A stretch of 64,000 nt of DNA from Isoptericola jiangsuensis. Its GTDB lineage: Bacteria > Actinomycetota > Actinomycetes > Actinomycetales > Cellulomonadaceae. Positions within the stretch are counted from its first letter, which is position 1; each line of letters begins with the position of its first letter. Below are positions 1-64,000 of this stretch, one piece after another. The translations under genes were made by a program, and so were the position numbers. The notes beneath the pieces are model-generated. The model saw only the letters and a program-made list of their open reading frames with translations. It did no database searches and was not told the origin of the DNA. The DNA is taken from NCBI RefSeq assembly GCF_002563715.1, contig NZ_PDJJ01000001.1, positions 496,001 through 560,000 on the forward strand, written 5' to 3'.

Positions 1-1350
1 GGTCTGCGCGGCATCGACAACGGCCGCCTGCACTTCACCGGCGTCCGCGTGCCGCGCACGGACCTGCTGGCCCGGTACGGGTCGGTCGCCCCGGACGGCA
101 CGTACTCGTCGTCGATCGACAGCCCGGGACGCCGGTTCTTCACGATGCTCGGCTCGCTGGTGCAGGGCCGCGTGTCCCTCGACGGCTCGGCGGTCACGGC
201 CGCCAAGCTCGGCCTGGCGATCGCGGTGAAGTACGGCGCCGAGCGCCGCCAGTTCGCCGGGGCGCAGGGCGAGGAGGTCGTGCTGCTCGACTACGCGACC
301 CACCGGCGCCGGCTGTTCCCGCGCATCGCGGAGGCGTACGCCGGCCACTTCGCGAACGAGCGGCTGCTGGACCTGTTCGACGACGTCTTCTCCGGCGCGC
401 AGGACACCCCGGAGCGCCGCGAGGACCTGGAGACGACGGCCGCGGCGCTGAAGTCGACGTCGACGGCGTTCGCGCTCGACACGCTGCAGGAGTGCCGCGA
501 GGCGTGCGGCGGCGCGGGGTTCCTCACGGAGAACCGGATCACGTCGCTGCGGGCCGACCTCGACGTCTACGCGACGTTCGAGGGCGACAACACGGTGCTC
601 GCGCAGCTCGTCGCGAAGCGGCTGGTCGCGGACTACGGCCGTGAGGTCAAGGGGGCGACCCGCACGCCGGCGGGCATGGCGCGGTTCGTCGTCGAGCGGG
701 CGACGTCGGCGGCCCTGCACCGCACGGGCCTGCGGCGGGCGCAGCAGGCGCTGGCGGACGTCGGCGACCCGCGCCGTGCGGCCGGGCACCTGCGGGACGC
801 CGAGACCCAGCGCGAGCTGCTCGCCGACCGCGTCGCGACGATGGTCGAGGAGGTCGCCCAGGCGATGCGCCCGGCCCTCAAGGCGGACCCGGCGGAGGCG
901 GCCCGCATCCTCGACGAGAACCAGACGGCGCTGGTCGAGGCGGCCCGCGCGCACGCCGACCTGCTGCGGTGGGAGGCGTTCACCGAGGCGCTGGCCACCA
1001 TCGAGGACACGGGCACGCGCCTGGTCATGACGTGGGTGCGCGACGTGTTCGGCCTCACCGTCATCGAGCGGAACCTCACCTGGTACCTGCTGCACGGGCG
1101 GCTGTCCGACCAGCGGGCGCGCACCGTCACGGGCTACGTGGACCGGCTGCTGCGCCGGCTGCGGCCGCACGTCGTCGACCTGGTCGACGCGTGGGGCTAC
1201 GGCCAGGAGCACCTGCGGGCCGCGATCTCCTCGGGTGCCGAGGCGGAGCGCCAGGACGAGGCCCGCGCGTACTACCAGGCGCTGCGGGCGTCCGGGAACG
1301 CGCCGGTCAGCGAGAAGGCGCTGCGCAAGAAGGAGCAGAAGCAGCGCTGA
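1..1350 (+). CDS. Acyl-CoA oxidase, 5' end outside window
   Basis: The frame is already open at base 1 and closes with TGA, so about 449 C-terminal codons are visible. Near residue 190 of the fragment is YATFEGDNTVL; in acyl-CoA oxidases the Glu of FEGDN is the catalytic base that removes the alpha proton. The preceding ECREACGGAGF segment lines the FAD and substrate pocket. Family role: FAD-dependent first step of fatty-acid beta-oxidation, giving trans-2-enoyl-CoA. Oxidase rather than dehydrogenase is inferred from the roughly 250-residue extension beyond the catalytic Glu, which resembles peroxisome-type enzymes. It ends in a Lys/Gln/Arg-rich tail. The N-terminal domain cannot be checked here. 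Confidence 0.85.
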   Translation, partial: GLRGIDNGRLHFTGVRVPRTDLLARYGSVAPDGTYSSSIDSPGRRFFTMLGSLVQGRVSLDGSAVTAAKLGLAIAVKYGAERRQFAGAQGEEVVLLDYATHRRRLFPRIAEAYAGHFANERLLDLFDDVFSGAQDTPERREDLETTAAALKSTSTAFALDTLQECREACGGAGFLTENRITSLRADLDVYATFEGDNTVLAQLVAKRLVADYGREVKGATRTPAGMARFVVERATSAALHRTGLRRAQQALADVGDPRRAAGHLRDAETQRELLADRVATMVEEVAQAMRPALKADPAEAARILDENQTALVEAARAHADLLRWEAFTEALATIEDTGTRLVMTWVRDVFGLTVIERNLTWYLLHGRLSDQRARTVTGYVDRLLRRLRPHVVDLVDAWGYGQEHLRAAISSGAEAERQDEARAYYQALRASGNAPVSEKALRKKEQKQR

Positions 1351-1374
1351 TCGCGCCGCTCGCGCCGGTCGTCG

Positions 1375-1659
1375 TCAGGCGGCGACCGGCGTGGGAGCGG
1401 CCACCGGGGTGCCGAGCGCGGGTGCGCCGTCGGTCTCGGTGGTCGCCGGGGCCTCCCGCATCGGGACGCCGAGCGTGACGGTGGCGGGGCGGGCCGGTGT
1501 GCGGCCCGCGGGGACGTTCCGTGCGACGAACAGGGCCCCACCCAGCCCGACCAGCACCGCCAGGACCACCAGGGCGATCCAGCCCAGCGCCGCGGACGCC
1601 CCGAGGAGCATCCCGTCTCCCAGGACGACGGCTCCCGCCGTCCACATCATGCGTCTCAT
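1375..1659 (-). CDS. Small membrane protein, unknown function
   Basis: A 94-residue protein, convergent with the acyl-CoA oxidase gene and 24 bp from its end. Residues about 10-45 are strongly hydrophobic (GWIALVVLAVLVGLGGALFV), long enough for one or two membrane passes, followed by a Pro/Ala/Thr-rich tail probably outside the membrane. An AGGGGA stretch about 9 nt before the ATG can serve as ribosome binding site. I recognise no family. It could be a spurious frame in high-GC DNA, but the clean hydrophobic pattern with a basic start (MRRMM) favours a real small membrane protein. Confidence 0.45.
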   Translation of the reverse strand: MRRMMWTAGAVVLGDGMLLGASAALGWIALVVLAVLVGLGGALFVARNVPAGRTPARPATVTLGVPMREAPATTETDGAPALGTPVAAPTPVAA

Positions 1660-1845
1660 TCCCCTGACCCTCCACGGTCCGCCTCATCCGTGTCGCCTCC
1701 CAGCCAACGTCAGTTCCGGGCCGACCGCATCCCGGGGAGACGTCGTGCTGGTCACAAGTCGGTACCGACTCGCCGAAGGCTCAGGGGAACCTCAGGTGCG
1801 AGCGGTCGGTCGGGTGCGGAGACCCGTCGGGGAACGTCCCGGGGT

Positions 1846-2325
1846 TCAGCGCGGGGCGAGGGTGGCGTGCTGGAGGCTGTGGCCGAGCAGGAGGGGTGAC
1901 GGTGCCGGGGCGAACCGCTGCCGGTGCAGCTCGCCGGTCATGCGCAGGGCCAGCTCGAGCCGGACGGGGACGGCGGACGCGGCGCTGAGCCGGCCCCCGA
2001 GGACGGGGTGCGGCATGAACGTCAGCACCTCGTCCGGGCCCGGGGAGACGCCGTGCGCGGCGGCCTCGACCACGAGGTCCTCCAGCAGGAGGTCCTGACG
2101 GCCGGCGGGGGAGTCCAGCTCGGCCGTGAGCTCGACGGCGGTGGGCCAGCGGAGCTCGAGCGAGCCCTCGACGGTGTCGAGGAACCACCAGCCCTCCAGG
2201 GACTCGAGGAGGACGTCACCGAACACGGTGGCGAGCCGGGGGGTCATGCCGGCCAGGTCGAGCCACGACCAGGCCGCCAGCCCGTACTGGAAAGCGCGGG
2301 GTGCGAAGGGCCTGAGGTGTTCCAC
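1846..2325 (-). CDS. Immunity-like protein with Tdi1/DUF1851-type C-terminus
   Basis: About 159 residues. The pattern FGDVLLESLEGWWFLDTVEG, then LLLEDLVVEAAAHG and PHPVLGG, is what I know from the T6SS immunity protein Tdi1 C-terminal family (DUF1851), which occurs widely as cytoplasmic immunity or SMI1/KNR4-like proteins, often orphaned. The GTG at 2325 is chosen because a TTTGAT hexamer ends 6 nt upstream (leaderless pattern of this window) and the 24 residues upstream look non-native; an ATG at 2397 is possible. No toxin or secretion gene is adjacent. It diverges from the gene at 2507 across an array of 9-bp direct repeats. The family call rests on pattern memory only. Confidence 0.6.
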   Translation of the reverse strand: MEHLRPFAPRAFQYGLAAWSWLDLAGMTPRLATVFGDVLLESLEGWWFLDTVEGSLELRWPTAVELTAELDSPAGRQDLLLEDLVVEAAAHGVSPGPDEVLTFMPHPVLGGRLSAASAVPVRLELALRMTGELHRQRFAPAPSPLLLGHSLQHATLAPR

Positions 2326-2391
2326 CGGCGCATCAAAGCACGGTGGGGAGATACGTGGAACCCCGCGTCGCACTGAACAAGATGTGACGGG

Positions 2392-2435
2392 GTTCACGGG
2401 TGCAGATCACGTTCTTCACGGGTTGTTCACGGGTG
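2392..2435. promoter_or_regulatory. Phased direct repeats (TTCACGGGT), PHO-box-like
   Basis: TTCACGGGT occurs at 2393-2401, 2415-2423 and 2426-2434. The 11-mer GTTCACGGGTG is repeated exactly at 2392-2402 and 2425-2435, 33 bp apart, with a related unit (CTTCACGGGTT) at 2414-2424. An 11-bp phase of GTTCA-type units is the architecture bound by OmpR-family regulators such as actinobacterial PhoP. The array lies between the divergent genes starting at 2325 and 2507 and could control either. Binding by PhoP is inference; MtrA or another response regulator would look similar. Confidence 0.55.
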
Positions 2436-2506
2436 TCCGGGCCGGGAACCGGGGCGACCCCTGCCCCGTTCGACGAGGTACCGCACCCGATCCCGGAGGA
2501 CCGCCC

Positions 2507-3151
2507 GTGAGCACCCTGCGCCGCCCCGACCCCCGTACCGTCGCCCTGGCCGGACTGACGACCTGGGCCTGGTACGCGGTCCCGGACGTCGTCGGCCCCC
2601 GGTGGGCCCGCGCCACCGCGAAGTCCGTGATCGGGGTGGGCGCGACCGCGCTGGCCGTGGGCGGCACGCGCGAGGGCCGGGAGCTGCGCGCCGGGCTGCG
2701 CGACCTCGCCGACGCCGTCGCGGCCGACGTCGAGGCGCTGCCCGGTGACCCGGCCGGCCCCGACCTCGGACCCGACGACCTTCCCTGCGAGGCGTGCGAC
2801 CCCACACCTGCGGGCCGTGACGCCCCGGACGAGGACCCCGCCGACGACAACCCCGCGCCGACCGCCGGAGCGGTCGTCGCGGCGGGTGCGCCGACCGCCG
2901 GGGCGGTCGCCGCCGTGGGCGTCGGGACGCTGGCCGCGGTCGGCCTCGCCGTGGCGGCGGCGGTCGCCGGGGAGCGATGGGCGTACCGCCGTGGCGAGGC
3001 GCTGCGGGAGCGCGGCGTCGTCGCACCGCACACGAGGGTCGGGTTCGTGCTGGGCCTGCTCGCGGCGGGGCTCGCGGCGATCGACCTCGACCTGGACGGC
3101 CGCCCCGCCGACGACCGCGACCCGACGGGCGACCCGGCACCCGCGCCCTGA
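2507..3151 (+). CDS. Membrane protein, unknown function
   Basis: A 214-residue protein starting at a GTG placed about 7 nt after a good GGAGG (2495-2500 region); in-frame codons upstream run through the phased repeats and are unlikely to be coding. Hydrophobic stretches lie at residues about 13-30, 38-52, 118-152 and 176-190, separated by an acidic, Pro-rich loop (residues about 80-118) that contains one CEAC pair. The central Ala/Gly/Val-rich segment is long enough for one or two helices. I recognise no family. Its promoter region overlaps or lies just downstream of the PHO-box-like array, so phosphate or envelope-stress control is possible. A short GC stem-loop follows it. Confidence 0.6.
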   Translation: MSTLRRPDPRTVALAGLTTWAWYAVPDVVGPRWARATAKSVIGVGATALAVGGTREGRELRAGLRDLADAVAADVEALPGDPAGPDLGPDDLPCEACDPTPAGRDAPDEDPADDNPAPTAGAVVAAGAPTAGAVAAVGVGTLAAVGLAVAAAVAGERWAYRRGEALRERGVVAPHTRVGFVLGLLAAGLAAIDLDLDGRPADDRDPTGDPAPAP

Positions 3152-3153
3152 GG

Positions 3154-3170
3154 GCCCGGCTCAGCCGGGC
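3154..3170. terminator. Short GC-rich hairpin after 2507-3151 gene
   Basis: GCCCGGC-TCA-GCCGGGC is a perfect 7-bp stem with a 3-nt loop right after the stop codon, between a plus-strand gene and the convergent crtI. There is no T-run, as is common in high-GC actinobacteria, so terminator function is inferred from position. Confidence 0.4.
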
Positions 3171-3251
3171 GGCCGCTCCCCGACGAGGAGCCGGGACACG
3201 AGGGACGCGGTGGTCACGTCCACCGGCGGGGTCCGGGGCGCAGCGGCGAGG

Positions 3252-4910
3252 TCACCGGTCCCCCGGCACGGCGCTCGCCGTGCCGGGACCCGTGGCGACA
3301 GGGGCCGCGGCGGGCTCCGGCAGGGGAGCGGCACCGGTGTCGCCGCGGAGCTCCTTCAGCACGAGCTCGGCGCTGATGAGGCACATCGGCAGGCCGACGC
3401 CCGGGATCGTGGTGCCCCCCGTGTGGAGCAGACCCGCGACCTTCGACGAACGCACCGACCCGCGGAACATCGCGCTCTGCCGCAGCGTGTGCGCGGGTCC
3501 GAGCAGGCTGCCCGACCAGGAGGCGAGGTCGGCCGCGAAGTCCCCCGGGCCGACGGTCCGGCGCACCACCACGCGGTCGGCGAGGTCGGGCACCCCCGCC
3601 CATCGGGCCACCTGGTCGATCGCGGCGTCCGCGACCTGCTCGACGACCGGGTCGCCGGCGCCGTCCACGCCGCCCCGGCCGATCGACGGGTCCGCGGGGA
3701 CGGGCACGAGGACGAACAGGTTCTCGTCGCCCGCCGGTGCGACCGTCGGGTCGGTCCGCGACGGCGTGCACACGTACGCCGACGCCGGGCGCGGGACGCG
3801 GCCGTCCCGGATCGCCCCGAAGTTCTCGGCCCAGTCGGCCGTGAAGAACAGCGAGTGGTGCGCCAGCTCGGGCACGCGGCCGCGCACCCCCAGCATGGCG
3901 ATCACGCCGCCCGGGCCGGGGTCGCCGTGGTTCCACGACCGGTCCGACCGGCCGCGCAGCCGCGGCGGCAGCAGGTCCTGCTCCACGTGGTGCAGGTCCG
4001 CGGCGGTCACCACGACGTCGGCCGACGTGCGGTGGACGGCGCCGTCGGCGTCCGTCCACCGCACCCCGGTGGCCCGGGCGCGGGGGCGCCGCGGTCCGGG
4101 GGGAGGAGGCCCCGGGCGGTCACCGCCCCCCGGCCGGGCCCCGACGGCGGCGGTCGTGATCGCCGTGACCCGGGCGCCGGTGCGCAGGGTGACGCCTGCC
4201 TGCACCGCCAGCCGGGCGATCACGTCGACCAGGTGCGCGAACCCTCCCAGTGGGTAGCGCACCCCGCCGTCGAGGTCGAGGGAGCTCATGAGGTGGTAGA
4301 GGGCCGGGGTGCGGTCGGGGGAGGACCCGAGGAACACCGCCGGGTAGCCGAGCACCTGGCGCAGCCGCACGTCGTCGAACCGCGACGCGACGAACCCCTC
4401 CAGGGAGCGGCCGAGCAGCGGGGCCAGGCGCGGCAGCGCGGTCACGACCTCCCGGGACGCGAAGGGCCGCCAGGACGCGAACGTCGTGTAGAGGAAGTGC
4501 CGCAGCGCCATGTCGTACGCGTCGCCCGACGAGTCCAGGTAGCGCTCCAGCGCGGCTCCCGCGCCGGGCTCGACCGCCTCGAACGCGGCGACGTTCGCCG
4601 CGCGCGAGCGGGCGACGTCGAACGGGCCGTCGTGGCCCTCGAAGAACACCCGGTAGGCGGGCTCCGGGGCGACCAGGTCCAGGACGTCGGCGGTGGAGGT
4701 GCCCATCAGGGCGAAGAAGTGGTCGAACACCTCCGGCATGAGGTACCACGACGGGCCCGTGTCGAAGCGGAACCCGTCGCGCTCCCACGAGCCGGCGCGT
4801 CCGCCCACGGCGTCGTGCCGCTCCAGCAGCTCGACCTCGTGCCCCTCGCGGGCGAGCAGCGCGGCGGACGCGAGGCCCGAGATCCCGCCACCCACGACCA
4901 CGACCCTCAC
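3252..4910 (-). CDS. crtI: Phytoene desaturase CrtI
   Basis: A 552-residue FAD-dependent desaturase converting phytoene to neurosporene or lycopene at the membrane. The N-terminus VVVVGGGISGLASAALLAR is the dinucleotide-binding GxGxxG fold, followed by GGRAGSW and FDTGPSW typical of CrtI; the C-terminus has LLHTGGTTIPGVGLPMCLISA, the second FAD-contact motif. The start is GTG (not ATG) and overlaps the crtB stop by 4 nt (GTGA), so translation is coupled. An oddity is a Pro/Arg/Gly-rich insertion of about 20 residues near residues 257-277, absent from CrtI proteins I remember. It is the last gene of the crtE-crtB-crtI operon; no cyclase or elongase gene is nearby, so lycopene or a locally unextended product is expected. 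Confidence 0.93.
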   Translation of the reverse strand: MRVVVVGGGISGLASAALLAREGHEVELLERHDAVGGRAGSWERDGFRFDTGPSWYLMPEVFDHFFALMGTSTADVLDLVAPEPAYRVFFEGHDGPFDVARSRAANVAAFEAVEPGAGAALERYLDSSGDAYDMALRHFLYTTFASWRPFASREVVTALPRLAPLLGRSLEGFVASRFDDVRLRQVLGYPAVFLGSSPDRTPALYHLMSSLDLDGGVRYPLGGFAHLVDVIARLAVQAGVTLRTGARVTAITTAAVGARPGGGDRPGPPPPGPRRPRARATGVRWTDADGAVHRTSADVVVTAADLHHVEQDLLPPRLRGRSDRSWNHGDPGPGGVIAMLGVRGRVPELAHHSLFFTADWAENFGAIRDGRVPRPASAYVCTPSRTDPTVAPAGDENLFVLVPVPADPSIGRGGVDGAGDPVVEQVADAAIDQVARWAGVPDLADRVVVRRTVGPGDFAADLASWSGSLLGPAHTLRQSAMFRGSVRSSKVAGLLHTGGTTIPGVGLPMCLISAELVLKELRGDTGAAPLPEPAAAPVATGPGTASAVPGDR

Positions 4911-5791
4911 GACGACCTCCGGACCCGCTCGCGCAGCACCGCCGCGGCGACCAGGCGTGCCTTGACGGCGTCGGGGACGCGCACGCGCCGCCGACGCAGC
5001 TCCGCGGCGGGCGTCGCCCGCAGCCGGCGGGACAGCTCGGCGAACAGGTCGTGCGCGACCCGGACGGCGAGCCGGCTGGAGCGGGGCAGCCCGTCGATCG
5101 CGGCCGACGCCGCGGCGAGGTCCGCGTCGACGTCGTCGAGCAGCACGTCACGGGTCGCGTCGTCGAGGTCGCCGTGGACGCCCGGGAAGTAGGCGCGGCC
5201 GCGGTCGTCGAGGTCGTCGGCGAGGTCCCGCAGGAAGTTGACCTTCTGGAACGCGGCGCCCAGCCGGGCCGCCCCCGGTGCGAGGTGCGCGTAGGCGTCG
5301 TCGTCACCGCCCACGAACACGCGCAGGCACATGAGCCCCACGACCTCCGCCGACCCGTGGACGTACACGGCCATGCTCTCCGCGTCGTGCTCGCGCACCG
5401 TCAGGTCGGTGCGCATCGACGCGAAGAACGGGTCGATCAGCTCCGCGTCGATACCGAACCGGCGGGCGGTCCGGGCGAAGCCGTGCACCACGAGGTCGGT
5501 GCTGTGCCCGCGGGCCACGGCCGCGGCGGTCTCCCGCTCGTAGGCGTCGAGGAGCGCCGTGCGCTCCTCGGTGGTGAGGGAGGCGTCGACGTCGTCGACG
5601 ACCTCGTCGGCGACGCGCACCAGCGCGTAGACGGCACGCACGTGGTCGCGGGCGTCCGGGCCGAGGAGGCGGCACGCCCAGCCGAAGGAGGTCGAGTACT
5701 CGTCGACGACGGCGCGCGCCACGCGGGCGGCGGCCGCGTCGTACGCGCCGGCCCGGGGGTCGGCACCGGTGGTGGGTCGGGTGGCGGTCAT
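4907..5791 (-). CDS. crtB: Phytoene synthase CrtB
   Basis: A 294-residue squalene/phytoene synthase condensing two geranylgeranyl diphosphates to 15-cis-phytoene. Both Asp-rich motifs are present: DEVVDD near residue 60 and NFLRDLADDLDDRGRAYFP near residue 190-208, the latter also carrying the substrate-contact Asn and Arg. Length matches the family. The ATG at 5791 is chosen because it overlaps the crtE stop by 4 nt (ATGA); the open frame continues upstream only as a shadow of crtE. Its own stop overlaps the crtI GTG in the same manner, giving a tightly coupled three-gene unit. Confidence 0.93.
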   Translation of the reverse strand: MTATRPTTGADPRAGAYDAAAARVARAVVDEYSTSFGWACRLLGPDARDHVRAVYALVRVADEVVDDVDASLTTEERTALLDAYERETAAAVARGHSTDLVVHGFARTARRFGIDAELIDPFFASMRTDLTVREHDAESMAVYVHGSAEVVGLMCLRVFVGGDDDAYAHLAPGAARLGAAFQKVNFLRDLADDLDDRGRAYFPGVHGDLDDATRDVLLDDVDADLAAASAAIDGLPRSSRLAVRVAHDLFAELSRRLRATPAAELRRRRVRVPDAVKARLVAAAVLRERVRRSS

Positions 5792-6783
5792 GCAGCCCAC
5801 TCTCCCTGATCGTGGCCGGCCGGCACGGCCAGCGCGAGCAGCTGCGCCACGGGGGCGTCCAGGCCGAGCGCGGCGGCGCGCTCGACGGCGGAGTGCTCGT
5901 AGCGGTGGGCGAGGTCCTCGGTGGCGGCGCGGGCGCCGCAACGGTCCAGGAGCGCCCGCACGGCCTCGAGGTCGGCGTCCGCGGCGTCCTGGCGGCCGAG
6001 CCACGGCGAGATCCGCGGCCAGTCGGCGGTGGTCCGGGCGAACGCCACCAGCGCCGTCCCGCGGCCCTCGCGCAGGTCCGAGGTCGCGGGCTTGCCGGTG
6101 CGTTCCGGGTCGCCGAACGTGCCGAGGACGTCGTCGCGGAGCTGGTAGGCGATGCCCAGGTCCTGGCCGAGGGCGGTCAGCTCGCCGTCGAGGTCGGCGC
6201 GCCCGGCGAGCACGGCGGCGAGGCGCAGCGGCAGCTCGAACGAGTAGGCGGCGGTCTTGCCGCGCGCGGTGCGCACGACGTCGTCGAGGGCGGGCGGCAG
6301 GTGGCTGAACCAGAGGTCGCGGAGCTCGCCGTCGGCGCTGAGGCGGACCGCCTCGTCCAGCAGGTCGAGGAGGCGGGTGACGACGGCGGGGCGCGCGCCG
6401 CACAGCGCGAGGCCGCGGACCGCGTCGACGAGGGCGAGGTCCCCGGCGAGCAGACCGGCCGCGGCGCCGTAGCCGTGCGCGGCGGCGTCGGGCAGGCCCT
6501 GCGAGCGGGCGTGCGCGGCGTACCGGCCGGCGACGTTCGCGTGGCCCCGGCGCACGTGGTCGTCGTCGATGACGTCGTCGTGCGCGAGGAACGCGGTGTG
6601 GAGCGACTCGACGGCCTCGCCGGCGGCCAGCGCGGCGCTGCGCGGCTCGGGCTCGGTCGCCGTGGGGGCGAGGGTGTCGTAGGCGCCGACGAGCAGCCGG
6701 GGGCGGAGCCGCTTGCCGGGCGGGACGGCGGGGCTCGCGGAGACCCACGGTGCGTCGTCGGGGGGTGCGTGGGAGGCGTCCAC
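5788..6783 (-). CDS. crtE: Geranylgeranyl diphosphate synthase CrtE/IdsA
   Basis: A 331-residue trans-isoprenyl diphosphate synthase that elongates farnesyl or geranyl diphosphate to GGPP for carotenoids. The first Asp-rich motif is HDDVIDDD near residue 68 and the second is YQLRDDVLG near residue 216, the DDxxG variant I associate with actinobacterial IdsA/CrtE. GKRLRPRLL is the conserved isopentenyl diphosphate binding segment. The start codon is GTG at 6783 with AAGGAG 7 nt upstream. It is the first gene of the crt operon and divergent from the MarR regulator, with the CTAG-rich operator between them. Confidence 0.92.
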   Translation of the reverse strand: MDASHAPPDDAPWVSASPAVPPGKRLRPRLLVGAYDTLAPTATEPEPRSAALAAGEAVESLHTAFLAHDDVIDDDHVRRGHANVAGRYAAHARSQGLPDAAAHGYGAAAGLLAGDLALVDAVRGLALCGARPAVVTRLLDLLDEAVRLSADGELRDLWFSHLPPALDDVVRTARGKTAAYSFELPLRLAAVLAGRADLDGELTALGQDLGIAYQLRDDVLGTFGDPERTGKPATSDLREGRGTALVAFARTTADWPRISPWLGRQDAADADLEAVRALLDRCGARAATEDLAHRYEHSAVERAAALGLDAPVAQLLALAVPAGHDQGEWAA

Positions 6784-6808
6784 CGGAACTCCTTAGATCG
6801 GGCAGAAT

Positions 6809-6841
6809 CTAGCCTAGCAAGAAACTAGTTCGACTAACTAG
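6809..6841. promoter_or_regulatory. CTAG-rich operator between crtE and marR gene
   Basis: Four CTAG tetramers (6809-6812, 6814-6817, 6825-6828, 6838-6841) fall within 33 bp, including the perfect palindrome AACTAGTT at 6823-6830 and a half copy AACTAG at 6836-6841. CTAG is normally rare in high-GC genomes, so the cluster is striking. It fills most of the 63-bp divergent gap and should overlap both promoters. In Corynebacterium the MarR repressor CrtR binds the equivalent crtE upstream gap and senses GGPP; the same wiring here is inference. Confidence 0.65.
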
Positions 6842-6846
6842 GTATC

Positions 6847-7395
6847 ATGGTGATCGTGCAGCAGCCACCCGGGGGAACCGCCTACTGGTACGACTCGGAC
6901 GACGACGACGCGCGGCACCTCCTCGAGGCGCTCCGGGTCTTCCGCCGCTCCGACGAGGCCATGCGCCGCCGTGCCGGCCGGGAGATGGCGATGAACCTCA
7001 CCGACCTGCGCGCACTGCGGCACGTCATCGCCGCCGAGCGACGCGGCGACTCCGTCACGCCCCGCGACCTCGCCGAGGACCTCGGCATCTCCACCGCGTC
7101 CACCACCAAGGTCCTCGACCGGCTCACCGGCTCCGGCCACCTCGAACGCCTCCCGCACCCCCGCGACCGCCGCTCCGTCGTCGTCGTCGCCACCCCCGAC
7201 GCCCACGCCGAGGTCCGCGCACGCCTCGCCGGCGCCCACGCCCGCATGCTCGCCGCCGCCCGGGCCGTCCCCGAGCACTGCCGCCCCGCCGTCCGCGACT
7301 TCCTCCTCGCCATGGCCGCCTCCGTGGACACGCCGGACGACGCCGTCGCGGAGGCCGTCGTCGGCGACGACGGGGCCCCCGCCGCGGGCCGGTAG
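6847..7395 (+). CDS. MarR-family regulator, likely CrtR-like repressor of crtEBI
   Basis: A 182-residue MarR protein. The winged helix spans about residues 68-118: LAEDLGISTASTTKVLDRLTGSG is the recognition-helix region and PRDRRSVVV the wing. An acidic N-terminal stretch (DSDDDDAR) precedes the dimerisation helix. It sits divergently 63 bp from crtE, as the GGPP-responsive repressor CrtR does in Corynebacterium, so autorepression plus crt repression is the likely role. The ATG lies 2-3 nt after the last CTAG element, so the mRNA may be leaderless; a GTG two codons in is an alternative. Ligand and targets are inferred from location. Confidence 0.82.
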   Translation: MVIVQQPPGGTAYWYDSDDDDARHLLEALRVFRRSDEAMRRRAGREMAMNLTDLRALRHVIAAERRGDSVTPRDLAEDLGISTASTTKVLDRLTGSGHLERLPHPRDRRSVVVVATPDAHAEVRARLAGAHARMLAAARAVPEHCRPAVRDFLLAMAASVDTPDDAVAEAVVGDDGAPAAGR

Positions 7396-7398
7396 ACT
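7393..7398 (+). promoter_or_regulatory. Candidate purL -10 element
   Basis: TAGACT overlaps the stop codon of the MarR gene and fits the actinobacterial TANNNT -10 consensus. It would place transcription start near 7405, leaving a leader of about 120 nt before purL. No convincing -35 is visible. Confidence 0.4.
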
Positions 7399-7524
7399 GG
7401 CACCCGCGCCGACCCGGGAACCCGGGCCAGGGCGCGAACCCAGGCCCCGGACCGATGCCGGACGCCGTCCGCCCCGAGCGCGGTGGTCACCCGGTCCGGC
7501 ACCCCGTGCGACCCGAGGGATGAG

Positions 7525-9864
7525 ATGACCGCAGACCGCGCCGAGACCGTGGCCTCCCCCCGTCCGACGCTCGACACCGTCGAGACCGCCGCCGCGACCC
7601 CGGACGAGAGCCAGCCGTACGCCGAGCTGGGCCTCAAGCCCGACGAGTACCAGCGGATCAAGGACATCCTCGGGCGCCGCCCGACCGCCGCCGAGCTCGC
7701 CATGTACTCCGTCATGTGGTCCGAGCACTGCTCGTACAAGTCCTCCAAGGTGCACCTGCGCAAGTTCGGCGAGCGCGTCACCCCCGAGATGACCGAGCAC
7801 CTGCTCGTCGGCATCGGCGAGAACGCGGGCGTCGTCGACATCGGCGACGGCTGGGCCGTGACCTTCAAGGTCGAGTCCCACAACCACCCCTCGTTCGTCG
7901 AGCCCTACCAGGGTGCCGCGACCGGCGTCGGCGGCATCGTCCGCGACATCATCTCCATGGGCGCCCGCCCTGTCGCGGTGATGGACCAGCTCCGCTTCGG
8001 CGCCGTCGACCACCCCGACACGGCCCGCGTCGTGCACGGCGTCGTGTCCGGCGTCGGCGGTTACGGCAACTCCCTCGGCCTGCCCAACATCGGCGGCGAG
8101 CTCGTGTTCGACGGCTCCTACCAGGGCAACCCGCTCGTCAACGCCCTGTGCGTCGGCGTGCTGCGCCACGAGGACATCCACCTCGCCAACGCGTCCGGCA
8201 CCGGCAACAAGGTCATCCTGTTCGGCGCCCGCACCGGCGGCGACGGCATCGGCGGCGCGTCCATCCTCGCGTCCGAGACCTTCGAGGACGGCGTCCCCGC
8301 CAAGCGACCCTCCGTCCAGGTCGGCGACCCGTTCATGGAGAAGGTGCTCATCGAGTGCTGCCTCGAGCTCTACGCGGCGCAGGTCGTCGAGGGCATCCAG
8401 GACCTCGGCGCCGCCGGCATCTCCTGCGCCACCTCCGAGCTCGCGTCCAACGGTGACGGCGGCATGCACGTCGACCTCGACGACGTCCTGCTGCGCGACC
8501 CGTCGCTCAACGCCGGCGAGATCCTCATGTCGGAGTCGCAGGAGCGCATGATGGCCGTCGTGCGGCCCGAGAAGCTCGACGAGTTCCTCGCCATCACCGG
8601 CAAGTGGGACGTCGAGACGTCCGTCATCGGCGAGGTCAACGGCTCCGGCCGCCTCACCATCGACCACCACGGCCAGCGCATCGTCGACGTCGACCCGAAG
8701 ACCGTCGCGCACGAGGGCCCCGTCTACGAGCGCCCCTACGCCCGCCCGGACTGGCAGGACGAGCTCCAGCGCGCCTCGGTCACCGGCCTCGGCCTGGAGC
8801 GCCCCGAGACCGCGCAGGACCTGCGCGCCACCGTGCTGCGGCTCCTCGCCTCCCCGAACCTCGCCTCCAAGGCGTGGGTCACCGACCAGTACGACCGGTT
8901 CGTCCAGGGCAACACCGCGCTCGCGCAGCCCGACGACGGCGGCGTGATCCGCGTCGACGAGGCCACCGGCCGCGGCGTCGCGCTCGCCACCGACGCGAAC
9001 GGCCGCTACGGCAAGCTCGATCCCCGCACCGGCGCCCAGCTCGCGCTGGCCGAGGCCTACCGCAACGTCGCCACCACGGGTGCGACCCCGCTGGCCGTCA
9101 CCGACTGCCTCAACTTCGGCTCGCCCGAGCACCCCGACTCCATGTGGCAGCTCGTCGAGGCCATCGAGGGCCTCGCGGACGCCTGCCAGGAGCTCGGCGT
9201 GCCCGTCACCGGCGGCAACGTGTCCCTGTACAACGGCACCGGCGAGCTCGGGCAGATCGACTCCGCGATCCACCCGACGCCCGTCGTCGGCGTGCTCGGC
9301 GTCCTCGACGACGTCCGCACCGCCCTCGCCTCCGGCTGGCGCTCCGAGGGCCTGTCCGTCCTCCTGCTCGGCGCCACCGCCGACGAGCTCGACGGCTCCG
9401 CCTGGGCCGACGTCGTCCACTCCCACCTCGGCGGCCTCCCGCCGCGCGTCGACCTCGCCGCGGAGAAGGCGCTCGCCTCCGTGCTGGTCGAGGGCCGTCG
9501 CTCCGGCGCGATCGCCGCGGCGCACGACCTGTCCGAGGGCGGCCTCGCCCAGGGCCTCGTCGAGTCGTCGCTGCGCCACGGCGTCGGCGTCTCGGTGAAC
9601 CTCGACGCGGTCGTGGGCCGCGACGGCGTCACCCCGTTCGCCGCGCTGTTCAGCGAGTCCACCGCCCGCGCGCTCGTCGCCGTCGACCCCGCCCAGGAGG
9701 CCGCGCTCGTCGCCTCCGCCGAGGCCGCCGGCGTGCCCGTGCTGACCCTCGGCACCACCGGCGGCGACGCCGTCGAGGTCGCCTACGGGATCGACGCGTT
9801 CACCCTCACGCTCGACGACGCCCGCGAGGCCCACGAGGGCACGCTGCCCGCGCTGTTCGGCTGA
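7525..9864 (+). CDS. purL: Phosphoribosylformylglycinamidine synthase, large subunit PurL
   Basis: A 779-residue PurL of the small type, which needs separate PurQ (glutaminase) and PurS subunits; neither is in this window. It makes FGAM from FGAR, ATP and glutamine in de novo purine synthesis. Seen directly: [24 protein letters not shown] (ATP and substrate loop) near residues 114-137, GGDGIGGAS, and [11 protein letters not shown] in the second half, the usual AIRS-type repeat architecture. The ATG at 7525 is preceded by GAGGG at 5-nt spacing; the upstream in-frame codons lack a ribosome site. The N-terminal 25-30 residues are Ala/Thr-rich and variable. Confidence 0.95.
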
Positions 9865-9900
9865 CACCCGCCGGCCGCCCCCTGCGGTGGCGGTGGGAAC

Positions 9901-9933
9901 GACGGCCCGTCCCGGACCCCGGGGCGGGCCGTC
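9901..9933. terminator. Hairpin terminator after purL
   Basis: A 13-bp stem pairs 9901-9913 with 9921-9933 (one G-U pair) around a 7-nt loop, just after purL and facing the convergent dps gene. It probably acts in both directions. The 20-bp repeat array begins 8 nt later. Confidence 0.6.
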
Positions 9934-9940
9934 CTCGTCC

Positions 9941-10020
9941 CGCGACTCAGCGCAGGCCCCGCCGAGTCAGCGCAGGTCCCGCCGAGTCAGCGCAGGAATC
10001 GCCGACTCAGCGCAGGGACG
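9941..10020 (+). repeat. Four 20-bp tandem repeats, GANTC-containing
   Basis: Four adjacent 20-bp units (9941-9960, 9961-9980, 9981-10000, 10001-10020) share the core CGASTCAGCGCAGG; the second reads GCCGAGTCAGCGCAGGTCCC. Every unit contains GACTC or GAGTC (GANTC). The array lies between the converging purL and dps genes. A related array in opposite orientation lies at 11304-11378. Confidence 0.85.
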
Positions 10021-10116
10021 AGGGCGCGGCCCCGGCGGGACGCGCGCGGACGACGACGGGCGGCCGGCACGGGCACCCGCAGGTGCCGCGCCGACCGCCC
10101 GTCGGTGCTGAGGTCG

Positions 10117-10602
10117 TCAGACCTCGGTGTTCTCGGAGGTGATCATCCAGGCCTGCTTCTCCAGGTCGGCGATGATCTCGTGGAGGATGTCGGCCGACGT
10201 CGGGTCCTCGGCGTCGACGTCGTCGTGGACCGTGCGCACGACCTCGACGGTCTGCGCGACGCGCTCGACGACGGCGTCGACGGTGTCGCCGACGGAGACG
10301 AGGCCCGCCGGGTAGGGGGACAGGTCCGTGGTGGTCGCGACGGTCTCGGTGCGGCCGTCGGGGACGGCCTGGAGGGCGCGCAGCCGCTCGGCGACGGTGT
10401 CGCTGTGCTCGCGGGCGACGTCGACGAGCTCGTCGAGCTGGAGGTGCAGGTCGCGGAACCCGCGGCCGGTCACGTTCCAGTGGGCCTGCTTGCCCTGGAC
10501 GTGCAGGTCGACGAGGGCGACCAGGACGCGCTGCAGGTGTCCGGTCAGCTGCTCCGACGCCTGCGTGCGGTCGGTGCTGCGGTGGATGCTGGGGGTGCTC
10601 AT
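10117..10602 (-). CDS. dps: Dps/ferritin-like DNA-protection protein
   Basis: A 161-residue Dps: a dodecameric ferritin-like protein that oxidises and stores iron and can bind DNA under stress. GKQAHWNVTGRGFRDLHLQLDELVD near residues 37-61 holds the conserved ferroxidase His, Asp and Glu ligands of the family (H...D..E). The C-terminus DLEKQAWMITSE is the usual Dps end. The ATG at 10602 is chosen because upstream codons run through the promoter. The N-terminal tail is short and mixed in charge. Promoter features upstream suggest stress-sigma control. Flanked at some distance on both sides by the 20-bp repeat arrays. Confidence 0.92.
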   Translation of the reverse strand: MSTPSIHRSTDRTQASEQLTGHLQRVLVALVDLHVQGKQAHWNVTGRGFRDLHLQLDELVDVAREHSDTVAERLRALQAVPDGRTETVATTTDLSPYPAGLVSVGDTVDAVVERVAQTVEVVRTVHDDVDAEDPTSADILHEIIADLEKQAWMITSENTEV

Positions 10603-10642
10603 CGTGCTCTCGCTCTCTCGGGTGTCACCCGGTCGACGATCA

Positions 10643-10672
10643 CTGGAACCATTCCAGAATAGGCCGCATTCC
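10643..10672 (-). promoter_or_regulatory. SigH/SigR-like promoter and palindrome upstream of dps
   Basis: On the minus strand GGAAT (10672-10668) is followed after exactly 18 nt by GTT (10649-10647), matching the GGAAT-N18-GTT consensus of SigH/SigR thiol-oxidative-stress sigma factors. Overlapping it is a perfect inverted repeat CTGGAA-CCA-TTCCAG (10643-10657). Spacing to the dps ATG is about 40 nt. Function is inferred from consensus. Confidence 0.5.
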
Positions 10673-10710
10673 GGCGTCCTGCCAGCAAGGACAGGCGACC
10701 CTGAGACGTG

Positions 10711-10726
10711 TGAGGCGAGCCTTGCC
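10711..10726. promoter_or_regulatory. Possible iron box (DtxR/IdeR-like) upstream of dps
   Basis: TGAGGCGAGCCTTGCC matches 11 of 16 positions of the IdeR/DtxR box TTAGGTTAGCCTAACC. It lies about 40 bp upstream of the dps -35-like element, a position from which IdeR activates ferritin genes in mycobacteria. It is a weak match and could be chance. Confidence 0.3.
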
Positions 10727-10735
10727 GGGCGGCGG

Positions 10736-10765
10736 GCGACCGGGCGGCGTGCGACCGGGCGGCGT
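10736..10765 (+). repeat. 15-bp direct repeat, two copies
   Basis: GCGACCGGGCGGCGT occurs twice head to tail in the intergenic region between dps and the next plus-strand gene. It may be a simple slippage duplication; no function is evident. Confidence 0.6.
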
Positions 10766-10871
10766 CCCGCGGGGCCGAGCCCCGCGCGTCCGGGGGCCGG
10801 CGGTCCTCGTCCGGTCAGGTCCGTCGGGGCCGTGCGCACGTGTGGCGGGGGTCACTACAATGAGGTCGGGG

Positions 10872-11273
10872 GTGTGCACGTTGACGTGGCAGCTGGCCTA
10901 TCTCATCGCCGTCGGGCTCTTCGTCGCCGGCCTGGCGGTCGGCGCCTGGCTGCGCTCCGCCCCCCACACGGCCGCCGTGCGACGTCGTCGTCGACGGCAA
11001 GCACCCCCCGACCCCCTGGCCACGCTCGCCATCCAGATCCGGCTGGGCGAGCTCGCGCGCGAGCTCCGCACCGTCGTCGACGACCCCGACGTCTACGCCC
11101 GCGCCCACCACTGGCGGGCCGCCCAGGACGCCTACGACGCGATGCTCCGCGAGGCGTGCCGTGCCGCGGGGCTGCCCGTCGTCGACCAGCCGCTGCGCAC
11201 CGACGAGCACGTCGCCGAGGAGGAGCGCCTGCGCGAGGAGCTCGAGCTCAGCTCGCGCGGCTGGTCCTGGTGA
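10872..11273 (+). CDS. Small membrane-anchored protein, unknown function
   Basis: About 133 residues. One N-terminal membrane helix ([20 protein letters not shown], residues about 8-27) is followed by a poly-Arg patch (RRRRRR) and a charged, probably helical cytoplasmic domain ending SRGWSW. The start is uncertain: a TACAAT hexamer at 10856-10861 suggests transcription start near 10868 and translation from GTG at 10872; the ATG at 10860 overlaps that hexamer. No family recognised. Its 3' end faces the inverted 20-bp repeat array and the icd terminator. Confidence 0.6.
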
Positions 11274-11303
11274 CGCCGATTCCGTCGGCCGCCGAACACC
11301 CCC

Positions 11304-11378
11304 CCGCGCTGACTCGCACACCTGGGCTGAGTCGGTGGGATCTGCGCTGACTCGCGCACACCTGCGCTGGCTCGCGGG
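11304..11378 (-). repeat. Inverted-orientation copy of the 20-bp repeat array
   Basis: Read on the minus strand, four units with the core GCGAGTCAGCGCAGG are spaced 20, 20 and 18 bp. Plus-strand cores start at 11306, 11324, 11344 and 11364 (GCGCTGACTCGC and variants). Three of four contain GANTC. Together with 9941-10020 they bracket dps and the small membrane gene as an inverted pair about 1.3 kb apart. Confidence 0.75.
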
Positions 11379-11382
11379 AACG

Positions 11383-11418
11383 CCGACGGGGCCGGTCCTG
11401 GCGGACCGGCCCCGTCGG
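11383..11418. terminator. Perfect 16-bp hairpin, bidirectional terminator
   Basis: Positions 11383-11398 pair perfectly with 11403-11418 around a TGGC loop. It lies between the ends of the converging small membrane gene and icd, so it can terminate both. Confidence 0.8.
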
Positions 11419-11467
11419 TGGTGCGACGACCGTCCCGACGTCGTGGACGCCGGGACGGCCCGCCGGG

Positions 11468-15489
<4,022 letters not shown>

Positions 15490-17223
15490 ATGCACGGACG
15501 TACTCGGCGGCAGCGCCTGCTGGCCGCCACCGCGCTCGCCGCGAGCGTGACCCTCCTCGCGGCCGCCTGCTCCGGCGGCACCGACGAGACCCCCGAGGCC
15601 GAGACCAGCGAGGGGACGACCGCCGGCGCGAGCACGGACCGTGTCCTCAACATCTGGGCCGGCTCCCAGACCCCGATCACCGCGAACTTCAACCCGTACG
15701 CGGTGGGCGTCCTGCACCTCGCCAACGGCGGCATCTACGAGACCCTGTTCTCGTACAACAAGGTCGCGGACACCGCGCCCGAGCCGATGCTGGCCGAGTC
15801 GTTCGAGTGGAACGAGGACGGCACCGAGCTCACCATCACGCTCCGCGAGGGCGTGACGTGGAACGACGGCGAGGCGTTCGACGCCGACGACGTCGTCTAC
15901 TCGCTCACCAACGAGACCGCCAAGCCGGTCTACCTCACCGACGCCGTCGCCTCCGACGCGAAGACGGTCGTCGTGAGCTTCGACGAGCCGCAGTACGCGA
16001 ACGAGTTCGCGATCCTCGGCTCGACCTACATGGTCCCGCAGCACGTCTTCAGCCAGCACGAGGACGCCGAGGACTCCGAGGCCGGCCTCACCGGCCTGGT
16101 CGCGTGGACCAACGCCGAGGCGCCGGTCGGCACCGGCCCGTACCTGGTCGAGACCACCTCGGACGCCTCGTACACCGCCGTCGCGAACCCCGACTACTGG
16201 GGCGGCGAGCCGGCCGTGAAGAACCTGCGCTACCTGGGCATCGACGCCAACCAGTCGGCGGAGGACCTGCTGGCCACGGGCCAGATCGACTGGGCCACGA
16301 TGTTCGTGCCCGAGCCCGACCGCCTCGAGTCGGCCGGCCTCGGCTACATCAACACGCCGGTCGACCCGACCGTTCTCTACACCTGCTCCAACGCGGACCA
16401 GGGCTGCCAGGGCGAGCAGACCGACGTCGCCGTCCGCCAGGCGCTGTCCGCCGCCATCGACCGCGGTTCCATCAACGAGAAGGCGTTCGTGGGTCTCGCC
16501 AAGGAGATCTCCCCGACCTTCGCGCTGCTGGGCCGTGACGACAAGTGGATCGCGGACGGCATGCCGGCCGCGATCGAGCAGACCGCCGACGCCGCCAAGG
16601 CCGGCGAGATCCTCGAGGCCGCGGGCTACACCAAGGGTGACGACGGCTTCTACGGCAAGGACGGCAAGGCCATCGAGCTGACGCTGACCTCCGTCGACGG
16701 CTGGACCGACTACAACAACGCCGCGAAGCTCATCGAGGAGCAGGCCGCCGCCGCCGGCCTCAAGGTCGTCGCCTCGACGGTCTCCTGGAACGAGTTCGCC
16801 GACTCCCGCACCGCCGGCGAGTTCGAGCTCATCATGGGTGGCGTCGTCGGCACCTCCATCGCCGACCCGTACCAGATCTACCGCGACTGGTTCACCACGG
16901 ACTACACGACGCCGGTCGGCACCCCGCTCGAGCCGGGCGACTGGAACTTCTCCCGCTACGCCAACACCGAGGTCGACGACGCGGTGAAGGCCGCCGCCGC
17001 CACGAACGACGAGGCCGCCAAGGCCGCGGCGTACGCCACGGTGCAGGAGAACATCGTCAACGACCTGCCGTACATCCCGCTGCTGGTCAACGCGTCGCAG
17101 ACGTTCTACAACCAGACCGACTACACGGGCTTCCCGACCGAGGAGGACCTCTACGTCTTCCCGCCGGCCTGGCAGGGCCCGTCCTCCGGCGTCATCCTCG
17201 GCAAGCTCGCCGGCGCCGAGTGA
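15490..17223 (+). CDS. ABC importer substrate-binding lipoprotein (family 5)
   Basis: A 577-residue SBP_bac_5 protein. The signal peptide ends in a lipobox (LLAAAC near residue 23-28), so it is a lipoprotein on the outer face of the membrane. Family blocks are PMLAESFEWNEDGTELTITLREGVTWNDGEAF in pieces, GTGPYLVE and VRQALSAAIDR. Family 5 proteins bind di- or oligopeptides, nickel, or beta-glucosides and cello-oligosaccharides. The late segment GWTDYNNAAKLIEEQ recalls the beta-glucoside-binding branch, so a sugar ligand is plausible but not shown. It has AGGAA upstream and is first of a five-gene importer operon. Confidence 0.88.
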   Translation: MHGRTRRQRLLAATALAASVTLLAAACSGGTDETPEAETSEGTTAGASTDRVLNIWAGSQTPITANFNPYAVGVLHLANGGIYETLFSYNKVADTAPEPMLAESFEWNEDGTELTITLREGVTWNDGEAFDADDVVYSLTNETAKPVYLTDAVASDAKTVVVSFDEPQYANEFAILGSTYMVPQHVFSQHEDAEDSEAGLTGLVAWTNAEAPVGTGPYLVETTSDASYTAVANPDYWGGEPAVKNLRYLGIDANQSAEDLLATGQIDWATMFVPEPDRLESAGLGYINTPVDPTVLYTCSNADQGCQGEQTDVAVRQALSAAIDRGSINEKAFVGLAKEISPTFALLGRDDKWIADGMPAAIEQTADAAKAGEILEAAGYTKGDDGFYGKDGKAIELTLTSVDGWTDYNNAAKLIEEQAAAAGLKVVASTVSWNEFADSRTAGEFELIMGGVVGTSIADPYQIYRDWFTTDYTTPVGTPLEPGDWNFSRYANTEVDDAVKAAAATNDEAAKAAAYATVQENIVNDLPYIPLLVNASQTFYNQTDYTGFPTEEDLYVFPPAWQGPSSGVILGKLAGAE

Positions 17224-17279
17224 CGCACTGATCGACCGCTGAGGAGGAGTCGGATGCTTGCGACGAAGGACGGCACGCC

Positions 17280-18272
17280 ATGAGGTTCTACGCACGACGG
17301 ATCGGGTTCTACGCGGTGACGCTGTGGATCGCGGTCTCCCTGAACTTCCTGCTGCCGCGCCTGCTGCCCGGAGACCCTTACTCGATCCTGCTGGCCAGGC
17401 TCCAGCGGAACGGTGAGGTGTCCCCGGCCGTCCAGAACAGCCTCCGGCTCCTCCTCGGCGCCGAGGAGGACGCGAGCCTCTGGGAGCAGTACGTCACCTA
17501 CCTGGGGAACCTGCTGCGCGGGGACCTCGGGGTGTCGGTGACGCAGTTCCCCACCCCGGTGACGGAGCTCATCGGGAACGCCCTGCCGTGGACGATCGGG
17601 CTGGTCGGCACCGCGACCGTCATCTCGTTCGTCCTCGGCGTCACTCTGGGTGCCTGGGCCGGATGGCGCCGCGGCACCTGGGTGGACTCGATCATCCCGT
17701 CCACCACGATGCTGCAGTCCCTGCCCTACTTCTGGGTCGCCCTGCTGTTCATCTTCGTGTTCTCGGTGACGCTCCAGTGGTTCCCCATCATCGGCGCCTA
17801 CGACGTCTTCACCTTCAACGGGCCGGAGATGAGCTGGGCGTTCGTCGGGTCGGTGCTCTACCACGCGATCCTCCCGGCGATCACCATCGTCATCTCGTCC
17901 GTGGGCGGTTGGCTGCTCGGGATGCGCAACATGATGGTGGCGACCCTGTCGGAGGACTACATCGTCACCGCGGAGGCCAAGGGCCTGTCCCGCCGCCGCG
18001 TCTACACCACCTACGCCGTGCGCAACGCCGTCATCCCGTCCGTGAACGGGTTCGGCGTGACGCTCGCCTTCGTCGTCGCCGGCTCGATCGTCACCGAGCA
18101 GGTCTTCAGCTACCCGGGCCTCGGCAAGCTGATGATCGACGCCGTGCAGAACAACGACTACGCGCTCATGCAGGGCGTCTTCCTCATGATCACGCTCGCC
18201 GTGCTCGCCGCGCTGTTCGTCATGGACCTCGTGCACGGCCTCATCGACCCGAGGGCACGCCACAGTGACTGA
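17280..18272 (+). CDS. ABC importer permease, DppB type
   Basis: A 330-residue inner-membrane permease. Six hydrophobic segments are visible, beginning at residues about 10-28. The cytoplasmic EAA loop reads EAKGLSRRRVYTTYAVRNAVIPS near residue 228-250 and contacts the ATPases. The N-terminal RRIGFYAVTLWIAVSLNFLLPRLLPGDP is the typical DppB/OppB start. It partners with the DppC-type permease that overlaps its 3' end by 8 nt and belongs with the lipoprotein and two ATPases to one importer. Confidence 0.92.
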   Translation: MRFYARRIGFYAVTLWIAVSLNFLLPRLLPGDPYSILLARLQRNGEVSPAVQNSLRLLLGAEEDASLWEQYVTYLGNLLRGDLGVSVTQFPTPVTELIGNALPWTIGLVGTATVISFVLGVTLGAWAGWRRGTWVDSIIPSTTMLQSLPYFWVALLFIFVFSVTLQWFPIIGAYDVFTFNGPEMSWAFVGSVLYHAILPAITIVISSVGGWLLGMRNMMVATLSEDYIVTAEAKGLSRRRVYTTYAVRNAVIPSVNGFGVTLAFVVAGSIVTEQVFSYPGLGKLMIDAVQNNDYALMQGVFLMITLAVLAALFVMDLVHGLIDPRARHSD

Positions 18273-19308
18273 CACGACCGCTCCCGCCCCGTCCCGCACC
18301 GCCCGTCCCGCGGCCCGCCGCGGCCTGCGCGACCGCCTCCGCGGCCGCGGCAAGCTCATCGTCGGCCTGGTGATCGTCTCGTCGATCGTGCTGTTCGCGC
18401 TCCTCGGGCCGCTGCTCTCCCAGGACCCGCGCAACTCGGACAACCCCGCGATGCTGCCGCCGCAGCCCGGCCACTGGCTGGGCACGACGAGCCTCGGCTA
18501 CGACGTCCTGGCGCAGCTCGCCGAGGGTGCCCGCGGCTCCCTCCTCGTGGGCGTCGTCGCGGGTCTCCTCGCGATCGTCCTGTCGCTGGTCTTCGGCGTC
18601 GTCGCCGGGTACAGCCGCGGCTGGACGGACGAGGGCCTGTCCCTCATCACGAACGTCATGCTGGTCATCCCGGGTCTGCCGCTGATGATCGTCGTGTCGA
18701 GCTACCTGTCGGTCCGCAGCCTGCTGGTCGTGGCCCTCATCCTGGGGGCGACCGCCTGGCCGGGCGCCGCCGTGGTCCTGCGCCTGCAGTCGCGGTCGCT
18801 GCGCAACCGCGACTACGTCTCCGCGGCGCGCGTGGCGGGGGAGAAGACCCCTCGCATCCTCATGGTGGAGATCCTGCCGAACCTCCTGCCGCTGCTCACC
18901 GCGCAGTTCCTGTTCGCGGTGGTCCTGGCGATCCTCGGCGAGGCCGGCCTGTCCTACCTGGGCCTCGGCCCGAACGGCTCGATCACGTGGGGCACGATGC
19001 TCAACGAGGCCCAGGGCGGCGGGGCGCTGACCCGCGGCGCCTGGTGGTGGTTCGTGCCGCCGGGCCTCATGATCGCGCTGCTCGGCTGCGCGCTGAGCCT
19101 CATCAACTTCTCGATCGACGAGATCGTCAACCCCAAGCTCCGGTCGGCCCCGGCGGCCGCGCGCAGCGTCCGCAAGGCGCGCGCCGAGGGCCGTGACATC
19201 ACCGTGCAGGACGACGACGAGGCGGACGCCCCGACGGCGGACTCGCCCACGGTGACGGTCGACGGGACCGCCGACCCCGACAGCGAGAAGGAGAGGGTGC
19301 AGGCATGA
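18265..19308 (+). CDS. ABC importer permease, DppC type
   Basis: A 347-residue permease with a basic Pro/Arg-rich cytoplasmic N-terminus (residues 1-28), about five to six membrane segments, and the EAA loop AARVAGEKTPRILMVEILPN near residue 190-208. The N-terminal LLSQDPRNSDN loop and LGTTSLGYDVLAQLAEGAR are standard OppC/DppC blocks. An unusual acidic C-terminal tail of about 50 residues (DDDEADAPTADSPTVTVDG region) extends into the cytoplasm. It overlaps DppB by 8 nt and the next ATPase by 4 nt (ATGA), indicating a translationally coupled operon. Confidence 0.92.
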   Translation: MTDTTAPAPSRTARPAARRGLRDRLRGRGKLIVGLVIVSSIVLFALLGPLLSQDPRNSDNPAMLPPQPGHWLGTTSLGYDVLAQLAEGARGSLLVGVVAGLLAIVLSLVFGVVAGYSRGWTDEGLSLITNVMLVIPGLPLMIVVSSYLSVRSLLVVALILGATAWPGAAVVLRLQSRSLRNRDYVSAARVAGEKTPRILMVEILPNLLPLLTAQFLFAVVLAILGEAGLSYLGLGPNGSITWGTMLNEAQGGGALTRGAWWWFVPPGLMIALLGCALSLINFSIDEIVNPKLRSAPAAARSVRKARAEGRDITVQDDDEADAPTADSPTVTVDGTADPDSEKERVQA

Positions 19309-20201
19309 GCGCGCCCACGACGACGACCGGGCCGCTGAGCTCGGCCGCGCACGCCGAGCACGTGGCCGGCCTGACGCCGGTGCTGACGGCCCGGGACGTG
19401 TCCATCGAGTACGAGGTCAACCCGCCCGTGCTCGCCGTGCAGGACGTGTCCCTCACGCTGCACCGCGGGGAGATCCTCGGTCTGGCCGGCGAGTCGGGCT
19501 GCGGCAAGTCGACGCTCGCGTACGGGCTGAACCGGCTGCTCAAGCCGCCGGCGATCCTGCGCTCGGGCGAGGTGACGTTCCACGACGCCGACGGCTCGGA
19601 GACCGACGTCGTCGCCCTCGACGGGGACGCGCTGCGCGCCTTCCGCTGGGACAAGGTGTCGATGGTCTTCCAGGGGGCGATGAACTCGCTCAACCCGGTG
19701 ATCAGCGTGTACGCCCAGCTCGAGGACGTCCTGCTCACGCACCGGCCGAACCTGACGAAGGCGGAGCGGCGCGAGCGGTGCGCCGAGCTCCTGCGGCTCG
19801 TCGGGGTCGACCCGTCCCGCCTGGACTCGTACGCCCACGAGCTGTCGGGCGGCATGCGCCAGCGCGTCATGATCGCGATGGCGATGGCGCTGGAGCCGCA
19901 GGTCATGATCATGGACGAGCCGACGACGGCGCTCGACGTGGTGGTGCAGCGCGGGATCCTGCGCGAGCTGATGCTGCTGCGCGAGAAGTTCGGGTTCGCG
20001 GTCGTGTTCATCACGCACGACCTGCCGCTCCTGCTCGAGATCTCCGACCGGATCGCGGTGATGCGCGCCGGGCGGATCGTCGAGCTCGACACGGCCGAGC
20101 AGATCTACACGGCCGCCCAGCACGAGTACACCCGGAAGCTCCTCGGGTCGTTCCCGAGCCTTCTCGGTGACTTCTCCTACGACGACGGAGAGTCCGCATG
20201 A
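19305..20201 (+). CDS. ABC importer ATPase, DppD type
   Basis: A 298-residue nucleotide-binding subunit. Walker A is GESGCGKST near residue 62-70, the signature is LSGGMRQR, and Walker B is VMIMDEPTTALD. The C-terminus after residue 260 is shorter than the peptide-type DppD with its Cys-rich Fe-S region, and no CxxC cluster is seen. The segment LAYGLNRLLKPPAILRSGEV resembles ATPases of cello-oligosaccharide importers, supporting but not proving a sugar substrate. Starts inside the DppC stop and ends in an ATGA overlap with the second ATPase. Confidence 0.92.
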   Translation: MSAPTTTTGPLSSAAHAEHVAGLTPVLTARDVSIEYEVNPPVLAVQDVSLTLHRGEILGLAGESGCGKSTLAYGLNRLLKPPAILRSGEVTFHDADGSETDVVALDGDALRAFRWDKVSMVFQGAMNSLNPVISVYAQLEDVLLTHRPNLTKAERRERCAELLRLVGVDPSRLDSYAHELSGGMRQRVMIAMAMALEPQVMIMDEPTTALDVVVQRGILRELMLLREKFGFAVVFITHDLPLLLEISDRIAVMRAGRIVELDTAEQIYTAAQHEYTRKLLGSFPSLLGDFSYDDGESA

Positions 20202-21031
20202 GCACGCTCGAGGTCCGCCACCTCGTCAAGGACTTCAAGGTGCGCGGTGGTCTGCGGCGCAAGACCCTGCGCGCGGTGAACGACGTCTCCTTCACCCTGG
20301 AGGCCGGCAGGACGGTCGCGGTGGTCGGGGAGTCGGGGTCCGGCAAGTCGACGGTGGCGCGCATGATCGCCCAGCTCGAGACGCCGACGTCGGGCGAGAT
20401 CCTGCTCGACGGCACGCCGATCGGCCGTCGGGGCAAGGCGCTGACGCAGTACCGGCACGACGTGCAGATGGTGTTCCAGGACCCGTTCGCGTCCCTCAAC
20501 CCGTACCACCCGGTGCGTCACCACCTGGAGCGGCCGCTGAAGATCCACGGCGTCGCGAAGGGCAAGGCGGTCGAGCCCGCCGTGCTGGAGCTGCTGGAGC
20601 GCGTGAACCTCACGCCGGCCGAGGTGTTCGCCGCGAAGCGGCCGCACGAGATGTCGGGCGGTCAGCGGCAGCGCATCGCGATCGCGCGGGCGCTCGCGCC
20701 GGGAGCGCGGTTCCTCGTCGCGGACGAGCCGGTGTCGATGCTGGACGTGTCGATCCGACTCGGCGTGCTGGGCCTGCTGGCCCGCCTGCAGCGGGAGCAG
20801 AACCTCGGCGTCCTGTACATCACGCACGACCTGGCGACCGCCCGGCACTTCAGCGACGAGATCGTCGTGATGTACCGCGGCGACGTCGTCGAGCAGGGGC
20901 CGAGCGACCAGGTGATCCTCGACCCGCAGCACGACTACACCAAGACGCTGCTCGCCGCCGCCCCGGAACCGTCACGGCACGGCCGGCTCCGGGACGAGGT
21001 GCGGGCAGAGCTCGCGGCGCAGGCCGGCTGA
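20198..21031 (+). CDS. ABC importer ATPase, DppF type
   Basis: A 277-residue nucleotide-binding subunit: Walker A GESGSGKST near residue 44-52, signature MSGGQRQR, Walker B FLVADEPVSMLD. It forms the heterodimer with the DppD-type ATPase to energise the importer. It is the last gene of the operon, with a perfect 15-bp hairpin terminator 5 nt beyond the stop. No glycosidase, peptidase or dedicated regulator is linked, so the transported compound cannot be read from context. Confidence 0.92.
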   Translation: MSTLEVRHLVKDFKVRGGLRRKTLRAVNDVSFTLEAGRTVAVVGESGSGKSTVARMIAQLETPTSGEILLDGTPIGRRGKALTQYRHDVQMVFQDPFASLNPYHPVRHHLERPLKIHGVAKGKAVEPAVLELLERVNLTPAEVFAAKRPHEMSGGQRQRIAIARALAPGARFLVADEPVSMLDVSIRLGVLGLLARLQREQNLGVLYITHDLATARHFSDEIVVMYRGDVVEQGPSDQVILDPQHDYTKTLLAAAPEPSRHGRLRDEVRAELAAQAG

Positions 21032-21035
21032 GCGT

Positions 21036-21071
21036 CGTCGGTGCCCGGCAGGGTCGTGCCGGGCACCGACG
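21036..21071 (+). terminator. Perfect 15-bp hairpin ending the ABC operon
   Basis: CGTCGGTGCCCGGCA (21036-21050) pairs perfectly with 21057-21071 around GGGTCG. It lies immediately after the last ATPase gene and before the minus-strand DinB remnant. Confidence 0.8.
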
Positions 21072-21075
21072 TGTG

Positions 21076-21258
21076 TCATCGCCGCTGCGCGCGGTACAGG
21101 TCGCGCAGCAGGCAGATCTCGGCGCCGTGCGCCATCGCCTCCCAGTTGAGGTGGGCGACGAGCGCCGCGGGGGAGTCCGGCGCGAACGGCCCACGGTCCC
21201 GAGCACGTGCGGCGCCACCGACGTCGGCGCGCCACGTAGCCTGCTGCCATGCCTGCAC
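21076..21258 (-). pseudogene. C-terminal remnant of a DinB-family protein
   Basis: Only about 60 codons are open. The last 40 residues, ending AALVAHLNWEAMAHGAEICLLRDLYRA, match the C-terminal helix I know from DinB/YfiT-type thiol-dependent enzymes, normally with HHGAE where one His is a metal ligand; here it reads MAHGAE. The N-terminal three quarters of the family domain are missing, and the would-be start overlaps the promoter and start codon of the divergent gene at 21249. I read this as a decayed gene fragment. A short functional peptide cannot be excluded. Confidence 0.5.
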
Positions 21259-21623
21259 GACGACGGACCGACCCTGTGGCGGGGCGCGCGGCGCTCACCG
21301 CCTGGCTCGGCGGCGACACCTCCCGTCCCACGACGACCACGGCCGTGCGCTTCACCCTGGAGGAGCTGGCCGCGGTGGCGCCGGGCAACGCGGTCGAGGT
21401 GCGGGTGCCGCCCGCGGGCGCGGTCCAGGTCGTCGAGGGGCCTCGCCACACGCGCGGCACGCCCCCGAACGTGGTCGAGACCGACGTCGAGACGTGGCTC
21501 GCCCTGGCGTCCGGCCGCACGACGTGGGCCGACGCCGTCGCCGCGGGGCGGGTGCACGCCTCGGGGGAGCGGGCCGACCTGACGGCGTGGCTCCCCCTGC
21601 AGGCGGCGCGCCCCCGCCCCTGA
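21249..21623 (+). CDS. Sterol-carrier-like conserved actinobacterial protein
   Basis: A 124-residue protein with the sterol carrier (SCP2-like) pattern of a small actinobacterial family: VRFTLEELAAVAPGNAVEVRVPP, then HTRGTPPNVVETD and WLALASGR. SCP2 folds bind lipids in a hydrophobic tunnel; the cellular role of this family is not established. In related genomes it lies upstream of purF, and here purF follows after two genes. TAGCCT (21237-21242) ends 6 nt before the ATG, so the transcript is probably leaderless. Confidence 0.75.
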   Translation: MPARRRTDPVAGRAALTAWLGGDTSRPTTTTAVRFTLEELAAVAPGNAVEVRVPPAGAVQVVEGPRHTRGTPPNVVETDVETWLALASGRTTWADAVAAGRVHASGERADLTAWLPLQAARPRP

Positions 21624-21707
21624 CGGTCGGTGGCCGGGCGCGGCGACGCGCGCACCGGGTGCGGCTCCGCTAGCGTCACGGCTGCGGCCCTCGATCAGTA
21701 GCACGCC

Positions 21708-21740
21708 CGTGACCTGCGGTTCAACAGCGGTTCACACCGT
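21708..21740 (+). promoter_or_regulatory. PHO-box-like tandem 11-mers upstream of secreted nuclease
   Basis: Three contiguous 11-nt units lie at 21708-21718 (CGTGACCTGCG), 21719-21729 (GTTCAACAGCG) and 21730-21740 (GTTCACACCGT). They match the Streptomyces PhoP direct-repeat consensus G(G/T)TCAYYYR(G/C)G at about 8, 9 and 8 of 11 positions. The array is 50 nt upstream of a gene for a secreted nuclease, a classic phosphate-starvation target. Binding is inferred. Confidence 0.6.
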
Positions 21741-21789
21741 CCTGCTTGGCTGGGGCCGACATCGTCGACCCTGATCGAGGAGGACCAGC

Positions 21790-24624
21790 GTGACCACCAC
21801 GTCACCGAACCCACGCCGCCGGCCGGCCGCGTACACCGCGGCCCTGGCGGCGTTGCTCGTCCCGGCCGCAGCCCTGGCCGTCCCGGCCGTCGCCACCCCG
21901 TCCGTGGACGCCGTCGTCCTCGTCGACGAGGTGTACGGCGGTGGCGGCAACAGCGGAGGCGCGTTCGACCGCGACTTCGTCGAGCTGTACAACCCGACGG
22001 ACGAGCCGGTGTCGCTGGACGGCTGGTCCGTGCAGTACGGCTCCGCGACGGGCACGACCTGGTCCGGGCAGACGAACCTGACCGGGCAGATCCCCGCCGG
22101 CGGGTCGTTCCTCGTGGCGCAGGCCTACGGCGCGAACACCGACCTGCCGGACCTGCCGACGCCGGACGTCGAGGGCAACATCGCGATGTCGGGCTCGGGC
22201 GCCAAGGTGGCGCTGGTGTCCGGCACGACCCGGCTCACCTGCCTGGGCGCGGCCTGCACGTCGGCGACGGACGTCGTCGACCTGGTCGGCTGGGGCTCCT
22301 CGACCACGACCTACCTCGGGTCCGCCCCGGCCCCGGGGACGACGAACGCCACCTCGGTGTCCCGCACCGGCCACGGCCACACGCTCGACAACGCGGCCGA
22401 CTTCGCCGCGGGCACCCCGACGCCCGCGAACAGCGGTGACGGCGGGCCGGAGCCCACGCCCGACCCGAGCCCGAGCACGTCGACGCCGCCGGCGACCGTC
22501 GTCCCGATCGCGCAGATCCAGGGCACCGGCCCCGTCGCGGCCCTCGACGGGCAGGTCGTCACGACCCGCGGCGTCGTCACCGCCGCCTACCCCACCGGCG
22601 GGTTCGACGGCATCTACCTGCAGACCGCGGGCTCCGGCGGCGACCCCGCCGACGACGCGACCCCCGGCGCGTCCGACGCGGTCTTCGTCTACTCCGCGGC
22701 GCTGGCCGGCCAGGTGCAGGTCGGCGACCACGTCGAGGTGACGGGCACGGTCGGCGAGTACTTCGAGCTGACGCAGGTGCGGGCGTCGTCGTGGACGGTG
22801 CTCACCGAGCCCGCCCCGGCCGTCAAGCCCACGACCACGACGTGGCCCGCCACGGAGGCGGAGCGCGAGGCGCTCGAGGGCATGCTGATCGCCCCGCATG
22901 GCGGGTTCGTCGTCACCGACAACTACAGCACGAACGCGTACGGCACCGTCGGTCTCGCGGCCGGCGGCTCGCCGCTGGTGCAGCCGACGTCGGTCGGCCG
23001 GCCGGGCTCGGCCGAGGCTGCCGCGCAGGCGGCCGACAACGCGGCCCGCGGCGTCCTGCTCGACGACGGATCCACGTGGAACTACACCAGCGCGTCCCGC
23101 TCGGGCACGCCCCTGCCGTGGCTCGACGGGACGCACCCGGTGCGGGTCGGCGCGGAGGTCACGTTCACGGCGCCCGTCGTCCTGGACTACCGGTACTCGG
23201 CCTGGGGCTTCCAGCCGACGCAGCAGCTGACCGGCGCGAACGCGGACGCGGTGCAGCCCGCGACGTTCGAGGACACCCGCACGGACGCGCCCGAGGCCGT
23301 CGGCGGTGACCTGAAGGTCGCCACGTTCAACGTCCTCAACTACTTCACCACCACCGGCGACCAGCTCACCGGCTGCCAGTACTACACGGACCGCGAGGGC
23401 GCCCCGATCTCGGTGCGGACCGGCTGCGACGCGCGCGGCGCCGCGGACGCGGAGAACCTGGAGCGGCAGGAGACGAAGATCGTCGCCGCCATCTCGGCGC
23501 TGGGCGCCGACGTCGTCGCGCTGGAGGAGATCGAGAACTCCGCCACGTTCGACAAGCCGCGCGACCAGGCGCTGTCCGACCTCGTGGACGCGCTCGACGC
23601 GGCCGACGGCGCCGGCACCTGGGCGTACGTCCCGTCGCCCGCCGAGGTCCCCGCGTCCGAGGACGTCATCCGCAACGCGTTCGTCTACCGCACCGCCACG
23701 GCCGAGACCGTGGGGGAGTCGACGATCCTGCTCGGCTCGGAGGCGTTCGGCAACGCCCGCCAGCCGCTCGCCCAGGTCTTCCAGCCGGTCGGCGGCTCCG
23801 CCGGCGCGGACGACGACCTGCTCGTCGTGAGCAACCACTTCAAGTCGAAGGGCTCGGCCGGCCCGTGGCCCGGCGACGCCGACACCGGTGACGGCCAGGG
23901 CGCGTCCAACGAGTCGCGCGTGCGCCAGGCGACCGCGCTGGTCGAGTTCGCCGACGACGTCGCGGCCGCGGCGGGCACCGACAAGGTGCTGCTCGTCGGC
24001 GACTTCAACGCCTACGAGCAGGAGGACCCGATCGTCGTCCTCACCGACGCCGGGTACACCGACCTCGGCCCGACGACGGGGAAGTGGACGTACTCGTTCG
24101 GCGGCCAGGTCGGCTCCCTCGACCACGTGCTCGCCTCCCCGGCGGCCCTGGCGGCCGTGACCGGCACCGACATCTGGAACATCAACGCCGTCGAGCCGGT
24201 GGCGAACGAGTACAGCCGTCACAACTACAACGTGACGGACCTCTACGACACGACGCCGTTCCGGTCGTCCGACCACGACCCGCTGCTGGTGGGCCTCGAC
24301 CTGCTGGCCGACGTCCCCACGGCGCCGGCGTGGGAGCCCGGCACGGTCTACACGGCCGGTGACGTCGTCAGCCACGACGGCCGCACGTTCGAGGCCCTGT
24401 GGTGGACGCGCGGCGAGACGCCGGGCGTGAGCCCGTGGGGAGCCTGGTCCGAGATCGGCGCCGAGGTCACGACGCCGTCCGGCACGTTCCGCGCGTGGAC
24501 GCCGTCGACCGTCTACACCGGCGGCGAGACCGTCGTGCACGACGGCGTGACCTACCGCGCCCGCTGGTGGACCCGCAACCAGGTCCCCGGCACGCCCTGG
24601 GGCCCGTGGGAGAAGCTGGGCTGA
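21790..24624 (+). CDS. Secreted ExeM/NucH-type endonuclease with carbohydrate-binding repeats
   Basis: A 944-residue exported protein. A signal peptide (AALAALLVPAAALAVPAVA, residues about 16-36) precedes a lamin-tail domain (residues about 37-160, ending VSRTGHGHTLDN), a Pro/Thr linker, an OB-fold-like segment (about 235-345) and an endonuclease/exonuclease/phosphatase domain from about residue 503 (KVATFNVLNYF, ALEEIEN, VGDFNAY, SDHDPLLVGL), the ExeM/NucH arrangement. Two similar 45-residue CBM5/12-like modules end the protein (WEPGTVYTAGDVVSHDGRTF and WTPSTVYTGGETVVHDGVTY), suggesting attachment to chitin or cellulose. Start GTG follows GAGGAGGA. Likely role: degrading external DNA for phosphate and nucleosides. 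Confidence 0.9.
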   Translation: MTTTSPNPRRRPAAYTAALAALLVPAAALAVPAVATPSVDAVVLVDEVYGGGGNSGGAFDRDFVELYNPTDEPVSLDGWSVQYGSATGTTWSGQTNLTGQIPAGGSFLVAQAYGANTDLPDLPTPDVEGNIAMSGSGAKVALVSGTTRLTCLGAACTSATDVVDLVGWGSSTTTYLGSAPAPGTTNATSVSRTGHGHTLDNAADFAAGTPTPANSGDGGPEPTPDPSPSTSTPPATVVPIAQIQGTGPVAALDGQVVTTRGVVTAAYPTGGFDGIYLQTAGSGGDPADDATPGASDAVFVYSAALAGQVQVGDHVEVTGTVGEYFELTQVRASSWTVLTEPAPAVKPTTTTWPATEAEREALEGMLIAPHGGFVVTDNYSTNAYGTVGLAAGGSPLVQPTSVGRPGSAEAAAQAADNAARGVLLDDGSTWNYTSASRSGTPLPWLDGTHPVRVGAEVTFTAPVVLDYRYSAWGFQPTQQLTGANADAVQPATFEDTRTDAPEAVGGDLKVATFNVLNYFTTTGDQLTGCQYYTDREGAPISVRTGCDARGAADAENLERQETKIVAAISALGADVVALEEIENSATFDKPRDQALSDLVDALDAADGAGTWAYVPSPAEVPASEDVIRNAFVYRTATAETVGESTILLGSEAFGNARQPLAQVFQPVGGSAGADDDLLVVSNHFKSKGSAGPWPGDADTGDGQGASNESRVRQATALVEFADDVAAAAGTDKVLLVGDFNAYEQEDPIVVLTDAGYTDLGPTTGKWTYSFGGQVGSLDHVLASPAALAAVTGTDIWNINAVEPVANEYSRHNYNVTDLYDTTPFRSSDHDPLLVGLDLLADVPTAPAWEPGTVYTAGDVVSHDGRTFEALWWTRGETPGVSPWGAWSEIGAEVTTPSGTFRAWTPSTVYTGGETVVHDGVTYRARWWTRNQVPGTPWGPWEKLG

Positions 24625-24640
24625 CCCGCCCCGCACCGGT

Positions 24641-24678
24641 CTCGGGCCGCGGTCCCCGCACGGGGGCCGCGGCCCGAG
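24641..24678 (+). terminator. Long hairpin after nuclease gene
   Basis: Positions 24641-24657 pair with 24662-24678 (17 bp, one G-U) around a GCAC loop, 17 nt after the nuclease stop. Confidence 0.75.
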
Positions 24679-24707
24679 CCGTCCCGGGACGGCGTTAGGC
24701 TCGACGG

Positions 24708-25118
24708 GTGAGCAGCACCCGTCCCGAGCACCCCGCCGACGCCGACGCGACCCCCGCCGAGCCCGCGGCCGTCCCCGAGGCCGCCCCCGAGCCCGTCGCG
24801 CAGCCCGGCGTCGCCGAGCCCGAGACCACCGAGCCCGCGGACGCGGGCGAGGAGGACGACGTCCTGCTCGTCGACCCCGCCAAGGTGCGCCGCGCCCCGC
24901 GCTACAAGGCGTTCTTCACCACCGGGGCCGTCGTGGGCGTGATCGTCGGGGTCGCGCTCGGTGCCTGGTTCACCGGGGTCGCCACCCAGGAGGGCGTCGG
25001 CCTGCTCAAGCCCGGCGTGTACGTCTCCGTCGTCGTGCTCGGCTCCACCACGTTCTTCGTGCTGCTCGCCGGGGCGCTGGCGGTCCTGGCGGACCGCCGC
25101 AGCCTGCGACGACGCTGA
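24708..25118 (+). CDS. Conserved actinobacterial membrane protein upstream of purF
   Basis: A 136-residue protein with an acidic, Pro/Ala/Glu-rich N-terminal half (residues 1-60), a short basic segment KVRRAPRYKAFFTTG, and two membrane helices at about residues 70-93 and 104-128. I know similar uncharacterised proteins next to purF in actinobacteria. GTG at 24708 is preceded by TAGGCT (24696-24701) at 6 nt, so the mRNA is probably leaderless. No enzymatic motif is visible. Confidence 0.7.
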   Translation: MSSTRPEHPADADATPAEPAAVPEAAPEPVAQPGVAEPETTEPADAGEEDDVLLVDPAKVRRAPRYKAFFTTGAVVGVIVGVALGAWFTGVATQEGVGLLKPGVYVSVVVLGSTTFFVLLAGALAVLADRRSLRRR

Positions 25119-25190
25119 CGCCCCCCGACGGGACCCGGCAGCGGGCCGCCCGGACCGCGGGCGGCCGACGGGGACCTCGGGAGCCTGTGG

Positions 25191-25196
25191 GATACT
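25191..25196 (+). promoter_or_regulatory. purF -10 element, leaderless start
   Basis: GATACT ends 6 nt before the purF ATG, placing transcription start at or next to the start codon. A GC hairpin-forming stretch (about 25144-25168) lies just upstream. Confidence 0.5.
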
Positions 25197-25202
25197 CGAC
25201 GC

Positions 25203-26750
25203 ATGCCCTTGCGCCCTGATGGCCGCCTGAACCACGACCTCATGCCCGGCGAGAAGGGGCCGCAGGACGCCTGCGGCGTCTTCGGCGTCTGGGCCCCTGG
25301 TGAAGAGGTCGCCAAGCTCGCGTACTTCGGTCTCTACGCCCTGCAGCACCGGGGCCAGGAGTCCGCCGGGATCGCCACCAGCAACGGTGAGCAGATCCTC
25401 GTCTACAAGGACATGGGGCTGGTGTCCCAGGTCTTCGACGAGACCGCGCTGAACGCCCTGACCGGCCACATGGCCGTCGGGCACTGCCGCTACTCCACCA
25501 CCGGTGGGGTCACGTGGGAGAACGCGCAGCCGACGCTCGGCGCCACCGCCGCCGGGACCGTGGCGCTCGGCCACAACGGCAACCTCACCAACAGCGCGGA
25601 GCTCGTCAACCTCGTCGCGGAGCGCTACGGCGCCCAGCGGCGCGGCGAGCTGGCCCGCGGCAACACCACGGACACGGCGCTCGTCACCGCGCTGCTCGCG
25701 GGCGACGCCGACCACACGCTCGAGCAGACGGCGCTGGAGGTGCTGCCCCGGCTGCGCGGCGCGTTCTCGCTCGTGTTCATGGACGAGCGCACCCTGTACG
25801 CCGCCCGCGACCCGCAGGGCGTGCGCCCGCTGGTCCTGGGCCGTACCCAGCGCGGCTGGGTCGTGGCGTCCGAGACGCCCGCCCTCGACATCGTCGGCGC
25901 GTCCTACGTGCGCGAGGTCGAGCCCGGCGAGCTCATCTGCATCGACGAGGACGGCCTGCGCTCCACGCGGTTCGCCCCGGTCGAGCGCGCCGGCTGCGTC
26001 TTCGAGTACGTGTACCTCGCCCGCCCGGACACCACGATCAAGGGTCGCCCGGTCCACGCGGCGCGCGTCGAGATGGGTCGCGTGCTCGCCCGCGAGCACC
26101 CCGTCGAGGCGGACCTCGTCATGCCGGTGCCCGAGTCCGGCACCCCGGCGGCCGTGGGCTACGCGGCCGAGTCCGGCATCCCGTTCGGTCAGGGCCTGAC
26201 GAAGAACGCCTACGTGGGCCGCACCTTCATCCAGCCGTCGGACACGCTGCGCCAGCTCGGCATCCGCCTCAAGCTCAACCCGCTGCGTGAGGTCATCCGC
26301 GGCAAGCGGCTCGTCGTCGTGGACGACTCCATCGTGCGGGGCAACACCCAGCGGGCGCTCGTGCGCATGCTGCGCGAGGCCGGCGCCGCCGAGGTGCACG
26401 TCCGCATCTCCTCGCCGCCCGTCAAGTGGCCCTGCTTCTACGGCATCGACTTCGCGTCCCGCGCCGAGCTCATCGCGAACGGCCTCACGCCGGACGAGAT
26501 CGGCCAGTCCCTCGGCGCCGACTCCCTCGGCTACATCTCCACCGAGGGCATGATCGCCGCGACGGAGCAGCCGGCGTCCCAGCTCTGCACGGCGTGCTTC
26601 ACCGGGAAGTACCCGATCGAGCTGCCGCAGGCCGACCAGCTCGGCAAGCACCTGCTGGAGCAGGCGCAGCTCCCGCTCGGCGCGCCGGAGGACGGGCTGT
26701 CCCAGCTCACCGTCGGCGTCGGCGCCAACACCGCGCTCGACCACCCCTGA
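25203..26750 (+). CDS. purF: Amidophosphoribosyltransferase PurF
   Basis: A 515-residue enzyme for the committed step of purine synthesis, PRPP plus glutamine to phosphoribosylamine. The N-terminal nucleophile is Cys24 in QDACGVFGVW, exposed after removal of a propeptide of about 23 residues, as in Bacillus-type PurF. Other seen motifs are LQHRGQESAGIA, GHCRYSTTG, GHNGNLTN, and the PRPP loop LVVVDDSIVRGNT near residue 374-386. Cysteines in CFYGIDFASR and LCTACFTGKYP fit the Fe-S cluster ligands of that type. It is followed 40 nt later by purM. Confidence 0.96.
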   Translation: MPLRPDGRLNHDLMPGEKGPQDACGVFGVWAPGEEVAKLAYFGLYALQHRGQESAGIATSNGEQILVYKDMGLVSQVFDETALNALTGHMAVGHCRYSTTGGVTWENAQPTLGATAAGTVALGHNGNLTNSAELVNLVAERYGAQRRGELARGNTTDTALVTALLAGDADHTLEQTALEVLPRLRGAFSLVFMDERTLYAARDPQGVRPLVLGRTQRGWVVASETPALDIVGASYVREVEPGELICIDEDGLRSTRFAPVERAGCVFEYVYLARPDTTIKGRPVHAARVEMGRVLAREHPVEADLVMPVPESGTPAAVGYAAESGIPFGQGLTKNAYVGRTFIQPSDTLRQLGIRLKLNPLREVIRGKRLVVVDDSIVRGNTQRALVRMLREAGAAEVHVRISSPPVKWPCFYGIDFASRAELIANGLTPDEIGQSLGADSLGYISTEGMIAATEQPASQLCTACFTGKYPIELPQADQLGKHLLEQAQLPLGAPEDGLSQLTVGVGANTALDHP

Positions 26751-26790
26751 CCCCGCCGACCGGCGAACCGCACCACAGGAGCCAGACCCC

Positions 26791-27894
26791 GTGACCGAAC
26801 CCCTGACCTACGCCGCCGCCGGAGTCGACACCGAGGCGGGCGACAAGGCCGTCGAGCTGATGAAGGACGCCGTGCGCCGAACGCACGGCCCGGCCGTCCT
26901 CGGCGGCGTCGGCGGGTTCGCCGGCCTGTACGACCTCTCCGCGTTCCAGCGGTACCGCAAGCCGCTGCTCGCCACCTCGACCGACGGCGTCGGGACCAAG
27001 GTCGCCATCGCGCAGGCCATGGACAAGCACGACACGATCGGGTTCGACCTGGTCGGCATGGTCGTGGACGACATCGTCGTGGTCGGCGCCGAGCCGCTGT
27101 TCATGACGGACTACATCGCCACGGGCAAGGTCGTGCCGGAGCGGATCGCGGACATCGTGCGCGGCATCGCGCAGGCCTGCGAGGTCGCCGGCACCGCGCT
27201 CGTCGGCGGCGAGACCGCCGAGCACCCCGGTCTGCTCGCCCCGGACGAGTACGACGTCGCCGGTGCCGCCACCGGCATCGTCGAGGCGGACGCGGTGCTC
27301 GGCCCGGAGCGGGTCCGCGCCGGGGACGTCCTGATCGCCATGGCGTCCAGCGGCCTGCACTCCAACGGCTACTCCCTGGTCCGCGCCGTCGTGAAGCACG
27401 CCGGCTGGGAGCTGGACCGGCACGTCGAGGAGTTCGGCCGCACCCTCGGCGAGGAGCTGCTCGAGCCGACCCGGGTCTACGCCGCCGACTGCCTCGCGCT
27501 CGCGCGCGACGAGGCCGCCCAGGTGCACGCCTTCACGCACGTCACCGGCGGCGGGCTCGCCGCCAACCTCGCCCGGGTGCTCCCGGAGGGCCTGGTCGCC
27601 ACGGTGGACCGGTCGTCGTGGGAGGTCCCGGCGGTCTTCCGGACGGTCCGCGAGCTCGGCTCCGTGCCGCGCGGCGACCTGGAGAACACGCTGAACCTGG
27701 GCGTCGGCATGGTCACCGTGGTCGGGGCGGACGGCGCCGACGCGGCGCTGGCCCGGCTCGCCGCGCTCGGGGTCGACGCCTGGACGCTCGGCACCGTCGC
27801 GGAGCTCGACCCGGCGGCTCCCGCTGCGGACCTCGTCGCCGGCACCAAGGGCGTGCACGGCGGGGCGGTCCGGCTGGTGGGCGACTACCGCTGA
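26791..27894 (+). CDS. purM: Phosphoribosylformylglycinamidine cyclo-ligase PurM
   Basis: A 367-residue AIR synthetase closing FGAM to aminoimidazole ribotide with ATP. It shows YAAAGVDTEAGDKAVELMK at the start, LLATSTDGVGTKVAIA (nucleotide loop), DLVGMVVDDIVVVGAEPLFM, ALVGGETAEHPG and SNGYSLVR, all PurM signatures, and MVTVVG near the end. Start is GTG with AGGAG in the 40-nt gap after purF, so both are probably one transcript. Twin hairpins follow the stop. Confidence 0.96.
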   Translation: MTEPLTYAAAGVDTEAGDKAVELMKDAVRRTHGPAVLGGVGGFAGLYDLSAFQRYRKPLLATSTDGVGTKVAIAQAMDKHDTIGFDLVGMVVDDIVVVGAEPLFMTDYIATGKVVPERIADIVRGIAQACEVAGTALVGGETAEHPGLLAPDEYDVAGAATGIVEADAVLGPERVRAGDVLIAMASSGLHSNGYSLVRAVVKHAGWELDRHVEEFGRTLGEELLEPTRVYAADCLALARDEAAQVHAFTHVTGGGLAANLARVLPEGLVATVDRSSWEVPAVFRTVRELGSVPRGDLENTLNLGVGMVTVVGADGADAALARLAALGVDAWTLGTVAELDPAAPAADLVAGTKGVHGGAVRLVGDYR

Positions 27895-27905
27895 CCCCCG
27901 CACGA

Positions 27906-27941
27906 CCGATGCCGCCCGACGTCCTCGTCGGGCGGCATCGG
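27906..27941 (+). terminator. Perfect 16-bp hairpin after purM
   Basis: CCGATGCCGCCCGACG (27906-27921) pairs perfectly with 27926-27941 around TCCT, 12 nt after purM. It is the first of two strong hairpins in this convergent gap. Confidence 0.85.
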
Positions 27942-27987
27942 CGTCCCCGGGCCTGTGCTCACGTCGACGGCCCGGGCCCGGGCAGCA

Positions 27988-28025
27988 CGACAGGGTCGGG
28001 CGGCGTGCGCCGCCCGACCCTGTCG
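27988..28025 (-). terminator. Perfect 17-bp hairpin after DUF3073 gene
   Basis: CGACAGGGTCGGGCGGC (27988-28004) pairs perfectly with 28009-28025 around GTGC, placed to terminate the minus-strand DUF3073 gene. Confidence 0.85.
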
Positions 28026-28062
28026 GTGTGGTCGGAGACCGGACCTGGAAGGAGGGCCGCCG

Positions 28063-28275
28063 TCAGCGGCGGTCGTCGTCCCAGGCCGTATAGCTGGAGT
28101 TGTCGTACTCCGAGTCGCTGGTGGAACCCCAGCGATCGTCGGTGGCGACATCCGTCTGGTTGCTCCCACTGCCCTGGAGCTCCTGCTCCAGCGCGTGGTA
28201 GTTCGTCTCGGGGCTGTAGTACTTCAGCGCCCGGGCGACCTTGGTGTGCTTAGCCTTCTGACGGCCGCGGCCCAT
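28063..28275 (-). CDS. DUF3073 family protein
   Basis: A 70-residue protein beginning MGRGRQKAKHTKVARALKYY followed by SPETNYHALEQEL, the constant part of DUF3073, a small basic protein found nearly throughout actinobacteria. The C-terminal half is acidic and Ser/Tyr-rich (DSEYDNSSYTAWDDDRR). Function is unknown; the basic N-terminus could bind nucleic acid or ribosomes. The ATG at 28275 is chosen since the family starts with MGRGRQ; a GGGGG stretch lies upstream. It is divergent from bldC, a neighbourhood I know from other actinobacteria. Confidence 0.9.
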   Translation of the reverse strand: MGRGRQKAKHTKVARALKYYSPETNYHALEQELQGSGSNQTDVATDDRWGSTSDSEYDNSSYTAWDDDRR

Positions 28276-28610
28276 GGCTCCGACCCCCTCAACGTAGGAG
28301 CGGGGCGGCAACGTCTCAGACGTGCGGCCCCGAGAGAAGATTTCGTCTGTTCAGGCTCTAACGGTACATGCTCCGGGAGCATTCCCTCCACTCGATGGGG
28401 GACCTTCCGCGTGTTCTCCGTCATGCCGGACCCCGTCAGAGCCCGGATCCGGGGACCTGGCGTGATCTTCGCCACCCTGGTCGCGGTGGTCGGGAGGGGA
28501 CGTTCCCGGTTCAAGTCGCCTCAATCCCACTTTCTGCACACAATGGCATGACACGGCCGTCGTGCTCACGGACGCCGTCCGGACCGGTCGCGTACCAGGA
28601 GGTGCAGGGG
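28276..28610. other. Divergent intergenic region DUF3073/bldC
   Basis: This 335-bp gap holds no convincing gene. Visible elements are TACGTT on the minus strand near 28294-28299 (possible DUF3073 -10), a dyad ATGCTC-CGG-GAGCAT at 28368-28382, and CACAAT at 28539-28544 (possible bldC -10). The bldC ribosome site AGGAGG is near 28598. Confidence 0.45.
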
Positions 28611-28868
28611 ATGAGTTTCCACGGTGACTCCGAGGTGCTGTTGACGCCCGCCGAGGTCGCGAGCCTGTTCCGCGTCGACCCCAAGACCGTCACGCGGTGG
28701 GCCAAGGCGGGCAAGCTCTCGTCCATCCGGACGCTCGGGGGTCACCGGCGCTACAAGGAGTCGGAGGTCCGGGCGCTGCTCGGCGCCGCCTCCGAGGCGG
28801 CCGAGGCCGAGGCGGCGGCGAACGCCGCGGCGGCCGAGGCGGACAGCGCCGGCGGCCCCGGCCGCTGA
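28611..28868 (+). CDS. bldC: BldC-type MerR-like transcription factor
   Basis: An 85-residue DNA-binding protein consisting mainly of the MerR-type winged helix: LLTPAEVASLFRVDPKTVTRWAKAGKLSSIRTLGGHRRYKESEVRALL spans residues about 9-57 in the exact BldC pattern. BldC binds head to tail as oligomers on direct repeats and controls development genes in Streptomyces; in non-sporulating actinobacteria its targets are unclear. The C-terminus is an Ala/Glu-rich tail. A strong AGGAGG precedes the ATG; longer upstream frames are not supported. Confidence 0.92.
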   Translation: MSFHGDSEVLLTPAEVASLFRVDPKTVTRWAKAGKLSSIRTLGGHRRYKESEVRALLGAASEAAEAEAAANAAAAEADSAGGPGR

Positions 28869-28948
28869 CCGCGGCACGGCGGCGACAGCGAGCACACGAC
28901 GAGCATCGACCCGGGCGACGGAGCCGCCGGGTCGATGCTCGGTGCCGT

Positions 28949-29272
28949 CTAGCGGCGGAACGCCTTGACGACGAGGAAGGCGACCGTGACCGCCCCCGCC
29001 GCGGCGACGCCCAGGAGGATCTTGGCGTTGCGCGCGCGCCGCTCGTCGTGGGCCGGCAGCCCGTCCCCCGAGAACAGCCCGCCGACGTCCTGCGCCGCCT
29101 GGCGCGTGTTCCGGGCGAGCTGGGACGCCTGGTAGGACGGCGACACCCGCGTCGTGAGGGCGTCGATGGCGTCCGCGAGCTCGCGGCGCGCCTGCTCGAC
29201 CTCGGAGCGCAGCTCGGCCGGGGTCGGGGGCGGGCCGGTCAGGTCGTCCGGCGTGGGCGTCGTGCGGCTCAC
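28949..29272 (-). CDS. DUF3618 family membrane protein
   Basis: A 107-residue protein of the DUF3618 type: a helical amphipathic segment PAELRSEVEQARRELADAIDAL (residues about 18-39, in pieces) followed by one C-terminal membrane helix (AKILLGVAAAGAVTVAFLVV) and a basic end. Such proteins accompany phage-holin-like DUF1469 proteins in envelope-associated gene pairs of unknown function. The GTG start overlaps the stop of that partner by 4 nt (GTGA), so the two are translated together. Confidence 0.8.
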   Translation of the reverse strand: MSRTTPTPDDLTGPPPTPAELRSEVEQARRELADAIDALTTRVSPSYQASQLARNTRQAAQDVGGLFSGDGLPAHDERRARNAKILLGVAAAGAVTVAFLVVKAFRR

Positions 29273-29685
29273 CTCGAGATCCCCTCCTTGACGCTCGCGA
29301 CGTCGTCCTTCACGCGGTCGATGGTCTCCGGTCGCTTCGCGGCCTGCTTGAGCAGCCGCACCCCGACCAGGACGAGGAGCGCGGCGAACAGCATCATGGC
29401 GACGCCCACCACGAGGGCGGACAGCCACAGCGGCCACGCCTCGGCGAGCCCGATGATGCCGGACCAGATCAGCACGCCGACCGCGTACAGCACGATGACG
29501 AGCGCGACGGCGAAGAGTCCGACGCCGATGCCCGACCGCTTGGCCTTGTCGGCCATCTCGGCCTTGGCCAGCGCGATCTCGGCCCGCACCAGGCGGGTGG
29601 CCTGCTCCGAGATCTGCTCGACCAGCCGGCCCATGCTGGGCGGCTGCTCGGCGGGCGGGGTCCGCCCGTCGTCCCAGTCCGTCAT
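29269..29685 (-). CDS. Holin-like DUF1469 (Holin-X) membrane protein
   Basis: A 138-residue protein. An amphipathic N-terminal helix (MGRLVEQISEQATRLVRAEI, residues about 18-37) precedes two membrane helices at about residues 55-78 and 86-112, then a charged C-terminal helix. This is the phage-holin-superfamily III/DUF1469 (YqjE-like) layout. No lysis genes are present, so it is a chromosomal envelope protein rather than a prophage part. Cotranscribed with the DUF3618 gene by a GTGA overlap. Confidence 0.82.
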   Translation of the reverse strand: MTDWDDGRTPPAEQPPSMGRLVEQISEQATRLVRAEIALAKAEMADKAKRSGIGVGLFAVALVIVLYAVGVLIWSGIIGLAEAWPLWLSALVVGVAMMLFAALLVLVGVRLLKQAAKRPETIDRVKDDVASVKEGISR

Positions 29686-29764
29686 CGGCTGCTCCGATCC
29701 TCGTGGTGATCCGTGTGCACCCCACTCAACCGTGACCAGCCGAGACAGGCAATTCCTGGGAACG

Positions 29765-29799
29765 ACGAAGGCCGCAGCCCTGGGGGCTGCGGCCTTCGT
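29765..29799 (-). terminator. Perfect 16-bp hairpin downstream of tRNA cluster
   Basis: Positions 29765-29780 pair perfectly with 29784-29799 around TGG. It lies 8 nt beyond the 3' end of tRNA-Phe on the minus strand and probably ends the tRNA transcript. Confidence 0.8.
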
Positions 29800-29806
29800 G
29801 CTGAGG

Positions 29807-29879
29807 TGGCTCCGACCGGCGTCGATCCGGTGACCTTTCGATTTTCAGTCGAACGCTCTACCAACTGAGCTACAGAGCC
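29807..29879 (-). tRNA. tRNA-Phe (GAA)
   Basis: A 73-nt cloverleaf: 7-bp acceptor GGCTCTG/CGGAGCC, anticodon loop CTGAAAA with GAA, and T-arm with TCGA loop. Discriminator base A; CCA is not encoded. Last of three tRNA genes on this strand. Confidence 0.97.
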
Positions 29880-29930
29880 TCGGACACGAAAGCCCGGGCG
29901 CCGTTTCCGACGTTCCGGGCGCTTCATGCG

Positions 29931-30004
29931 CGACCCTGACGGGACTTGAACCCGCGACCTCCGCCGTGACAGGGCGGCGCGCTAACCAACTGCGCTACAG
30001 GGCC
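29931..30004 (-). tRNA. tRNA-Asp (GTC)
   Basis: A 74-nt cloverleaf with acceptor GGCCCTG/CAGGGTC, anticodon loop CTGTCAC (GTC) and discriminator G, as expected for Asp. CCA is not encoded. It lies 51 bp upstream of tRNA-Phe in the transcript direction. Confidence 0.97.
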
Positions 30005-30153
30005 ATGGTCGACGATCTCTCGCCTTCCTGGCGGCTCGTTTCCGAACCGAGAAGAAGCGTACCCCATGCTTGGCCTGAACCTGAAATCGGCTCCTGACCA
30101 GGGATGACACCCCGTTCTGCGGGCTTCGAGGTGCTGACTCGAGACCTGCGTGG

Positions 30154-30226
30154 TACCCCCAACGGGATTCGAACCCGTGCTACCGCCGTGAAAGGGCGGG
30201 GTCCTAGGCCGCTAGACGATGGGGGC
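30154..30226 (-). tRNA. tRNA-Glu (TTC)
   Basis: A 73-nt cloverleaf: anticodon loop CTTTCAC with TTC, acceptor stem with a G1-U72 pair as seen in other actinobacterial tRNA-Glu, discriminator A. Unlike its neighbours it is followed by an encoded CCA (TGG at 30151-30153 on the plus strand). Confidence 0.96.
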
Positions 30227-30236
30227 CGGCCGGGCC

Positions 30237-30242
30237 AGCATA
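30237..30242 (-). promoter_or_regulatory. -10 element of the tRNA Glu-Asp-Phe transcript
   Basis: TATGCT on the minus strand, 10 nt before the tRNA-Glu 5' end, gives a transcription start about 5 nt upstream of the mature tRNA. Confidence 0.5.
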
Positions 30243-30292
30243 CCGGTCGGGCCGGGTCGGGAGCCGTCGGGACGTGCGGGAGGATGGACGAC

Positions 30293-30646
30293 GTGGTGGA
30301 GATGTCGCGCGAGGAGTTCGAGGCCGCTGTCGCCGAGGGGCTCGACCAGGTGCCGCGGGAGCTGACCCGGCTCATGGACAACGTCGTCGTCCTCGTCGAG
30401 GACGACGCGCCCGCCGACGACCCCGAGCTCCTCGGCCTCTACGAGGGCGTGCCCCTCACGGAGCGCGGCGAGGCGTGGGCCGCGGGGTCCCTGCCCGACC
30501 GCATCACCGTCTACCGCCACCCCACGCTCGCGATCTGCGACTCCGTGGACGACGTCGCCGAGGAGGTGGCCGTCACCGTGGTGCACGAGATCGCCCACCA
30601 CTTCGGCATCGACGACGACCGCCTGCACGAGCTCGGCTGGGACTGA
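30293..30646 (+). CDS. Minimal zinc metallopeptidase-like (zincin) protein
   Basis: About 117 residues. VVHEIAHHFGIDDDRLHELGW near the C-terminus is a HExxHxxGxxD zincin motif, with two His and an Asp as zinc ligands and Glu as catalytic base; this is the DUF1025-type 'metallopeptidase family protein' of actinobacteria and thermophiles. No signal peptide is seen, so it is cytoplasmic; substrates are unknown. The GTG at 30293 is about 9 nt from GGGAGG; the ATG at 30284 abuts that sequence and the ATG at 30302 is also possible. It follows the divergent tRNA promoter. Confidence 0.8.
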   Translation: MVEMSREEFEAAVAEGLDQVPRELTRLMDNVVVLVEDDAPADDPELLGLYEGVPLTERGEAWAAGSLPDRITVYRHPTLAICDSVDDVAEEVAVTVVHEIAHHFGIDDDRLHELGWD

Positions 30647-30654
30647 ACCCCGGA

Positions 30655-30700
30655 CGCACGACGACGCGCCCCGCGAGATCGCGGGACGCGTCGTGCGACG
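30655..30700. terminator. Imperfect long hairpin between converging genes
   Basis: CGCACGACGACGCG and a downstream CGCGTCGTGCG arm, with inner CCCGCGA/TCGCGGG, form a long stem with a 3-nt bulge between the zincin gene and the convergent peptidase gene. Confidence 0.6.
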
Positions 30701-30713
30701 GTGCGGTGGCCGG

Positions 30714-32177
30714 TCAGTCGAGCGGCGTGTACTCCCAGTGCCACGCCTCCGGCTTGCGGCCGTCGGCGCGCGCCCAGGCGGGGTTGTCCCACCCGAACCG
30801 CGGGGCGTTGGCGCGCAGCCACTCGTACCGCGCGGTGCCGAACGTCTCCACCCCGCCGTTGAGGTCGACGGCGACGCCCCAGCCGTGGTTCGAGTAGCCG
30901 GGGACCGCGGCCAGCGAGCCGCGGGCGGCCTTGGTCGCGACCTGCGACGCGTACGACCGGTAGGAGTCGTTGATGAACAGGTGCTCGCCGAACTTCGCGC
31001 GGTACGCGACGTCCAGCCGCTCGAGCTGCTCGGCGGCGTCGCAGCGGAGGGTCTCCCCGGGCGCGAAGTCGAGCTCGCACAGCTTGTCCGACGGGATCTC
31101 GCCGTTGCCGTAGCCCGCCACCGAGTCGACGAACTTGCGCAGCCCGGAGGCCGCCTTCTTCGCGGCCGTGGCCTGGGCGGTCGTGATGTCGACCGGGGTC
31201 TCGGGGGCGGCCTCGACGTCCAGCGCGCCGGACTGCGCGGCGTCGAGGAGCGTGACGAGGGTGTCGGTCGCCTTCTCCAGCGCGGTCGCCTCGGCGGCGG
31301 TGAGCTCGGCCTCGTCTGCGGCAGCGTCGGCAGGGGCGGCGGCAGCGTCGGTGGCAGCGTCCGTAGCGGTAGCGGTAGCGGCAGTGTCGGTGTCGGCGTC
31401 GGTGTCGGCGTCGACGGTGTCGGTGGTGCCCGCGTCCGACCCGTCGGCGTCCTGCGACGATCCGGCCGCGTCCTCGGAGTCCTCGGCGGTGCCGGCGTCG
31501 TCGGTGGCGGTGCCGGCCGCCGCGGCCTCCTGGGCGGCGCGGTTCGCGGCGAGGATCTCCGCGGGCGTCGCGTCGACGGGCGTCCCGTCCGTCCCGGTGG
31601 CCTCGTCGGCGGGGACGGTGTCGTCGGCGCCGTCCTCGGCGGTGGCGTCGGCCTCGTCCGTGGGCAGCGCGGTGCGCTCACCGGCGCGGGACGCCGCCAC
31701 GGCGTCCCGGTCCTGCATGAGCTCGGTGATCTTCTCCACCTGGGCGTCGATCTTGCGCTCCTGGGCGGCGGTCAGGGAGGCCTGCTCGGCGGTCACGTCG
31801 ACGGCGCGCTGCAGGGCCGTCGACGCGCGGACCGCGGTCTCGTCCTGGGACACGACGACGGTCGTGTCGTCCTGGAGGTCGTCGGCGGGCGTGGCGGAGG
31901 CGGTCGTGGACGTGTCCGTCGTGGTGGTCGGGGACGGCTCGGCGCCGGCGGGACCGCCGGTGATCGCGGTCGCCGCCACGGCGGTCACCGCGAGCAGCGT
32001 CATCGCACCGCCGACGGCGGTGCGGGGCCCGGGGGACGCGGTGGTCCTCGCCGGGGTCTTCGGGGTCGTCGATCTCTTCGCGGGGGTCGCCGTGCGGGCG
32101 GCACCGGTGTGGTGGTGCCGGCCGGACCCGGGGCGCGGGTGGGCGCGCCCGGGCAGGCGAAGGCGGGGCAGGTTCAC
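30714..32177 (-). CDS. Secreted VanY/LAS-type D-Ala-D-Ala carboxypeptidase-like protein
   Basis: A 487-residue exported or membrane-anchored protein. A Pro/Thr/Lys-rich basic N-terminus leads to one hydrophobic helix (AMTLLAVTAVAATAITGGPAG, residues about 58-78). Then comes a Thr/Asp stretch, a coiled segment (QASLTAAQERKIDAQVEKI), an Ala/Thr/Asp low-complexity region (about 175-270), and a C-terminal VanY domain: NDSYRSYASQ, SNHGWGVAVDL (SxHxxGxxxD zinc motif) and WHWEY. LAS peptidases trim peptidoglycan stem peptides. Start is GTG with GAGGA upstream. The low-complexity linker (DADTDADTDT) may span the wall. Confidence 0.85.
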   Translation of the reverse strand: MNLPRLRLPGRAHPRPGSGRHHHTGAARTATPAKRSTTPKTPARTTASPGPRTAVGGAMTLLAVTAVAATAITGGPAGAEPSPTTTTDTSTTASATPADDLQDDTTVVVSQDETAVRASTALQRAVDVTAEQASLTAAQERKIDAQVEKITELMQDRDAVAASRAGERTALPTDEADATAEDGADDTVPADEATGTDGTPVDATPAEILAANRAAQEAAAAGTATDDAGTAEDSEDAAGSSQDADGSDAGTTDTVDADTDADTDTAATATATDAATDAAAAPADAAADEAELTAAEATALEKATDTLVTLLDAAQSGALDVEAAPETPVDITTAQATAAKKAASGLRKFVDSVAGYGNGEIPSDKLCELDFAPGETLRCDAAEQLERLDVAYRAKFGEHLFINDSYRSYASQVATKAARGSLAAVPGYSNHGWGVAVDLNGGVETFGTARYEWLRANAPRFGWDNPAWARADGRKPEAWHWEYTPLD

Positions 32178-32418
32178 AGGGGGAGTCCTCGGGTGTGGTC
32201 TCGGGGCCGCCGTCCATGGTGGGCCCGCGATGTGACCGGACCCTGGGCGCTGCGCGGGGAAGCGTCACGCAGAACGGGGAAGACCGGGGTGGTGTTCGTG
32301 AAGACCGGGCATAGGGGCGACGCCCCGGTGGCGAGTGCGGCGTCCGTATGACGGGCGTCACCGTCCCGCGCGTCGTCGTCGGCGGGCGTCGCGCGGCCCG
32401 GCGACGAACACTGCGGGG

Positions 32419-33027
32419 ATGAGCACCGCACCCGTCACCGTGTCCATCCACCGTGTCGTGAGCCCGGACCGGGTCCCGGAGGTCACCGCCTGGGTGCAGG
32501 CGGGCGTCCGGCTCGCCAACCGCTGGCCGGGGTTCCTGGGGTCCGGGTGGATCCGGGCCGCGGAGGGCTCCGAGGACTGGGTGATGCTGTACCGGTTCGC
32601 CGACGCCGACCGGCTCGAGGCGTGGGAGGGGTCGCCCGACCGGCGCGACTGGCTCGCCCAGGGCGAGGGCCTCGTCACCGAGCGGGCCGTCACCCGCCGG
32701 ACCGGGATCGAGGGCTGGTTCGACCCGCCGGTCCGGCAGGACGAACCGTCGGGTCCGCCGCTGCTGCCCGCGCCGCCCCGCTGGAAGCAGTCGGTCGCGA
32801 TCTGGCTCGGGTTCTTCCCCGTGAACCTGGCGTTCACGCTGCTCGTGGCCTGGCTGGTGCCCGCGTTCCGGGACCTGCTCCTGCCTCTCCAGGTGCTCGT
32901 GTCGACGCTGATCCTCACGCCGATCATGTCGTTCTGGGTGCTGCCGTGGGTGACGGGGAGCCTGCGCGACTGGCTGCACGCCCCCACAGGTCGCTCCCGG
33001 TCCCGCGACGAGCGAGGCCCAGCCTGA
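32419..33027 (+). CDS. Antibiotic biosynthesis monooxygenase-like domain with membrane helices
   Basis: A 202-residue protein. Residues about 5-95 have the dimeric ferredoxin-like ABM pattern (VTVSIHRVVSPDRVPEVTAW, FLGSGW, WVMLYRFADADRLEAW), often found in heme- or quinone-handling monooxygenases. Two to three hydrophobic segments follow (AIWLGFFPVNLAFTLLVAWL, LQVLVSTLILTPIMSFWVLP). This ABM-plus-membrane arrangement occurs in uncharacterised actinobacterial proteins. AACACT (32407-32412) ends 6 nt before the ATG. Function unproven. Confidence 0.72.
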   Translation: MSTAPVTVSIHRVVSPDRVPEVTAWVQAGVRLANRWPGFLGSGWIRAAEGSEDWVMLYRFADADRLEAWEGSPDRRDWLAQGEGLVTERAVTRRTGIEGWFDPPVRQDEPSGPPLLPAPPRWKQSVAIWLGFFPVNLAFTLLVAWLVPAFRDLLLPLQVLVSTLILTPIMSFWVLPWVTGSLRDWLHAPTGRSRSRDERGPA

Positions 33028-33044
33028 CTCCCTAGCCTGGGCGG

Positions 33045-34781
33045 ATGCTCTACCTGGACGGAGACCCCGCCATCCCCGAGGAGACGGTCCAGTCGACCGT
33101 CTCCCTCACCGTGACCCTCGCCTGGGCCGCCGCCGCCCTCGTCGCCGCCTACCTGGTGGTCACCATCGTGTCGGCGATCGTCAACCGGTTCGCCCGGAGC
33201 CGGCCCCTGCTGCGCGACATGTCGCTGCGCATGCGGCGCCCGCTGCGCGTGCTCCTCATGATCGTGGCCGTGTGGGTCGCGTTCCAGATCTCCGCGCACC
33301 AGGACGAGGCCTGGTACGACCCGCTGCGGCACGGCCTGTTCATCGCCACGATCCTCGCGACGGCGTGGCTCGTCGGGGCGATGGCGTTCGTCGTCGAGGA
33401 CCGCACGCTCGCCCGGCTGAGCCACTCCCAGGACGACCGGCACGCCCGCCGCGTCCAGACCCAGATCTCCGTCGTGCGGCGGGTCACCGTCGCCGTCATC
33501 GTGGTGCTCGCCGTCGGCGCGGTGCTGCTGACCTTCCCCGCGATGCGGGCCGCCGGCGCGTCCATCCTCGCCTCGGCGGGCCTGCTGTCCCTCGTGGCCG
33601 GTCTCGCCGCGCAGTCCAGCCTCGCGAACACGTTCGCGGGCATGCAGATCGCGTTCACCGACGCGATCCGCGTCGACGACGTCGTCGTCCTCAACGGCGA
33701 GTTCGGCCGCATCGAGGAGATCACCCTCACCTACGTGGTGGTGCACGCCTGGGACGACCGGCGCCTCATCCTGCCCAGCACCTACTTCACGACGACGCCG
33801 TTCGAGAACTGGACGCGGCGTGCTGCCGACCTGCTCGGCACCGTCGAGATCGACGTCGACTTCCGGGTGCCGCTGGACGACATGCGCGCCGAGCTCGACC
33901 GGCTGCTGCAGGAGTCGTCGCTGTGGGACCGTCGGCTCGGCATCCTCCAGGTCACCGCCGCGACCGAGGGCGTCGTGCGCGCCCGCGCGCTCGTCAGCGC
34001 CGCCGACGCCGGCAACCTGTGGGACCTGCGCTGCGCCGTCCGCGAGGGCCTGGTGCTCTGGCTCCAGCGGGAGGCGCCCTACGCCATCCCGCGCACGCGT
34101 CTGCAGGGTGTCGCGCCGCTGCCCGACGACGCCCCGGACGGTCCCGAGAGCCCGCCGTCGGCCGGGTCGGCCGGGTCGGCCGACGTCGGGTCGCCGGACC
34201 GGGAGGGGCGCCGCGCGCCCGCCGTCCTGCCCCCGCCCGCGCCGGCGGCCGGGTCCGGGTCGGCCGCGGAGCCCGCCGTCGAGTCCTCGACCGGGTCGGC
34301 CGCCGAGTCCGCCGCGGGGTCCGCCGCGGAGCCGGCCGGGGAGGGCACGAAGCGGTCGAGGGTGGGTCGCGGCCCGCGCCGGGCCCCGGTCCGGGACCGT
34401 CGCCTGCCGTCCCCGACCCGGTCGTCCGTGCCGCCCGCGGAGACCCCCGAGACCACGGTGCTGCTCGGCGAGGTCGCCGCTCCCGTACGCGGCCGCGCCG
34501 ACGAGACCGTGGTGCTGCCGCCGACCGAGCGCCCCGGCCTCTACAGCGGCAGCAAGGACGCCGAGGAGCGGTCCAAGCACTTCTCCGGCCCCGGGCAGGA
34601 GGCCATCGACGAGCGCGAGGAGCTCGCCGAACGGCGCCTCACCGGCGAGATCGCCGTCGACACCCTGGACGACGAGGACCGCCGTCGGCGGCGCGTCGCA
34701 CCCGACTCCGGGGACGGTGGTCCCGTCGCCGGCCCCGGGGAGGGCGGTGACGGCGGGCACGACGGCGGCGACGGCCAGTAG
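33045..34781 (+). CDS. MscS-family mechanosensitive channel with long disordered tail
   Basis: A 578-residue membrane protein. Five hydrophobic segments occupy residues about 20-200; the pore-lining helix and beta domain are SAGLLSLVAGLAAQSSLANTF, then FTDAIRVDDVVVLNGEFGRIEEITLTYVVV, then LPSTYFTTTPFENWTRR, classic MscS blocks. From about residue 365 the chain becomes a Pro/Ser/Ala/Gly-rich, probably disordered cytoplasmic tail of over 200 residues. MscS channels release solutes on hypo-osmotic shock. TAGCCT (33033-33038) ends 6 nt before the ATG, indicating a leaderless mRNA. Confidence 0.9.
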   Translation: MLYLDGDPAIPEETVQSTVSLTVTLAWAAAALVAAYLVVTIVSAIVNRFARSRPLLRDMSLRMRRPLRVLLMIVAVWVAFQISAHQDEAWYDPLRHGLFIATILATAWLVGAMAFVVEDRTLARLSHSQDDRHARRVQTQISVVRRVTVAVIVVLAVGAVLLTFPAMRAAGASILASAGLLSLVAGLAAQSSLANTFAGMQIAFTDAIRVDDVVVLNGEFGRIEEITLTYVVVHAWDDRRLILPSTYFTTTPFENWTRRAADLLGTVEIDVDFRVPLDDMRAELDRLLQESSLWDRRLGILQVTAATEGVVRARALVSAADAGNLWDLRCAVREGLVLWLQREAPYAIPRTRLQGVAPLPDDAPDGPESPPSAGSAGSADVGSPDREGRRAPAVLPPPAPAAGSGSAAEPAVESSTGSAAESAAGSAAEPAGEGTKRSRVGRGPRRAPVRDRRLPSPTRSSVPPAETPETTVLLGEVAAPVRGRADETVVLPPTERPGLYSGSKDAEERSKHFSGPGQEAIDEREELAERRLTGEIAVDTLDDEDRRRRRVAPDSGDGGPVAGPGEGGDGGHDGGDGQ

Positions 34782-34810
34782 GCCCCCACCAGGGTCGATC
34801 TCGGCGCGGG

Positions 34811-35587
34811 TCAGGCGTCGGCGCGGCCCGCCAGCCAGCCCGTCAGCTCGCCCGGCCGGTCGGTGATGATCGCGTCCACCCCGGCCGCGACCAGGCCGCG
34901 CCACAGCGACGGCTCGTTCGCCGTCCACGGCATGACCCGCAGGCCGGCGTCGTGGGCGCGGCGCACGAGGTCCGGGTCGGCCAGCACGGCCGCGACCGAC
35001 GGGTTCACCGTCACCGCGCCCAGGTCGAGAGCGGCTTCGATCAGGTCGTCGGGGGCCGCGTCGCACAGCAGCCCGCGCGGCAGGTGCGGCGCCGCCTCCC
35101 GCAGCGCGGCCACCGTCTCGCGGCGGAACCCCTGCACCAGCACGCGGCCGGCCATGCCGGCCGCGTCCAGCGCGCGCGTCGTCGGGGCGAGCTGTTCCGG
35201 CGTCCAGACGCCCTTGTACTCGCACAGCAGGTCCAGACCCGGACGGCGGGCGAGGAACCGCAGCACCTGCGCGAACGTCGGCACGTGCTGGCCCGCCAGG
35301 TGCTCCGAGAAGCGCGCCCCGGCGTCCAGGCCCGCGATGGTCGCGCCGTCGAGGTCTGCCACCGCGCCGGAGCCGTCCGTCACGCGGTCCACCACCGGGT
35401 CGTGGATCACCACCGGCACGCCGTCCGCCGACAGCCGCACGTCCAGCTCGAGCGCCGGGGCGCCGCTGCGCCACGCCGCCTCGAACGACGCCATCGTGTT
35501 CTGGGGCGCCACGGCCGCGTACCCGCGGTGGGCGACGACGAGCGGGGCGGGCAGGATCGGGTCCAGCAGCACGGTCACGCACGCCAT
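34811..35587 (-). CDS. Glycerophosphodiester phosphodiesterase
   Basis: A 258-residue GDPD: VVAHRGYAAVAPQNTMASFEAA near residues 17-38 holds the catalytic His and Arg, ELDVRLSADGVPVVIHDP the metal-binding Glu/Asp and second His, and LLCEYKG the later Glu; TANEPSLWRGLVAAGVDAIITDRPGEL is the family end. It hydrolyses glycerophosphodiesters to glycerol-3-phosphate. No signal peptide is evident, suggesting a cytoplasmic enzyme. The ATG at 35587 is preferred over a GTG 12 nt upstream. No PHO-box-like sequence is seen upstream. Confidence 0.92.
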   Translation of the reverse strand: MACVTVLLDPILPAPLVVAHRGYAAVAPQNTMASFEAAWRSGAPALELDVRLSADGVPVVIHDPVVDRVTDGSGAVADLDGATIAGLDAGARFSEHLAGQHVPTFAQVLRFLARRPGLDLLCEYKGVWTPEQLAPTTRALDAAGMAGRVLVQGFRRETVAALREAAPHLPRGLLCDAAPDDLIEAALDLGAVTVNPSVAAVLADPDLVRRAHDAGLRVMPWTANEPSLWRGLVAAGVDAIITDRPGELTGWLAGRADA

Positions 35588-35639
35588 CCTGGCGTGCACC
35601 GGTGCGAGGCGACAACAGGGCGACGGCGCGCGCAGGGGG

Positions 35640-35712
35640 TGGGCCCCGTGGGGATCGAACCCACAACCCGCGGATTAAAAGTCCGCTGCTCTGCCAGTTG
35701 AGCTAGAGGCCC
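35640..35712 (-). tRNA. tRNA-Lys (TTT)
   Basis: A 73-nt cloverleaf: acceptor GGGCCTC/GGGGCCC (one T-G pair), anticodon loop CTTTTAA with TTT, and T-loop TTCGATC. Discriminator A; CCA not encoded. A TAGGCT -10-like element lies on the same strand at 35742-35737. Confidence 0.97.
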
Positions 35713-35900
35713 GCCGGCCGGGGCCGACTGCGGGTCAGCCTACGCGGACGCGCGTGCGCACCTCGCACCGGTCCCTCACCGCATCACCACGTCCCGTCTC
35801 ACCCAGCGGGAGGTTTCGTCTCGTCAGGGCGGTCGCGTTGCATCCTCGGCAGCCTTTTGCTTCGGTGGAGGAGTCGCGAACCCCGACGAGAGGAGCACTC

Positions 35901-36188
35901 ATGCTCACCGTGACGGAGAACGCCCGTACCGCTGTCGACACCCTGGCCGAGCAGGCCGGCGTACCCGCCGAGGGCGGCCTGCGCATCGCGCAGTCGGCCG
36001 ACCAGCCCGGCAACTTCGAGCTCGCGCTCGTCCCCGCCCCCAAGCCCGACGACCAGGTCGTGGACGAGAAGGGGCAGACCCACGTCTTCGTCGACTCCGA
36101 GGCCGCCGTCGCGCTGGCCACGCTGGAGCTCGACGCGCAGCCCTCGACCGAGGGACCGGGTTTCGTCCTCACCCCGCAGCAGGACTGA
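35901..36188 (+). CDS. HesB/IscA-like protein lacking cysteines
   Basis: A 95-residue protein with the HesB/IscA fold pattern (MLTVTENARTAVDTLAEQAGVPAEGGLRIA..., VFVDSEAAVAL, then an LD-rich strand). True A-type Fe-S carriers have three conserved cysteines; this protein contains none, so it cannot ligate a cluster in the usual way. Similar cysteine-free members are common in actinobacteria and lack an assigned role. An AGAGGAG ribosome site precedes the ATG. It is followed by a strong hairpin (36220-36252). Confidence 0.8.
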   Translation: MLTVTENARTAVDTLAEQAGVPAEGGLRIAQSADQPGNFELALVPAPKPDDQVVDEKGQTHVFVDSEAAVALATLELDAQPSTEGPGFVLTPQQD

Positions 36189-36219
36189 GCAGCAGGACCC
36201 ACCGGTCCCGGCCGGCGCG

Positions 36220-36252
36220 ACGGCGGAGCCCCCACCCGGGGTGCTCCGCCGT
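36220..36252 (+). terminator. Hairpin terminator after HesB-like gene
   Basis: ACGGCGGAGC (36220-36229) pairs perfectly with GCTCCGCCGT (36243-36252); the intervening bases can pair further. A T-containing stretch (TTCGTCGTC) follows. Confidence 0.75.
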
Positions 36253-36347
36253 TCGTCGTCCCGGGGAGCGCCCGGCGAGCCGCGGAGACGCTCGTCACCG
36301 GCGTTCCGGTGGCGGGGCGCCCGGCCGTGAGGCACGGTGTCCGGGCA

Positions 36348-36366
36348 TGTCACGAGATTCCTGACA
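36348..36366. promoter_or_regulatory. Inverted repeat upstream of DUF1206 gene
   Basis: TGTCA (36348-36352) and TGACA (36362-36366) are separated by 9 nt and lie 15-33 nt upstream of the DUF1206 start codon. It may be an operator; no bound protein can be named. Confidence 0.3.
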
Positions 36367-36380
36367 CCTGGAGGTGAACC

Positions 36381-37205
36381 GTGACTTCCCCGACGAACTC
36401 CGCCGAGCACGCCGCCCGTCGCGCGAAGAACAGCAAGGCCCTGCGCACCCTGGCCCGCGTCGGCTACGTCGCGTCCGGCATCCTGCACCTCATCATCGGC
36501 TGGCTCGCCGTCCGTCTCGCGTTCGGCGACTCCGGCGGCGGCAGCGCCGACCAGTCGGGCGCGCTGCGCCAGCTCGCCGACGCCCCCGGCGGCGCGTTCC
36601 TGCTGTGGGCCGCCGCCGTCGGTCTCGCGGCGCTCGCGCTGTGGCACCTCGTCGAGGCCGCCGTCGGCGTCCCCGGCTCCGACACGGCGAAGCAGACGGG
36701 CGCCCGCCTCAAGGCCGCCGGCAAGGGCATCCTCTACGGCTTCCTCGCCGTGCTCGCCGCCCGCATCGCCACCGGCGGCGGAGGCGGCGGCGGGAACACG
36801 CAGGAGGACCTCACCGCGAAGGTGCTCAAGGCGCCCGGCGGGGAGCTGCTCATCGGTGCCGTCGGCCTCGCCATCGTCGCCGTCGGCGTGTTCCACGTCT
36901 ACAAGGGCTGGACCAAGAAGTTCCGCGAGGACCTCGTCACCACCGGGCCCGGCGCCGTCGGCGACGCCGTGGTGCGCCTCGGCCAGGTCGGCTACATCGC
37001 CAAGGGCGTCGCGCTGGGCGTGCTCGGCGTGCTGTTCGTCGTCGCCGCCGTCACCCACGACGCCGACAAGGCCGGCGGGTTCGACGACGCCCTCAAGGCG
37101 ATCCGCGACCAGCCGTTCGGCGTGGTGCTGCTGGTCGTCGTCGGGCTCGGCATCGCCGCGTACGGGCTGTACTCGTTCGCCCGCGCCCGGTACGCCAAGC
37201 TCTGA
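36381..37205 (+). CDS. DUF1206 membrane protein
   Basis: A 274-residue protein built of three repeats of a two-helix unit, each starting with a G(Y/I)x(A/S)(K/S)G motif: VGYVASGILHLIIGW, KAAGKGILYGFLAVLA and VGYIAKGVALGVLGVLF. Six membrane helices are predicted by eye. This is the DUF1206 family, widespread in actinobacteria and of unknown function. Start GTG follows TGGAGGTG at good spacing. A Gly-rich loop (GGGGGGG, around residue 133) lies between repeats. Confidence 0.92.
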   Translation: MTSPTNSAEHAARRAKNSKALRTLARVGYVASGILHLIIGWLAVRLAFGDSGGGSADQSGALRQLADAPGGAFLLWAAAVGLAALALWHLVEAAVGVPGSDTAKQTGARLKAAGKGILYGFLAVLAARIATGGGGGGGNTQEDLTAKVLKAPGGELLIGAVGLAIVAVGVFHVYKGWTKKFREDLVTTGPGAVGDAVVRLGQVGYIAKGVALGVLGVLFVVAAVTHDADKAGGFDDALKAIRDQPFGVVLLVVVGLGIAAYGLYSFARARYAKL

Positions 37206-37214
37206 CGGGTGCCG

Positions 37215-37961
37215 TCAGGCGGCGGGCTCCACGATCCACGTCGTGCCCAGCACGAGGCAGCCCACCGTGACGAGCACGAAGACCCCCACCCACACGATCG
37301 CGGGGACGCCGGTCAGCCGACCGAGCTGGTCCGCGTCCGAGCTGCGGGCCCGGCCACGAGCACGCTGGGCCTGCAGCTCGAAGACGGGCCGCACCGACCC
37401 GAGCAGCAGGAACCACGTGACGGCGTAGGCCACCGTCGACTGCGCGGCCGGTTCCAGCCACCACGACACCGCGACCAGCGCGGCGCCGCTCACCAGCACC
37501 GACCACAGGCCGAACCAGTTGCGGATCTTCAGCAGCAGCAGCGCCAGCAGCGCGACGAGCAGCCACAGCAGCCCCACCGCGTAGCCGGCGCGCAGCAGCC
37601 ACGCCGCCCCCAGCCCCACCAGGCCCGGCCCCACGTACCCGGCGAACGCGGTGAGGATCATGCCGATGCCGCGGGGGCGCCCCGCCGTCACCGTGAGTCC
37701 CGACGTGTCCGAGTGCAGGCGGATGCCGTCCAGGCGGCGGCCCGTCAGCATCGCGACGACGGCGTGCGCGCCCTCGTGCGCGATCGTGACGACGTGCCGT
37801 GCCACGCGCCACACCGGCGACACCAGCACGACCGCCAGCGCGGCCAGCCCGGCCGCCAGCACGACCGTCCGGTCGGGCGGCGCGACGGGGGTCGTCGCGG
37901 CGGACCAGATCTGCGCGAGCACGTCGCCGGCGGCGGTGAGGAAGTCGTCCACGGCGCCCAT
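37215..37961 (-). CDS. M50-like membrane metallopeptidase
   Basis: A 248-residue protein with the HExxH motif as IAHEGAHAVVAMLTGRR near residue 63-79 inside a hydrophobic context, and at least six membrane segments. This is the M50B-like 'peptidase_M50B' type found in actinobacteria, related to site-2 proteases that cut within membranes; substrates are unknown. An NPDG-type third ligand motif is not obvious, so activity is uncertain. The ATG at 37961 is chosen because upstream codons are Arg/Gly/Pro-rich and non-hydrophobic. Convergent with the DUF1206 gene. Confidence 0.82.
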   Translation of the reverse strand: MGAVDDFLTAAGDVLAQIWSAATTPVAPPDRTVVLAAGLAALAVVLVSPVWRVARHVVTIAHEGAHAVVAMLTGRRLDGIRLHSDTSGLTVTAGRPRGIGMILTAFAGYVGPGLVGLGAAWLLRAGYAVGLLWLLVALLALLLLKIRNWFGLWSVLVSGAALVAVSWWLEPAAQSTVAYAVTWFLLLGSVRPVFELQAQRARGRARSSDADQLGRLTGVPAIVWVGVFVLVTVGCLVLGTTWIVEPAA

Positions 37962-38162
37962 TCCACCACGACCGCCCGGGGCCCGGTGGGGGCGACGAGG
38001 GGCGTGGGAGAGGTCCGCCGCGGCCCCGCCGGACGGTCCGCCGGACGGCCGACCAGGACGCCGACGGGCGTCCGTGCGAGAATGGGGCACCGAGGCTGCG
38101 CGACCGCGCGCGCCTGCGTCGTGGAGATCCGCCCCCGGATTGCGTGCGGCGGTTCCCGACCC

Positions 38163-38180
38163 GGACGTCCTTCGACGTCC
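38163..38180 (+). promoter_or_regulatory. Hairpin in the leader of the DEAD-box helicase gene
   Basis: GGACGTC-CTTC-GACGTCC is a 7-bp stem with a tetraloop, 18 nt before the GTG start. It could modulate translation, for instance with temperature; that is inference. Confidence 0.4.
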
Positions 38181-38197
38181 TCAGAGAGGTTTCCTGC

Positions 38198-39712
38198 GTG
38201 ACCACCTTCGCCGATCTCGGCCTGCCCGCGCCCGTCGTCTCCCACCTGACGTCCGCCGGCATCACCTCCCCGTTCCCCATCCAGTCGGCGTCCCTGCCGG
38301 ACACCATGGCGGGCCGTGACGTCCTCGGCCGCGGCCGCACGGGCTCCGGCAAGACGCTCGCGTTCTCCCTGCCCGTCGTGACGCGCCTCGCCCGTTCCGC
38401 GGCGCAGGCCAAGGCGGAGGGCCGCGCCCGCCGTACCGCGAACCGGCCGCGCGCCCTCGTGCTCTGCCCGACGCGCGAGCTCGCGAACCAGATCGACGCC
38501 ACGATGAAGCCGCTCGCCGAGGCCCTCGGCCTGCGCACCACCACCGTGTTCGGCGGGGTCGCCCAGTCCCGGCAGGTCACCGCGCTCGGCGCGGGCGTCG
38601 ACGTCCTCATCGCGTGCCCCGGCCGTCTCGAGGACCTCCTCAACCAGAAGGTCCTCACCCTCGACGACGTCGAGATCACCGTGCTCGACGAGGCCGACCA
38701 CATGGCCGACCTCGGGTTCCTGCCCGGCGTGAAGCGCATCATGGACCGCACCCCCCGCACCGGGCAGCGCCTGCTGTTCTCCGCCACGCTCGACAACGGC
38801 GTGGACGTGCTGGTCAAGCGGTACCTCACCAACCCCGTCACGCACTCCGTCGACGAGGCCGCCGCGCCGCCGCCGCAGATGACGCACCACATCCTCGCCG
38901 TCGCCGACAAGGAGGTGAAGCGGGACGTCGTCCACCAGCTCGCCCAGGGCACCGGCCGCCGCGTCCTGTTCACCCGCACCAAGCACCAGGCGAAGAAGCT
39001 GGCCCGCCAGCTCACCGCCGCCGGCGTTCCCGCCGTCGACCTGCACGGCAACCTCGGCCAGGGCGCCCGCGAGCGGAACCTCGCCGCGTTCTCCTCCGGG
39101 GACGTCAAGGTCATGGTCGCCACCGACATCGCGGCGCGCGGCATCCACGTCGACGAGGTCGAGCTCGTCGTGCACGTCGACCCGCCCGCCGAGCACAAGG
39201 CGTACCTGCACCGGTCGGGCCGCACGGCCCGCGCCGGGTCCGGCGGCGACGTCGTCACCCTCATGCTCCCCGAGGAGCGCGGCGACGTCCGCGACCTCAC
39301 CCGCAAGGCCCGCATCTCCGCGCGCCCGCAGGACGTGCGCCCCGGCGACGCCGTCGTGTCCGCGCTCGTCGGCGAGGTCGCCGCGTTCGTCGAGCCCGTC
39401 GCCGCCCCCACGCCGCAGCAGCAGACCCGTGCCGCGGCGCCCGCGGGCGGGCAGACCGCCGGTGGCGGTCGACGTCGTCGTGGCGGTCGTGGCCGCTCCG
39501 GCGGCGGCCAGGCCTCCGGGCAGGGCGCCTCCCAGGGCGCCCCGCAGGGCGGTGGCCGCTCCGGCGGCGCGCAGGGCAACGGCGGCCGGGCCTCCGGCGG
39601 TCGCCACGCCGGCGGTCAGACCGCCGGTCGCGGCCAGGGCGGACGCCCCGCCGGGCAGGGCGGCGGCCGCTCCGGCCAGTCCCGCGGCCGTCAGGGCGGC
39701 TCCGGCCGCTGA
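38198..39712 (+). CDS. DEAD-box RNA helicase with Gly/Ser/Arg-rich tail
   Basis: A 504-residue ATP-dependent RNA helicase. In order: Q motif (GITSPFPIQ), motif I GRTGSGKT, Ia PTRELANQ, Ib [23 protein letters not shown] ([17 protein letters not shown]), [12 protein letters not shown]. After about residue 400 the tail is rich in Gly, Ser, Gln and Arg ([12 protein letters not shown] and similar), an RGG-like RNA-binding and possibly condensate-forming region. Such helicases act in mRNA decay, ribosome assembly and cold adaptation. Start GTG follows GAGAGG. The actinobacterial RhlE/CsdA branch is likely but not certain. Confidence 0.93.
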
Positions 39713-39726
39713 GCCCGGACACCCCT

Positions 39727-39761
39727 CGACGCCCCGGACCGCACGTCGGCCCGGGGCGTCG
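39727..39761 (+). terminator. Hairpin between helicase gene and msrB
   Basis: CGACGCCCCGG (39727-39737) pairs perfectly with CCGGGGCGTCG (39751-39761), 14 nt after the helicase stop. Confidence 0.65.
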
Positions 39762-39795
39762 GAACATCGGGCCCGGACCCACGGTTGACCCGGGC

Positions 39796-40200
39796 ATGAC
39801 CTACGACGTGAACAAGACCGACGACGAGTGGCGTGTCGAGCTGAACCCGCAGGAGTTCCACGTGCTGCGGCAGGCCGGCACCGAGCGCGCCTGGACCGGC
39901 GAGCTCCTCGACGAGAAGCGCGACGGCGTGTACCGGTGCCGGGCCTGCGGCAACGAGCTGTTCCGCAGCGGCACCAAGTTCGACTCCCACTGCGGGTGGC
40001 CCTCGTTCTACACGCCGCTCGCGGGGGACCGGGTCGAACTGATCGAGGACCGGACGCTCGGCATGGTGCGCACCGAGGTGCGCTGCGCCCGCTGCGGGTC
40101 CCACCTGGGGCACGTGTTCGACGACGCCCCGCAGACCCCGACGGGGGACCGCTACTGCATGAACTCCGTGAGCCTGACGTTCGAGCCGGCCGAGTCCTGA
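39796..40200 (+). CDS. msrB: Peptide-methionine (R)-S-oxide reductase MsrB
   Basis: A 134-residue enzyme reducing methionine-R-sulfoxide in proteins. Two CxxC pairs (CRAC and CARC) bind structural zinc; [11 protein letters not shown] and [11 protein letters not shown] hold the conserved His and the catalytic Cys (with the resolving-Cys position near CGWP). Length is standard for a stand-alone MsrB. No signal peptide, so cytoplasmic. It sits 83 bp after the helicase with a hairpin between, so it is probably transcribed on its own. Confidence 0.95.
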
Positions 40201-40241
40201 GGCGTCGGGTCGGCGGCACGGTCGTCGGCTAGCGTCGGGCC

Positions 40242-40970
40242 ATGAGCGTCGAGATCCCTGCTGCCCGGCCCCACCTGGTGAACCTGCGCGACGTCGCGTC
40301 GGCGTCGGCGGCGCTGCGCCCCGGCGTGCTGCTGCGCTCCGACGCGCCGCACGCGGGCGACGAGCCGCCCCGGGACGTGGCGTGGCCGCCGCGCACCGTG
40401 GTGGACCTGCGGGACGCGGGGGAGGGCGACGCCGCGCACCCGCTGGCGGACGTGGCCCGGGTCGTGTCGCTGCCGGTGCTCGACGGCGCGACGCGGAACG
40501 CGGAGGCGCGGGACGCCGTGCCGTTCGACCTGGCGCGGCTGTACGTCGAGCTCCTGGACGGGGTGGCGGCGCGCCACCTCGTCGACGGGGTGCGGGCGGT
40601 CGCGGCGGACGACGCGCCCGTGCTGGTGCACTGCACGGCCGGCAAGGACCGCACGGGCATCCTGGTCGCGATCGTCCTGACGCTGGTCGGGGTGGAGCGC
40701 GCCGCCGTCGTCACGGACTACGTGCGCACGGACCCGCACATGCCGCAGGTGGTGGCGCGGGCCTGGCCGGCGGGGTCCACCACGGCCGGTCGGCCCAGCG
40801 AGCACGTGCTGGCCGCGCTGCCGCCCGAGCTGCTCACGGCGCCGCCGCACGCGATCGAGGCGGTGCTGGACCACCTCGACGCGCACGAGGGCGGTGCGGC
40901 GGGCTGGTTCGCCGCGCAGGGCGGCGAACCGGAGGTGCTCAGCGCTCTGCGGTCGCGTCTGGTGCGCTGA
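40242..40970 (+). CDS. Tyrosine-specific protein phosphatase (PTP, Y_phosphatase3)
   Basis: A 242-residue phosphatase. VHCTAGKDRTGILVAIVL near residue 126-143 is the CX5R(T/S) P-loop with the nucleophile Cys and invariant Arg, in the HCxxGKDRTG form of MptpB-like actinobacterial phosphatases. NLRDVAS and VVDLRDAGEG at the start are also typical. Such enzymes remove phosphate from Tyr, Ser or phosphoinositides. TAGCGT (40230-40235) ends 6 nt before the ATG. Its 3' end overlaps the convergent MarR gene by 32 bp. Confidence 0.92.
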   Translation: MSVEIPAARPHLVNLRDVASASAALRPGVLLRSDAPHAGDEPPRDVAWPPRTVVDLRDAGEGDAAHPLADVARVVSLPVLDGATRNAEARDAVPFDLARLYVELLDGVAARHLVDGVRAVAADDAPVLVHCTAGKDRTGILVAIVLTLVGVERAAVVTDYVRTDPHMPQVVARAWPAGSTTAGRPSEHVLAALPPELLTAPPHAIEAVLDHLDAHEGGAAGWFAAQGGEPEVLSALRSRLVR

Positions 40971-41460
40971 GCTGCCGTCCCTGGTGCGTGTCGAGCCAGG
41001 CGACGACGTCCTCGGAGTAGCGGCGCATCAGCGTCGCGAGCTCGGAGACGTCGGTCTTCTCCCAGTCGCCGAGGGCGTGCTCGAGCATGGTGATGCGGGC
41101 GTCGCGGGCGCGCAGGAACCGTGCGGCGCCGTCGTCGGTGAGCGTGATGAGCTGCCCGCGGGTGTCCGCGGGATCGACGCGCCGCTGCACGAGGCCGAGG
41201 CTCTCGAGGCGGCTCAGCTGCCGGGACACCGTGGCCCGGCCGACGCCGAAGTGCGCCGCGAGGTCGGAGCCGCGCGTGCCGGGGTTCTTCGCGATGTGCG
41301 CGAGCAGGGGGTAGGCGGACGCGTTGAGCTCGGGATGGATGCGGGCCGCCGTCTGCGCGGCCATCGACTGGGCACGGCGGATGAGGAGCCGCACCTCGCG
41401 TTCGAGGGCGCCGAACGGGTCGGTGCGGGGGTCCGGCAGGCTGCTCGCGGCGTCGTGCAT
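40939..41460 (-). CDS. MarR-family transcriptional regulator
   Basis: A 173-residue MarR protein: winged helix at about residues 60-115 (LAAHFGVGRATVSRQLSRLESLGLVQRRVDPADTRGQLI in pieces) flanked by dimerisation helices. It is convergent with the phosphatase gene (32-bp overlap) and in tandem with the MFS exporter operon 155 bp upstream in sequence, but not in that operon. No clear palindrome is seen at its own start. Target genes are unknown. Confidence 0.85.
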   Translation of the reverse strand: MHDAASSLPDPRTDPFGALEREVRLLIRRAQSMAAQTAARIHPELNASAYPLLAHIAKNPGTRGSDLAAHFGVGRATVSRQLSRLESLGLVQRRVDPADTRGQLITLTDDGAARFLRARDARITMLEHALGDWEKTDVSELATLMRRYSEDVVAWLDTHQGRQLSAPDATAER

Positions 41461-41561
41461 GCCTCATGATGACTGGTTCCGGGACGTTTCGGGGACGGAT
41501 CTTCGCCACGAATCGCGCCGGAACGCCCCAAGAGCGGGTGAAGTTCCGCACAGCGACGCGT

Positions 41562-41597
41562 CGAGGGGCGGCCCGCGGGTGTGCGGACCGCCCCTCG
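41562..41597 (-). terminator. Hairpin after MFS exporter gene
   Basis: CGAGGGGCGG (41562-41571) pairs with CCGCCCCTCG (41588-41597), with a further CCGC/GCGG inner pair, about 19 nt after the exporter stop on the minus strand. Confidence 0.6.
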
Positions 41598-41615
41598 GCG
41601 CGGACGGTGCGGGTC

Positions 41616-43187
41616 TCAGACCGCCGTCGGCTCCTCGACGAGCTCCTCGTCGCGCAGCTGCTCGATGCCGGACCGCTGCCCCAGCGGGACCTCCTTGATG
41701 AACAGCACGGCGACGAGCGACACGAGCGCCATCGGCACCGCGAGCAGGAAGATCTCCGTGATGCCGTCGGAGTAGGCCGACGCGATGACCGACGCCACGG
41801 GCGCGGGGAGCGCCGACAGGTCGGGCACGGCCCCGGCGCTGCCGCCGAGGGCGGAGGCCGGGACGCCGAGGTCGGCGAGGCCGGACGTGATGCCGTCCTT
41901 GACCTGGCTCGCCATCACGGCGCCCAGGACGGACACGCCGATGGCGCCGCCGAGCGACCGGAAGAACGCGACGCCGGAGGTCCCGGCGCCCATCTCGTGC
42001 ACGTCGAGGGTGTTCTGCGTGGCCAGGACGAGGTTCTGCATGAGCGCGCCGACCGAGATGCCGAGACCGAAGAGGTACACGGAGATGACGACGAAGCTCG
42101 TGTCGACCTCGATGGTGGACAGGCCGAACAGCGACAGCGACAGCACCGCGGCGCCGCCGACCATGATGGCCTTGTACCGGCCGGTGGCGGAGATGATGCG
42201 GCCCAGGACGAGGCCGGCCAGCATCGTGCCGACCACCATGGGGATGGTGAGCAGGCCCGACTCGGTGGGCGTCTTGCCGCGGGCCAGCTGGAAGTACTGG
42301 CTGAGGAACACGGCCGTGCCGAACATCGCGACGCCCACGGACGCCGAACCGATGACGGCGAGCACGAAGGTGCGGTTGCGGAACAGGTGCAGCGGGATGA
42401 TCGGCTCGGTCGCGGCACGCTCCACGAACACCGTGGCGACGAGCGCCAGGGCGGCGCCGCCCACCATGGCGGCGGTCTGCCAGGACGCCCAGGCGAACTG
42501 GTCGCCCGCGAACGTGACCCACAGGAGCAGCAGCGCCACGGCCACGGCGATGAGCGTCGCACCCGCGTAGTCGATGGTGACCTTGCGCTGCTCGCGGGTG
42601 GGCAGGTGCAGGGTCTTCTGCAGGGTGAGGGCCGCGGCGACGGCGAACGGGATGCCGACGAAGAACGTCCAGCGCCAGCCGACGCTGTCCGTCAGGACGC
42701 CGCCGAGCAGCGGGCCGCCGATCTGCGCGACGGCCATGACGCCGCCCATGAGGCCCATGTACTTGCCGCGCTCGCGCGGGCTGATGATGTCGGCCATGAG
42801 GACGGTCGCGAGGGCCGTGAGGCCGCCCGCGCCGATGCCCTGCACGGCGCGGAACGCGATGAGGGTCTCGATGTTCTGGGAGAGGCCGGCCGCGGCGGCG
42901 GACACGACGGTGATGACGAGCGCGACCTGGATGAGGACCTTGCGGTTCGTGAGGTCGGCCAGCTTGCCCCACAGCGGGGTCGAGATCGTCATCGTCAGCA
43001 GCATCGCGGTGACGACCCAGGTGTAGGAGTGCTGGGAGCCGCCGAGGTCGCTGACGATGTGCGGCAGCGACGTGGACGTGATGGTGGTGGCCAGGAGCGA
43101 GACGAAGACGCCGAGCAGGATGCCGGACAGTGCTTCGAGCGTCTCGCGCCGGGTCATGGCGGGTGCGGGTGGTGCGGTGGTGGTCAT
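41616..43187 (-). CDS. MFS multidrug exporter, DHA2 (14-helix) type
   Basis: A 523-residue transporter with about 14 hydrophobic segments. The N-terminal blocks LLATTITSTSLPHIVSDLGG and WVVTAMLLTMTISTPLWGKLADLTNRK (motif A GKLADxxxRK) and the motif C-like GPLLGGVLTDSVGWRW mark a proton-driven drug/H+ antiporter of the EmrB/QacA group. It is encoded directly after a MarR repressor with an ATGA overlap, the usual drug-efflux pair. Substrates unknown. Confidence 0.93.
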   Translation of the reverse strand: MTTTAPPAPAMTRRETLEALSGILLGVFVSLLATTITSTSLPHIVSDLGGSQHSYTWVVTAMLLTMTISTPLWGKLADLTNRKVLIQVALVITVVSAAAAGLSQNIETLIAFRAVQGIGAGGLTALATVLMADIISPRERGKYMGLMGGVMAVAQIGGPLLGGVLTDSVGWRWTFFVGIPFAVAAALTLQKTLHLPTREQRKVTIDYAGATLIAVAVALLLLWVTFAGDQFAWASWQTAAMVGGAALALVATVFVERAATEPIIPLHLFRNRTFVLAVIGSASVGVAMFGTAVFLSQYFQLARGKTPTESGLLTIPMVVGTMLAGLVLGRIISATGRYKAIMVGGAAVLSLSLFGLSTIEVDTSFVVISVYLFGLGISVGALMQNLVLATQNTLDVHEMGAGTSGVAFFRSLGGAIGVSVLGAVMASQVKDGITSGLADLGVPASALGGSAGAVPDLSALPAPVASVIASAYSDGITEIFLLAVPMALVSLVAVLFIKEVPLGQRSGIEQLRDEELVEEPTAV

Positions 43188-43633
43188 CGGACGAGTTCCT
43201 CCCGGGGGATGGAGCTGATGGCGTCCGCGACGCTGCGGATCTGCTGGGCGGCGTGCAGGAGGTCGGACTCGTCCCAGTCGGCGAAGCCGGTGGCGACGAG
43301 CCGGCCGAAGGCCTCGTGGGCGTCCGCGGCGAGCGAGCGCCCGGCGTCGGTGAGCTCGAGGGTGCGGGCGCGGCGGTCCTGGTCGTCGACGCTGCGTCGG
43401 ACGAGGCCGGAGTCGACGAGGGCGCTGACCTGTCGGCTGGCGACGGAGGAGTCGACCTTGAGGGCCTCGGCCACCTCGCAGAGCGGGAGCGTGCCCCGCC
43501 CGTCGAGGAGCAGGACGATGCCGAGGCTCGCCCGCGGGCAGCCGAGCGACTCGGCGAGGTGCCCGGCGGACTCGCGCTGGGCGCGACCGAGCGCCTGCAG
43601 GGCGCTGATGAGCGTGCGGCCGGCGTTCGGCAT
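43184..43633 (-). CDS. MarR-family repressor of the adjacent MFS exporter
   Basis: A 149-residue MarR protein with the winged helix at about residues 40-95 (LCEVAEALKVDSSVASRQVSALVDSGLVRR, DDQDRRARTLELT). The ATG at 43633 has AGGAGG 6 nt upstream; longer upstream frames read through the operator and are rejected. It overlaps the exporter start by 4 nt and lies just downstream of two TTGC...GCAA dyads, so autorepression relieved by a drug-like ligand is the likely mode. Confidence 0.9.
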   Translation of the reverse strand: MPNAGRTLISALQALGRAQRESAGHLAESLGCPRASLGIVLLLDGRGTLPLCEVAEALKVDSSVASRQVSALVDSGLVRRSVDDQDRRARTLELTDAGRSLAADAHEAFGRLVATGFADWDESDLLHAAQQIRSVADAISSIPREELVR

Positions 43634-43649
43634 GTCTTCCCTCCTGTGG

Positions 43650-43690
43650 TTGCTTGGCGCAACGATAAGTGTGTTGCTTGCAGCAAGCAA
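43650..43690 (-). promoter_or_regulatory. Promoter and twin operator of the marR-MFS operon
   Basis: A perfect 8-1-8 palindrome TTGCTTGCAGCAAGCAA spans 43674-43690 and a second dyad TTGCTTGGCGCAA spans 43650-43662. On the minus strand TTGCTT (43690-43685), 17 nt, TATCGT (43667-43662) form a good -35/-10 pair. The palindrome therefore covers the -35 and the second dyad touches the end of the -10, ideal for MarR repression. Confidence 0.7.
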
Positions 43691-43800
43691 ATGTCGGGCG
43701 GGTGATCTTCCCGACCCACGACGACGGCGGCCGCCCCCACCGGGGACGACCGCCGTCGAGACGTCGTGCGGCGACGCGGCCGCAGCCGCGACGCAGGGCC

Positions 43801-45258
43801 TCAGCCCCGGTGCCGCACCTCCTCCGTCATCGACTCCAGCTCCTTGCCCTTCGTCTCGTCCACCTTCCACAGGATGAAGAAGAACGACAGCGCCGCGAAC
43901 GCCCCGTACATGCCGTACGGCACCGCCGGACCCAGGTTCGCCAGCATCGGCGGGAACGTCAGCGTGATGGTGAAGTTCGCCAGCCAGTTCACCGCCGCCG
44001 CCAGGCCGAGGGCCGCCGCCCGGATCCGGTTCGGGAACATCTCGCCGAGCATCACCCACATCAGCGGGCCCCACGTCGCGCCGAAGAACACCACGAACGC
44101 GTTCGCGCCGATCAGCGCGATCGTCGCCCACGGGTCACCCAGCGACAGCGTCGTCTCGCCCGCCGCGTCCACCGACGTCGTGCCCTGCGTGAACACCGCC
44201 GCCATCGCCAGCAGCGACACCGCCATGCCCGCCGACCCGATGAGCAGCAGCGGACGCCGCCCCACCTTGTCGATCAGCGCGATCGCGATGAACGTCACCG
44301 CGATGTTCGTCACCGCCGTGATCGTCGAGACCAGGAACGCCTGCGACTCGTCGAACCCGACCGCCTGCCACAGCGTCGTCGAGTAGTAGAAGATCACGTT
44401 GATGCCGACGAACTGCTGGAACACCGCCAGCAGGATGCCCACCCAGACGATCGACTTCAGGCCGAGGAACCCGTCGCCGCGCAGCGAGCCCAGCTCCGCG
44501 TTCTTCTCGTCGGTGGCGATCGACGACTTGATCTCGCCGATCCGGTCGCCCACGCCCTCCTCCGGGCCGAGCACCGAGTCCAGCACCGCGCGGGCCTCGT
44601 CGTCGCGGCCCTTGGCCACCAGGAAGCGCGGCGACTCCGGCATGCGGATCGCCAGCACCCCGTACACCACGGCCGGGACCACCCCCACCATGAACATCCA
44701 CCGCCAGGCCTCCCAGCCCAGCCACAGCTCGTTCGCCGCGCCGCCCGCGGCCTCCGCCAGGAGCTGGTCGCTCAGCAGGGCCGCGAAGATACCGACCGTG
44801 ATCGCGAGCTGCTGCAGCGAGCCCAGCGTGCCGCGGATGCTCGCCGGCGCGATCTCCGCGATGTACGCGGGCGCGATCACCGACGCGATACCGATGCCGA
44901 CCCCCGCCATGAACCGCCAGATCGACAGGTCGAGCGCCGACCACGCGATCGCCGACAGGATCGACGACACGAGGAACAGTCCCGCGCCGAGCACCATCGT
45001 GCGGATGCGGCCCCAGCGGTCGGCCAGCCGACCCGCGCCCCACGCGCCCAGCGCGCACCCCAGCAGCGCCACCGCGACGACGAGACCCGTCACCGTCGAC
45101 GAGAGGTCGAACTCGCCCTCGACCGCCTCGACGGCGCCGTTGATGACCGAGGAGTCGAACCCGAACAGGAAGCCGCCCACGGCCGCCGAGATCGACAGCG
45201 CCATCGCCTTGCGATGTGCCCCGCGGGCGCCGGTGCCGGCGGGAGAAGGATCCGACAT
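43801..45258 (-). CDS. MFS sugar porter (GlcP/XylE-like)
   Basis: A 485-residue transporter of the sugar porter family with 12 membrane segments: GGFLFGFDSSVINGA near residue 28-42, GRLADRWGR (motif A), PAYIAEIAPASIRGTL, PESPRFLVAKGRDDEA, QQFVGINVIFYYS (hexose-binding QQxxGxN), and the late DETKGKELE. Probable proton-coupled glucose or other monosaccharide uptake. AAGGAGA precedes the ATG, and TAGCAT (45318-45313 on the minus strand) is a candidate -10. No sugar kinase or repressor is linked. Confidence 0.93.
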   Translation of the reverse strand: MSDPSPAGTGARGAHRKAMALSISAAVGGFLFGFDSSVINGAVEAVEGEFDLSSTVTGLVVAVALLGCALGAWGAGRLADRWGRIRTMVLGAGLFLVSSILSAIAWSALDLSIWRFMAGVGIGIASVIAPAYIAEIAPASIRGTLGSLQQLAITVGIFAALLSDQLLAEAAGGAANELWLGWEAWRWMFMVGVVPAVVYGVLAIRMPESPRFLVAKGRDDEARAVLDSVLGPEEGVGDRIGEIKSSIATDEKNAELGSLRGDGFLGLKSIVWVGILLAVFQQFVGINVIFYYSTTLWQAVGFDESQAFLVSTITAVTNIAVTFIAIALIDKVGRRPLLLIGSAGMAVSLLAMAAVFTQGTTSVDAAGETTLSLGDPWATIALIGANAFVVFFGATWGPLMWVMLGEMFPNRIRAAALGLAAAVNWLANFTITLTFPPMLANLGPAVPYGMYGAFAALSFFFILWKVDETKGKELESMTEEVRHRG

Positions 45259-45405
45259 GCGTGTGTCTCCTTGGTCGTCGGGAACAGCGACCGGGCGGGC
45301 CGCCTACGGCCGATGCTAGGTCGGTCGTCGCAGGTCGGCACGGTGGGGCGGGACGGCGCCGCCCCGCCCGGCCGGGTCCCGCACCGGGCCTGCGACACTG
45401 GGGTG

Positions 45406-46038
45406 ATGACCTCAGCTCCCCGGTTCCGCCGCCCGGCCATGCCCGACCCGCGAGCCGCCGACGAGCTGCCGGGCGACGTCGACCCGGCCCGCCGGGACGA
45501 GGTCGCGCACACCACCGCCCGCGCCGTCGTGCACCGGGCGCGCGCGGCCGAGGACCCGGAGGTCGTGGGCCGGCTCGTGCGGCTCGTCGAGGACGAGGGG
45601 CTCGACGTCGTCGCCGGCCTGTGGGCCGACGCCGCCCCGGCGACGCTCCCCGGCGCCCTGTGGCGGCTGTACGCGCTGCGCGAGTGGGTGCGCCGCGACC
45701 CGCGCACGGTGGGCCTGCGCTACCGGCTCGGCGTGGACGTCGCCCCCGTGGCGGAGGTCGTCGCGGGGGTGCCCCGCCCGCCGTCGCCGGACGACCTGCG
45801 CGCGCTGGCCGACACCGTCCTGTCGGGCGTGTTCGCGGGCGACCTCGCCGTCGCGCTGGAGCGTGCCGCGGCGTTCTGCCGCATCCTCGCCGCGGGTGCG
45901 GCCTACGACGCCGACGCGCGGGAGGTCGCCGACCCCGACGGTGCGGCCCGCATGACGCGGGGCGCGGCGGACCTCGTGGGGACGGCGACGGAGCTGGAGC
46001 ACGCGGCGGCGCTGTGGCGCACCGGCGCCCTCGACTGA
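45406..46038 (+). CDS. Conserved actinobacterial protein, unknown function
   Basis: A 210-residue, largely helical, charged protein. Segments RLVRLVEDEGLDVVAGLWADA and LPGALWRLYALREWVRRDP recall an uncharacterised actinobacterial family of cytoplasmic proteins. No catalytic motif, signal peptide or membrane segment is seen. GACACT ends 6 nt before the ATG, consistent with a leaderless mRNA. It is divergent from the sugar porter, 147 bp away, and followed by a long gap. Confidence 0.65.
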   Translation: MTSAPRFRRPAMPDPRAADELPGDVDPARRDEVAHTTARAVVHRARAAEDPEVVGRLVRLVEDEGLDVVAGLWADAAPATLPGALWRLYALREWVRRDPRTVGLRYRLGVDVAPVAEVVAGVPRPPSPDDLRALADTVLSGVFAGDLAVALERAAAFCRILAAGAAYDADAREVADPDGAARMTRGAADLVGTATELEHAAALWRTGALD

Positions 46039-46394
46039 GCCCGGCACCCGCCCGGCGTCGAGCCGCGGGCCCGGTCGCGACGAGGGTCGCCGAGCCGGCA
46101 GCGGGGCCGGCGTGAGGATCGACACGCCGGTCGCGGGTGCGTCGGACTTGTCCCGGACGGTGGGGTGGTGCTTACGATGCCGGTGCGACGTCGGGCCGCG
46201 GTTGCCCCGGGCTCCATCTTCAGCCGCTACGAGCGGCCACGCGCCGAGAGGCGCTTCCCGGTCCGGCGTCGCACCTCCTCTTCCTCCGGCCGAGGAGCAC
46301 GCCCACGCCGTCCCGCCTGCGCGGATTTAGCGCTGCGTCGTGCCGGGACCTACCCTGTGACTGATCGTGCGTCCTTCGCCTCCGGGAGCCCTCC
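46039..46394 (+). promoter_or_regulatory. Long leader/promoter region before the DUF47-pit operon
   Basis: This 356-bp gap shows no gene. Possible promoter elements are TACGAT (46174-46179) and TACCCT (about 46350). A hairpin GCGCC-GAGA-GGCGC with a GNRA tetraloop lies at 46241-46254 and could be part of a structured leader. No PHO-box-like tandem GTTCA repeats are present, which argues against PhoP control. Confidence 0.35.
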
Positions 46395-47015
46395 GTGCGC
46401 CTGCGCCTCACCCCGCGTGACACCACCTACTTCGACCTCCTGGCCGAGATCGCGCGTCACACCGTCACCGGCGCCACCCTCCTGGCCGAGCTCCTCGGTG
46501 CGTCACGGCTGGACCGGCACGAGATCGCGGACCGCCTGTCGGAGGCCGAGCACGCCGCCGACGACGCCACCCACTCGATCATGCGCCGCCTCAACCAGAC
46601 GTTCGTCACGCCGCTCGACCGGGACGACATCTACCATCTCGCGTCCGCGCTGGACGACTGCATGGACGCGATGGACGAGGCCGGCCAGCTCATCGTGCTG
46701 TACAAGATCGACGAGCTGCCGATGGCGGTGTCCGAGCAGGTGCAGGTGCTGCAGCGCTGCGCGGAGCTGACGGCGGACGCCATGCCGCGCCTGCGCAAGC
46801 TGGACCAGCTCCCCGAGTACTGCGTGGAGATCAACCGCCTGGAGAACCAGGGCGACACGCTGCACCGGACGCTGCTGGGCGACATGTTCGACCGTGCCAC
46901 CGACCCGATCGCTCTCATCAAGCTCAAGGAGGTCGTGGACGTCCTCGAGGAGGCGACGGACGCGTTCGAGCGGGTGGCGAACATGGTCGAGACCATCGCG
47001 CTCAAGGAGTCCTGA
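46395..47015 (+). CDS. DUF47 (PhoU-like) phosphate transport accessory protein
   Basis: A 206-residue all-helical protein of the DUF47/TIGR00153 type: EHAADDATHSIMRRLNQTFVTPLDRDDIYHLASALDDCMDAMDEA holds the acidic clusters that bind metal in PhoU relatives, and a second set (EINRLENQGDTLHR, LKEVVDVLEEATDAFERVANMVE) follows. It is always paired with Pit permeases and is thought to gate or regulate phosphate uptake from the cytoplasmic side. Start GTG; only 2 nt separate its stop from pit. Confidence 0.93.
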   Translation: MRLRLTPRDTTYFDLLAEIARHTVTGATLLAELLGASRLDRHEIADRLSEAEHAADDATHSIMRRLNQTFVTPLDRDDIYHLASALDDCMDAMDEAGQLIVLYKIDELPMAVSEQVQVLQRCAELTADAMPRLRKLDQLPEYCVEINRLENQGDTLHRTLLGDMFDRATDPIALIKLKEVVDVLEEATDAFERVANMVETIALKES

Positions 47016-47017
47016 GC

Positions 47018-48022
47018 GTGGAGCTCGTGATCGTCGGCGTCATCGTGGCGCTGGCCCTCGGGTTCGCCTACACCAACGGCTTCCACGACGCCGCCAACGC
47101 GGTGGCGACGTCGATCTCGACGCACGCCCTGACCCCGCGGATCGCGGTCGGCATGGCCGCGGTGATGAACTTCGTGGGAGCGCTCCTCGGCACCCAGGTC
47201 GCGGAGACCATCGCGACGTCGATCGTGGACCTGTCGGGCGCGACGGTCCAGCAGTCGCTGCTCGTGCTGCTCAGCGCGCTGGTCGGTGCCACCGCGTGGA
47301 ACGTGCTGGCCTGGTGGTTCGGCATGCCGACGTCCTCCACGCACTCCCTCATCGGCGGGCTCATCGGTGCGGGCCTCGCCGGCGGGATGACGGTCTACGG
47401 CCCGGAGATCGTCGACAAGGTGGTGCTGCCGACGCTGGTGTCCCCGCTGGTCGGCTTCGTCGGCGCCTACGCCGCGATGATCGGCGTCATGTGGATCTTC
47501 CGCGACAAGCCGCACGCGAAGGTCAACCGGCGGTTCCGGGTCGCGCAGACGGCGTCCGCCGCCGCGATGGCGCTCGGCCACGGCCTCCAGGCCGCGCAGA
47601 AGACGATGGGTGTCATCTGGCTGGCGCTGCTCACCGTCGGCACGGTCGCCCCCGCGGACGGCATCCCCTGGTGGGTCAAGCTGTCCGCCGCGACCGCCAT
47701 GGGCGTCGGCACGTACGTCGGCGGCTGGCGGATCATGCGCACGCTGGGGCGTCGCATCATCGAGCTCGACCCCGCGCGCGGGTTCGTCGCCGAGTCCGTC
47801 GCCTCCCTGCTGCTGTACGTCAACGCGCTCGTGCTGAACGCGCCCGTCTCCACCACGCACATCATCACCTCGGCCATCACCGGCGTCGGCGCGACCCGAC
47901 GGCTGTCCGCGGTCCGCTGGGGCGTCGCCCGCAACATCGCGGTCTTCTGGCTCCTCACGGCGCCCGTCGCGGGGCTGCTCGCCGCGGGTGTCACCTGGGC
48001 CGTGCTGCTCGCCGTCGGCTGA
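47018..48022 (+). CDS. pit: Low-affinity inorganic phosphate permease Pit
   Basis: A 334-residue membrane permease. Signature repeats of the PiT family are seen: FAYTNGFHDAANAVATSISTHALTPRIAV near the N-terminus and VNALVLNAPVSTTHIITSAITGVG near residue 267-290, the inverted-topology halves that carry metal-phosphate with protons. About 8-10 hydrophobic segments. Co-operonic with the DUF47 gene. The Nudix/phosphatase gene converges on it with only a 6-nt gap. Confidence 0.95.
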   Translation: MELVIVGVIVALALGFAYTNGFHDAANAVATSISTHALTPRIAVGMAAVMNFVGALLGTQVAETIATSIVDLSGATVQQSLLVLLSALVGATAWNVLAWWFGMPTSSTHSLIGGLIGAGLAGGMTVYGPEIVDKVVLPTLVSPLVGFVGAYAAMIGVMWIFRDKPHAKVNRRFRVAQTASAAAMALGHGLQAAQKTMGVIWLALLTVGTVAPADGIPWWVKLSAATAMGVGTYVGGWRIMRTLGRRIIELDPARGFVAESVASLLLYVNALVLNAPVSTTHIITSAITGVGATRRLSAVRWGVARNIAVFWLLTAPVAGLLAAGVTWAVLLAVG

Positions 48023-48028
48023 GCCGGC

Positions 48029-49078
48029 TCACCACACGGGCGGGGAGATCCGTTCGGCCGCGACGACCCGAGGCCCCTTCGACGTGGCCGCGACGTGCGC
48101 GACGAGAGCCTCGCCCGGCTCCAGGTACGGGTCGCGTCGCGGCAGCACCGCCGCGACCGACCGGCGCGAGTGCTGGCCGAGGACGTCCAGGACCGTCGGC
48201 AGCACCGGACGGTGGGTGCACAGCACCGACGCGCGCGGCTGCTCCAGCAGGTCCCGCACCGCGGCCGCGACCCGGGCGGGCGAGCGCTCGTGCTGCGCCT
48301 CGCCGAGCGAGTCGCTGTACTCCGGGCGCAGCCCCGCCGCCCGCACGTACGGGTCCATCGTCGTCGCGCACCGCTCCCACCGGCTCGACACGACCGTGCT
48401 GACGCCGTACCCGGCCAGCACCGGCACCAGGGCGGACGCCTGCGCGTGCCCCACGGGCGTCAGGGGGCGCTCCTGCTCCTCGCCGTGCCACGTCTGGCGG
48501 GGCACCGCGCGGCCGTGCCGCACGATCACGAGGGCGCGGGTGTCCAGGCGCAGGTCGGCGTGGGCCTCCCGCAGCTCGTCCAGCGGCCCGCGGTCCGACG
48601 CGCGCGTCAGGCGCTCGGCCGCCTCGTCGGCGTCCAGCCACTCCGTCCGGTCGATCTCGCGCTTGTTCACCGGGGCCACGGGTGCCCGCGCGGCCAGCGC
48701 CCGGGCGTCCGTCTCCGCGCCGGCCCGTCGGGCCGCCCAGTAGTGCACGCGCTTCACGCGCCCCTCGGGCGTCAGGTACTGCAGGCCCGGCAGCGGCACG
48801 CCCACGACGATCGGCTTGCCCGTCTCCTCGGTGACCTCGCGCACCGCGGTCGTGGACAGCGCCTCGCCGTCCTCGTGCTTGCCCTTCGGCCACGACCAGT
48901 CGTCGTAGCGCGGCCGGTGCACGAGCTGCACCTGGAGGCGACCCTGCCGCACCCGCCACACCAGGGCGCCCGCCGTCTCGATGACAGGGGCGTGGGGCAC
49001 CGACGTCGCGCCCAGCGGGTCGACGAACGGCGTGGACGTCAGCAGGGGGCGGGTCGCCCAGGGCAGGGAGCTGCTCAT
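48029..49078 (-). CDS. Nudix hydrolase fused to histidine phosphatase (MutT1-like)
   Basis: A 349-residue two-domain enzyme. Residues about 30-165 are a Nudix domain with a perfect box, GKHEDGEALSTTAVREVTEE then TG (Gx5Ex7REUxEExG). Residues about 180-349 are a histidine phosphatase (VIVRHGRAVPR, RHG motif; late His in LCTHRPVLP). This architecture equals mycobacterial MutT1, which hydrolyses 8-oxo-(d)GTP and dinucleoside polyphosphates, and which also neighbours ppk1 there. The ATG at 49078 is 9 nt after the ppk stop, so the two are co-transcribed. Confidence 0.9.
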   Translation of the reverse strand: MSSSLPWATRPLLTSTPFVDPLGATSVPHAPVIETAGALVWRVRQGRLQVQLVHRPRYDDWSWPKGKHEDGEALSTTAVREVTEETGKPIVVGVPLPGLQYLTPEGRVKRVHYWAARRAGAETDARALAARAPVAPVNKREIDRTEWLDADEAAERLTRASDRGPLDELREAHADLRLDTRALVIVRHGRAVPRQTWHGEEQERPLTPVGHAQASALVPVLAGYGVSTVVSSRWERCATTMDPYVRAAGLRPEYSDSLGEAQHERSPARVAAAVRDLLEQPRASVLCTHRPVLPTVLDVLGQHSRRSVAAVLPRRDPYLEPGEALVAHVAATSKGPRVVAAERISPPVW

Positions 49079-49086
49079 CGGCGCCG

Positions 49087-51444
49087 TCAGGACCGGGACG
49101 GGCGCCGACGGTGCCGGTCCACCAGCACGGCCTGCAGGTCGTCGGTGGGCTCCCCGTCGGGACCGGTCACCTGGCGCTCCCAGCCGCCGTCGGGGCCGAG
49201 GTGCCACGACGCCGTGCGCGGCGACACCGAGTCGTTCATCAGCTCCAGCAGCTCGAGGATCTGCCCCTGGTCGGTGATGCGCACCAGCGCCTCCACGCGA
49301 CGGTCGAGGTTGCGGTGCATGAGGTCGGCCGACCCGATGAACACCTCCGGCCCGGCCTCGGGCCCCTCGCCGATCTGCGGTCCCGCCGAGTTCGCGAACG
49401 CGAAGATCCGCGAGTGCTCCAGGAACCGGCCGAGGATCGACCGGACCCGGATGTTCTCGCTCAGGCCCGGCACGCCCGGCCGCACCGCGCAGATGCCGCG
49501 CACCACCAGGTCGACCTTCACGCCGGCCTGCGACGCCCGGTACAGGGCGTCGATCGTGGCCTCGTCGACGGCGGAGTTCACCTTGAACTTCACCCACGCC
49601 TCGTGCCCGGCACGGGCGGCGGCCGCCTCGCGGTCGATGCGCTCGATGAGGCCGCTGCGCACCGTGCGGGGCGCCACCAGCAGCCGGTGGAACCGGGACC
49701 GGGGCGCGTACCCCGAGAGCTGGTTGAACAGGCGCGTGAGGTCCTGCCCCACGTCCGGGTCGCACGTCAGCAGGCCGTGGTCGGTGTACAGGCGGGCCGT
49801 CTTCGGGTGGTAGTTGCCGGTGCCGACGTGGCAGTAGCGGCGCAGCCCGTCGGACTCCTGGCGCACCACGAGGGACAGCTTGCAGTGCGTCTTGAGGCCG
49901 ACGATGCCGTACACGACGTGGACGCCCGCCTCCTCCAGCTTGCGCGCCCACGAGATGTTCGCCTGCTCGTCGAACCGCGCCTTGATCTCCACCAGCGCGA
50001 GAACCTGCTTGCCGGCCTCCGCGGCGTCGATGAGGGCGTCCACGATGGGGGAGTCGCCCGACGTGCGGTACAGCGTCTGCTTGATCGCCAGGACCTTCGG
50101 GTCGGCGGCGGCCTGCTCCAGGAACGTCTGCACCGACGTCGAGAACGAGTCGTATGGGTGGTGCAGCAGGACGTCGCGCTCCCGGATGGACTGGAACACG
50201 TTGCCCGGCATCGCCGACTCGACCTCGGCGAGCTGGCGGTGCGTCGTCGGGACGAACCGCGGGTAGTGCAGGTCCGTCCGGTCGATGTCCGCGATGACGT
50301 TGAGGCCCGTGAGGTCCAGCGGGGCGGGGAGCTCGTACACCTCCTCCTCGGACACGGCGAGCTCGCGGATCAGCAGCTCGCGGATGCGCTCCGAGATGCC
50401 CTCGGCCAGCTCCAGGCGGACCGGCGGGCCGAACCGGCGCCGCAGCAGCTCCTTCTCCATCGCCTGGAGCAGGTTCTCGGCGTCGTCCTCCTCGACCTCC
50501 ACGTCCTCGTTGCGGGTGACGCGGAACGTGTGGTGCTCGCGCACCTCCATGCCGGGGAACAGGTGGTCGAGGTGGTGGGCGATGACCTCCTCGAGCGGCA
50601 CGAACGACGTCTGCGTGCCGCCGCCCTGCGTGGGCGTCGGCGCGCTCGGGCGGCCCCGGTCGTCGACCGCGATGAACCGCGGCAGCAGCGGCGGCACCTT
50701 GACGCGCGCGAAGTGCTCCTTGCCCGTCACCGGGTTCGCGACCACGACGGCGAGGTTCAGCGACAGCCCCGAGATGTACGGGAAGGGGTGCGCGGGATCG
50801 ACGGCCAGCGGCGTCAGCACGGGGAAGATCTGCTTGCGGAAGAACTTGTGGAGGCGGATCTGCTCCTTCTCCGCCAGGTCCTCCCAGTGGACGATCGTGA
50901 TGTTCTCGTCCGCGAGGACCGGCTGCACCTGGTCGCGGAACACCTCCGCGTGCCGGCGCATCAGGCGGTGCGCGCCCGCCCCGATGCCCTCCAGGACCTC
51001 GCGCGGGGTGAGGCCCGACGCCGCGGTGACCGCGATGCCCGTGGCGATGCGCCGCTTCAGGCCCGCCACCCGCACCATGAAGAACTCGTCCAGGTTCGAC
51101 GCGAAGATCGCGAGGAACCGCACCCGCTCCAGCAGCGGCAGCGTCGGGTCCTCCGCGAGCTCCAGCACGCGCTCGTTGAACGCGAGCCAGCTCAGCTCAC
51201 GGTCGGCGAACCGGTCCGCGGGCAGCGGCTCCAGCTCCGCCGGCACCGGGACCGCGGCCGGCTCCGCCGGCTCCTCGGCGATGTGCTCGGCGATGTGGGC
51301 GGCGAGCTGGGGGTCCATGCGGCGAGGGCCTGCCTTCACGGTCGTGCGGGTGTCGGTCGGGGCGGAGGTGGCGGCGGTCACGAACCGCCCGCGGGCGTCT
51401 CGTCGCCGCGCCGGTCGCGAGGGGGACGCAGTCATAGGCCCCAT
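49087..51444 (-). CDS. ppk: Polyphosphate kinase Ppk1
   Basis: A 785-residue kinase that makes inorganic polyphosphate from [23 protein letters not shown] marks the N-domain; [14 protein letters not shown], with the preceding [17 protein letters not shown], carries the autophosphorylated His (LKTHCK) and [16 protein letters not shown] the second conserved His. The first 45 residues are a variable basic extension. The ATG at 51444 is 7 nt from GGAGG; an ATG three codons later is possible. It is upstream of the Nudix/phosphatase gene, linking polyphosphate synthesis with nucleotide sanitation and close to Pit. Confidence 0.95.
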
Positions 51445-51499
51445 CGTGGCACCTCCGCGTGAACGGCGGGTGACGAGGCGCGCATCCGGGTCCGCAGGG

Positions 51500-52438
51500 T
51501 CAGGCGGGGGCGTACTGCACGTCGGTCCCCGCGCGGGCGAAGCCCAGCCGGTCGTACGTGCGCCGGGCGGCCGTGTTGTCCCCGTCGACGTACAGCACGC
51601 CGCGGGCGCAGCCGACGGCCGCCAGGTGCGCCAGGCCCGCCGCGGTGAGGGCCGTGCCCAGGCCGCGACCCTGCGCGGCCGGCGCCGTGCCGACCGCGTA
51701 GATCTCGCCGTCGACCCGGCCCGCCTCCTGGCCCGGCTCGACCTTGGTCCACACCGACCCGACCAGCGCGCCGTCCGGGTCCTCCAGCAGCAGGAACCCC
51801 GCCGGGTCGAACCAGGGCTCGGCCGCGCGGTCGTGCAGGTCCGCGACGGTCAGGCGGCCCTGCTCCGGGTGTCCCGCGAACGCCGCCGCGTTGAGCGCCA
51901 CCCAGGCGTCGTCGTCCGCGCCGGGGCGGAACGGCCGCAGCACGTGGTCGGCGGGCAGGGCGGGGGCCGGGAGGTCGGCGTCCAGCGGGCGGGCAAGGAA
52001 CAGCAGCTCGCGCGCCGCCGTCAGGCCGCGGGCCGCGGCGAAGCCGCGCGCGGCCTCCAGGTCGCCGTGCGCCCAGAGGCGCAGCGGCTTGCCGCGCTGG
52101 TCCGGCGCCCCCGACCGCTCCGGCAGGCGTGCGTCCCGCTGCGCGGTGCGCAGCAGCAGCGACCCGATCCCGCCGCGCCGGTGCTCCGGGTGCACCACCA
52201 GCTCGGCGCTCGCCACGTCGCCCGACCGGTCCACCTGCAGGTAGCCCGCCGTCGCGCCCGCGGAGGTTCGCGCCACGACGTGCGTCGTGGCGGCGTCGTC
52301 CGCCCCGAGGTGCAGCAGCGGCTGCTCGGACAGCGGCGCGACGCCGTCGTGGCGCGCGGCGTCGTCCGCCAGCGCACGCACGGCGTCCTGCGCGGCAGGG
52401 CTCAACGGACCGATCTCGACCGGGACGGGAAGGCGCAC
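51500..52438 (-). CDS. mshD: Mycothiol synthase MshD
   Basis: A 312-residue tandem GNAT acetyltransferase, the usual MshD length. The N-terminal half has [16 protein letters not shown], the C-terminal half [21 protein letters not shown], both acetyl-CoA-binding R/QxxGxG/A loops; EIYAVG and [19 protein letters not shown] are strongly MshD-like. It acetylates the cysteine amine of desacetylmycothiol, the last step to mycothiol, the actinobacterial glutathione analogue. The start is GTG at 52438; the longer upstream frame is a shadow of the AraC-type gene. It is divergent from that gene. Confidence 0.92.
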
Positions 52439-52532
52439 CCCCCTATCCTGCCTCCTGCCGGCGACAGGGCGAAGATCACGGTGCGACGACGGCCACGGAC
52501 GGCCCGGCCTCCCGGTGGTAGCGTCACCCGTC

Positions 52533-53372
52533 ATGGCGATCCTGGCAGCGGGCAGCTCGCCGCCGACCGGGACGAGCCCGCGGGCGGACGAGGTCCCCGC
52601 AGCACCTCCGCAGCGACGCGGCGCCTCCGGCCTGTGGCCCGAGGCCGACCGCCTCCTCGACGCGCTCTCGCCGGAGCTGGTGCTGCTGCTCGACGACCTG
52701 TCCGCCGTCATGTTCTGCGCGAAGGACGTCACCGGGCGGTACGTGCTGGTCAACCGGACGTTCGTCGACCGCGCCGACCGCCGGTCCCCGCGCGACGTCG
52801 TGGGCCGCGCGTCCGTGGAGCTGTTCGCCCCCGAGCTCGCGGAGCGCTACGACGAGCAGGACGAGTACGTGCTGCGCGAGGGCTGGCCGCTGCGCAACGA
52901 GCTGGAGCTCATCCGCAACCTGCGGGGCGAGCCCGGCTGGTACCTCACCACGAAGATCCCGGTGCGCCGCGACGGCGAGGTCGTCGGCCTGGTCTCGACC
53001 TCCCGCGACCTGCGCACGGGCGACGTCGACGACCAGGTCATCGGGTCCCTCACCCGGGTGGTGCAGCTGGTCGACGACCGGCTCGACGAGCGGCTCGCGC
53101 TGGCCGAGCTCGCGACGGCCGCCGGTTGCCCGACGAGCGTCCTGGAGCGGCGGATGCGCCGCGTGTTCGGGCTCTCGCCCAAGCAGTTCCTGCTGCGCGC
53201 CCGGGTGGACCGGGCGACCTCCCTGCTCACGGGCTCGGACCTGCCGCTGGCGGAGGTCGCGGTCCGCTCCGGGTTCTACGACCAGCCGTCGTTCACGCGC
53301 ACGTTCGTGCGGCTCACCGGCGAGACGCCGGCCGTCTACCGGCGCAAGAGCCGGGCGCTCGACGCCTCCTGA
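52533..53372 (+). CDS. PAS-domain AraC-family regulator
   Basis: A 279-residue two-domain regulator. Residues about 50-165 are a PAS_4-like sensor ([47 protein letters not shown], and [24 protein letters not shown]). Residues about 180-275 are the double helix-turn-helix AraC domain ([34 protein letters not shown], then [32 protein letters not shown]). It stands just upstream of, and in the same direction as, the amidohydrolase operon and probably activates it in response to the substrate. TAGCGT lies 8 nt before the ATG. Confidence 0.88.
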
Positions 53373-53447
53373 CCGTTCCCGCCGCGAGGCACCTGGTCAT
53401 TCACACGGTTGCGCCCGGACGGTTACGCGTCCGAAACAGCGGCCCCC

Positions 53448-53478
53448 TAGGTTTCCTGAATGTTCCTCTGATCAACAT
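53448..53478 (+). promoter_or_regulatory. Amidohydrolase operon promoter with ATGTT-N9-AACAT operator
   Basis: TAGGTT (53448-53453) fits the -10 consensus. Seven nt after it begins the inverted repeat ATGTT (53460-53464), 9 nt, AACAT (53474-53478), within AATGTT...AACATT. An identical half-site and spacing pattern overlaps the start of the flavin reductase gene at 62247-62265. The operator would cover the transcription start, a repressor arrangement. Confidence 0.65.
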
Positions 53479-53518
53479 TGGGACTCCGTGAAGGCCTCGG
53501 CCCTGGGGAGGTTGCGCC

Positions 53519-54892
53519 GTGCAGGACGTCGCCCAGCACCACCGGTTCCACGTCGGCAGCGCCGACGGCACGACCCTGCCGACCGGCGCGCGGGTCGCCG
53601 CCCTCACCGGCGTGCGGACCCCCGACGGGACGCCGGTCGACGTCGAGATCTCCGCGGGCACCGTCACCGCCGTGGTCCCCGCCGGGACCGACACCCGCCC
53701 GGACGGCGACGGCCTCCGGCTCGACGCCACCGGCTGGCGCGTCCTGCCCGCCGCGTGCGAGCCGCACGCCCACCTCGACAAGACCCACACCGCGTCGCGC
53801 GTGCCCGCCGGCACCGGCCTCGACCTCGTCGGCGCCGTCACCAGCTGGCGCGAGATCGCCCGCGACGTCGACGGGCCCGACGTCGCCGCCCGCGCGCGCC
53901 GCGCCGTCGAGCGCTACGCGGTGCGGGGCACCACCACGATCCGCACCCACGTCGACGCGCCCGCCGAGGGCGACCCGCTGCGCCTGCTCGACCCGCTCCT
54001 CGCGCTGCGCGACGAGGTCGCCGGCAGCGTCGCCCTCCAGGTGTGCCTCCTCGGTGGCTCCCACACGAGCGACGACGTCTACCTCGAGGCCGCCCGGCGC
54101 GGCGTCGACGTGCTCGGCGGCTGCCCGCACCTGTCGCCCGACCCCGCCGCGGAGATCTCCCGGGTGCTCGACCTCGCCGAGCGGACGGGCCTGCCCGTCG
54201 ACCTGCACGCCGACGAGCAGACGGCCCTGCCGCCGCACGGGCAGCTCCTCGACGTGGCGGACCTCGCGCAGCAGGTGCTGGCCCGCGGGCTCCAGCAGCG
54301 GGTGACCGCCAGCCACGTCGTGCGGCTCGGCTCCCTGCCGCCGGACCGGCTCGGGCCCGTCGTCGACCTGCTCGCCCGCGCCGGGCTCGGCGTCGTCACG
54401 CTCCCCATCACCAACCTGTACCTCCAGGGCCGCGACAGCACGCACCTCGTGCCCCGGGGCCTGACGGCCGTGCGGGCGCTCCTCGACGCCGGCGTGCCGG
54501 TCGCGGCCGGGGCCGACAACGTGCGCGACCCCTTCAACCCCGCCGGCACGTGCGACCCGTTCGAGACGACGTCGCTCCTCATGACCGTCGCCCACCTGGG
54601 CGCCGACGAGGCGCTCGCCGCCGTGACGTCCGGTGCGCGCGCGGTGCTCGGCCTGCCCGCCGCCGGTCCCGTCGCCGGGCACCGGGCCGACCTCCTGCTC
54701 GTCCCCGACGTCCCGCTGGGGGACGTCCTCGCGGGGGGCGAGACCGCACGCGTGGTGATCACCGGGGGGCGCGTCGTCGCCGACACCCGCGTCACCCGGG
54801 CGCTGGCCCTCACCGGGACGGCCCCCACCGCCCCGGCGCACGACCCCTGGCTGACCGAGTCCGTCCCGACGATCCACGAGGTGACCCCGTGA
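53519..54892 (+). CDS. Amidohydrolase, cytosine deaminase (CodA)-like
   Basis: A 457-residue metal-dependent amidohydrolase. The CodA-type metal and catalytic residues are intact: EPHAHLDKTHT (HxH), DLHADEQ (His and catalytic Glu), TASHVVRLGSL (His) and AGADNVRDPFNPAGTCDP (Asp). This branch deaminates or hydrolyses cytosine, isoguanine, N-isopropylammelide or related N-heterocycles; the actual substrate is not known. The GTG start has GGGGAGG 7 nt upstream. First gene of an operon with an importer, an oxidase, a creatininase-type hydrolase and a second amidohydrolase; its stop overlaps the ATPase start (GTGA). Confidence 0.87.
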   Translation: MQDVAQHHRFHVGSADGTTLPTGARVAALTGVRTPDGTPVDVEISAGTVTAVVPAGTDTRPDGDGLRLDATGWRVLPAACEPHAHLDKTHTASRVPAGTGLDLVGAVTSWREIARDVDGPDVAARARRAVERYAVRGTTTIRTHVDAPAEGDPLRLLDPLLALRDEVAGSVALQVCLLGGSHTSDDVYLEAARRGVDVLGGCPHLSPDPAAEISRVLDLAERTGLPVDLHADEQTALPPHGQLLDVADLAQQVLARGLQQRVTASHVVRLGSLPPDRLGPVVDLLARAGLGVVTLPITNLYLQGRDSTHLVPRGLTAVRALLDAGVPVAAGADNVRDPFNPAGTCDPFETTSLLMTVAHLGADEALAAVTSGARAVLGLPAAGPVAGHRADLLLVPDVPLGDVLAGGETARVVITGGRVVADTRVTRALALTGTAPTAPAHDPWLTESVPTIHEVTP

Positions 54893-55650
54893 CCACGACG
54901 ACCCCGCGCCCGCCGTCCCTGACCCGCACCCTCGTGCTCGACGACGTCACCAAGCAGTTCGACACCGGCACCGTCGCGCTCGAGGACGTCACCCTCCAGG
55001 TCGCCGCCGGGGAGTTCGTCTCCGTCGTGGGCCCGTCGGGCTGCGGCAAGTCGACGCTGCTGCGCCTCGCGTCCGGCCTCGACGACGTCACCGCCGGCGG
55101 CATCGAGGTGAACGCGCACTCCACGTCCTACGTGTTCCAGGAGCCGACGTTGCTGGAGTGGCGCAGCGCCCTGCGCAACGTCGAGATCGTCGGCGAGCTG
55201 CGCGGCCGGGGCAAGGCGGACCGCCGCCGCGCCGCCCGGGAGGCGCTCGACCTCGTCGGCCTCACCGGGTTCGAGAAGCAGCACCCGCGCCAGCTCTCCG
55301 GCGGCATGCGGATGCGCGTGTCGATCGCCCGCGCGCTCGTCGCCGAGCCCGACCTCGCCCTGTTCGACGAGCCCTTCGGCGCGCTCGACGAGATCACGCG
55401 CCTGCACCTGCAGACCGAGCTGCAGCGGCTCTTCGCCCTCAAGCAGTTCGCCGGCCTGTTCATCACCCACTCCGTGTCCGAGGCCGTCTACCTGTCGACG
55501 CGCGTCATCGTCATGAGCGGCCGCCCGGGCCGGGTCGTCGCCGACATCCCGGTGCCCTGGTCCTACCCCCGGCCGCCGGAGCTCCGGTTCGACCCGGAGT
55601 TCGCCGCGCTCACCGGCGAGGTCTCCGCCGCCCTCGGGGAGCACTCATGA
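54889..55650 (+). CDS. ABC importer ATPase, SsuB/TauB type
   Basis: A 253-residue nucleotide-binding subunit: Walker A GPSGCGKST near residue 46-54, the short TSYVFQEPTLLEW Q-loop typical of nitrate/sulfonate/taurine-type importers, signature LSGGMRMR, Walker B LALFDEPFGALD and ITHSVSEAVYLS. It energises uptake through the adjacent permease. GTG start and ATGA end both overlap neighbours by 4 nt, so the operon is tightly coupled. Confidence 0.93.
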   Translation: MTTTTPRPPSLTRTLVLDDVTKQFDTGTVALEDVTLQVAAGEFVSVVGPSGCGKSTLLRLASGLDDVTAGGIEVNAHSTSYVFQEPTLLEWRSALRNVEIVGELRGRGKADRRRAAREALDLVGLTGFEKQHPRQLSGGMRMRVSIARALVAEPDLALFDEPFGALDEITRLHLQTELQRLFALKQFAGLFITHSVSEAVYLSTRVIVMSGRPGRVVADIPVPWSYPRPPELRFDPEFAALTGEVSAALGEHS

Positions 55651-56618
55651 GCACCCCGGCGACCGACCAGACCGCGACCCCGACCGCACCGCAGGAGGTC
55701 CCCGTGCCCACGACCGTCCTCCCCCCGACGGCCACCACGCCCCCCGCCGACCCGGCGCCCGCGACCGCCGACGCCCCGCCCGCGAAGCCCGCCGGCGGCA
55801 CCCCGTCCCGCGGCGGCGCCGGTCGCCGGACCGCCGCGAAGGTCGCTGCGAAGGTCGGGCCCACGACCGCCGCCGTCGGCGGCCTCGTGGCGATCTGGTA
55901 CGCCGTCAGCTACCTCGTGCTGCCGCCCGAGCGCCAGTTCCTCCTGCCGCCCCCGCACGAGGTCCTCGCGAACACGCTGGGCAACCCGAACATCATGGGC
56001 CCGATGCTCGACGCGCTGTGGCAGACCGTGGGCGTCGCGCTGTGCGGGCTCGCCGTCGCCGTCGTCCTCGGCATCGGCTACGCCGTGGTGATGGTCCAGT
56101 CCTTGTGGGCCGAGAAGATCCTCTACCCGTACGCCGTCATCCTGCAGACCATCCCCATCCTCGCGCTCACCCCGCTCATCGGGATCTGGATGGGCTACGG
56201 CTTCAGCGCCCGCATCGTGGTCTGCGTCATCATCGCGCTGTTCCCCATGATCGCGAACACCCTGTTCGGCCTGCAGTCCGCCGGCGCCATGGCGCACGAC
56301 CTGTTCACCCTCAACAAGGCGACCCCGGCGCAGCGGCTGTTCAAGCTCCAGTTCCCCGCCGCGCTGCCGTCCATCTTCACCGGGCTGCGCAACGCCGCCG
56401 GGCTGAGCGTCATCGGCGCCATCGTCGGCGACTTCTTCTTCCAGCAGGGCTCGCCCGGCATCGGCGGCCTCCTGCGGACCTACACCCTGCGGCTCAACAT
56501 GGACGCCCTGTTCATGGCGATCATCCTCACCGCGCTGTTCGGCGTCCTCGTGTTCTCCGTCTTCGCGGCGCTCGACCGGGCCGTCATCGGCCGCTGGTAC
56601 GGCCGCCCCGCGCGCTGA
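55647..56618 (+). CDS. ABC importer permease, SsuC/TauC type
   Basis: A 323-residue permease. The first 70 residues are a Pro/Ala/Thr-rich, probably disordered cytoplasmic extension with a basic end (RRTAAKVAAKVG), unusual for the family. Six membrane segments follow; the EAA-like loop reads FTLNKATPAQRLFKLQFPAALPSIFTGLRNA near residue 225-255. It forms the channel with the preceding ATPase and the following lipoprotein. A 145-nt gap with a hairpin separates it from the lipoprotein gene. Confidence 0.92.
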   Translation: MSTPATDQTATPTAPQEVPVPTTVLPPTATTPPADPAPATADAPPAKPAGGTPSRGGAGRRTAAKVAAKVGPTTAAVGGLVAIWYAVSYLVLPPERQFLLPPPHEVLANTLGNPNIMGPMLDALWQTVGVALCGLAVAVVLGIGYAVVMVQSLWAEKILYPYAVILQTIPILALTPLIGIWMGYGFSARIVVCVIIALFPMIANTLFGLQSAGAMAHDLFTLNKATPAQRLFKLQFPAALPSIFTGLRNAAGLSVIGAIVGDFFFQQGSPGIGGLLRTYTLRLNMDALFMAIILTALFGVLVFSVFAALDRAVIGRWYGRPAR

Positions 56619-56672
56619 CGACGCCTCGCCCCGACCCGCTCGCACCAGCACGTCCCCCTCGCCCCACCCCTC

Positions 56673-56694
56673 CCGACGGCCGCCACGCCGTCGG
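56673..56694 (+). promoter_or_regulatory. Intra-operon hairpin before the binding-protein gene
   Basis: CCGACGGC-CGCCAC-GCCGTCGG is an 8-bp stem in the only sizeable gap of the operon. Such elements often stabilise or raise the mRNA of the binding protein relative to the membrane subunits; an internal promoter is not evident. Confidence 0.4.
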
Positions 56695-56763
56695 CGGCAC
56701 GACTCCCACCCCCGGCGCGCCCCCGGCGTGCCCGGAACCGCCTCCACCCACCGAGGAGCACCC

Positions 56764-57942
56764 ATGTCCCACCGCCGTCGTCCCCTGCTGGCCCTGCTGG
56801 CCGTGGTCCCGCTCGCCGCCCTCACCGCGTGCAGCGCCGACACCGTCGAGGCCGCCCCGGCCGAGCAGGTCGACGTCCCCGCCGCCGAGGCGGGCGGGCC
56901 GCTCGACCTCGCCGACGTCTGCCCCGCCACCGTCGTCCTCCAGCAGGACTGGCAGCCCGAGGCCGAGCACGGCGCGATGTACGCGCTCGTCGGCTCCGAC
57001 CACACCGTCGACACCGACACGAAGTCCGTCACCGGGTCCCTCGTCGCGCAGGGCGTCGACACCGGCGTGGACGTCGAGGTGCGTCCCGGCGGTCCGAACG
57101 TCAACTTCCAGCCCGTGCCGTCGCTGATGTACCTCGACGACTCCATCCTGCTCGGCGCCGTCACCACCGACGCGCAGATCACGGCGCTCGCGGACAACCC
57201 GGTCGTCACGGTCGCGTCGCAGCTCACCACCAGCCCGCAGATCGTCATGTGGGACCCGGACAGCCACGGCGGCGCCACCACCATCGAGCAGGCGGCCGCC
57301 GGCGGCGACCCGCTGGTCTCCTCCGGCGACGTGTTCCCGCGCCTGCTCGAGTCGCAGGGCCTCATCACGGCCGACCAGATCGACCTCAGCTACGAGGGCA
57401 CGCCGCAGCGGTTCGTGTCCGACCCGAGCATCATGCAGCAGGGCTTCGCCACCGCTGAGCCCTACATCTACGAGAACGAGATCCCCCAGTGGGGCAAGCC
57501 GGTCGGCTACCAGCTGCTGGCCGAGGTCGGCTACACCGTCTACCCGGAGGCGCTCACCGTCCGCGCGGACAAGCTCGAGGAGAACGCCGACTGCCTCGCC
57601 AAGCTCGTCCCGATCATGCAGCAGTCGCAGATCGACTACCTCGAGGACCCGGACGCCACCAACGCCCTCATCGTCGACCTCGTCGAGCAGTACCAGACCG
57701 GCTGGACCTACTCCGAGGGCGTCGCCGACTTCTCCGTCCAGGCGCAGAAGGACCTCGGGATCGTCACCGACGACCCGGCCAGCGGCGTCTTCGGGCAGAT
57801 CGACCCCGACCGCGTGGCCGAGATCGTCGACACGTTCGGCCCGATCCTCGTCGACGCCGGCCAGATCGAGTCCGCGGACATCGACCCCGCGACCCTGTTC
57901 ACCAACGAGTTCATCGACGGCTCCATCTCGATGGGCAGCTGA
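56764..57942 (+). CDS. ABC importer binding lipoprotein, NMT1/THI5-like
   Basis: A 392-residue lipoprotein: signal peptide LLALLAVVPLAALTAC with lipobox Cys23. The mature part has the NMT1/SsuA-like layout (LGAVTTDAQITAL, VMWDPDSHGG, GYEGTPQRF-like segment, TAEPYIYENEIPQWGKPVGYQLL, and VQAQKDLGI). Proteins of this group bind small N-containing or sulfonated molecules such as pyrimidine precursors of thiamin, riboflavin or hydroxymethylpyrimidine. The ligand here is unknown. GAGGAG precedes the ATG, and the FAD oxidase gene follows after 8 nt. Confidence 0.88.
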   Translation: MSHRRRPLLALLAVVPLAALTACSADTVEAAPAEQVDVPAAEAGGPLDLADVCPATVVLQQDWQPEAEHGAMYALVGSDHTVDTDTKSVTGSLVAQGVDTGVDVEVRPGGPNVNFQPVPSLMYLDDSILLGAVTTDAQITALADNPVVTVASQLTTSPQIVMWDPDSHGGATTIEQAAAGGDPLVSSGDVFPRLLESQGLITADQIDLSYEGTPQRFVSDPSIMQQGFATAEPYIYENEIPQWGKPVGYQLLAEVGYTVYPEALTVRADKLEENADCLAKLVPIMQQSQIDYLEDPDATNALIVDLVEQYQTGWTYSEGVADFSVQAQKDLGIVTDDPASGVFGQIDPDRVAEIVDTFGPILVDAGQIESADIDPATLFTNEFIDGSISMGS

Positions 57943-57950
57943 GGAGCACC

Positions 57951-59309
57951 ATGACCACCACCACGCAGACCGTCCCCGAGCGGGCGGCGCTCGCCACCGC
58001 GCGCATCACGGAGCTCCTCGGCCCCGACGTCGTCACCACCGACCCCGAGCTGCTGCTCAAGACGTCGGCGGACTGGTCCCGGATGTCGCCGATCCTCCAG
58101 GAGAAGGTGCCGGCCGGCCGGTACATGCCGGACGCCGTCGTGCGACCCCGCACGGCCGACGACGTCGCCCGCGTCCTCCAGGTCGCCTACGAGCACGACG
58201 TCCCCGTCACCCCGCGCGGGTCCGGCACGGGCAACTACGGCCAGGCCACCCCGTTCGACGGCGGCCTCGTGCTGGACCTGCGCGGCCTCGACACGATCAC
58301 CGTCAACCCGTCGGGCACGGTCAGCGCCGGGGCCGGGGCGAAGATCACCGCGATCGACGCCGCGGCGCGCGCCGCGGGCCGCGACATCTGGATCTACCCC
58401 TCCACCAAGGGCTCGACCATCGGCGGGTTCGTCGGCGGCGGGTCCGCCGGCACCGGCACGATCGAGCACGGCTCCACCTCCGACGGGTACGTCGTGGCCG
58501 TGACCGTCGCCCCCATGGACGGCAGCGGCACCACGTTCACCGTCCGCGGCGCCGACGCCATGCCGTACGTGCACGTGTACGGCGTCACGGGCGTCGTCGT
58601 CGAGGTCGAGGTCGCCACCGAACCCGCGCGGGAGTGGGTCGCCGTCTACGCGGCGTTCGACGACTGGGCGTCCATGGTGCAGGTGCACCGGTCCCTCCTG
58701 GACCTGCCGGTGCTGCCGCGCCTGGCGTCGGCCGACCCGCCGGCGCTGGTGCCCAGCCTGCCCGCCGCCGTCGAGCTCGACCCGACCCGGCACAGCCTGC
58801 GCGTCATCGCCGAGGCCTCCACCGTCGCCGAGGTCGAAGCCCGCGTGCTCGCCGCCGGCGGGACCGTCGTGGCCACGTTCGCGGACTACGCCGAGACCGA
58901 CCGGCTCTCCTCGATGTCGTACAACCACCCCGTCTACTTCCTCCAGAAGGCGCACCCCGAGCGCACCTGGTTCCACATGGAGACCGGCGGGAAGGCCCAC
59001 TGGGACGACCCCGACGCCGTCCGGGCCGTCTACGACGGCGAGGTCCACCTCCACCTGGAGCTCATGGGGCACGCGCCGCTCGCGATGGTCGTCGCGGACT
59101 ACGTCTCCGAGGAGCAGGTGCTCGACGGCATCCCGCGGCTCGAGGCGCTGGGGCTCGGCGTCCACTCCCCGCACCAGTGGTACGTCGACCGGCACGTCGA
59201 GCTCGCCCGCGCCACGGCGCGCTCCACCGACCCGAAGGGGCTGCTCAACCCCGGCAAGCTGGTCGACTCCCCGCCGGAGGACACCCGCGTCAACATCGGG
59301 GTCCGCTGA
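57951..59309 (+). CDS. FAD-linked oxidase (GlcD/PCMH-type FAD-binding)
   Basis: A 452-residue flavoprotein. DAVVRPRTADDVARVLQVAYEHDVPVTPRGSGTG (residues about 64-97) and the glycine-rich YPSTKGSTIGGFVGGGSAGTG (about 147-168) are the FAD-binding PCMH fold; GVTGVVVEVEVAT ends it. The C-terminal half is the cap with WFHMETGG. Such enzymes oxidise alcohols, alpha-hydroxy acids or heterocyclic C-H/C-N bonds. Within this operon it probably oxidises the imported compound or an intermediate. GAGGAG lies upstream of the ATG; the stop overlaps the next start (TGATG). Confidence 0.87.
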   Translation: MTTTTQTVPERAALATARITELLGPDVVTTDPELLLKTSADWSRMSPILQEKVPAGRYMPDAVVRPRTADDVARVLQVAYEHDVPVTPRGSGTGNYGQATPFDGGLVLDLRGLDTITVNPSGTVSAGAGAKITAIDAAARAAGRDIWIYPSTKGSTIGGFVGGGSAGTGTIEHGSTSDGYVVAVTVAPMDGSGTTFTVRGADAMPYVHVYGVTGVVVEVEVATEPAREWVAVYAAFDDWASMVQVHRSLLDLPVLPRLASADPPALVPSLPAAVELDPTRHSLRVIAEASTVAEVEARVLAAGGTVVATFADYAETDRLSSMSYNHPVYFLQKAHPERTWFHMETGGKAHWDDPDAVRAVYDGEVHLHLELMGHAPLAMVVADYVSEEQVLDGIPRLEALGLGVHSPHQWYVDRHVELARATARSTDPKGLLNPGKLVDSPPEDTRVNIGVR

Positions 59310-60148
59310 TGGGCGCGCGCGTGCCCGGCGCCCCGGCCGTCCCGCGGTTCCTCGACATGACGTGGCCCGAGGTGGCCGCCCTGCCCGCCGGGACGGTCGC
59401 CGTCCTCCCGCTCGGCGCCGTCGAGCAGCACGGCCCCCACCTGCCCGTGTCGACCGACCTCGTCACCGCGAGCGAGGTCTCCGCCGCCGCGGTCGAGGCC
59501 GTCACGCAGGCCGGGACCGCCTCGCTCGTGCTCCTGGAGCCGCTGGCGTACACCAAGTCCGACGAGCACGCCGGGTTCCCCGGCACCGTCTGGCTGTCCT
59601 GGGACACCCTGATGCGCGTCCTGGTGGACGTCGGTCGCTCGCTGGCGGCGTCCGGCATCGAACGGCTCGTGTTCGTCAACGGGCACGGCGGCAACTCCGC
59701 GCTCGGGCAGGTGGCCAACCGGGAGCTGCGCCGACGCTTCGGCCTGCGCACCTTCTTCGCCCACGTGTCCACCCCGCGGGACCAGGGCGGTGCCCCCGTC
59801 GCGGCGGGGGAGCACGGCCTGGGCGTGCACGGCGGGCACTCCGAGACGTCGCTCATGCTCCACCTGCGGCCCGAGCTCGTCCATCTCGACCTCGCCGAGC
59901 GGCGCGTGCCGGAGGACCTGCTCGTCCACGAGCGCATCGGGTTCGGCAAGCCCGTGTCCTTCGGGTGGCTGTCGAGCGACTTCGGCCCCGACGGGCACGT
60001 CGGCGACCCGACGACGGCCACCGCCGAGCAGGGCAAGGTCCTGTTCGAGCACGCCGTCGCCGAGCTCGCCGCCACGCTCGTCGAGGCCTCGACGTTCACC
60101 ACCCCGGCCGACGGCGCCGCCGGGCTCGACCCGCGGGACCGCGGGTGA
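59309..60148 (+). CDS. Creatininase-family amidohydrolase
   Basis: A 279-residue creatininase-fold hydrolase. PLGAVEQHGPHLPVSTD carries Glu, His and Asp metal ligands; FVNGHGGNSALGQVANREL and HGGHSETS the remaining His and Glu. Family members open cyclic amides (creatinine) or cleave formamides (FAPy deformylase, MftE). The substrate here is unknown, but position between an FAD oxidase and an amidohydrolase suggests hydrolysis of a ring amide or formamide intermediate. The start overlaps the oxidase stop by 1 nt and the stop overlaps the next GTG (GTGA). Confidence 0.9.
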   Translation: MGARVPGAPAVPRFLDMTWPEVAALPAGTVAVLPLGAVEQHGPHLPVSTDLVTASEVSAAAVEAVTQAGTASLVLLEPLAYTKSDEHAGFPGTVWLSWDTLMRVLVDVGRSLAASGIERLVFVNGHGGNSALGQVANRELRRRFGLRTFFAHVSTPRDQGGAPVAAGEHGLGVHGGHSETSLMLHLRPELVHLDLAERRVPEDLLVHERIGFGKPVSFGWLSSDFGPDGHVGDPTTATAEQGKVLFEHAVAELAATLVEASTFTTPADGAAGLDPRDRG

Positions 60149-61521
60149 GCGGTGCCGCGGCCCGGCTCGTCGTGCGCGGGGCGCTCGCGCTCCGCCCGGG
60201 TCCGGACCTCCTCGGGGGCCCGGACCCGGCGCCGGGCGGGGACGGGCCCGGCGACGTCGTCGTCGGGCCCGACGGCCGGGTGTCCGCCACGGGGCCCGGG
60301 GTCGGCGCGGCCGTCGCCGCGACCGAGGAGCTCGACGCGACGGGCTGCGTGGTGACCCCGGGCCTCGTCAACGCCCACCACCACCTGCTCCAGACGGCGT
60401 TCCGCACCCTGCCGGGCACGCGCGGTGTGCCGATGCGCGAGTGGCTGCCGACCATGGCGGCGGCGTACACCGCCGCGCACGTCGACGCCGGTCTGGTGGG
60501 GGCCGCGGCCCGTGCCGGACTCGCCGAGGCGCTGCTGTGCGGCGTGACGACGGTGGCCGACCACCACCTGACCTGGCCCGCGCACGTCGGCGTCGAGGAC
60601 TCGGTGGACCTGGCGCGCGCGGCGGCCGGTGCCGCCGAGGAGCTGGGTGCCCGCCTCGTGCTGGTGCGCGGCACCGCCGGGGACGACCCGGAGCGCGCCG
60701 CCCTCAGCGCGGACGCGATCGCCGGGGCGCTGGTCGACGGGTGCCCCGGTGGGGTGCGCGCCGACGGCCGGGTGCAGGTCGCGGTCGGACCCGCGGGCGT
60801 GCACAGCGACCGCGAGGAGACGTTCCGCCTGCTGGGCGAGGTCGCGGCGCGGCGCGGGCTGCGGCGCCGGACCCAGGCGAACGAGCAGGTCGACGTCGCG
60901 GTCGCGCTCGCACGGTACGGCCGCCGCCCGCTCGACCTCCTGGCGGACTGGGGCTGGCTCGCCCCGGACGTCACGGTGGCCCACCTGTGCGAGGTCACGG
61001 ACGACGAGGTCGCGCGGTTCGCCGCGTCGGGCGCGACCGCGACCCACGCGCCCGGCTGCGACGTGCCGATGGGCTGGGGCGTCGCGCCGGTGGCGCGGCT
61101 GCTCGCGGCCGGGGTGCGGGTCGGGCTCGGCACCAGCGGCGGCGGGTCCAACGACGCCGGCCACCTGCTGGCCGACGCCCGCCTGGCGATGCAGGTGTCC
61201 GGGCTGGTGGGTCGCCAGCTCGCCGCGCGCGAGGTGCTCGACGCCGCGACCGCGGGCTCCGCGGACGGGCTCGGGCGGCCCGAGCTGGGGCGGCTCGCCC
61301 CCGGGACGGCGGGCGACCTGTGCGTGTGGGACGTCTCCGGCGTGGCCGACGCCGGCGTCGCGGACCCGGTCGCGGGGCTGCTGTGGGCGTCACCCGGGCG
61401 CCGGCCGCGGCACGTCGTCGTCGCGGGCCGGGTGGTGGTGCGCGACGGGCGCCTCGTGGCGGCCGACGAGCGCGAGATCGTGGCGGGGCTCAGCGCGCGG
61501 GTCGCGCCAGCCGCTGCTTGA
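60145..61521 (+). CDS. Amidohydrolase, 8-oxoguanine deaminase/AtzB-like, altered metal site
   Basis: A 458-residue amidohydrolase. VTPGLVNAHHHLLQTAFR (His78, His80) and the VTTVADHHLTW block are typical of GuaD/8-oxoguanine deaminase/TrzN enzymes. Two expected ligands differ: the HxxE position reads QANE (Gln244, Glu247 kept) and the strand-8 Asp of GLGxDG reads GLGTSGGGSND (Ser331). His280 (VAHLCE) is kept. Either the enzyme uses a changed or absent metal site or it belongs to a branch I do not know. GTG start overlaps the creatininase stop by 4 nt; the 3' end overlaps the convergent XRE gene by 32 bp. Confidence 0.82.
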   Translation: MSGAAARLVVRGALALRPGPDLLGGPDPAPGGDGPGDVVVGPDGRVSATGPGVGAAVAATEELDATGCVVTPGLVNAHHHLLQTAFRTLPGTRGVPMREWLPTMAAAYTAAHVDAGLVGAAARAGLAEALLCGVTTVADHHLTWPAHVGVEDSVDLARAAAGAAEELGARLVLVRGTAGDDPERAALSADAIAGALVDGCPGGVRADGRVQVAVGPAGVHSDREETFRLLGEVAARRGLRRRTQANEQVDVAVALARYGRRPLDLLADWGWLAPDVTVAHLCEVTDDEVARFAASGATATHAPGCDVPMGWGVAPVARLLAAGVRVGLGTSGGGSNDAGHLLADARLAMQVSGLVGRQLAAREVLDAATAGSADGLGRPELGRLAPGTAGDLCVWDVSGVADAGVADPVAGLLWASPGRRPRHVVVAGRVVVRDGRLVAADEREIVAGLSARVAPAAA

Positions 61522-62125
61522 CGGTGAGCAGGCGGTAGTAGCCGCCGTCGGCGCTCGCCCAGCGGTGCCGGGTCCCGCCACGGTAGGAGGCGGAGTCCCC
61601 GGCCTCCAGGACGTCGACGGTGCCGTCGAGGTCCAGCAGGACCCGGCCCTCCACGATGTAGACGAACTCCTCCTCCTCGTGCTCCCAGTGGTCGCCGAGG
61701 TCCTGCGAGGTCCCCGTGTACTCCAGGGGGTCGAACGGGTGGTCCCCGGGGGGCGCGAGCGCACGGACGCTGCCGCCGCCCGAGGACGCCGACGCCTCGT
61801 CGGTCCGCCGCACGACGTGGGACGTCCCGGAGACCGGCCCGACGGCGTCGGCGAGCAGCATCTGCTGGGTGGTCCCGAGCGTCGTGGCCACGCGGAACAG
61901 CGACGACATGCTCAGGCGGGCGCGGCCCCGCTCGACCTGGCTGAGGAACGAGTGCGAGAGCCCGGTCGCCGCGGCGAGCTGGACGAGGGTCAGACCCTCG
62001 GAGTGCCGCAGGCTGCGGATACGCCGACCCAGGCGTTCGACGGACCGGTCGAGCGGGTCGGGGCCGGGGGAGCGGTCCCGGGACGGCGGTGTCTCCTCGG
62101 CGGGGGCGTCCGACATGGCGGCCAT
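61490..62125 (-). CDS. XRE-cupin transcriptional regulator
   Basis: A 211-residue regulator. Residues about 33-88 are an HTH_3 domain (RRIRSLRHSEGLTLVQLAAATGLSHSFLSQVERGRARLSMSSLFRVA in pieces); residues about 135-205 form a cupin (HEHEEEEFVYIVEGRVLLDLDG-type strand, DSASYRGGTRHRW) that binds a small effector. It lies between the two operons sharing the ATGTT-N9-AACAT operator and is the best candidate to bind it. The ATG at 62125 is chosen because TACGAT ends 6 nt upstream (leaderless). Another ATG lies 9 nt downstream. Confidence 0.88.
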   Translation of the reverse strand: MAAMSDAPAEETPPSRDRSPGPDPLDRSVERLGRRIRSLRHSEGLTLVQLAAATGLSHSFLSQVERGRARLSMSSLFRVATTLGTTQQMLLADAVGPVSGTSHVVRRTDEASASSGGGSVRALAPPGDHPFDPLEYTGTSQDLGDHWEHEEEEFVYIVEGRVLLDLDGTVDVLEAGDSASYRGGTRHRWASADGGYYRLLTVKQRLARPAR

Positions 62126-62131
62126 GGGTCG

Positions 62132-62137
62132 ATCGTA
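62132..62137 (-). promoter_or_regulatory. -10 element of the XRE-cupin gene
   Basis: TACGAT on the minus strand, 6 nt before the ATG, indicates a leaderless transcript. Confidence 0.5.
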
Positions 62138-62234
62138 CGGGCGCGCCGACGCCGTGCCGCCGCAGGTGAGGCGGTCGCGCCGAGTCGTAACAGACGTCGT
62201 GGGTCGGCGTGACGCCGCCGAAACATCCGCCCTG

Positions 62235-62265
62235 CACGATGGACGTATGTTGATGACATCAACAT
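62235..62265 (+). promoter_or_regulatory. Flavin reductase promoter with 9-1-9 palindromic operator
   Basis: CACGAT (62235-62240) is a -10-like element; 7 nt later begins ATGTTGATGACATCAACAT (62247-62265), a perfect 19-bp palindrome that includes the start codon. Its outer half-sites ATGTT and AACAT with 9-nt spacer match the amidohydrolase operon operator exactly, and ATCAACAT is common to both right halves. Confidence 0.75.
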
Positions 62266-62792
62266 CGCGCACGGAGTCCGTCACCGACGGATTCCGGGAC
62301 GCGATGGCCGGGCTGGCGAGCGGGGTGTGCGTGGTGACGACGTCGGCGGGAGGCAGCCCCGCCGGGCTGACGACCACCGCGGTGATGAGCGTGAGCCTCG
62401 ACCCGCCGCTCGTCGCCGTCGGCGTCGGCCGCACCAGCCGCACCCTCGCCGCCCTGCGCGAGGCCCGCGCGTTCGTCCTGCACGTGCTGCACCACGACCG
62501 GGAGGCGACCGCCGCCGTGTTCGCCTCCCGCTCCGCCGACAAGTTCGCCGGGCTGGAGGTGCGCCCCGGCCGCCACGGCATCCCCGTGCTGGCCGACGAC
62601 GCCCGCTACGCGCTCGAGTGCACCACCTGGCAGGAGGTCGACGCCGGCGACCACGTCCTGCTGCTCGGCCGGGTGGACGAGGTCCACCGCGCACCCGCTC
62701 ACGAGCCCCACGGCGCCACCGCCCGCGCGCTCGTCCACTTCGAACGGACCTTCCACCGCGTCGGCGGACCCGCCGCGGAGGCCGTGGCGTGA
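62247..62792 (+). CDS. Flavin reductase-like FMN-binding protein
   Basis: A 181-residue flavin_reduct-domain protein: FRDAMAGLASGVCVVTTSAGGSPAGLTTTAVMSVSLDPPLVAVGV is the typical N-terminal half, RSADKFAGLEV and the C-terminal LLLGRVDEVHRA complete the split beta-barrel. Such proteins supply reduced FMN/FAD to two-component monooxygenases, or act as one themselves. The ATG is inside the palindromic operator and 6 nt after the -10, so it is leaderless; an ATG two codons later is possible. Its stop overlaps the following oxidoreductase start (GTGA). Confidence 0.88.
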   Translation: MLMTSTSRTESVTDGFRDAMAGLASGVCVVTTSAGGSPAGLTTTAVMSVSLDPPLVAVGVGRTSRTLAALREARAFVLHVLHHDREATAAVFASRSADKFAGLEVRPGRHGIPVLADDARYALECTTWQEVDAGDHVLLLGRVDEVHRAPAHEPHGATARALVHFERTFHRVGGPAAEAVA

Positions 62793-64000
62793 ACCCACCG
62801 ACCGCGCCCTGGGTCCGCCCCGGGGACGCCGGGTACGAGGACGCCCGCCGGCGCCTGTCCGTCTCCGCCGTCGTCCCGCCCGACCGGCCCGCCGCCGTGG
62901 TCCGTCCGCGGGACACGGAGGGCGTCGTCGCGGCGGTGCACGCCGCCCGCGCCCACGACCTGCCCCTGACCGTCCGCTCCGGCGGGCACGGCACCGCCTT
63001 CACGGCCCTGCGCTCCGGCGCGCTCGCGCTCGACCTGTCGGGGCTGGACCACGTCCGGGTGGACCCGGCCGCCGGCACGGCCGACGTCGGGCCGGGGGCC
63101 ACGTCGCTCGCGGTCGCCGAGGCGCTCGCCGGCACCGGCTGGTCGTTCCCCGTGGGGCACAAGGGGGACGTCGCCCTGGGCGGCTTCCTCCTCGCCGGCG
63201 GCAACGGCTGGAACCAGGGGGACTGGGGGAGCGCCTGCGAGTCGGTGCTCTCTGCCGAGGTCGTCCTCGCCGACGGCAGCGTCACCAGGATCGACGCCGC
63301 CTCGGGCGACGCGTTCGCCGCCCTGCGGGGCGCCGGACCCGCGTTCCCCGCCGTGGTGACCGGGTACCGGTTGCGCCTCCACCGCGAGCCCGTGCTCCGG
63401 GCGCGCACCGTCGGCTTCCGTGCCGACACGTCGCCCGCGCTGGCCGAGGTCGGGGCGTGGCTCGACGCCCTCGCCGCTCGGGTGCGGCCCGAGGTCGAGC
63501 TGACCGTCGTGCTGGGCACCGGGGCGTCCGGGACCGAGGCCGTGGTGCGCGCCACGGCGTTCGGGCGGGACGCCGCGCACGCCGACGACCTCCTGGCGAC
63601 CCTCGACGACGACGTCCCGGAGCGCGCCACCACCTACGTGCGGACCACGACCACGATCCCCGCGCTGCTGCGCGGCGACACCGCCCCGCCCGGCCTCGCG
63701 ACCGTCGCCCAGCAGGCGTGGACCCGCGCCGGGTACGCCGACGTCCTGCCGCTGCTCGCCGGCCCGATGGCGTCCGCGCCGTCCTCGCGCTCCACCGTGC
63801 TGGTCAGCTCGGCCTCCTACCGGCGCTCCGCGCCGCCCGCCACGGAGCCGCTGCACCGACCGCTCGGCACGCTGACCGTCGCCGCGTACGCCGTCTGGGA
63901 GGCAGGCGACGGCGACGGGTCCGCCGCGGCGTGGCCGACCGCCACCACCGAGGCGCTCGCCGGTCTGGTCACCGGTCACTACGTGGGCGAGGCGGACCTG
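62789..64000 (+). CDS. FAD-binding (BBE-like) oxidoreductase, 3' end outside window
   Basis: 404 codons are open to the window edge with no stop. PLTVRSGGHGTAFTALRSGALALDLSGLD near residues 56-84 is the PCMH FAD-binding domain; the His of RSGGH is the covalent 8-alpha-FAD attachment residue in berberine-bridge-type oxidases, while the Cys of bicovalent members is absent (SFPVGHKGDVALGGF). Probably a secondary flavin oxidase acting with or beside the flavin reductase. GTG start overlaps the reductase stop by 4 nt, so the two form one operon under the palindromic operator. Completion of the cap domain cannot be seen. Confidence 0.85.
   Translation, partial: MNPPTAPWVRPGDAGYEDARRRLSVSAVVPPDRPAAVVRPRDTEGVVAAVHAARAHDLPLTVRSGGHGTAFTALRSGALALDLSGLDHVRVDPAAGTADVGPGATSLAVAEALAGTGWSFPVGHKGDVALGGFLLAGGNGWNQGDWGSACESVLSAEVVLADGSVTRIDAASGDAFAALRGAGPAFPAVVTGYRLRLHREPVLRARTVGFRADTSPALAEVGAWLDALAARVRPEVELTVVLGTGASGTEAVVRATAFGRDAAHADDLLATLDDDVPERATTYVRTTTTIPALLRGDTAPPGLATVAQQAWTRAGYADVLPLLAGPMASAPSSRSTVLVSSASYRRSAPPATEPLHRPLGTLTVAAYAVWEAGDGDGSAAAWPTATTEALAGLVTGHYVGEADL

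Follow-up and report, generated by a model that had tools for sequence, protein, structure and literature searches.

The question raised by this locus is what governs two neighbouring operons that, judged by their genes, look made for the uptake and breakdown of a nitrogen compound and that carry the same ATGTT-N9-AACAT repeat at their predicted starts. The locus lies in a 64,000-nucleotide stretch of the Isoptericola jiangsuensis genome (contig NZ_PDJJ01000001.1, positions 496,001 to 560,000), here called the window. The reading that we favor, with a probability of roughly 0.8, is that both promoters (P1 and P2) take two inputs, namely activation by GlnR, the nitrogen-limitation activator of actinobacteria, and repression by an XRE-cupin protein, which would be lifted by a pathway metabolite.

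The first operon, on the plus strand, opens with a cytosine deaminase-like amidohydrolase (A, 53519..54892; Pfam PF07969 and PF01979), followed by an ABC transporter ATPase (54889..55650; PF00005), which is nearest to the taurine, sulfonate and nitrate types and falls below the NCBIfam cut-offs, by a permease (55647..56618; PF00528), and by the probable substrate-binding protein of this transporter (56764..57942). The last assignment is drawn from the position in the operon; the Pfam and NCBIfam scans gave no match for this product, and its homologues hold the same place in the loci of relatives. Next come an FAD-binding (GlcD-like) oxidoreductase (57951..59309; PF01565), a creatininase-family amidohydrolase (59309..60148; PF02633, 4e-70) and an 8-oxoguanine deaminase-like amidohydrolase (B, 60145..61521; PF01979). 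The XRE-cupin gene is on the minus strand (61490..62125). The second operon, again on the plus strand, starts with a flavin reductase (62247..62792; PF01613) and an FAD-binding oxidoreductase that crosses the window end (62789..64000; L004:789-2210), and a third amidohydrolase lies beyond it (L004:2207-3649). The regulon, originally predicted to span about 11 kb, is thus somewhat longer, as the second operon continues to about 65649, outside the window. It is flanked by an AraC-PAS protein gene upstream of P1 (52377-53372) and by a GntR-FCD protein gene downstream of the second operon (L004:3660-4343).

Creatininase-family, cytosine deaminase-like and 8-oxoguanine deaminase-like enzymes together with an importer are also found in creatinine and purine/pyrimidine breakdown operons. 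Unlike in those systems, the scanned enzymes of the window score below the NCBIfam cut-offs for the named functions (amidohydrolase A reaches 196 of the 403 bits required by its best model, cytosine deaminase, and B reaches 252 of 532 for 8-oxoguanine deaminase), the third amidohydrolase lying outside the scan. The substrate is perhaps a cyclic nitrogen compound, and the Pfam, NCBIfam and literature searches did not settle it.

A pattern search of the window placed exact copies of ATGTT-N9-AACAT at 53460-53478 and 62247-62265, as the original prediction had it, and with up to one mismatch the count was two, against 0.01 expected from shuffles. The copy at P2, ATGTTGATGACATCAACAT (62247..62265, plus strand), is the perfect 19-bp palindrome over the flavin reductase start that had been described; it overlaps the predicted ATG at 62247, and a further in-frame ATG stands at 62253. 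A transcript that began near 62247 would be a leaderless mRNA for the flavin reductase. The copy at P1, ATGTTCCTCTGATCAACAT (53460..53478, plus strand), is palindromic in its outer arms only, carries CC in one arm, and recurs as the same operator in G004 (K. flava) and in L051, L119 and L120. Both copies are proposed operators of the XRE-cupin protein, the one at P1 covering the predicted positions +1 to +19. From the XRE-cupin family one would expect a palindrome of about 15-25 bp close to where transcription starts; one is present here, with a start that is predicted and with an imperfect form at P1.

The motif is not common by chance, as the two places in the window are its only exact matches in the 4.04-Mb genome. 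Allowing two mismatches, 63 places were obtained genome-wide (both window sites counted) versus 28 for a reversed control pattern, and no one-mismatch site occurs among the matches listed, because these, sorted by mismatch count, jump from 0 to 2. An exact search of other genomes of the genus returned one place each in G005, G012 and G014; the 3-kb stretches around these sites encode none of the window proteins and the inner letters differ, so that the bare mask is unspecific for the XRE-cupin regulator. The composite pattern described below is largely specific.

The original prediction's account of a shared operator and an XRE-cupin regulator is supported, but it had overlooked the part of the promoter that concerns GlnR. 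Both promoters contain a GTnAC-N6-GAAAC box, at 53422..53437 (GTTAC-gcgtcc-GAAAC, P1) and 62209..62224 (GTGAC-gccgcc-GAAAC, P2), both on the plus strand and the only two matches in the window. From the end of each box it is exactly 22 nt to the operator and 10 nt to the proposed -10. The gTnAc-n6-GaAAc consensus of S. coelicolor GlnR (PMC10704036) is present before both operons. The proposed -10 of P1 is TAGGTT (53448..53453, plus strand); that of P2, CACGAT (62235..62240, plus strand), is weak, a poor hexamer that recurs in this position in L094 and L098. Between hexamer and repeat there are 6 nt in both promoters, in agreement with the claim that the repeat begins 7 nt past the -10. The layout is thus GTnAC-N6-GAAAC, N10, the -10 hexamer, N6 and ATGTT-N9-AACAT, with N5 in place of N6 in most relatives.

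A second a-b pair would be expected 22 bp upstream, and at the window promoters its a-site alone is recognisable, and weakly so: TTCAC at P1 (53400..53404) and GTAAC at P2 (62187..62191), both on the plus strand and 22 nt before the main box, and both to be taken with the same caution. The P1 a-site is near the position of the upstream half-sites in relatives, and the P1 upstream half as a whole scores only within the top 4.4% of window positions. At S. coelicolor gdhA a single GlnR box is enough (PMC10704036, section 5). A position weight matrix scored P1 at 32.3, P2 at 11.4 and the next window position at 4.5, a high rank for P1 and P2 that is partly circular, the matrix having been built from matches picked by their letters. 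A third weak matrix match, at window position 12851 on the minus strand, was dropped, as it looks like coding sequence.

GlnR itself appears to be encoded in the genome. A GlnR-like protein (L126, G000:C1:3519264-3520037) has 8hih (6e-87) and 8hig as its best PDB matches, and its receiver domain matches 4o1h, 'Transcription regulator GlnR' (8e-27). The entry 8hih is titled 'Transcriptional regulatory protein', and we take it to be GlnR; in the NCBIfam scan no GlnR model matched L126. Nine exact GTnAC-N6-GAAAC boxes occur genome-wide. The ORFs selected after the seven boxes other than P1 and P2 encode glutamine synthetase, an amidohydrolase, a zinc carboxypeptidase, a beta-galactosidase, an ATP-grasp protein and two proteins without a family, so that by appearance the genes after these boxes are not all nitrogen genes. 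Upstream of glutamine synthetase, a spacing of 10 nt separates the final repeat unit from TAGCGT.

The arrangement was then sought with a gene-blind scan for box plus operator across a collection of 84,980 genomes, which may omit the window's own. It returned 79 matches, 62 of them actinobacterial and 17 from elsewhere, the 62 being spread over 27 genera by record titles and linked by descent. The gap between box and operator is 21 nt in 50 of the actinobacterial promoters and 22 nt in five, versus scattered gaps in the 17 others. A TAnnnT exactly 10 nt past GAAAC, which the search pattern did not contain, is present in 58/62 and 0/17, respectively, and a 5-nt gap separates the -10 from the operator in 50 of the 62. 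Upstream GlnR-like half-sites likewise emerge without having been demanded, so that an a-b-a-b pair is visible across the 62 matches, its upstream a-site being shifted by about one base. Amidohydrolase A is the first recognised gene in 48 of these promoters. The operator is kept before orthologous operons in relatives, as the original prediction required, and the same predicted promoter design recurs in many other actinobacteria.

The XRE-cupin protein combines an XRE-type helix-turn-helix (HTH_31, HTH_3) at its N-terminus with a C-terminal Cupin_2 domain, all scoring above the Pfam cut-offs, and its gene adjoins both target operons. A homologue is found in 56/62 actinobacterial composite loci versus 0/17 others, and is divergent from the site in all 56; these counts come from stretches of up to 8 kb (20 kb for L041), from which a more distant gene would escape. 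Four of the six actinobacterial matches lacking it are second promoters, with the XRE gene at the same genome's other promoter; L080 and L111 are not of that kind. Within the genus, the XRE orthologue occurs in 2 of 18 genomes (own included) and the amidohydrolase in the same two, and in K. flava (G004) the orthologous promoters carry that genome's only two exact operator sites. GA operators are found with recognition helices of the form SH[PS]F[LIV]SQ and CC operators with the helix THGFLSK, but the seven CC rows (about four distinct) fall in a single clade, so the match counts as about one evolutionary event. Operators with one deviating arm, P1 included, keep the ordinary SH[PS]FLSQ helix, and hence the inner letters would not be strictly read. 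A scan of 396 genomes drawn from a larger group within the order, with seven candidates scored per genome, gave at least 22 XRE loci; for 11 of the 21 non-self loci a distance of up to about 900 bp contained no operator, and most of these have operator-like sites further away, found by later inspection only.

These data bear on who reads the two elements. The AraC-PAS and GntR-FCD genes both adjoin the regulon, a perfect 19-bp palindrome would fit a GntR dimer, and a GntR gene 77% identical also lies near the K. flava locus; nevertheless, AraC and GntR homologues were found in 0/79 composite loci, in stretches of at most 8 kb (20 kb for L041) beyond which a gene would escape, against the 56 of 62 with the XRE gene, and the AraC homologue is missing from L041, L046 and L119 of K. 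flava. Both proteins were rejected as operator binders on this co-occurrence, a role for either being improbable, and the assignment to the XRE-cupin protein, which the original prediction had ventured, is the one favored by the comparison. Somewhat less remote, if still unlikely, is that another OmpR-type regulator reads the box. MtrA and PhoP sites resemble GlnR sites, MtrA (L128, above the NCBIfam cut-off) and a PhoP-like protein (L131) are encoded, and several of the other exact boxes precede genes without an obvious nitrogen role. On the other hand, the box equals the S. coelicolor GlnR consensus letter for letter (PMC10704036), the glutamine synthetase box shows the same 10-nt distance to a TAnnnT, and the operons resemble nitrogen scavenging. 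That the shared elements arose by chance, or because promoter DNA was recently duplicated, and mean nothing for regulation agrees with there being two copies only in this genome, but is already contradicted by the composite scan, with its similar geometry in 62 promoters, and by P1 and P2 themselves, whose spacer letters differ while elements and distances are kept; we give it almost no weight.

Under the GlnR/XRE-cupin reading, GlnR would bind the box at the -35 position under nitrogen limitation and recruit RNA polymerase, and a dimer of the XRE-cupin protein would occupy the palindrome, which covers the transcription start at about +1 to +19, and block transcription until a pathway metabolite, bound by the cupin domain, made it leave the operator. 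Because GlnR would activate and the XRE-cupin protein would release on the metabolite, expression would require both a nitrogen shortage and the presence of the compound. The ABC importer, several amidohydrolases and flavoenzymes would then serve to take up a cyclic nitrogen compound and free its nitrogen as ammonia. There is a small chance that the XRE-cupin protein instead activates, or that it sits on the start site as a roadblock and tunes GlnR output with no small-molecule signal involved, as no cupin ligand is assigned and NceR, named in the references of PMC12724383, is an XRE family activator; the placement of the operator just past the -10, however, suits blocking, and the P. aeruginosa XRE-cupin proteins tested are inhibitors according to the accessible portion of PMC7901475.

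Logic of this kind, a global activator with a local repressor, is textbook. Known local XRE-cupin repressors are PuuR of E. coli, PauR, PsdR and ErfA of P. aeruginosa and DbuR of P. putida, which, in the accessible parts of PMC7901475 and PMC12724383, share with the window protein the HTH and cupin domains, a gene beside and often divergent from its targets, a palindromic promoter site of about 20 bp, and targets for small-molecule uptake or breakdown. The window operator differs in sequence from the DbuR palindrome and, unlike the sites described in those parts, is paired with a GlnR box at a fixed distance; the protein itself is far under the cut-off of the PuuR NCBIfam equivalog (42.5 bits against 211). 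With GlnR-activated actinomycete promoters such as glnA and amtB, P1 and P2 share the box consensus (PMC10704036), with S. coelicolor amtB also a box at -35, as its a2 site (PMC5826061, accessible part), and with this genome's glutamine synthetase promoter the 10-nt distance to TAnnnT. Unlike glnA and amtB, they add a putative pathway-specific operator on the predicted start site; the second input of amtB is PhoP competing for the GlnR box (PMC5826061, same part), whereas that of the window would act through a separate operator.

A narrow literature search, with most subscription journals outside it, found no published account of a GlnR and XRE-cupin pairing. What had been two operons without annotation and an XRE-cupin protein without a name becomes a regulon that can be tested, its two inputs named, and the composite provides a DNA signature by which this regulon can be sought in further genomes. 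A more tentative idea, for which we would not lay even odds, is that the promoter is a portable cassette, in which GlnR and the XRE-cupin protein, set at a fixed distance, would act with AND logic through mutual contact or joint contact with polymerase, and which would have spread as a unit through actinobacteria.

Some amidohydrolase A loci depart from the strict composite, and their reading, made after the fact, is not counted as support. L148 has a degenerate form, TTTAC-N6-GAAAT-N10-TAGCGT-N5 followed by a two-mismatch operator. In L137 and L139, which are without the strict composite, an operator with one mismatch is present; measured from the far end of the amidohydrolase A match it is about 1.2-1.3 kb away, which places it probably at the amidohydrolase A start. 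In L139 it is preceded by GAAAC-N10-TAGCAT. In other genera the sister operon has the order box, operator, -10, with the distance from box to -10 about two helical turns longer.

The pattern ATGTT-N9-AACAT, a candidate site of the XRE-cupin regulator, is exact at both positions named in the original prediction, 53460-53478 and 62247-62265, and it is not common elsewhere, since the whole genome (4,041,252 bases, one contig) holds no third exact copy. With up to two mismatches there are 63 places, including the operators of the first and second promoters (P1 and P2), against 28 for the reversed control pattern, and none of the matches listed, ordered by mismatches, has exactly one mismatch. The operon behind P1 (53519-61521) encodes an amidohydrolase (A), an ABC ATPase, a permease, a probable binding protein, an FAD oxidoreductase, a creatininase-family enzyme and a second amidohydrolase (B). 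The operon behind P2 starts at 62247, ends outside the window (position 3649 of L004, the stretch continuing past the window end) and encodes a flavin reductase, an FAD oxidoreductase and a third amidohydrolase. The XRE-cupin gene lies between both operons on the minus strand (61490-62125). An AraC-family regulator with a PAS domain (52377-53372) is encoded immediately upstream of P1.

The original account of these promoters was right about the operators but missed a predicted GlnR box, GTnAC-N6-GAAAC, before each of them: GTTACgcgtccGAAAC at P1 (53422-53437) and GTGACgccgccGAAAC at P2 (62209-62224). The window has no other copy, and shuffles predict 0.11 in all; at P1 and P2 alike, 22 nt separate the box from the operator and 10 nt separate it from the proposed -10. 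A passage of a review on actinomycetes gives the S. coelicolor GlnR box as gTnAc-n6-GaAAc (PMC10704036). Farther upstream in the window promoters, just the -22 a-site is discernible (TTCAC at P1, GTAAC at P2), and the upstream GlnR half scores only within the top 4.4-4.5% of window positions.

Genome-wide there are nine exact boxes, and none of the reversed control pattern. ORFs were picked downstream of the seven boxes other than those at P1 and P2 and were then family-scanned, which gave a glutamine synthetase (box L158), an amidohydrolase (L157), a zinc carboxypeptidase (L154), a beta-galactosidase (L155) and an ATP-grasp protein (L160), and no family for the ORFs after L156 and L159; part of them therefore look like nitrogen genes and part do not. 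The same genome encodes, at L126, a protein with 8hih (6e-87), which we take to be GlnR, and 8hig as best PDB matches; for the receiver domain there is a match at 8e-27 to 4o1h, an entry named GlnR. The promoter of the glutamine synthetase gene carries a tandem repeat whose distal pair is the exact box and whose proximal pair is GCCAC-N6-GTAAC; the proximal GTAAC is followed after 10 nt by TAGCGT, a spacing equal to that from box to -10 at P1 and P2. The a2 site of S. coelicolor amtB is described, in a passage of one report, as just at the -35 position (PMC5826061), in agreement with the a-site overlapping this position at P1 and P2.

Orthologues of the XRE-cupin protein (E up to 1e-30) and of amidohydrolase A (E up to 1e-60) occur in the same 2 of 18 genus genomes, the own one included. 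In the other, G004 (taken as Krasilnikoviella flava, NZ_FUZQ01000006.1), the motif is kept, with two exact operators and no more, one ahead of each orthologous operon; at the second promoter the GlnR a-site has one mismatch (GTGAT) and the gap is unchanged at 22 nt. In genus genome G014, a ATGTTGTC...GACAACAT palindrome (L045:1501-1519), whose outer letters equal those of the operator, precedes a gene whose start presumably reads like a TetR regulator; this palindrome probably belongs to another regulator.

The composite pattern ATGTT-N9-AACAT-N16..28-GTTTC-N6-GTNAC was scanned for in 84,980 genomes, with gene information unused; 79 stretches matched, 62 actinobacterial (27 genera named) and 17 other. 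The gap between operator and box is 21 nt in 50 of the 62, 22 nt in five, 18 and 28 nt in three each and 20 nt in one, and is scattered in the 17. An XRE-cupin homologue, divergent in every case, is found at 56 of the 62 actinobacterial composites versus none of the 17 others, which supports the proposal that this protein is the operator's regulator; AraC and GntR homologues are found at none of the 79. Downstream of the promoter, the gene recognised first is amidohydrolase A in 48 of the 62, a flavin reductase in five and the ATPase in one; in the remaining eight it is more than 900 nt off (five) or there is none (three). Among the six composites without the XRE gene, L051, L106 and L120 share a contig with a second composite that has it (L098, L061 and L094, respectively), and L119 is K. 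flava, where it stands at the other promoter; L080 and L111 fit neither case.

Features outside the search pattern also recur: TAnnnT lies exactly 10 nt past GAAAC in 58 of the 62 and 11 nt past it in two, versus none and one of the 17. Upstream of the box, the 62 are enriched in TTAAC at about -21 and in GAAAT at -11; the two resemble the published a-b-a-b GlnR pattern, TTAAC being out of register by about one base. Across the 62, the operator has the consensus ATGTTGAnnnnATCAACAT, of which the search pattern fixes the outer ten letters. In three Arthrobacter loci (L068, L102 and L116) the operator is doubled into a tandem of overlapping copies, and the first copy overlaps a -10-like hexamer, TATGTT.

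GA at positions 6-7 of both operator arms goes with SH[PS]F[LIV]SQ recognition helices (49 rows, some genomes included twice), CC in both arms with THGFLSK (seven rows, about four distinct, Kineosporia clade), and one differing arm with SH[PS]FLSQ (nine rows). This partial covariation, about one event, fits an XRE protein that reads the operator directly. The window protein has the SH[PS]FLSQ helix as well, and one arm of its P1 operator carries CC; the inner operator letters are not strictly read.

Of 396 order genomes, at least 22, the own one counted, have an XRE-cupin homologue (E up to 1e-35). In the 900 bp or so upstream of this gene, seven of the 21 non-self loci have an exact operator, two have one with a single mismatch, one has one with two mismatches and 11 have none. 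Nine of these 11 represent a sister operon, with no amidohydrolase A homologue in 19 kb; its XRE proteins have the SHPFLSQ helix too. Operator-like places with at most one mismatch lie 3.7-4.0 kb upstream of the XRE gene in seven of the nine (L138, L141 and L143-L147); L142 has one with three mismatches and L140 none. The L141 place is without the surroundings common to the other sites and may be due to chance. In L138 and L142-L147, the sister operon is an ABC-transporter operon with an XRE-cupin paralogue; a GlnR-like box (TTTAC or near, N6, GAAAC) stands 8-10 nt before the operator-like palindrome, about 3.7-4.0 kb upstream of the paralogue, and TAnnnT 4 nt after it, both elements as in the window and the order different.

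The sequence comparisons support a shared operator read by the XRE-cupin protein, an interpretation now enlarged by the GlnR half. GlnR at -35 would activate under nitrogen shortage, and an XRE-cupin dimer would cover the start site, blocking it until a pathway metabolite is present. Each is of a known regulator kind; a literature search, covering best matches only and with most subscription journals outside it, found no fixed pairing of the two in print. Passages on the XRE-cupin proteins of P. aeruginosa describe local inhibitors with palindromic sites adjoining their own genes (PMC7901475). Passages on DbuR of P. putida, which is divergent from its operon, describe protection of a stretch containing a 20-bp palindrome and the -10 (PMC12724383). 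C-N hydrolases and a deaminase are named among the GlnR regulon members of M. smegmatis (PMC3662644, in part), and a creatininase-family gene of this species is reported as up under nitrogen limitation (PMC4617892, in part). Because three amidohydrolases and a creatininase-family enzyme are encoded, we infer a cyclic amide or amidine as the substrate.

The flavin reductase reading starts at the operator's own ATG (62247-62249), likewise in L094, L098 and L106, and a further ATG lies 6 nt downstream; as the ATG at 62247 falls about at the expected transcription start, the window mRNA may be leaderless. The XRE-cupin and amidohydrolase B genes have convergent ends that overlap by 32 bp (61490-61521), so that readthrough would give antisense RNA.
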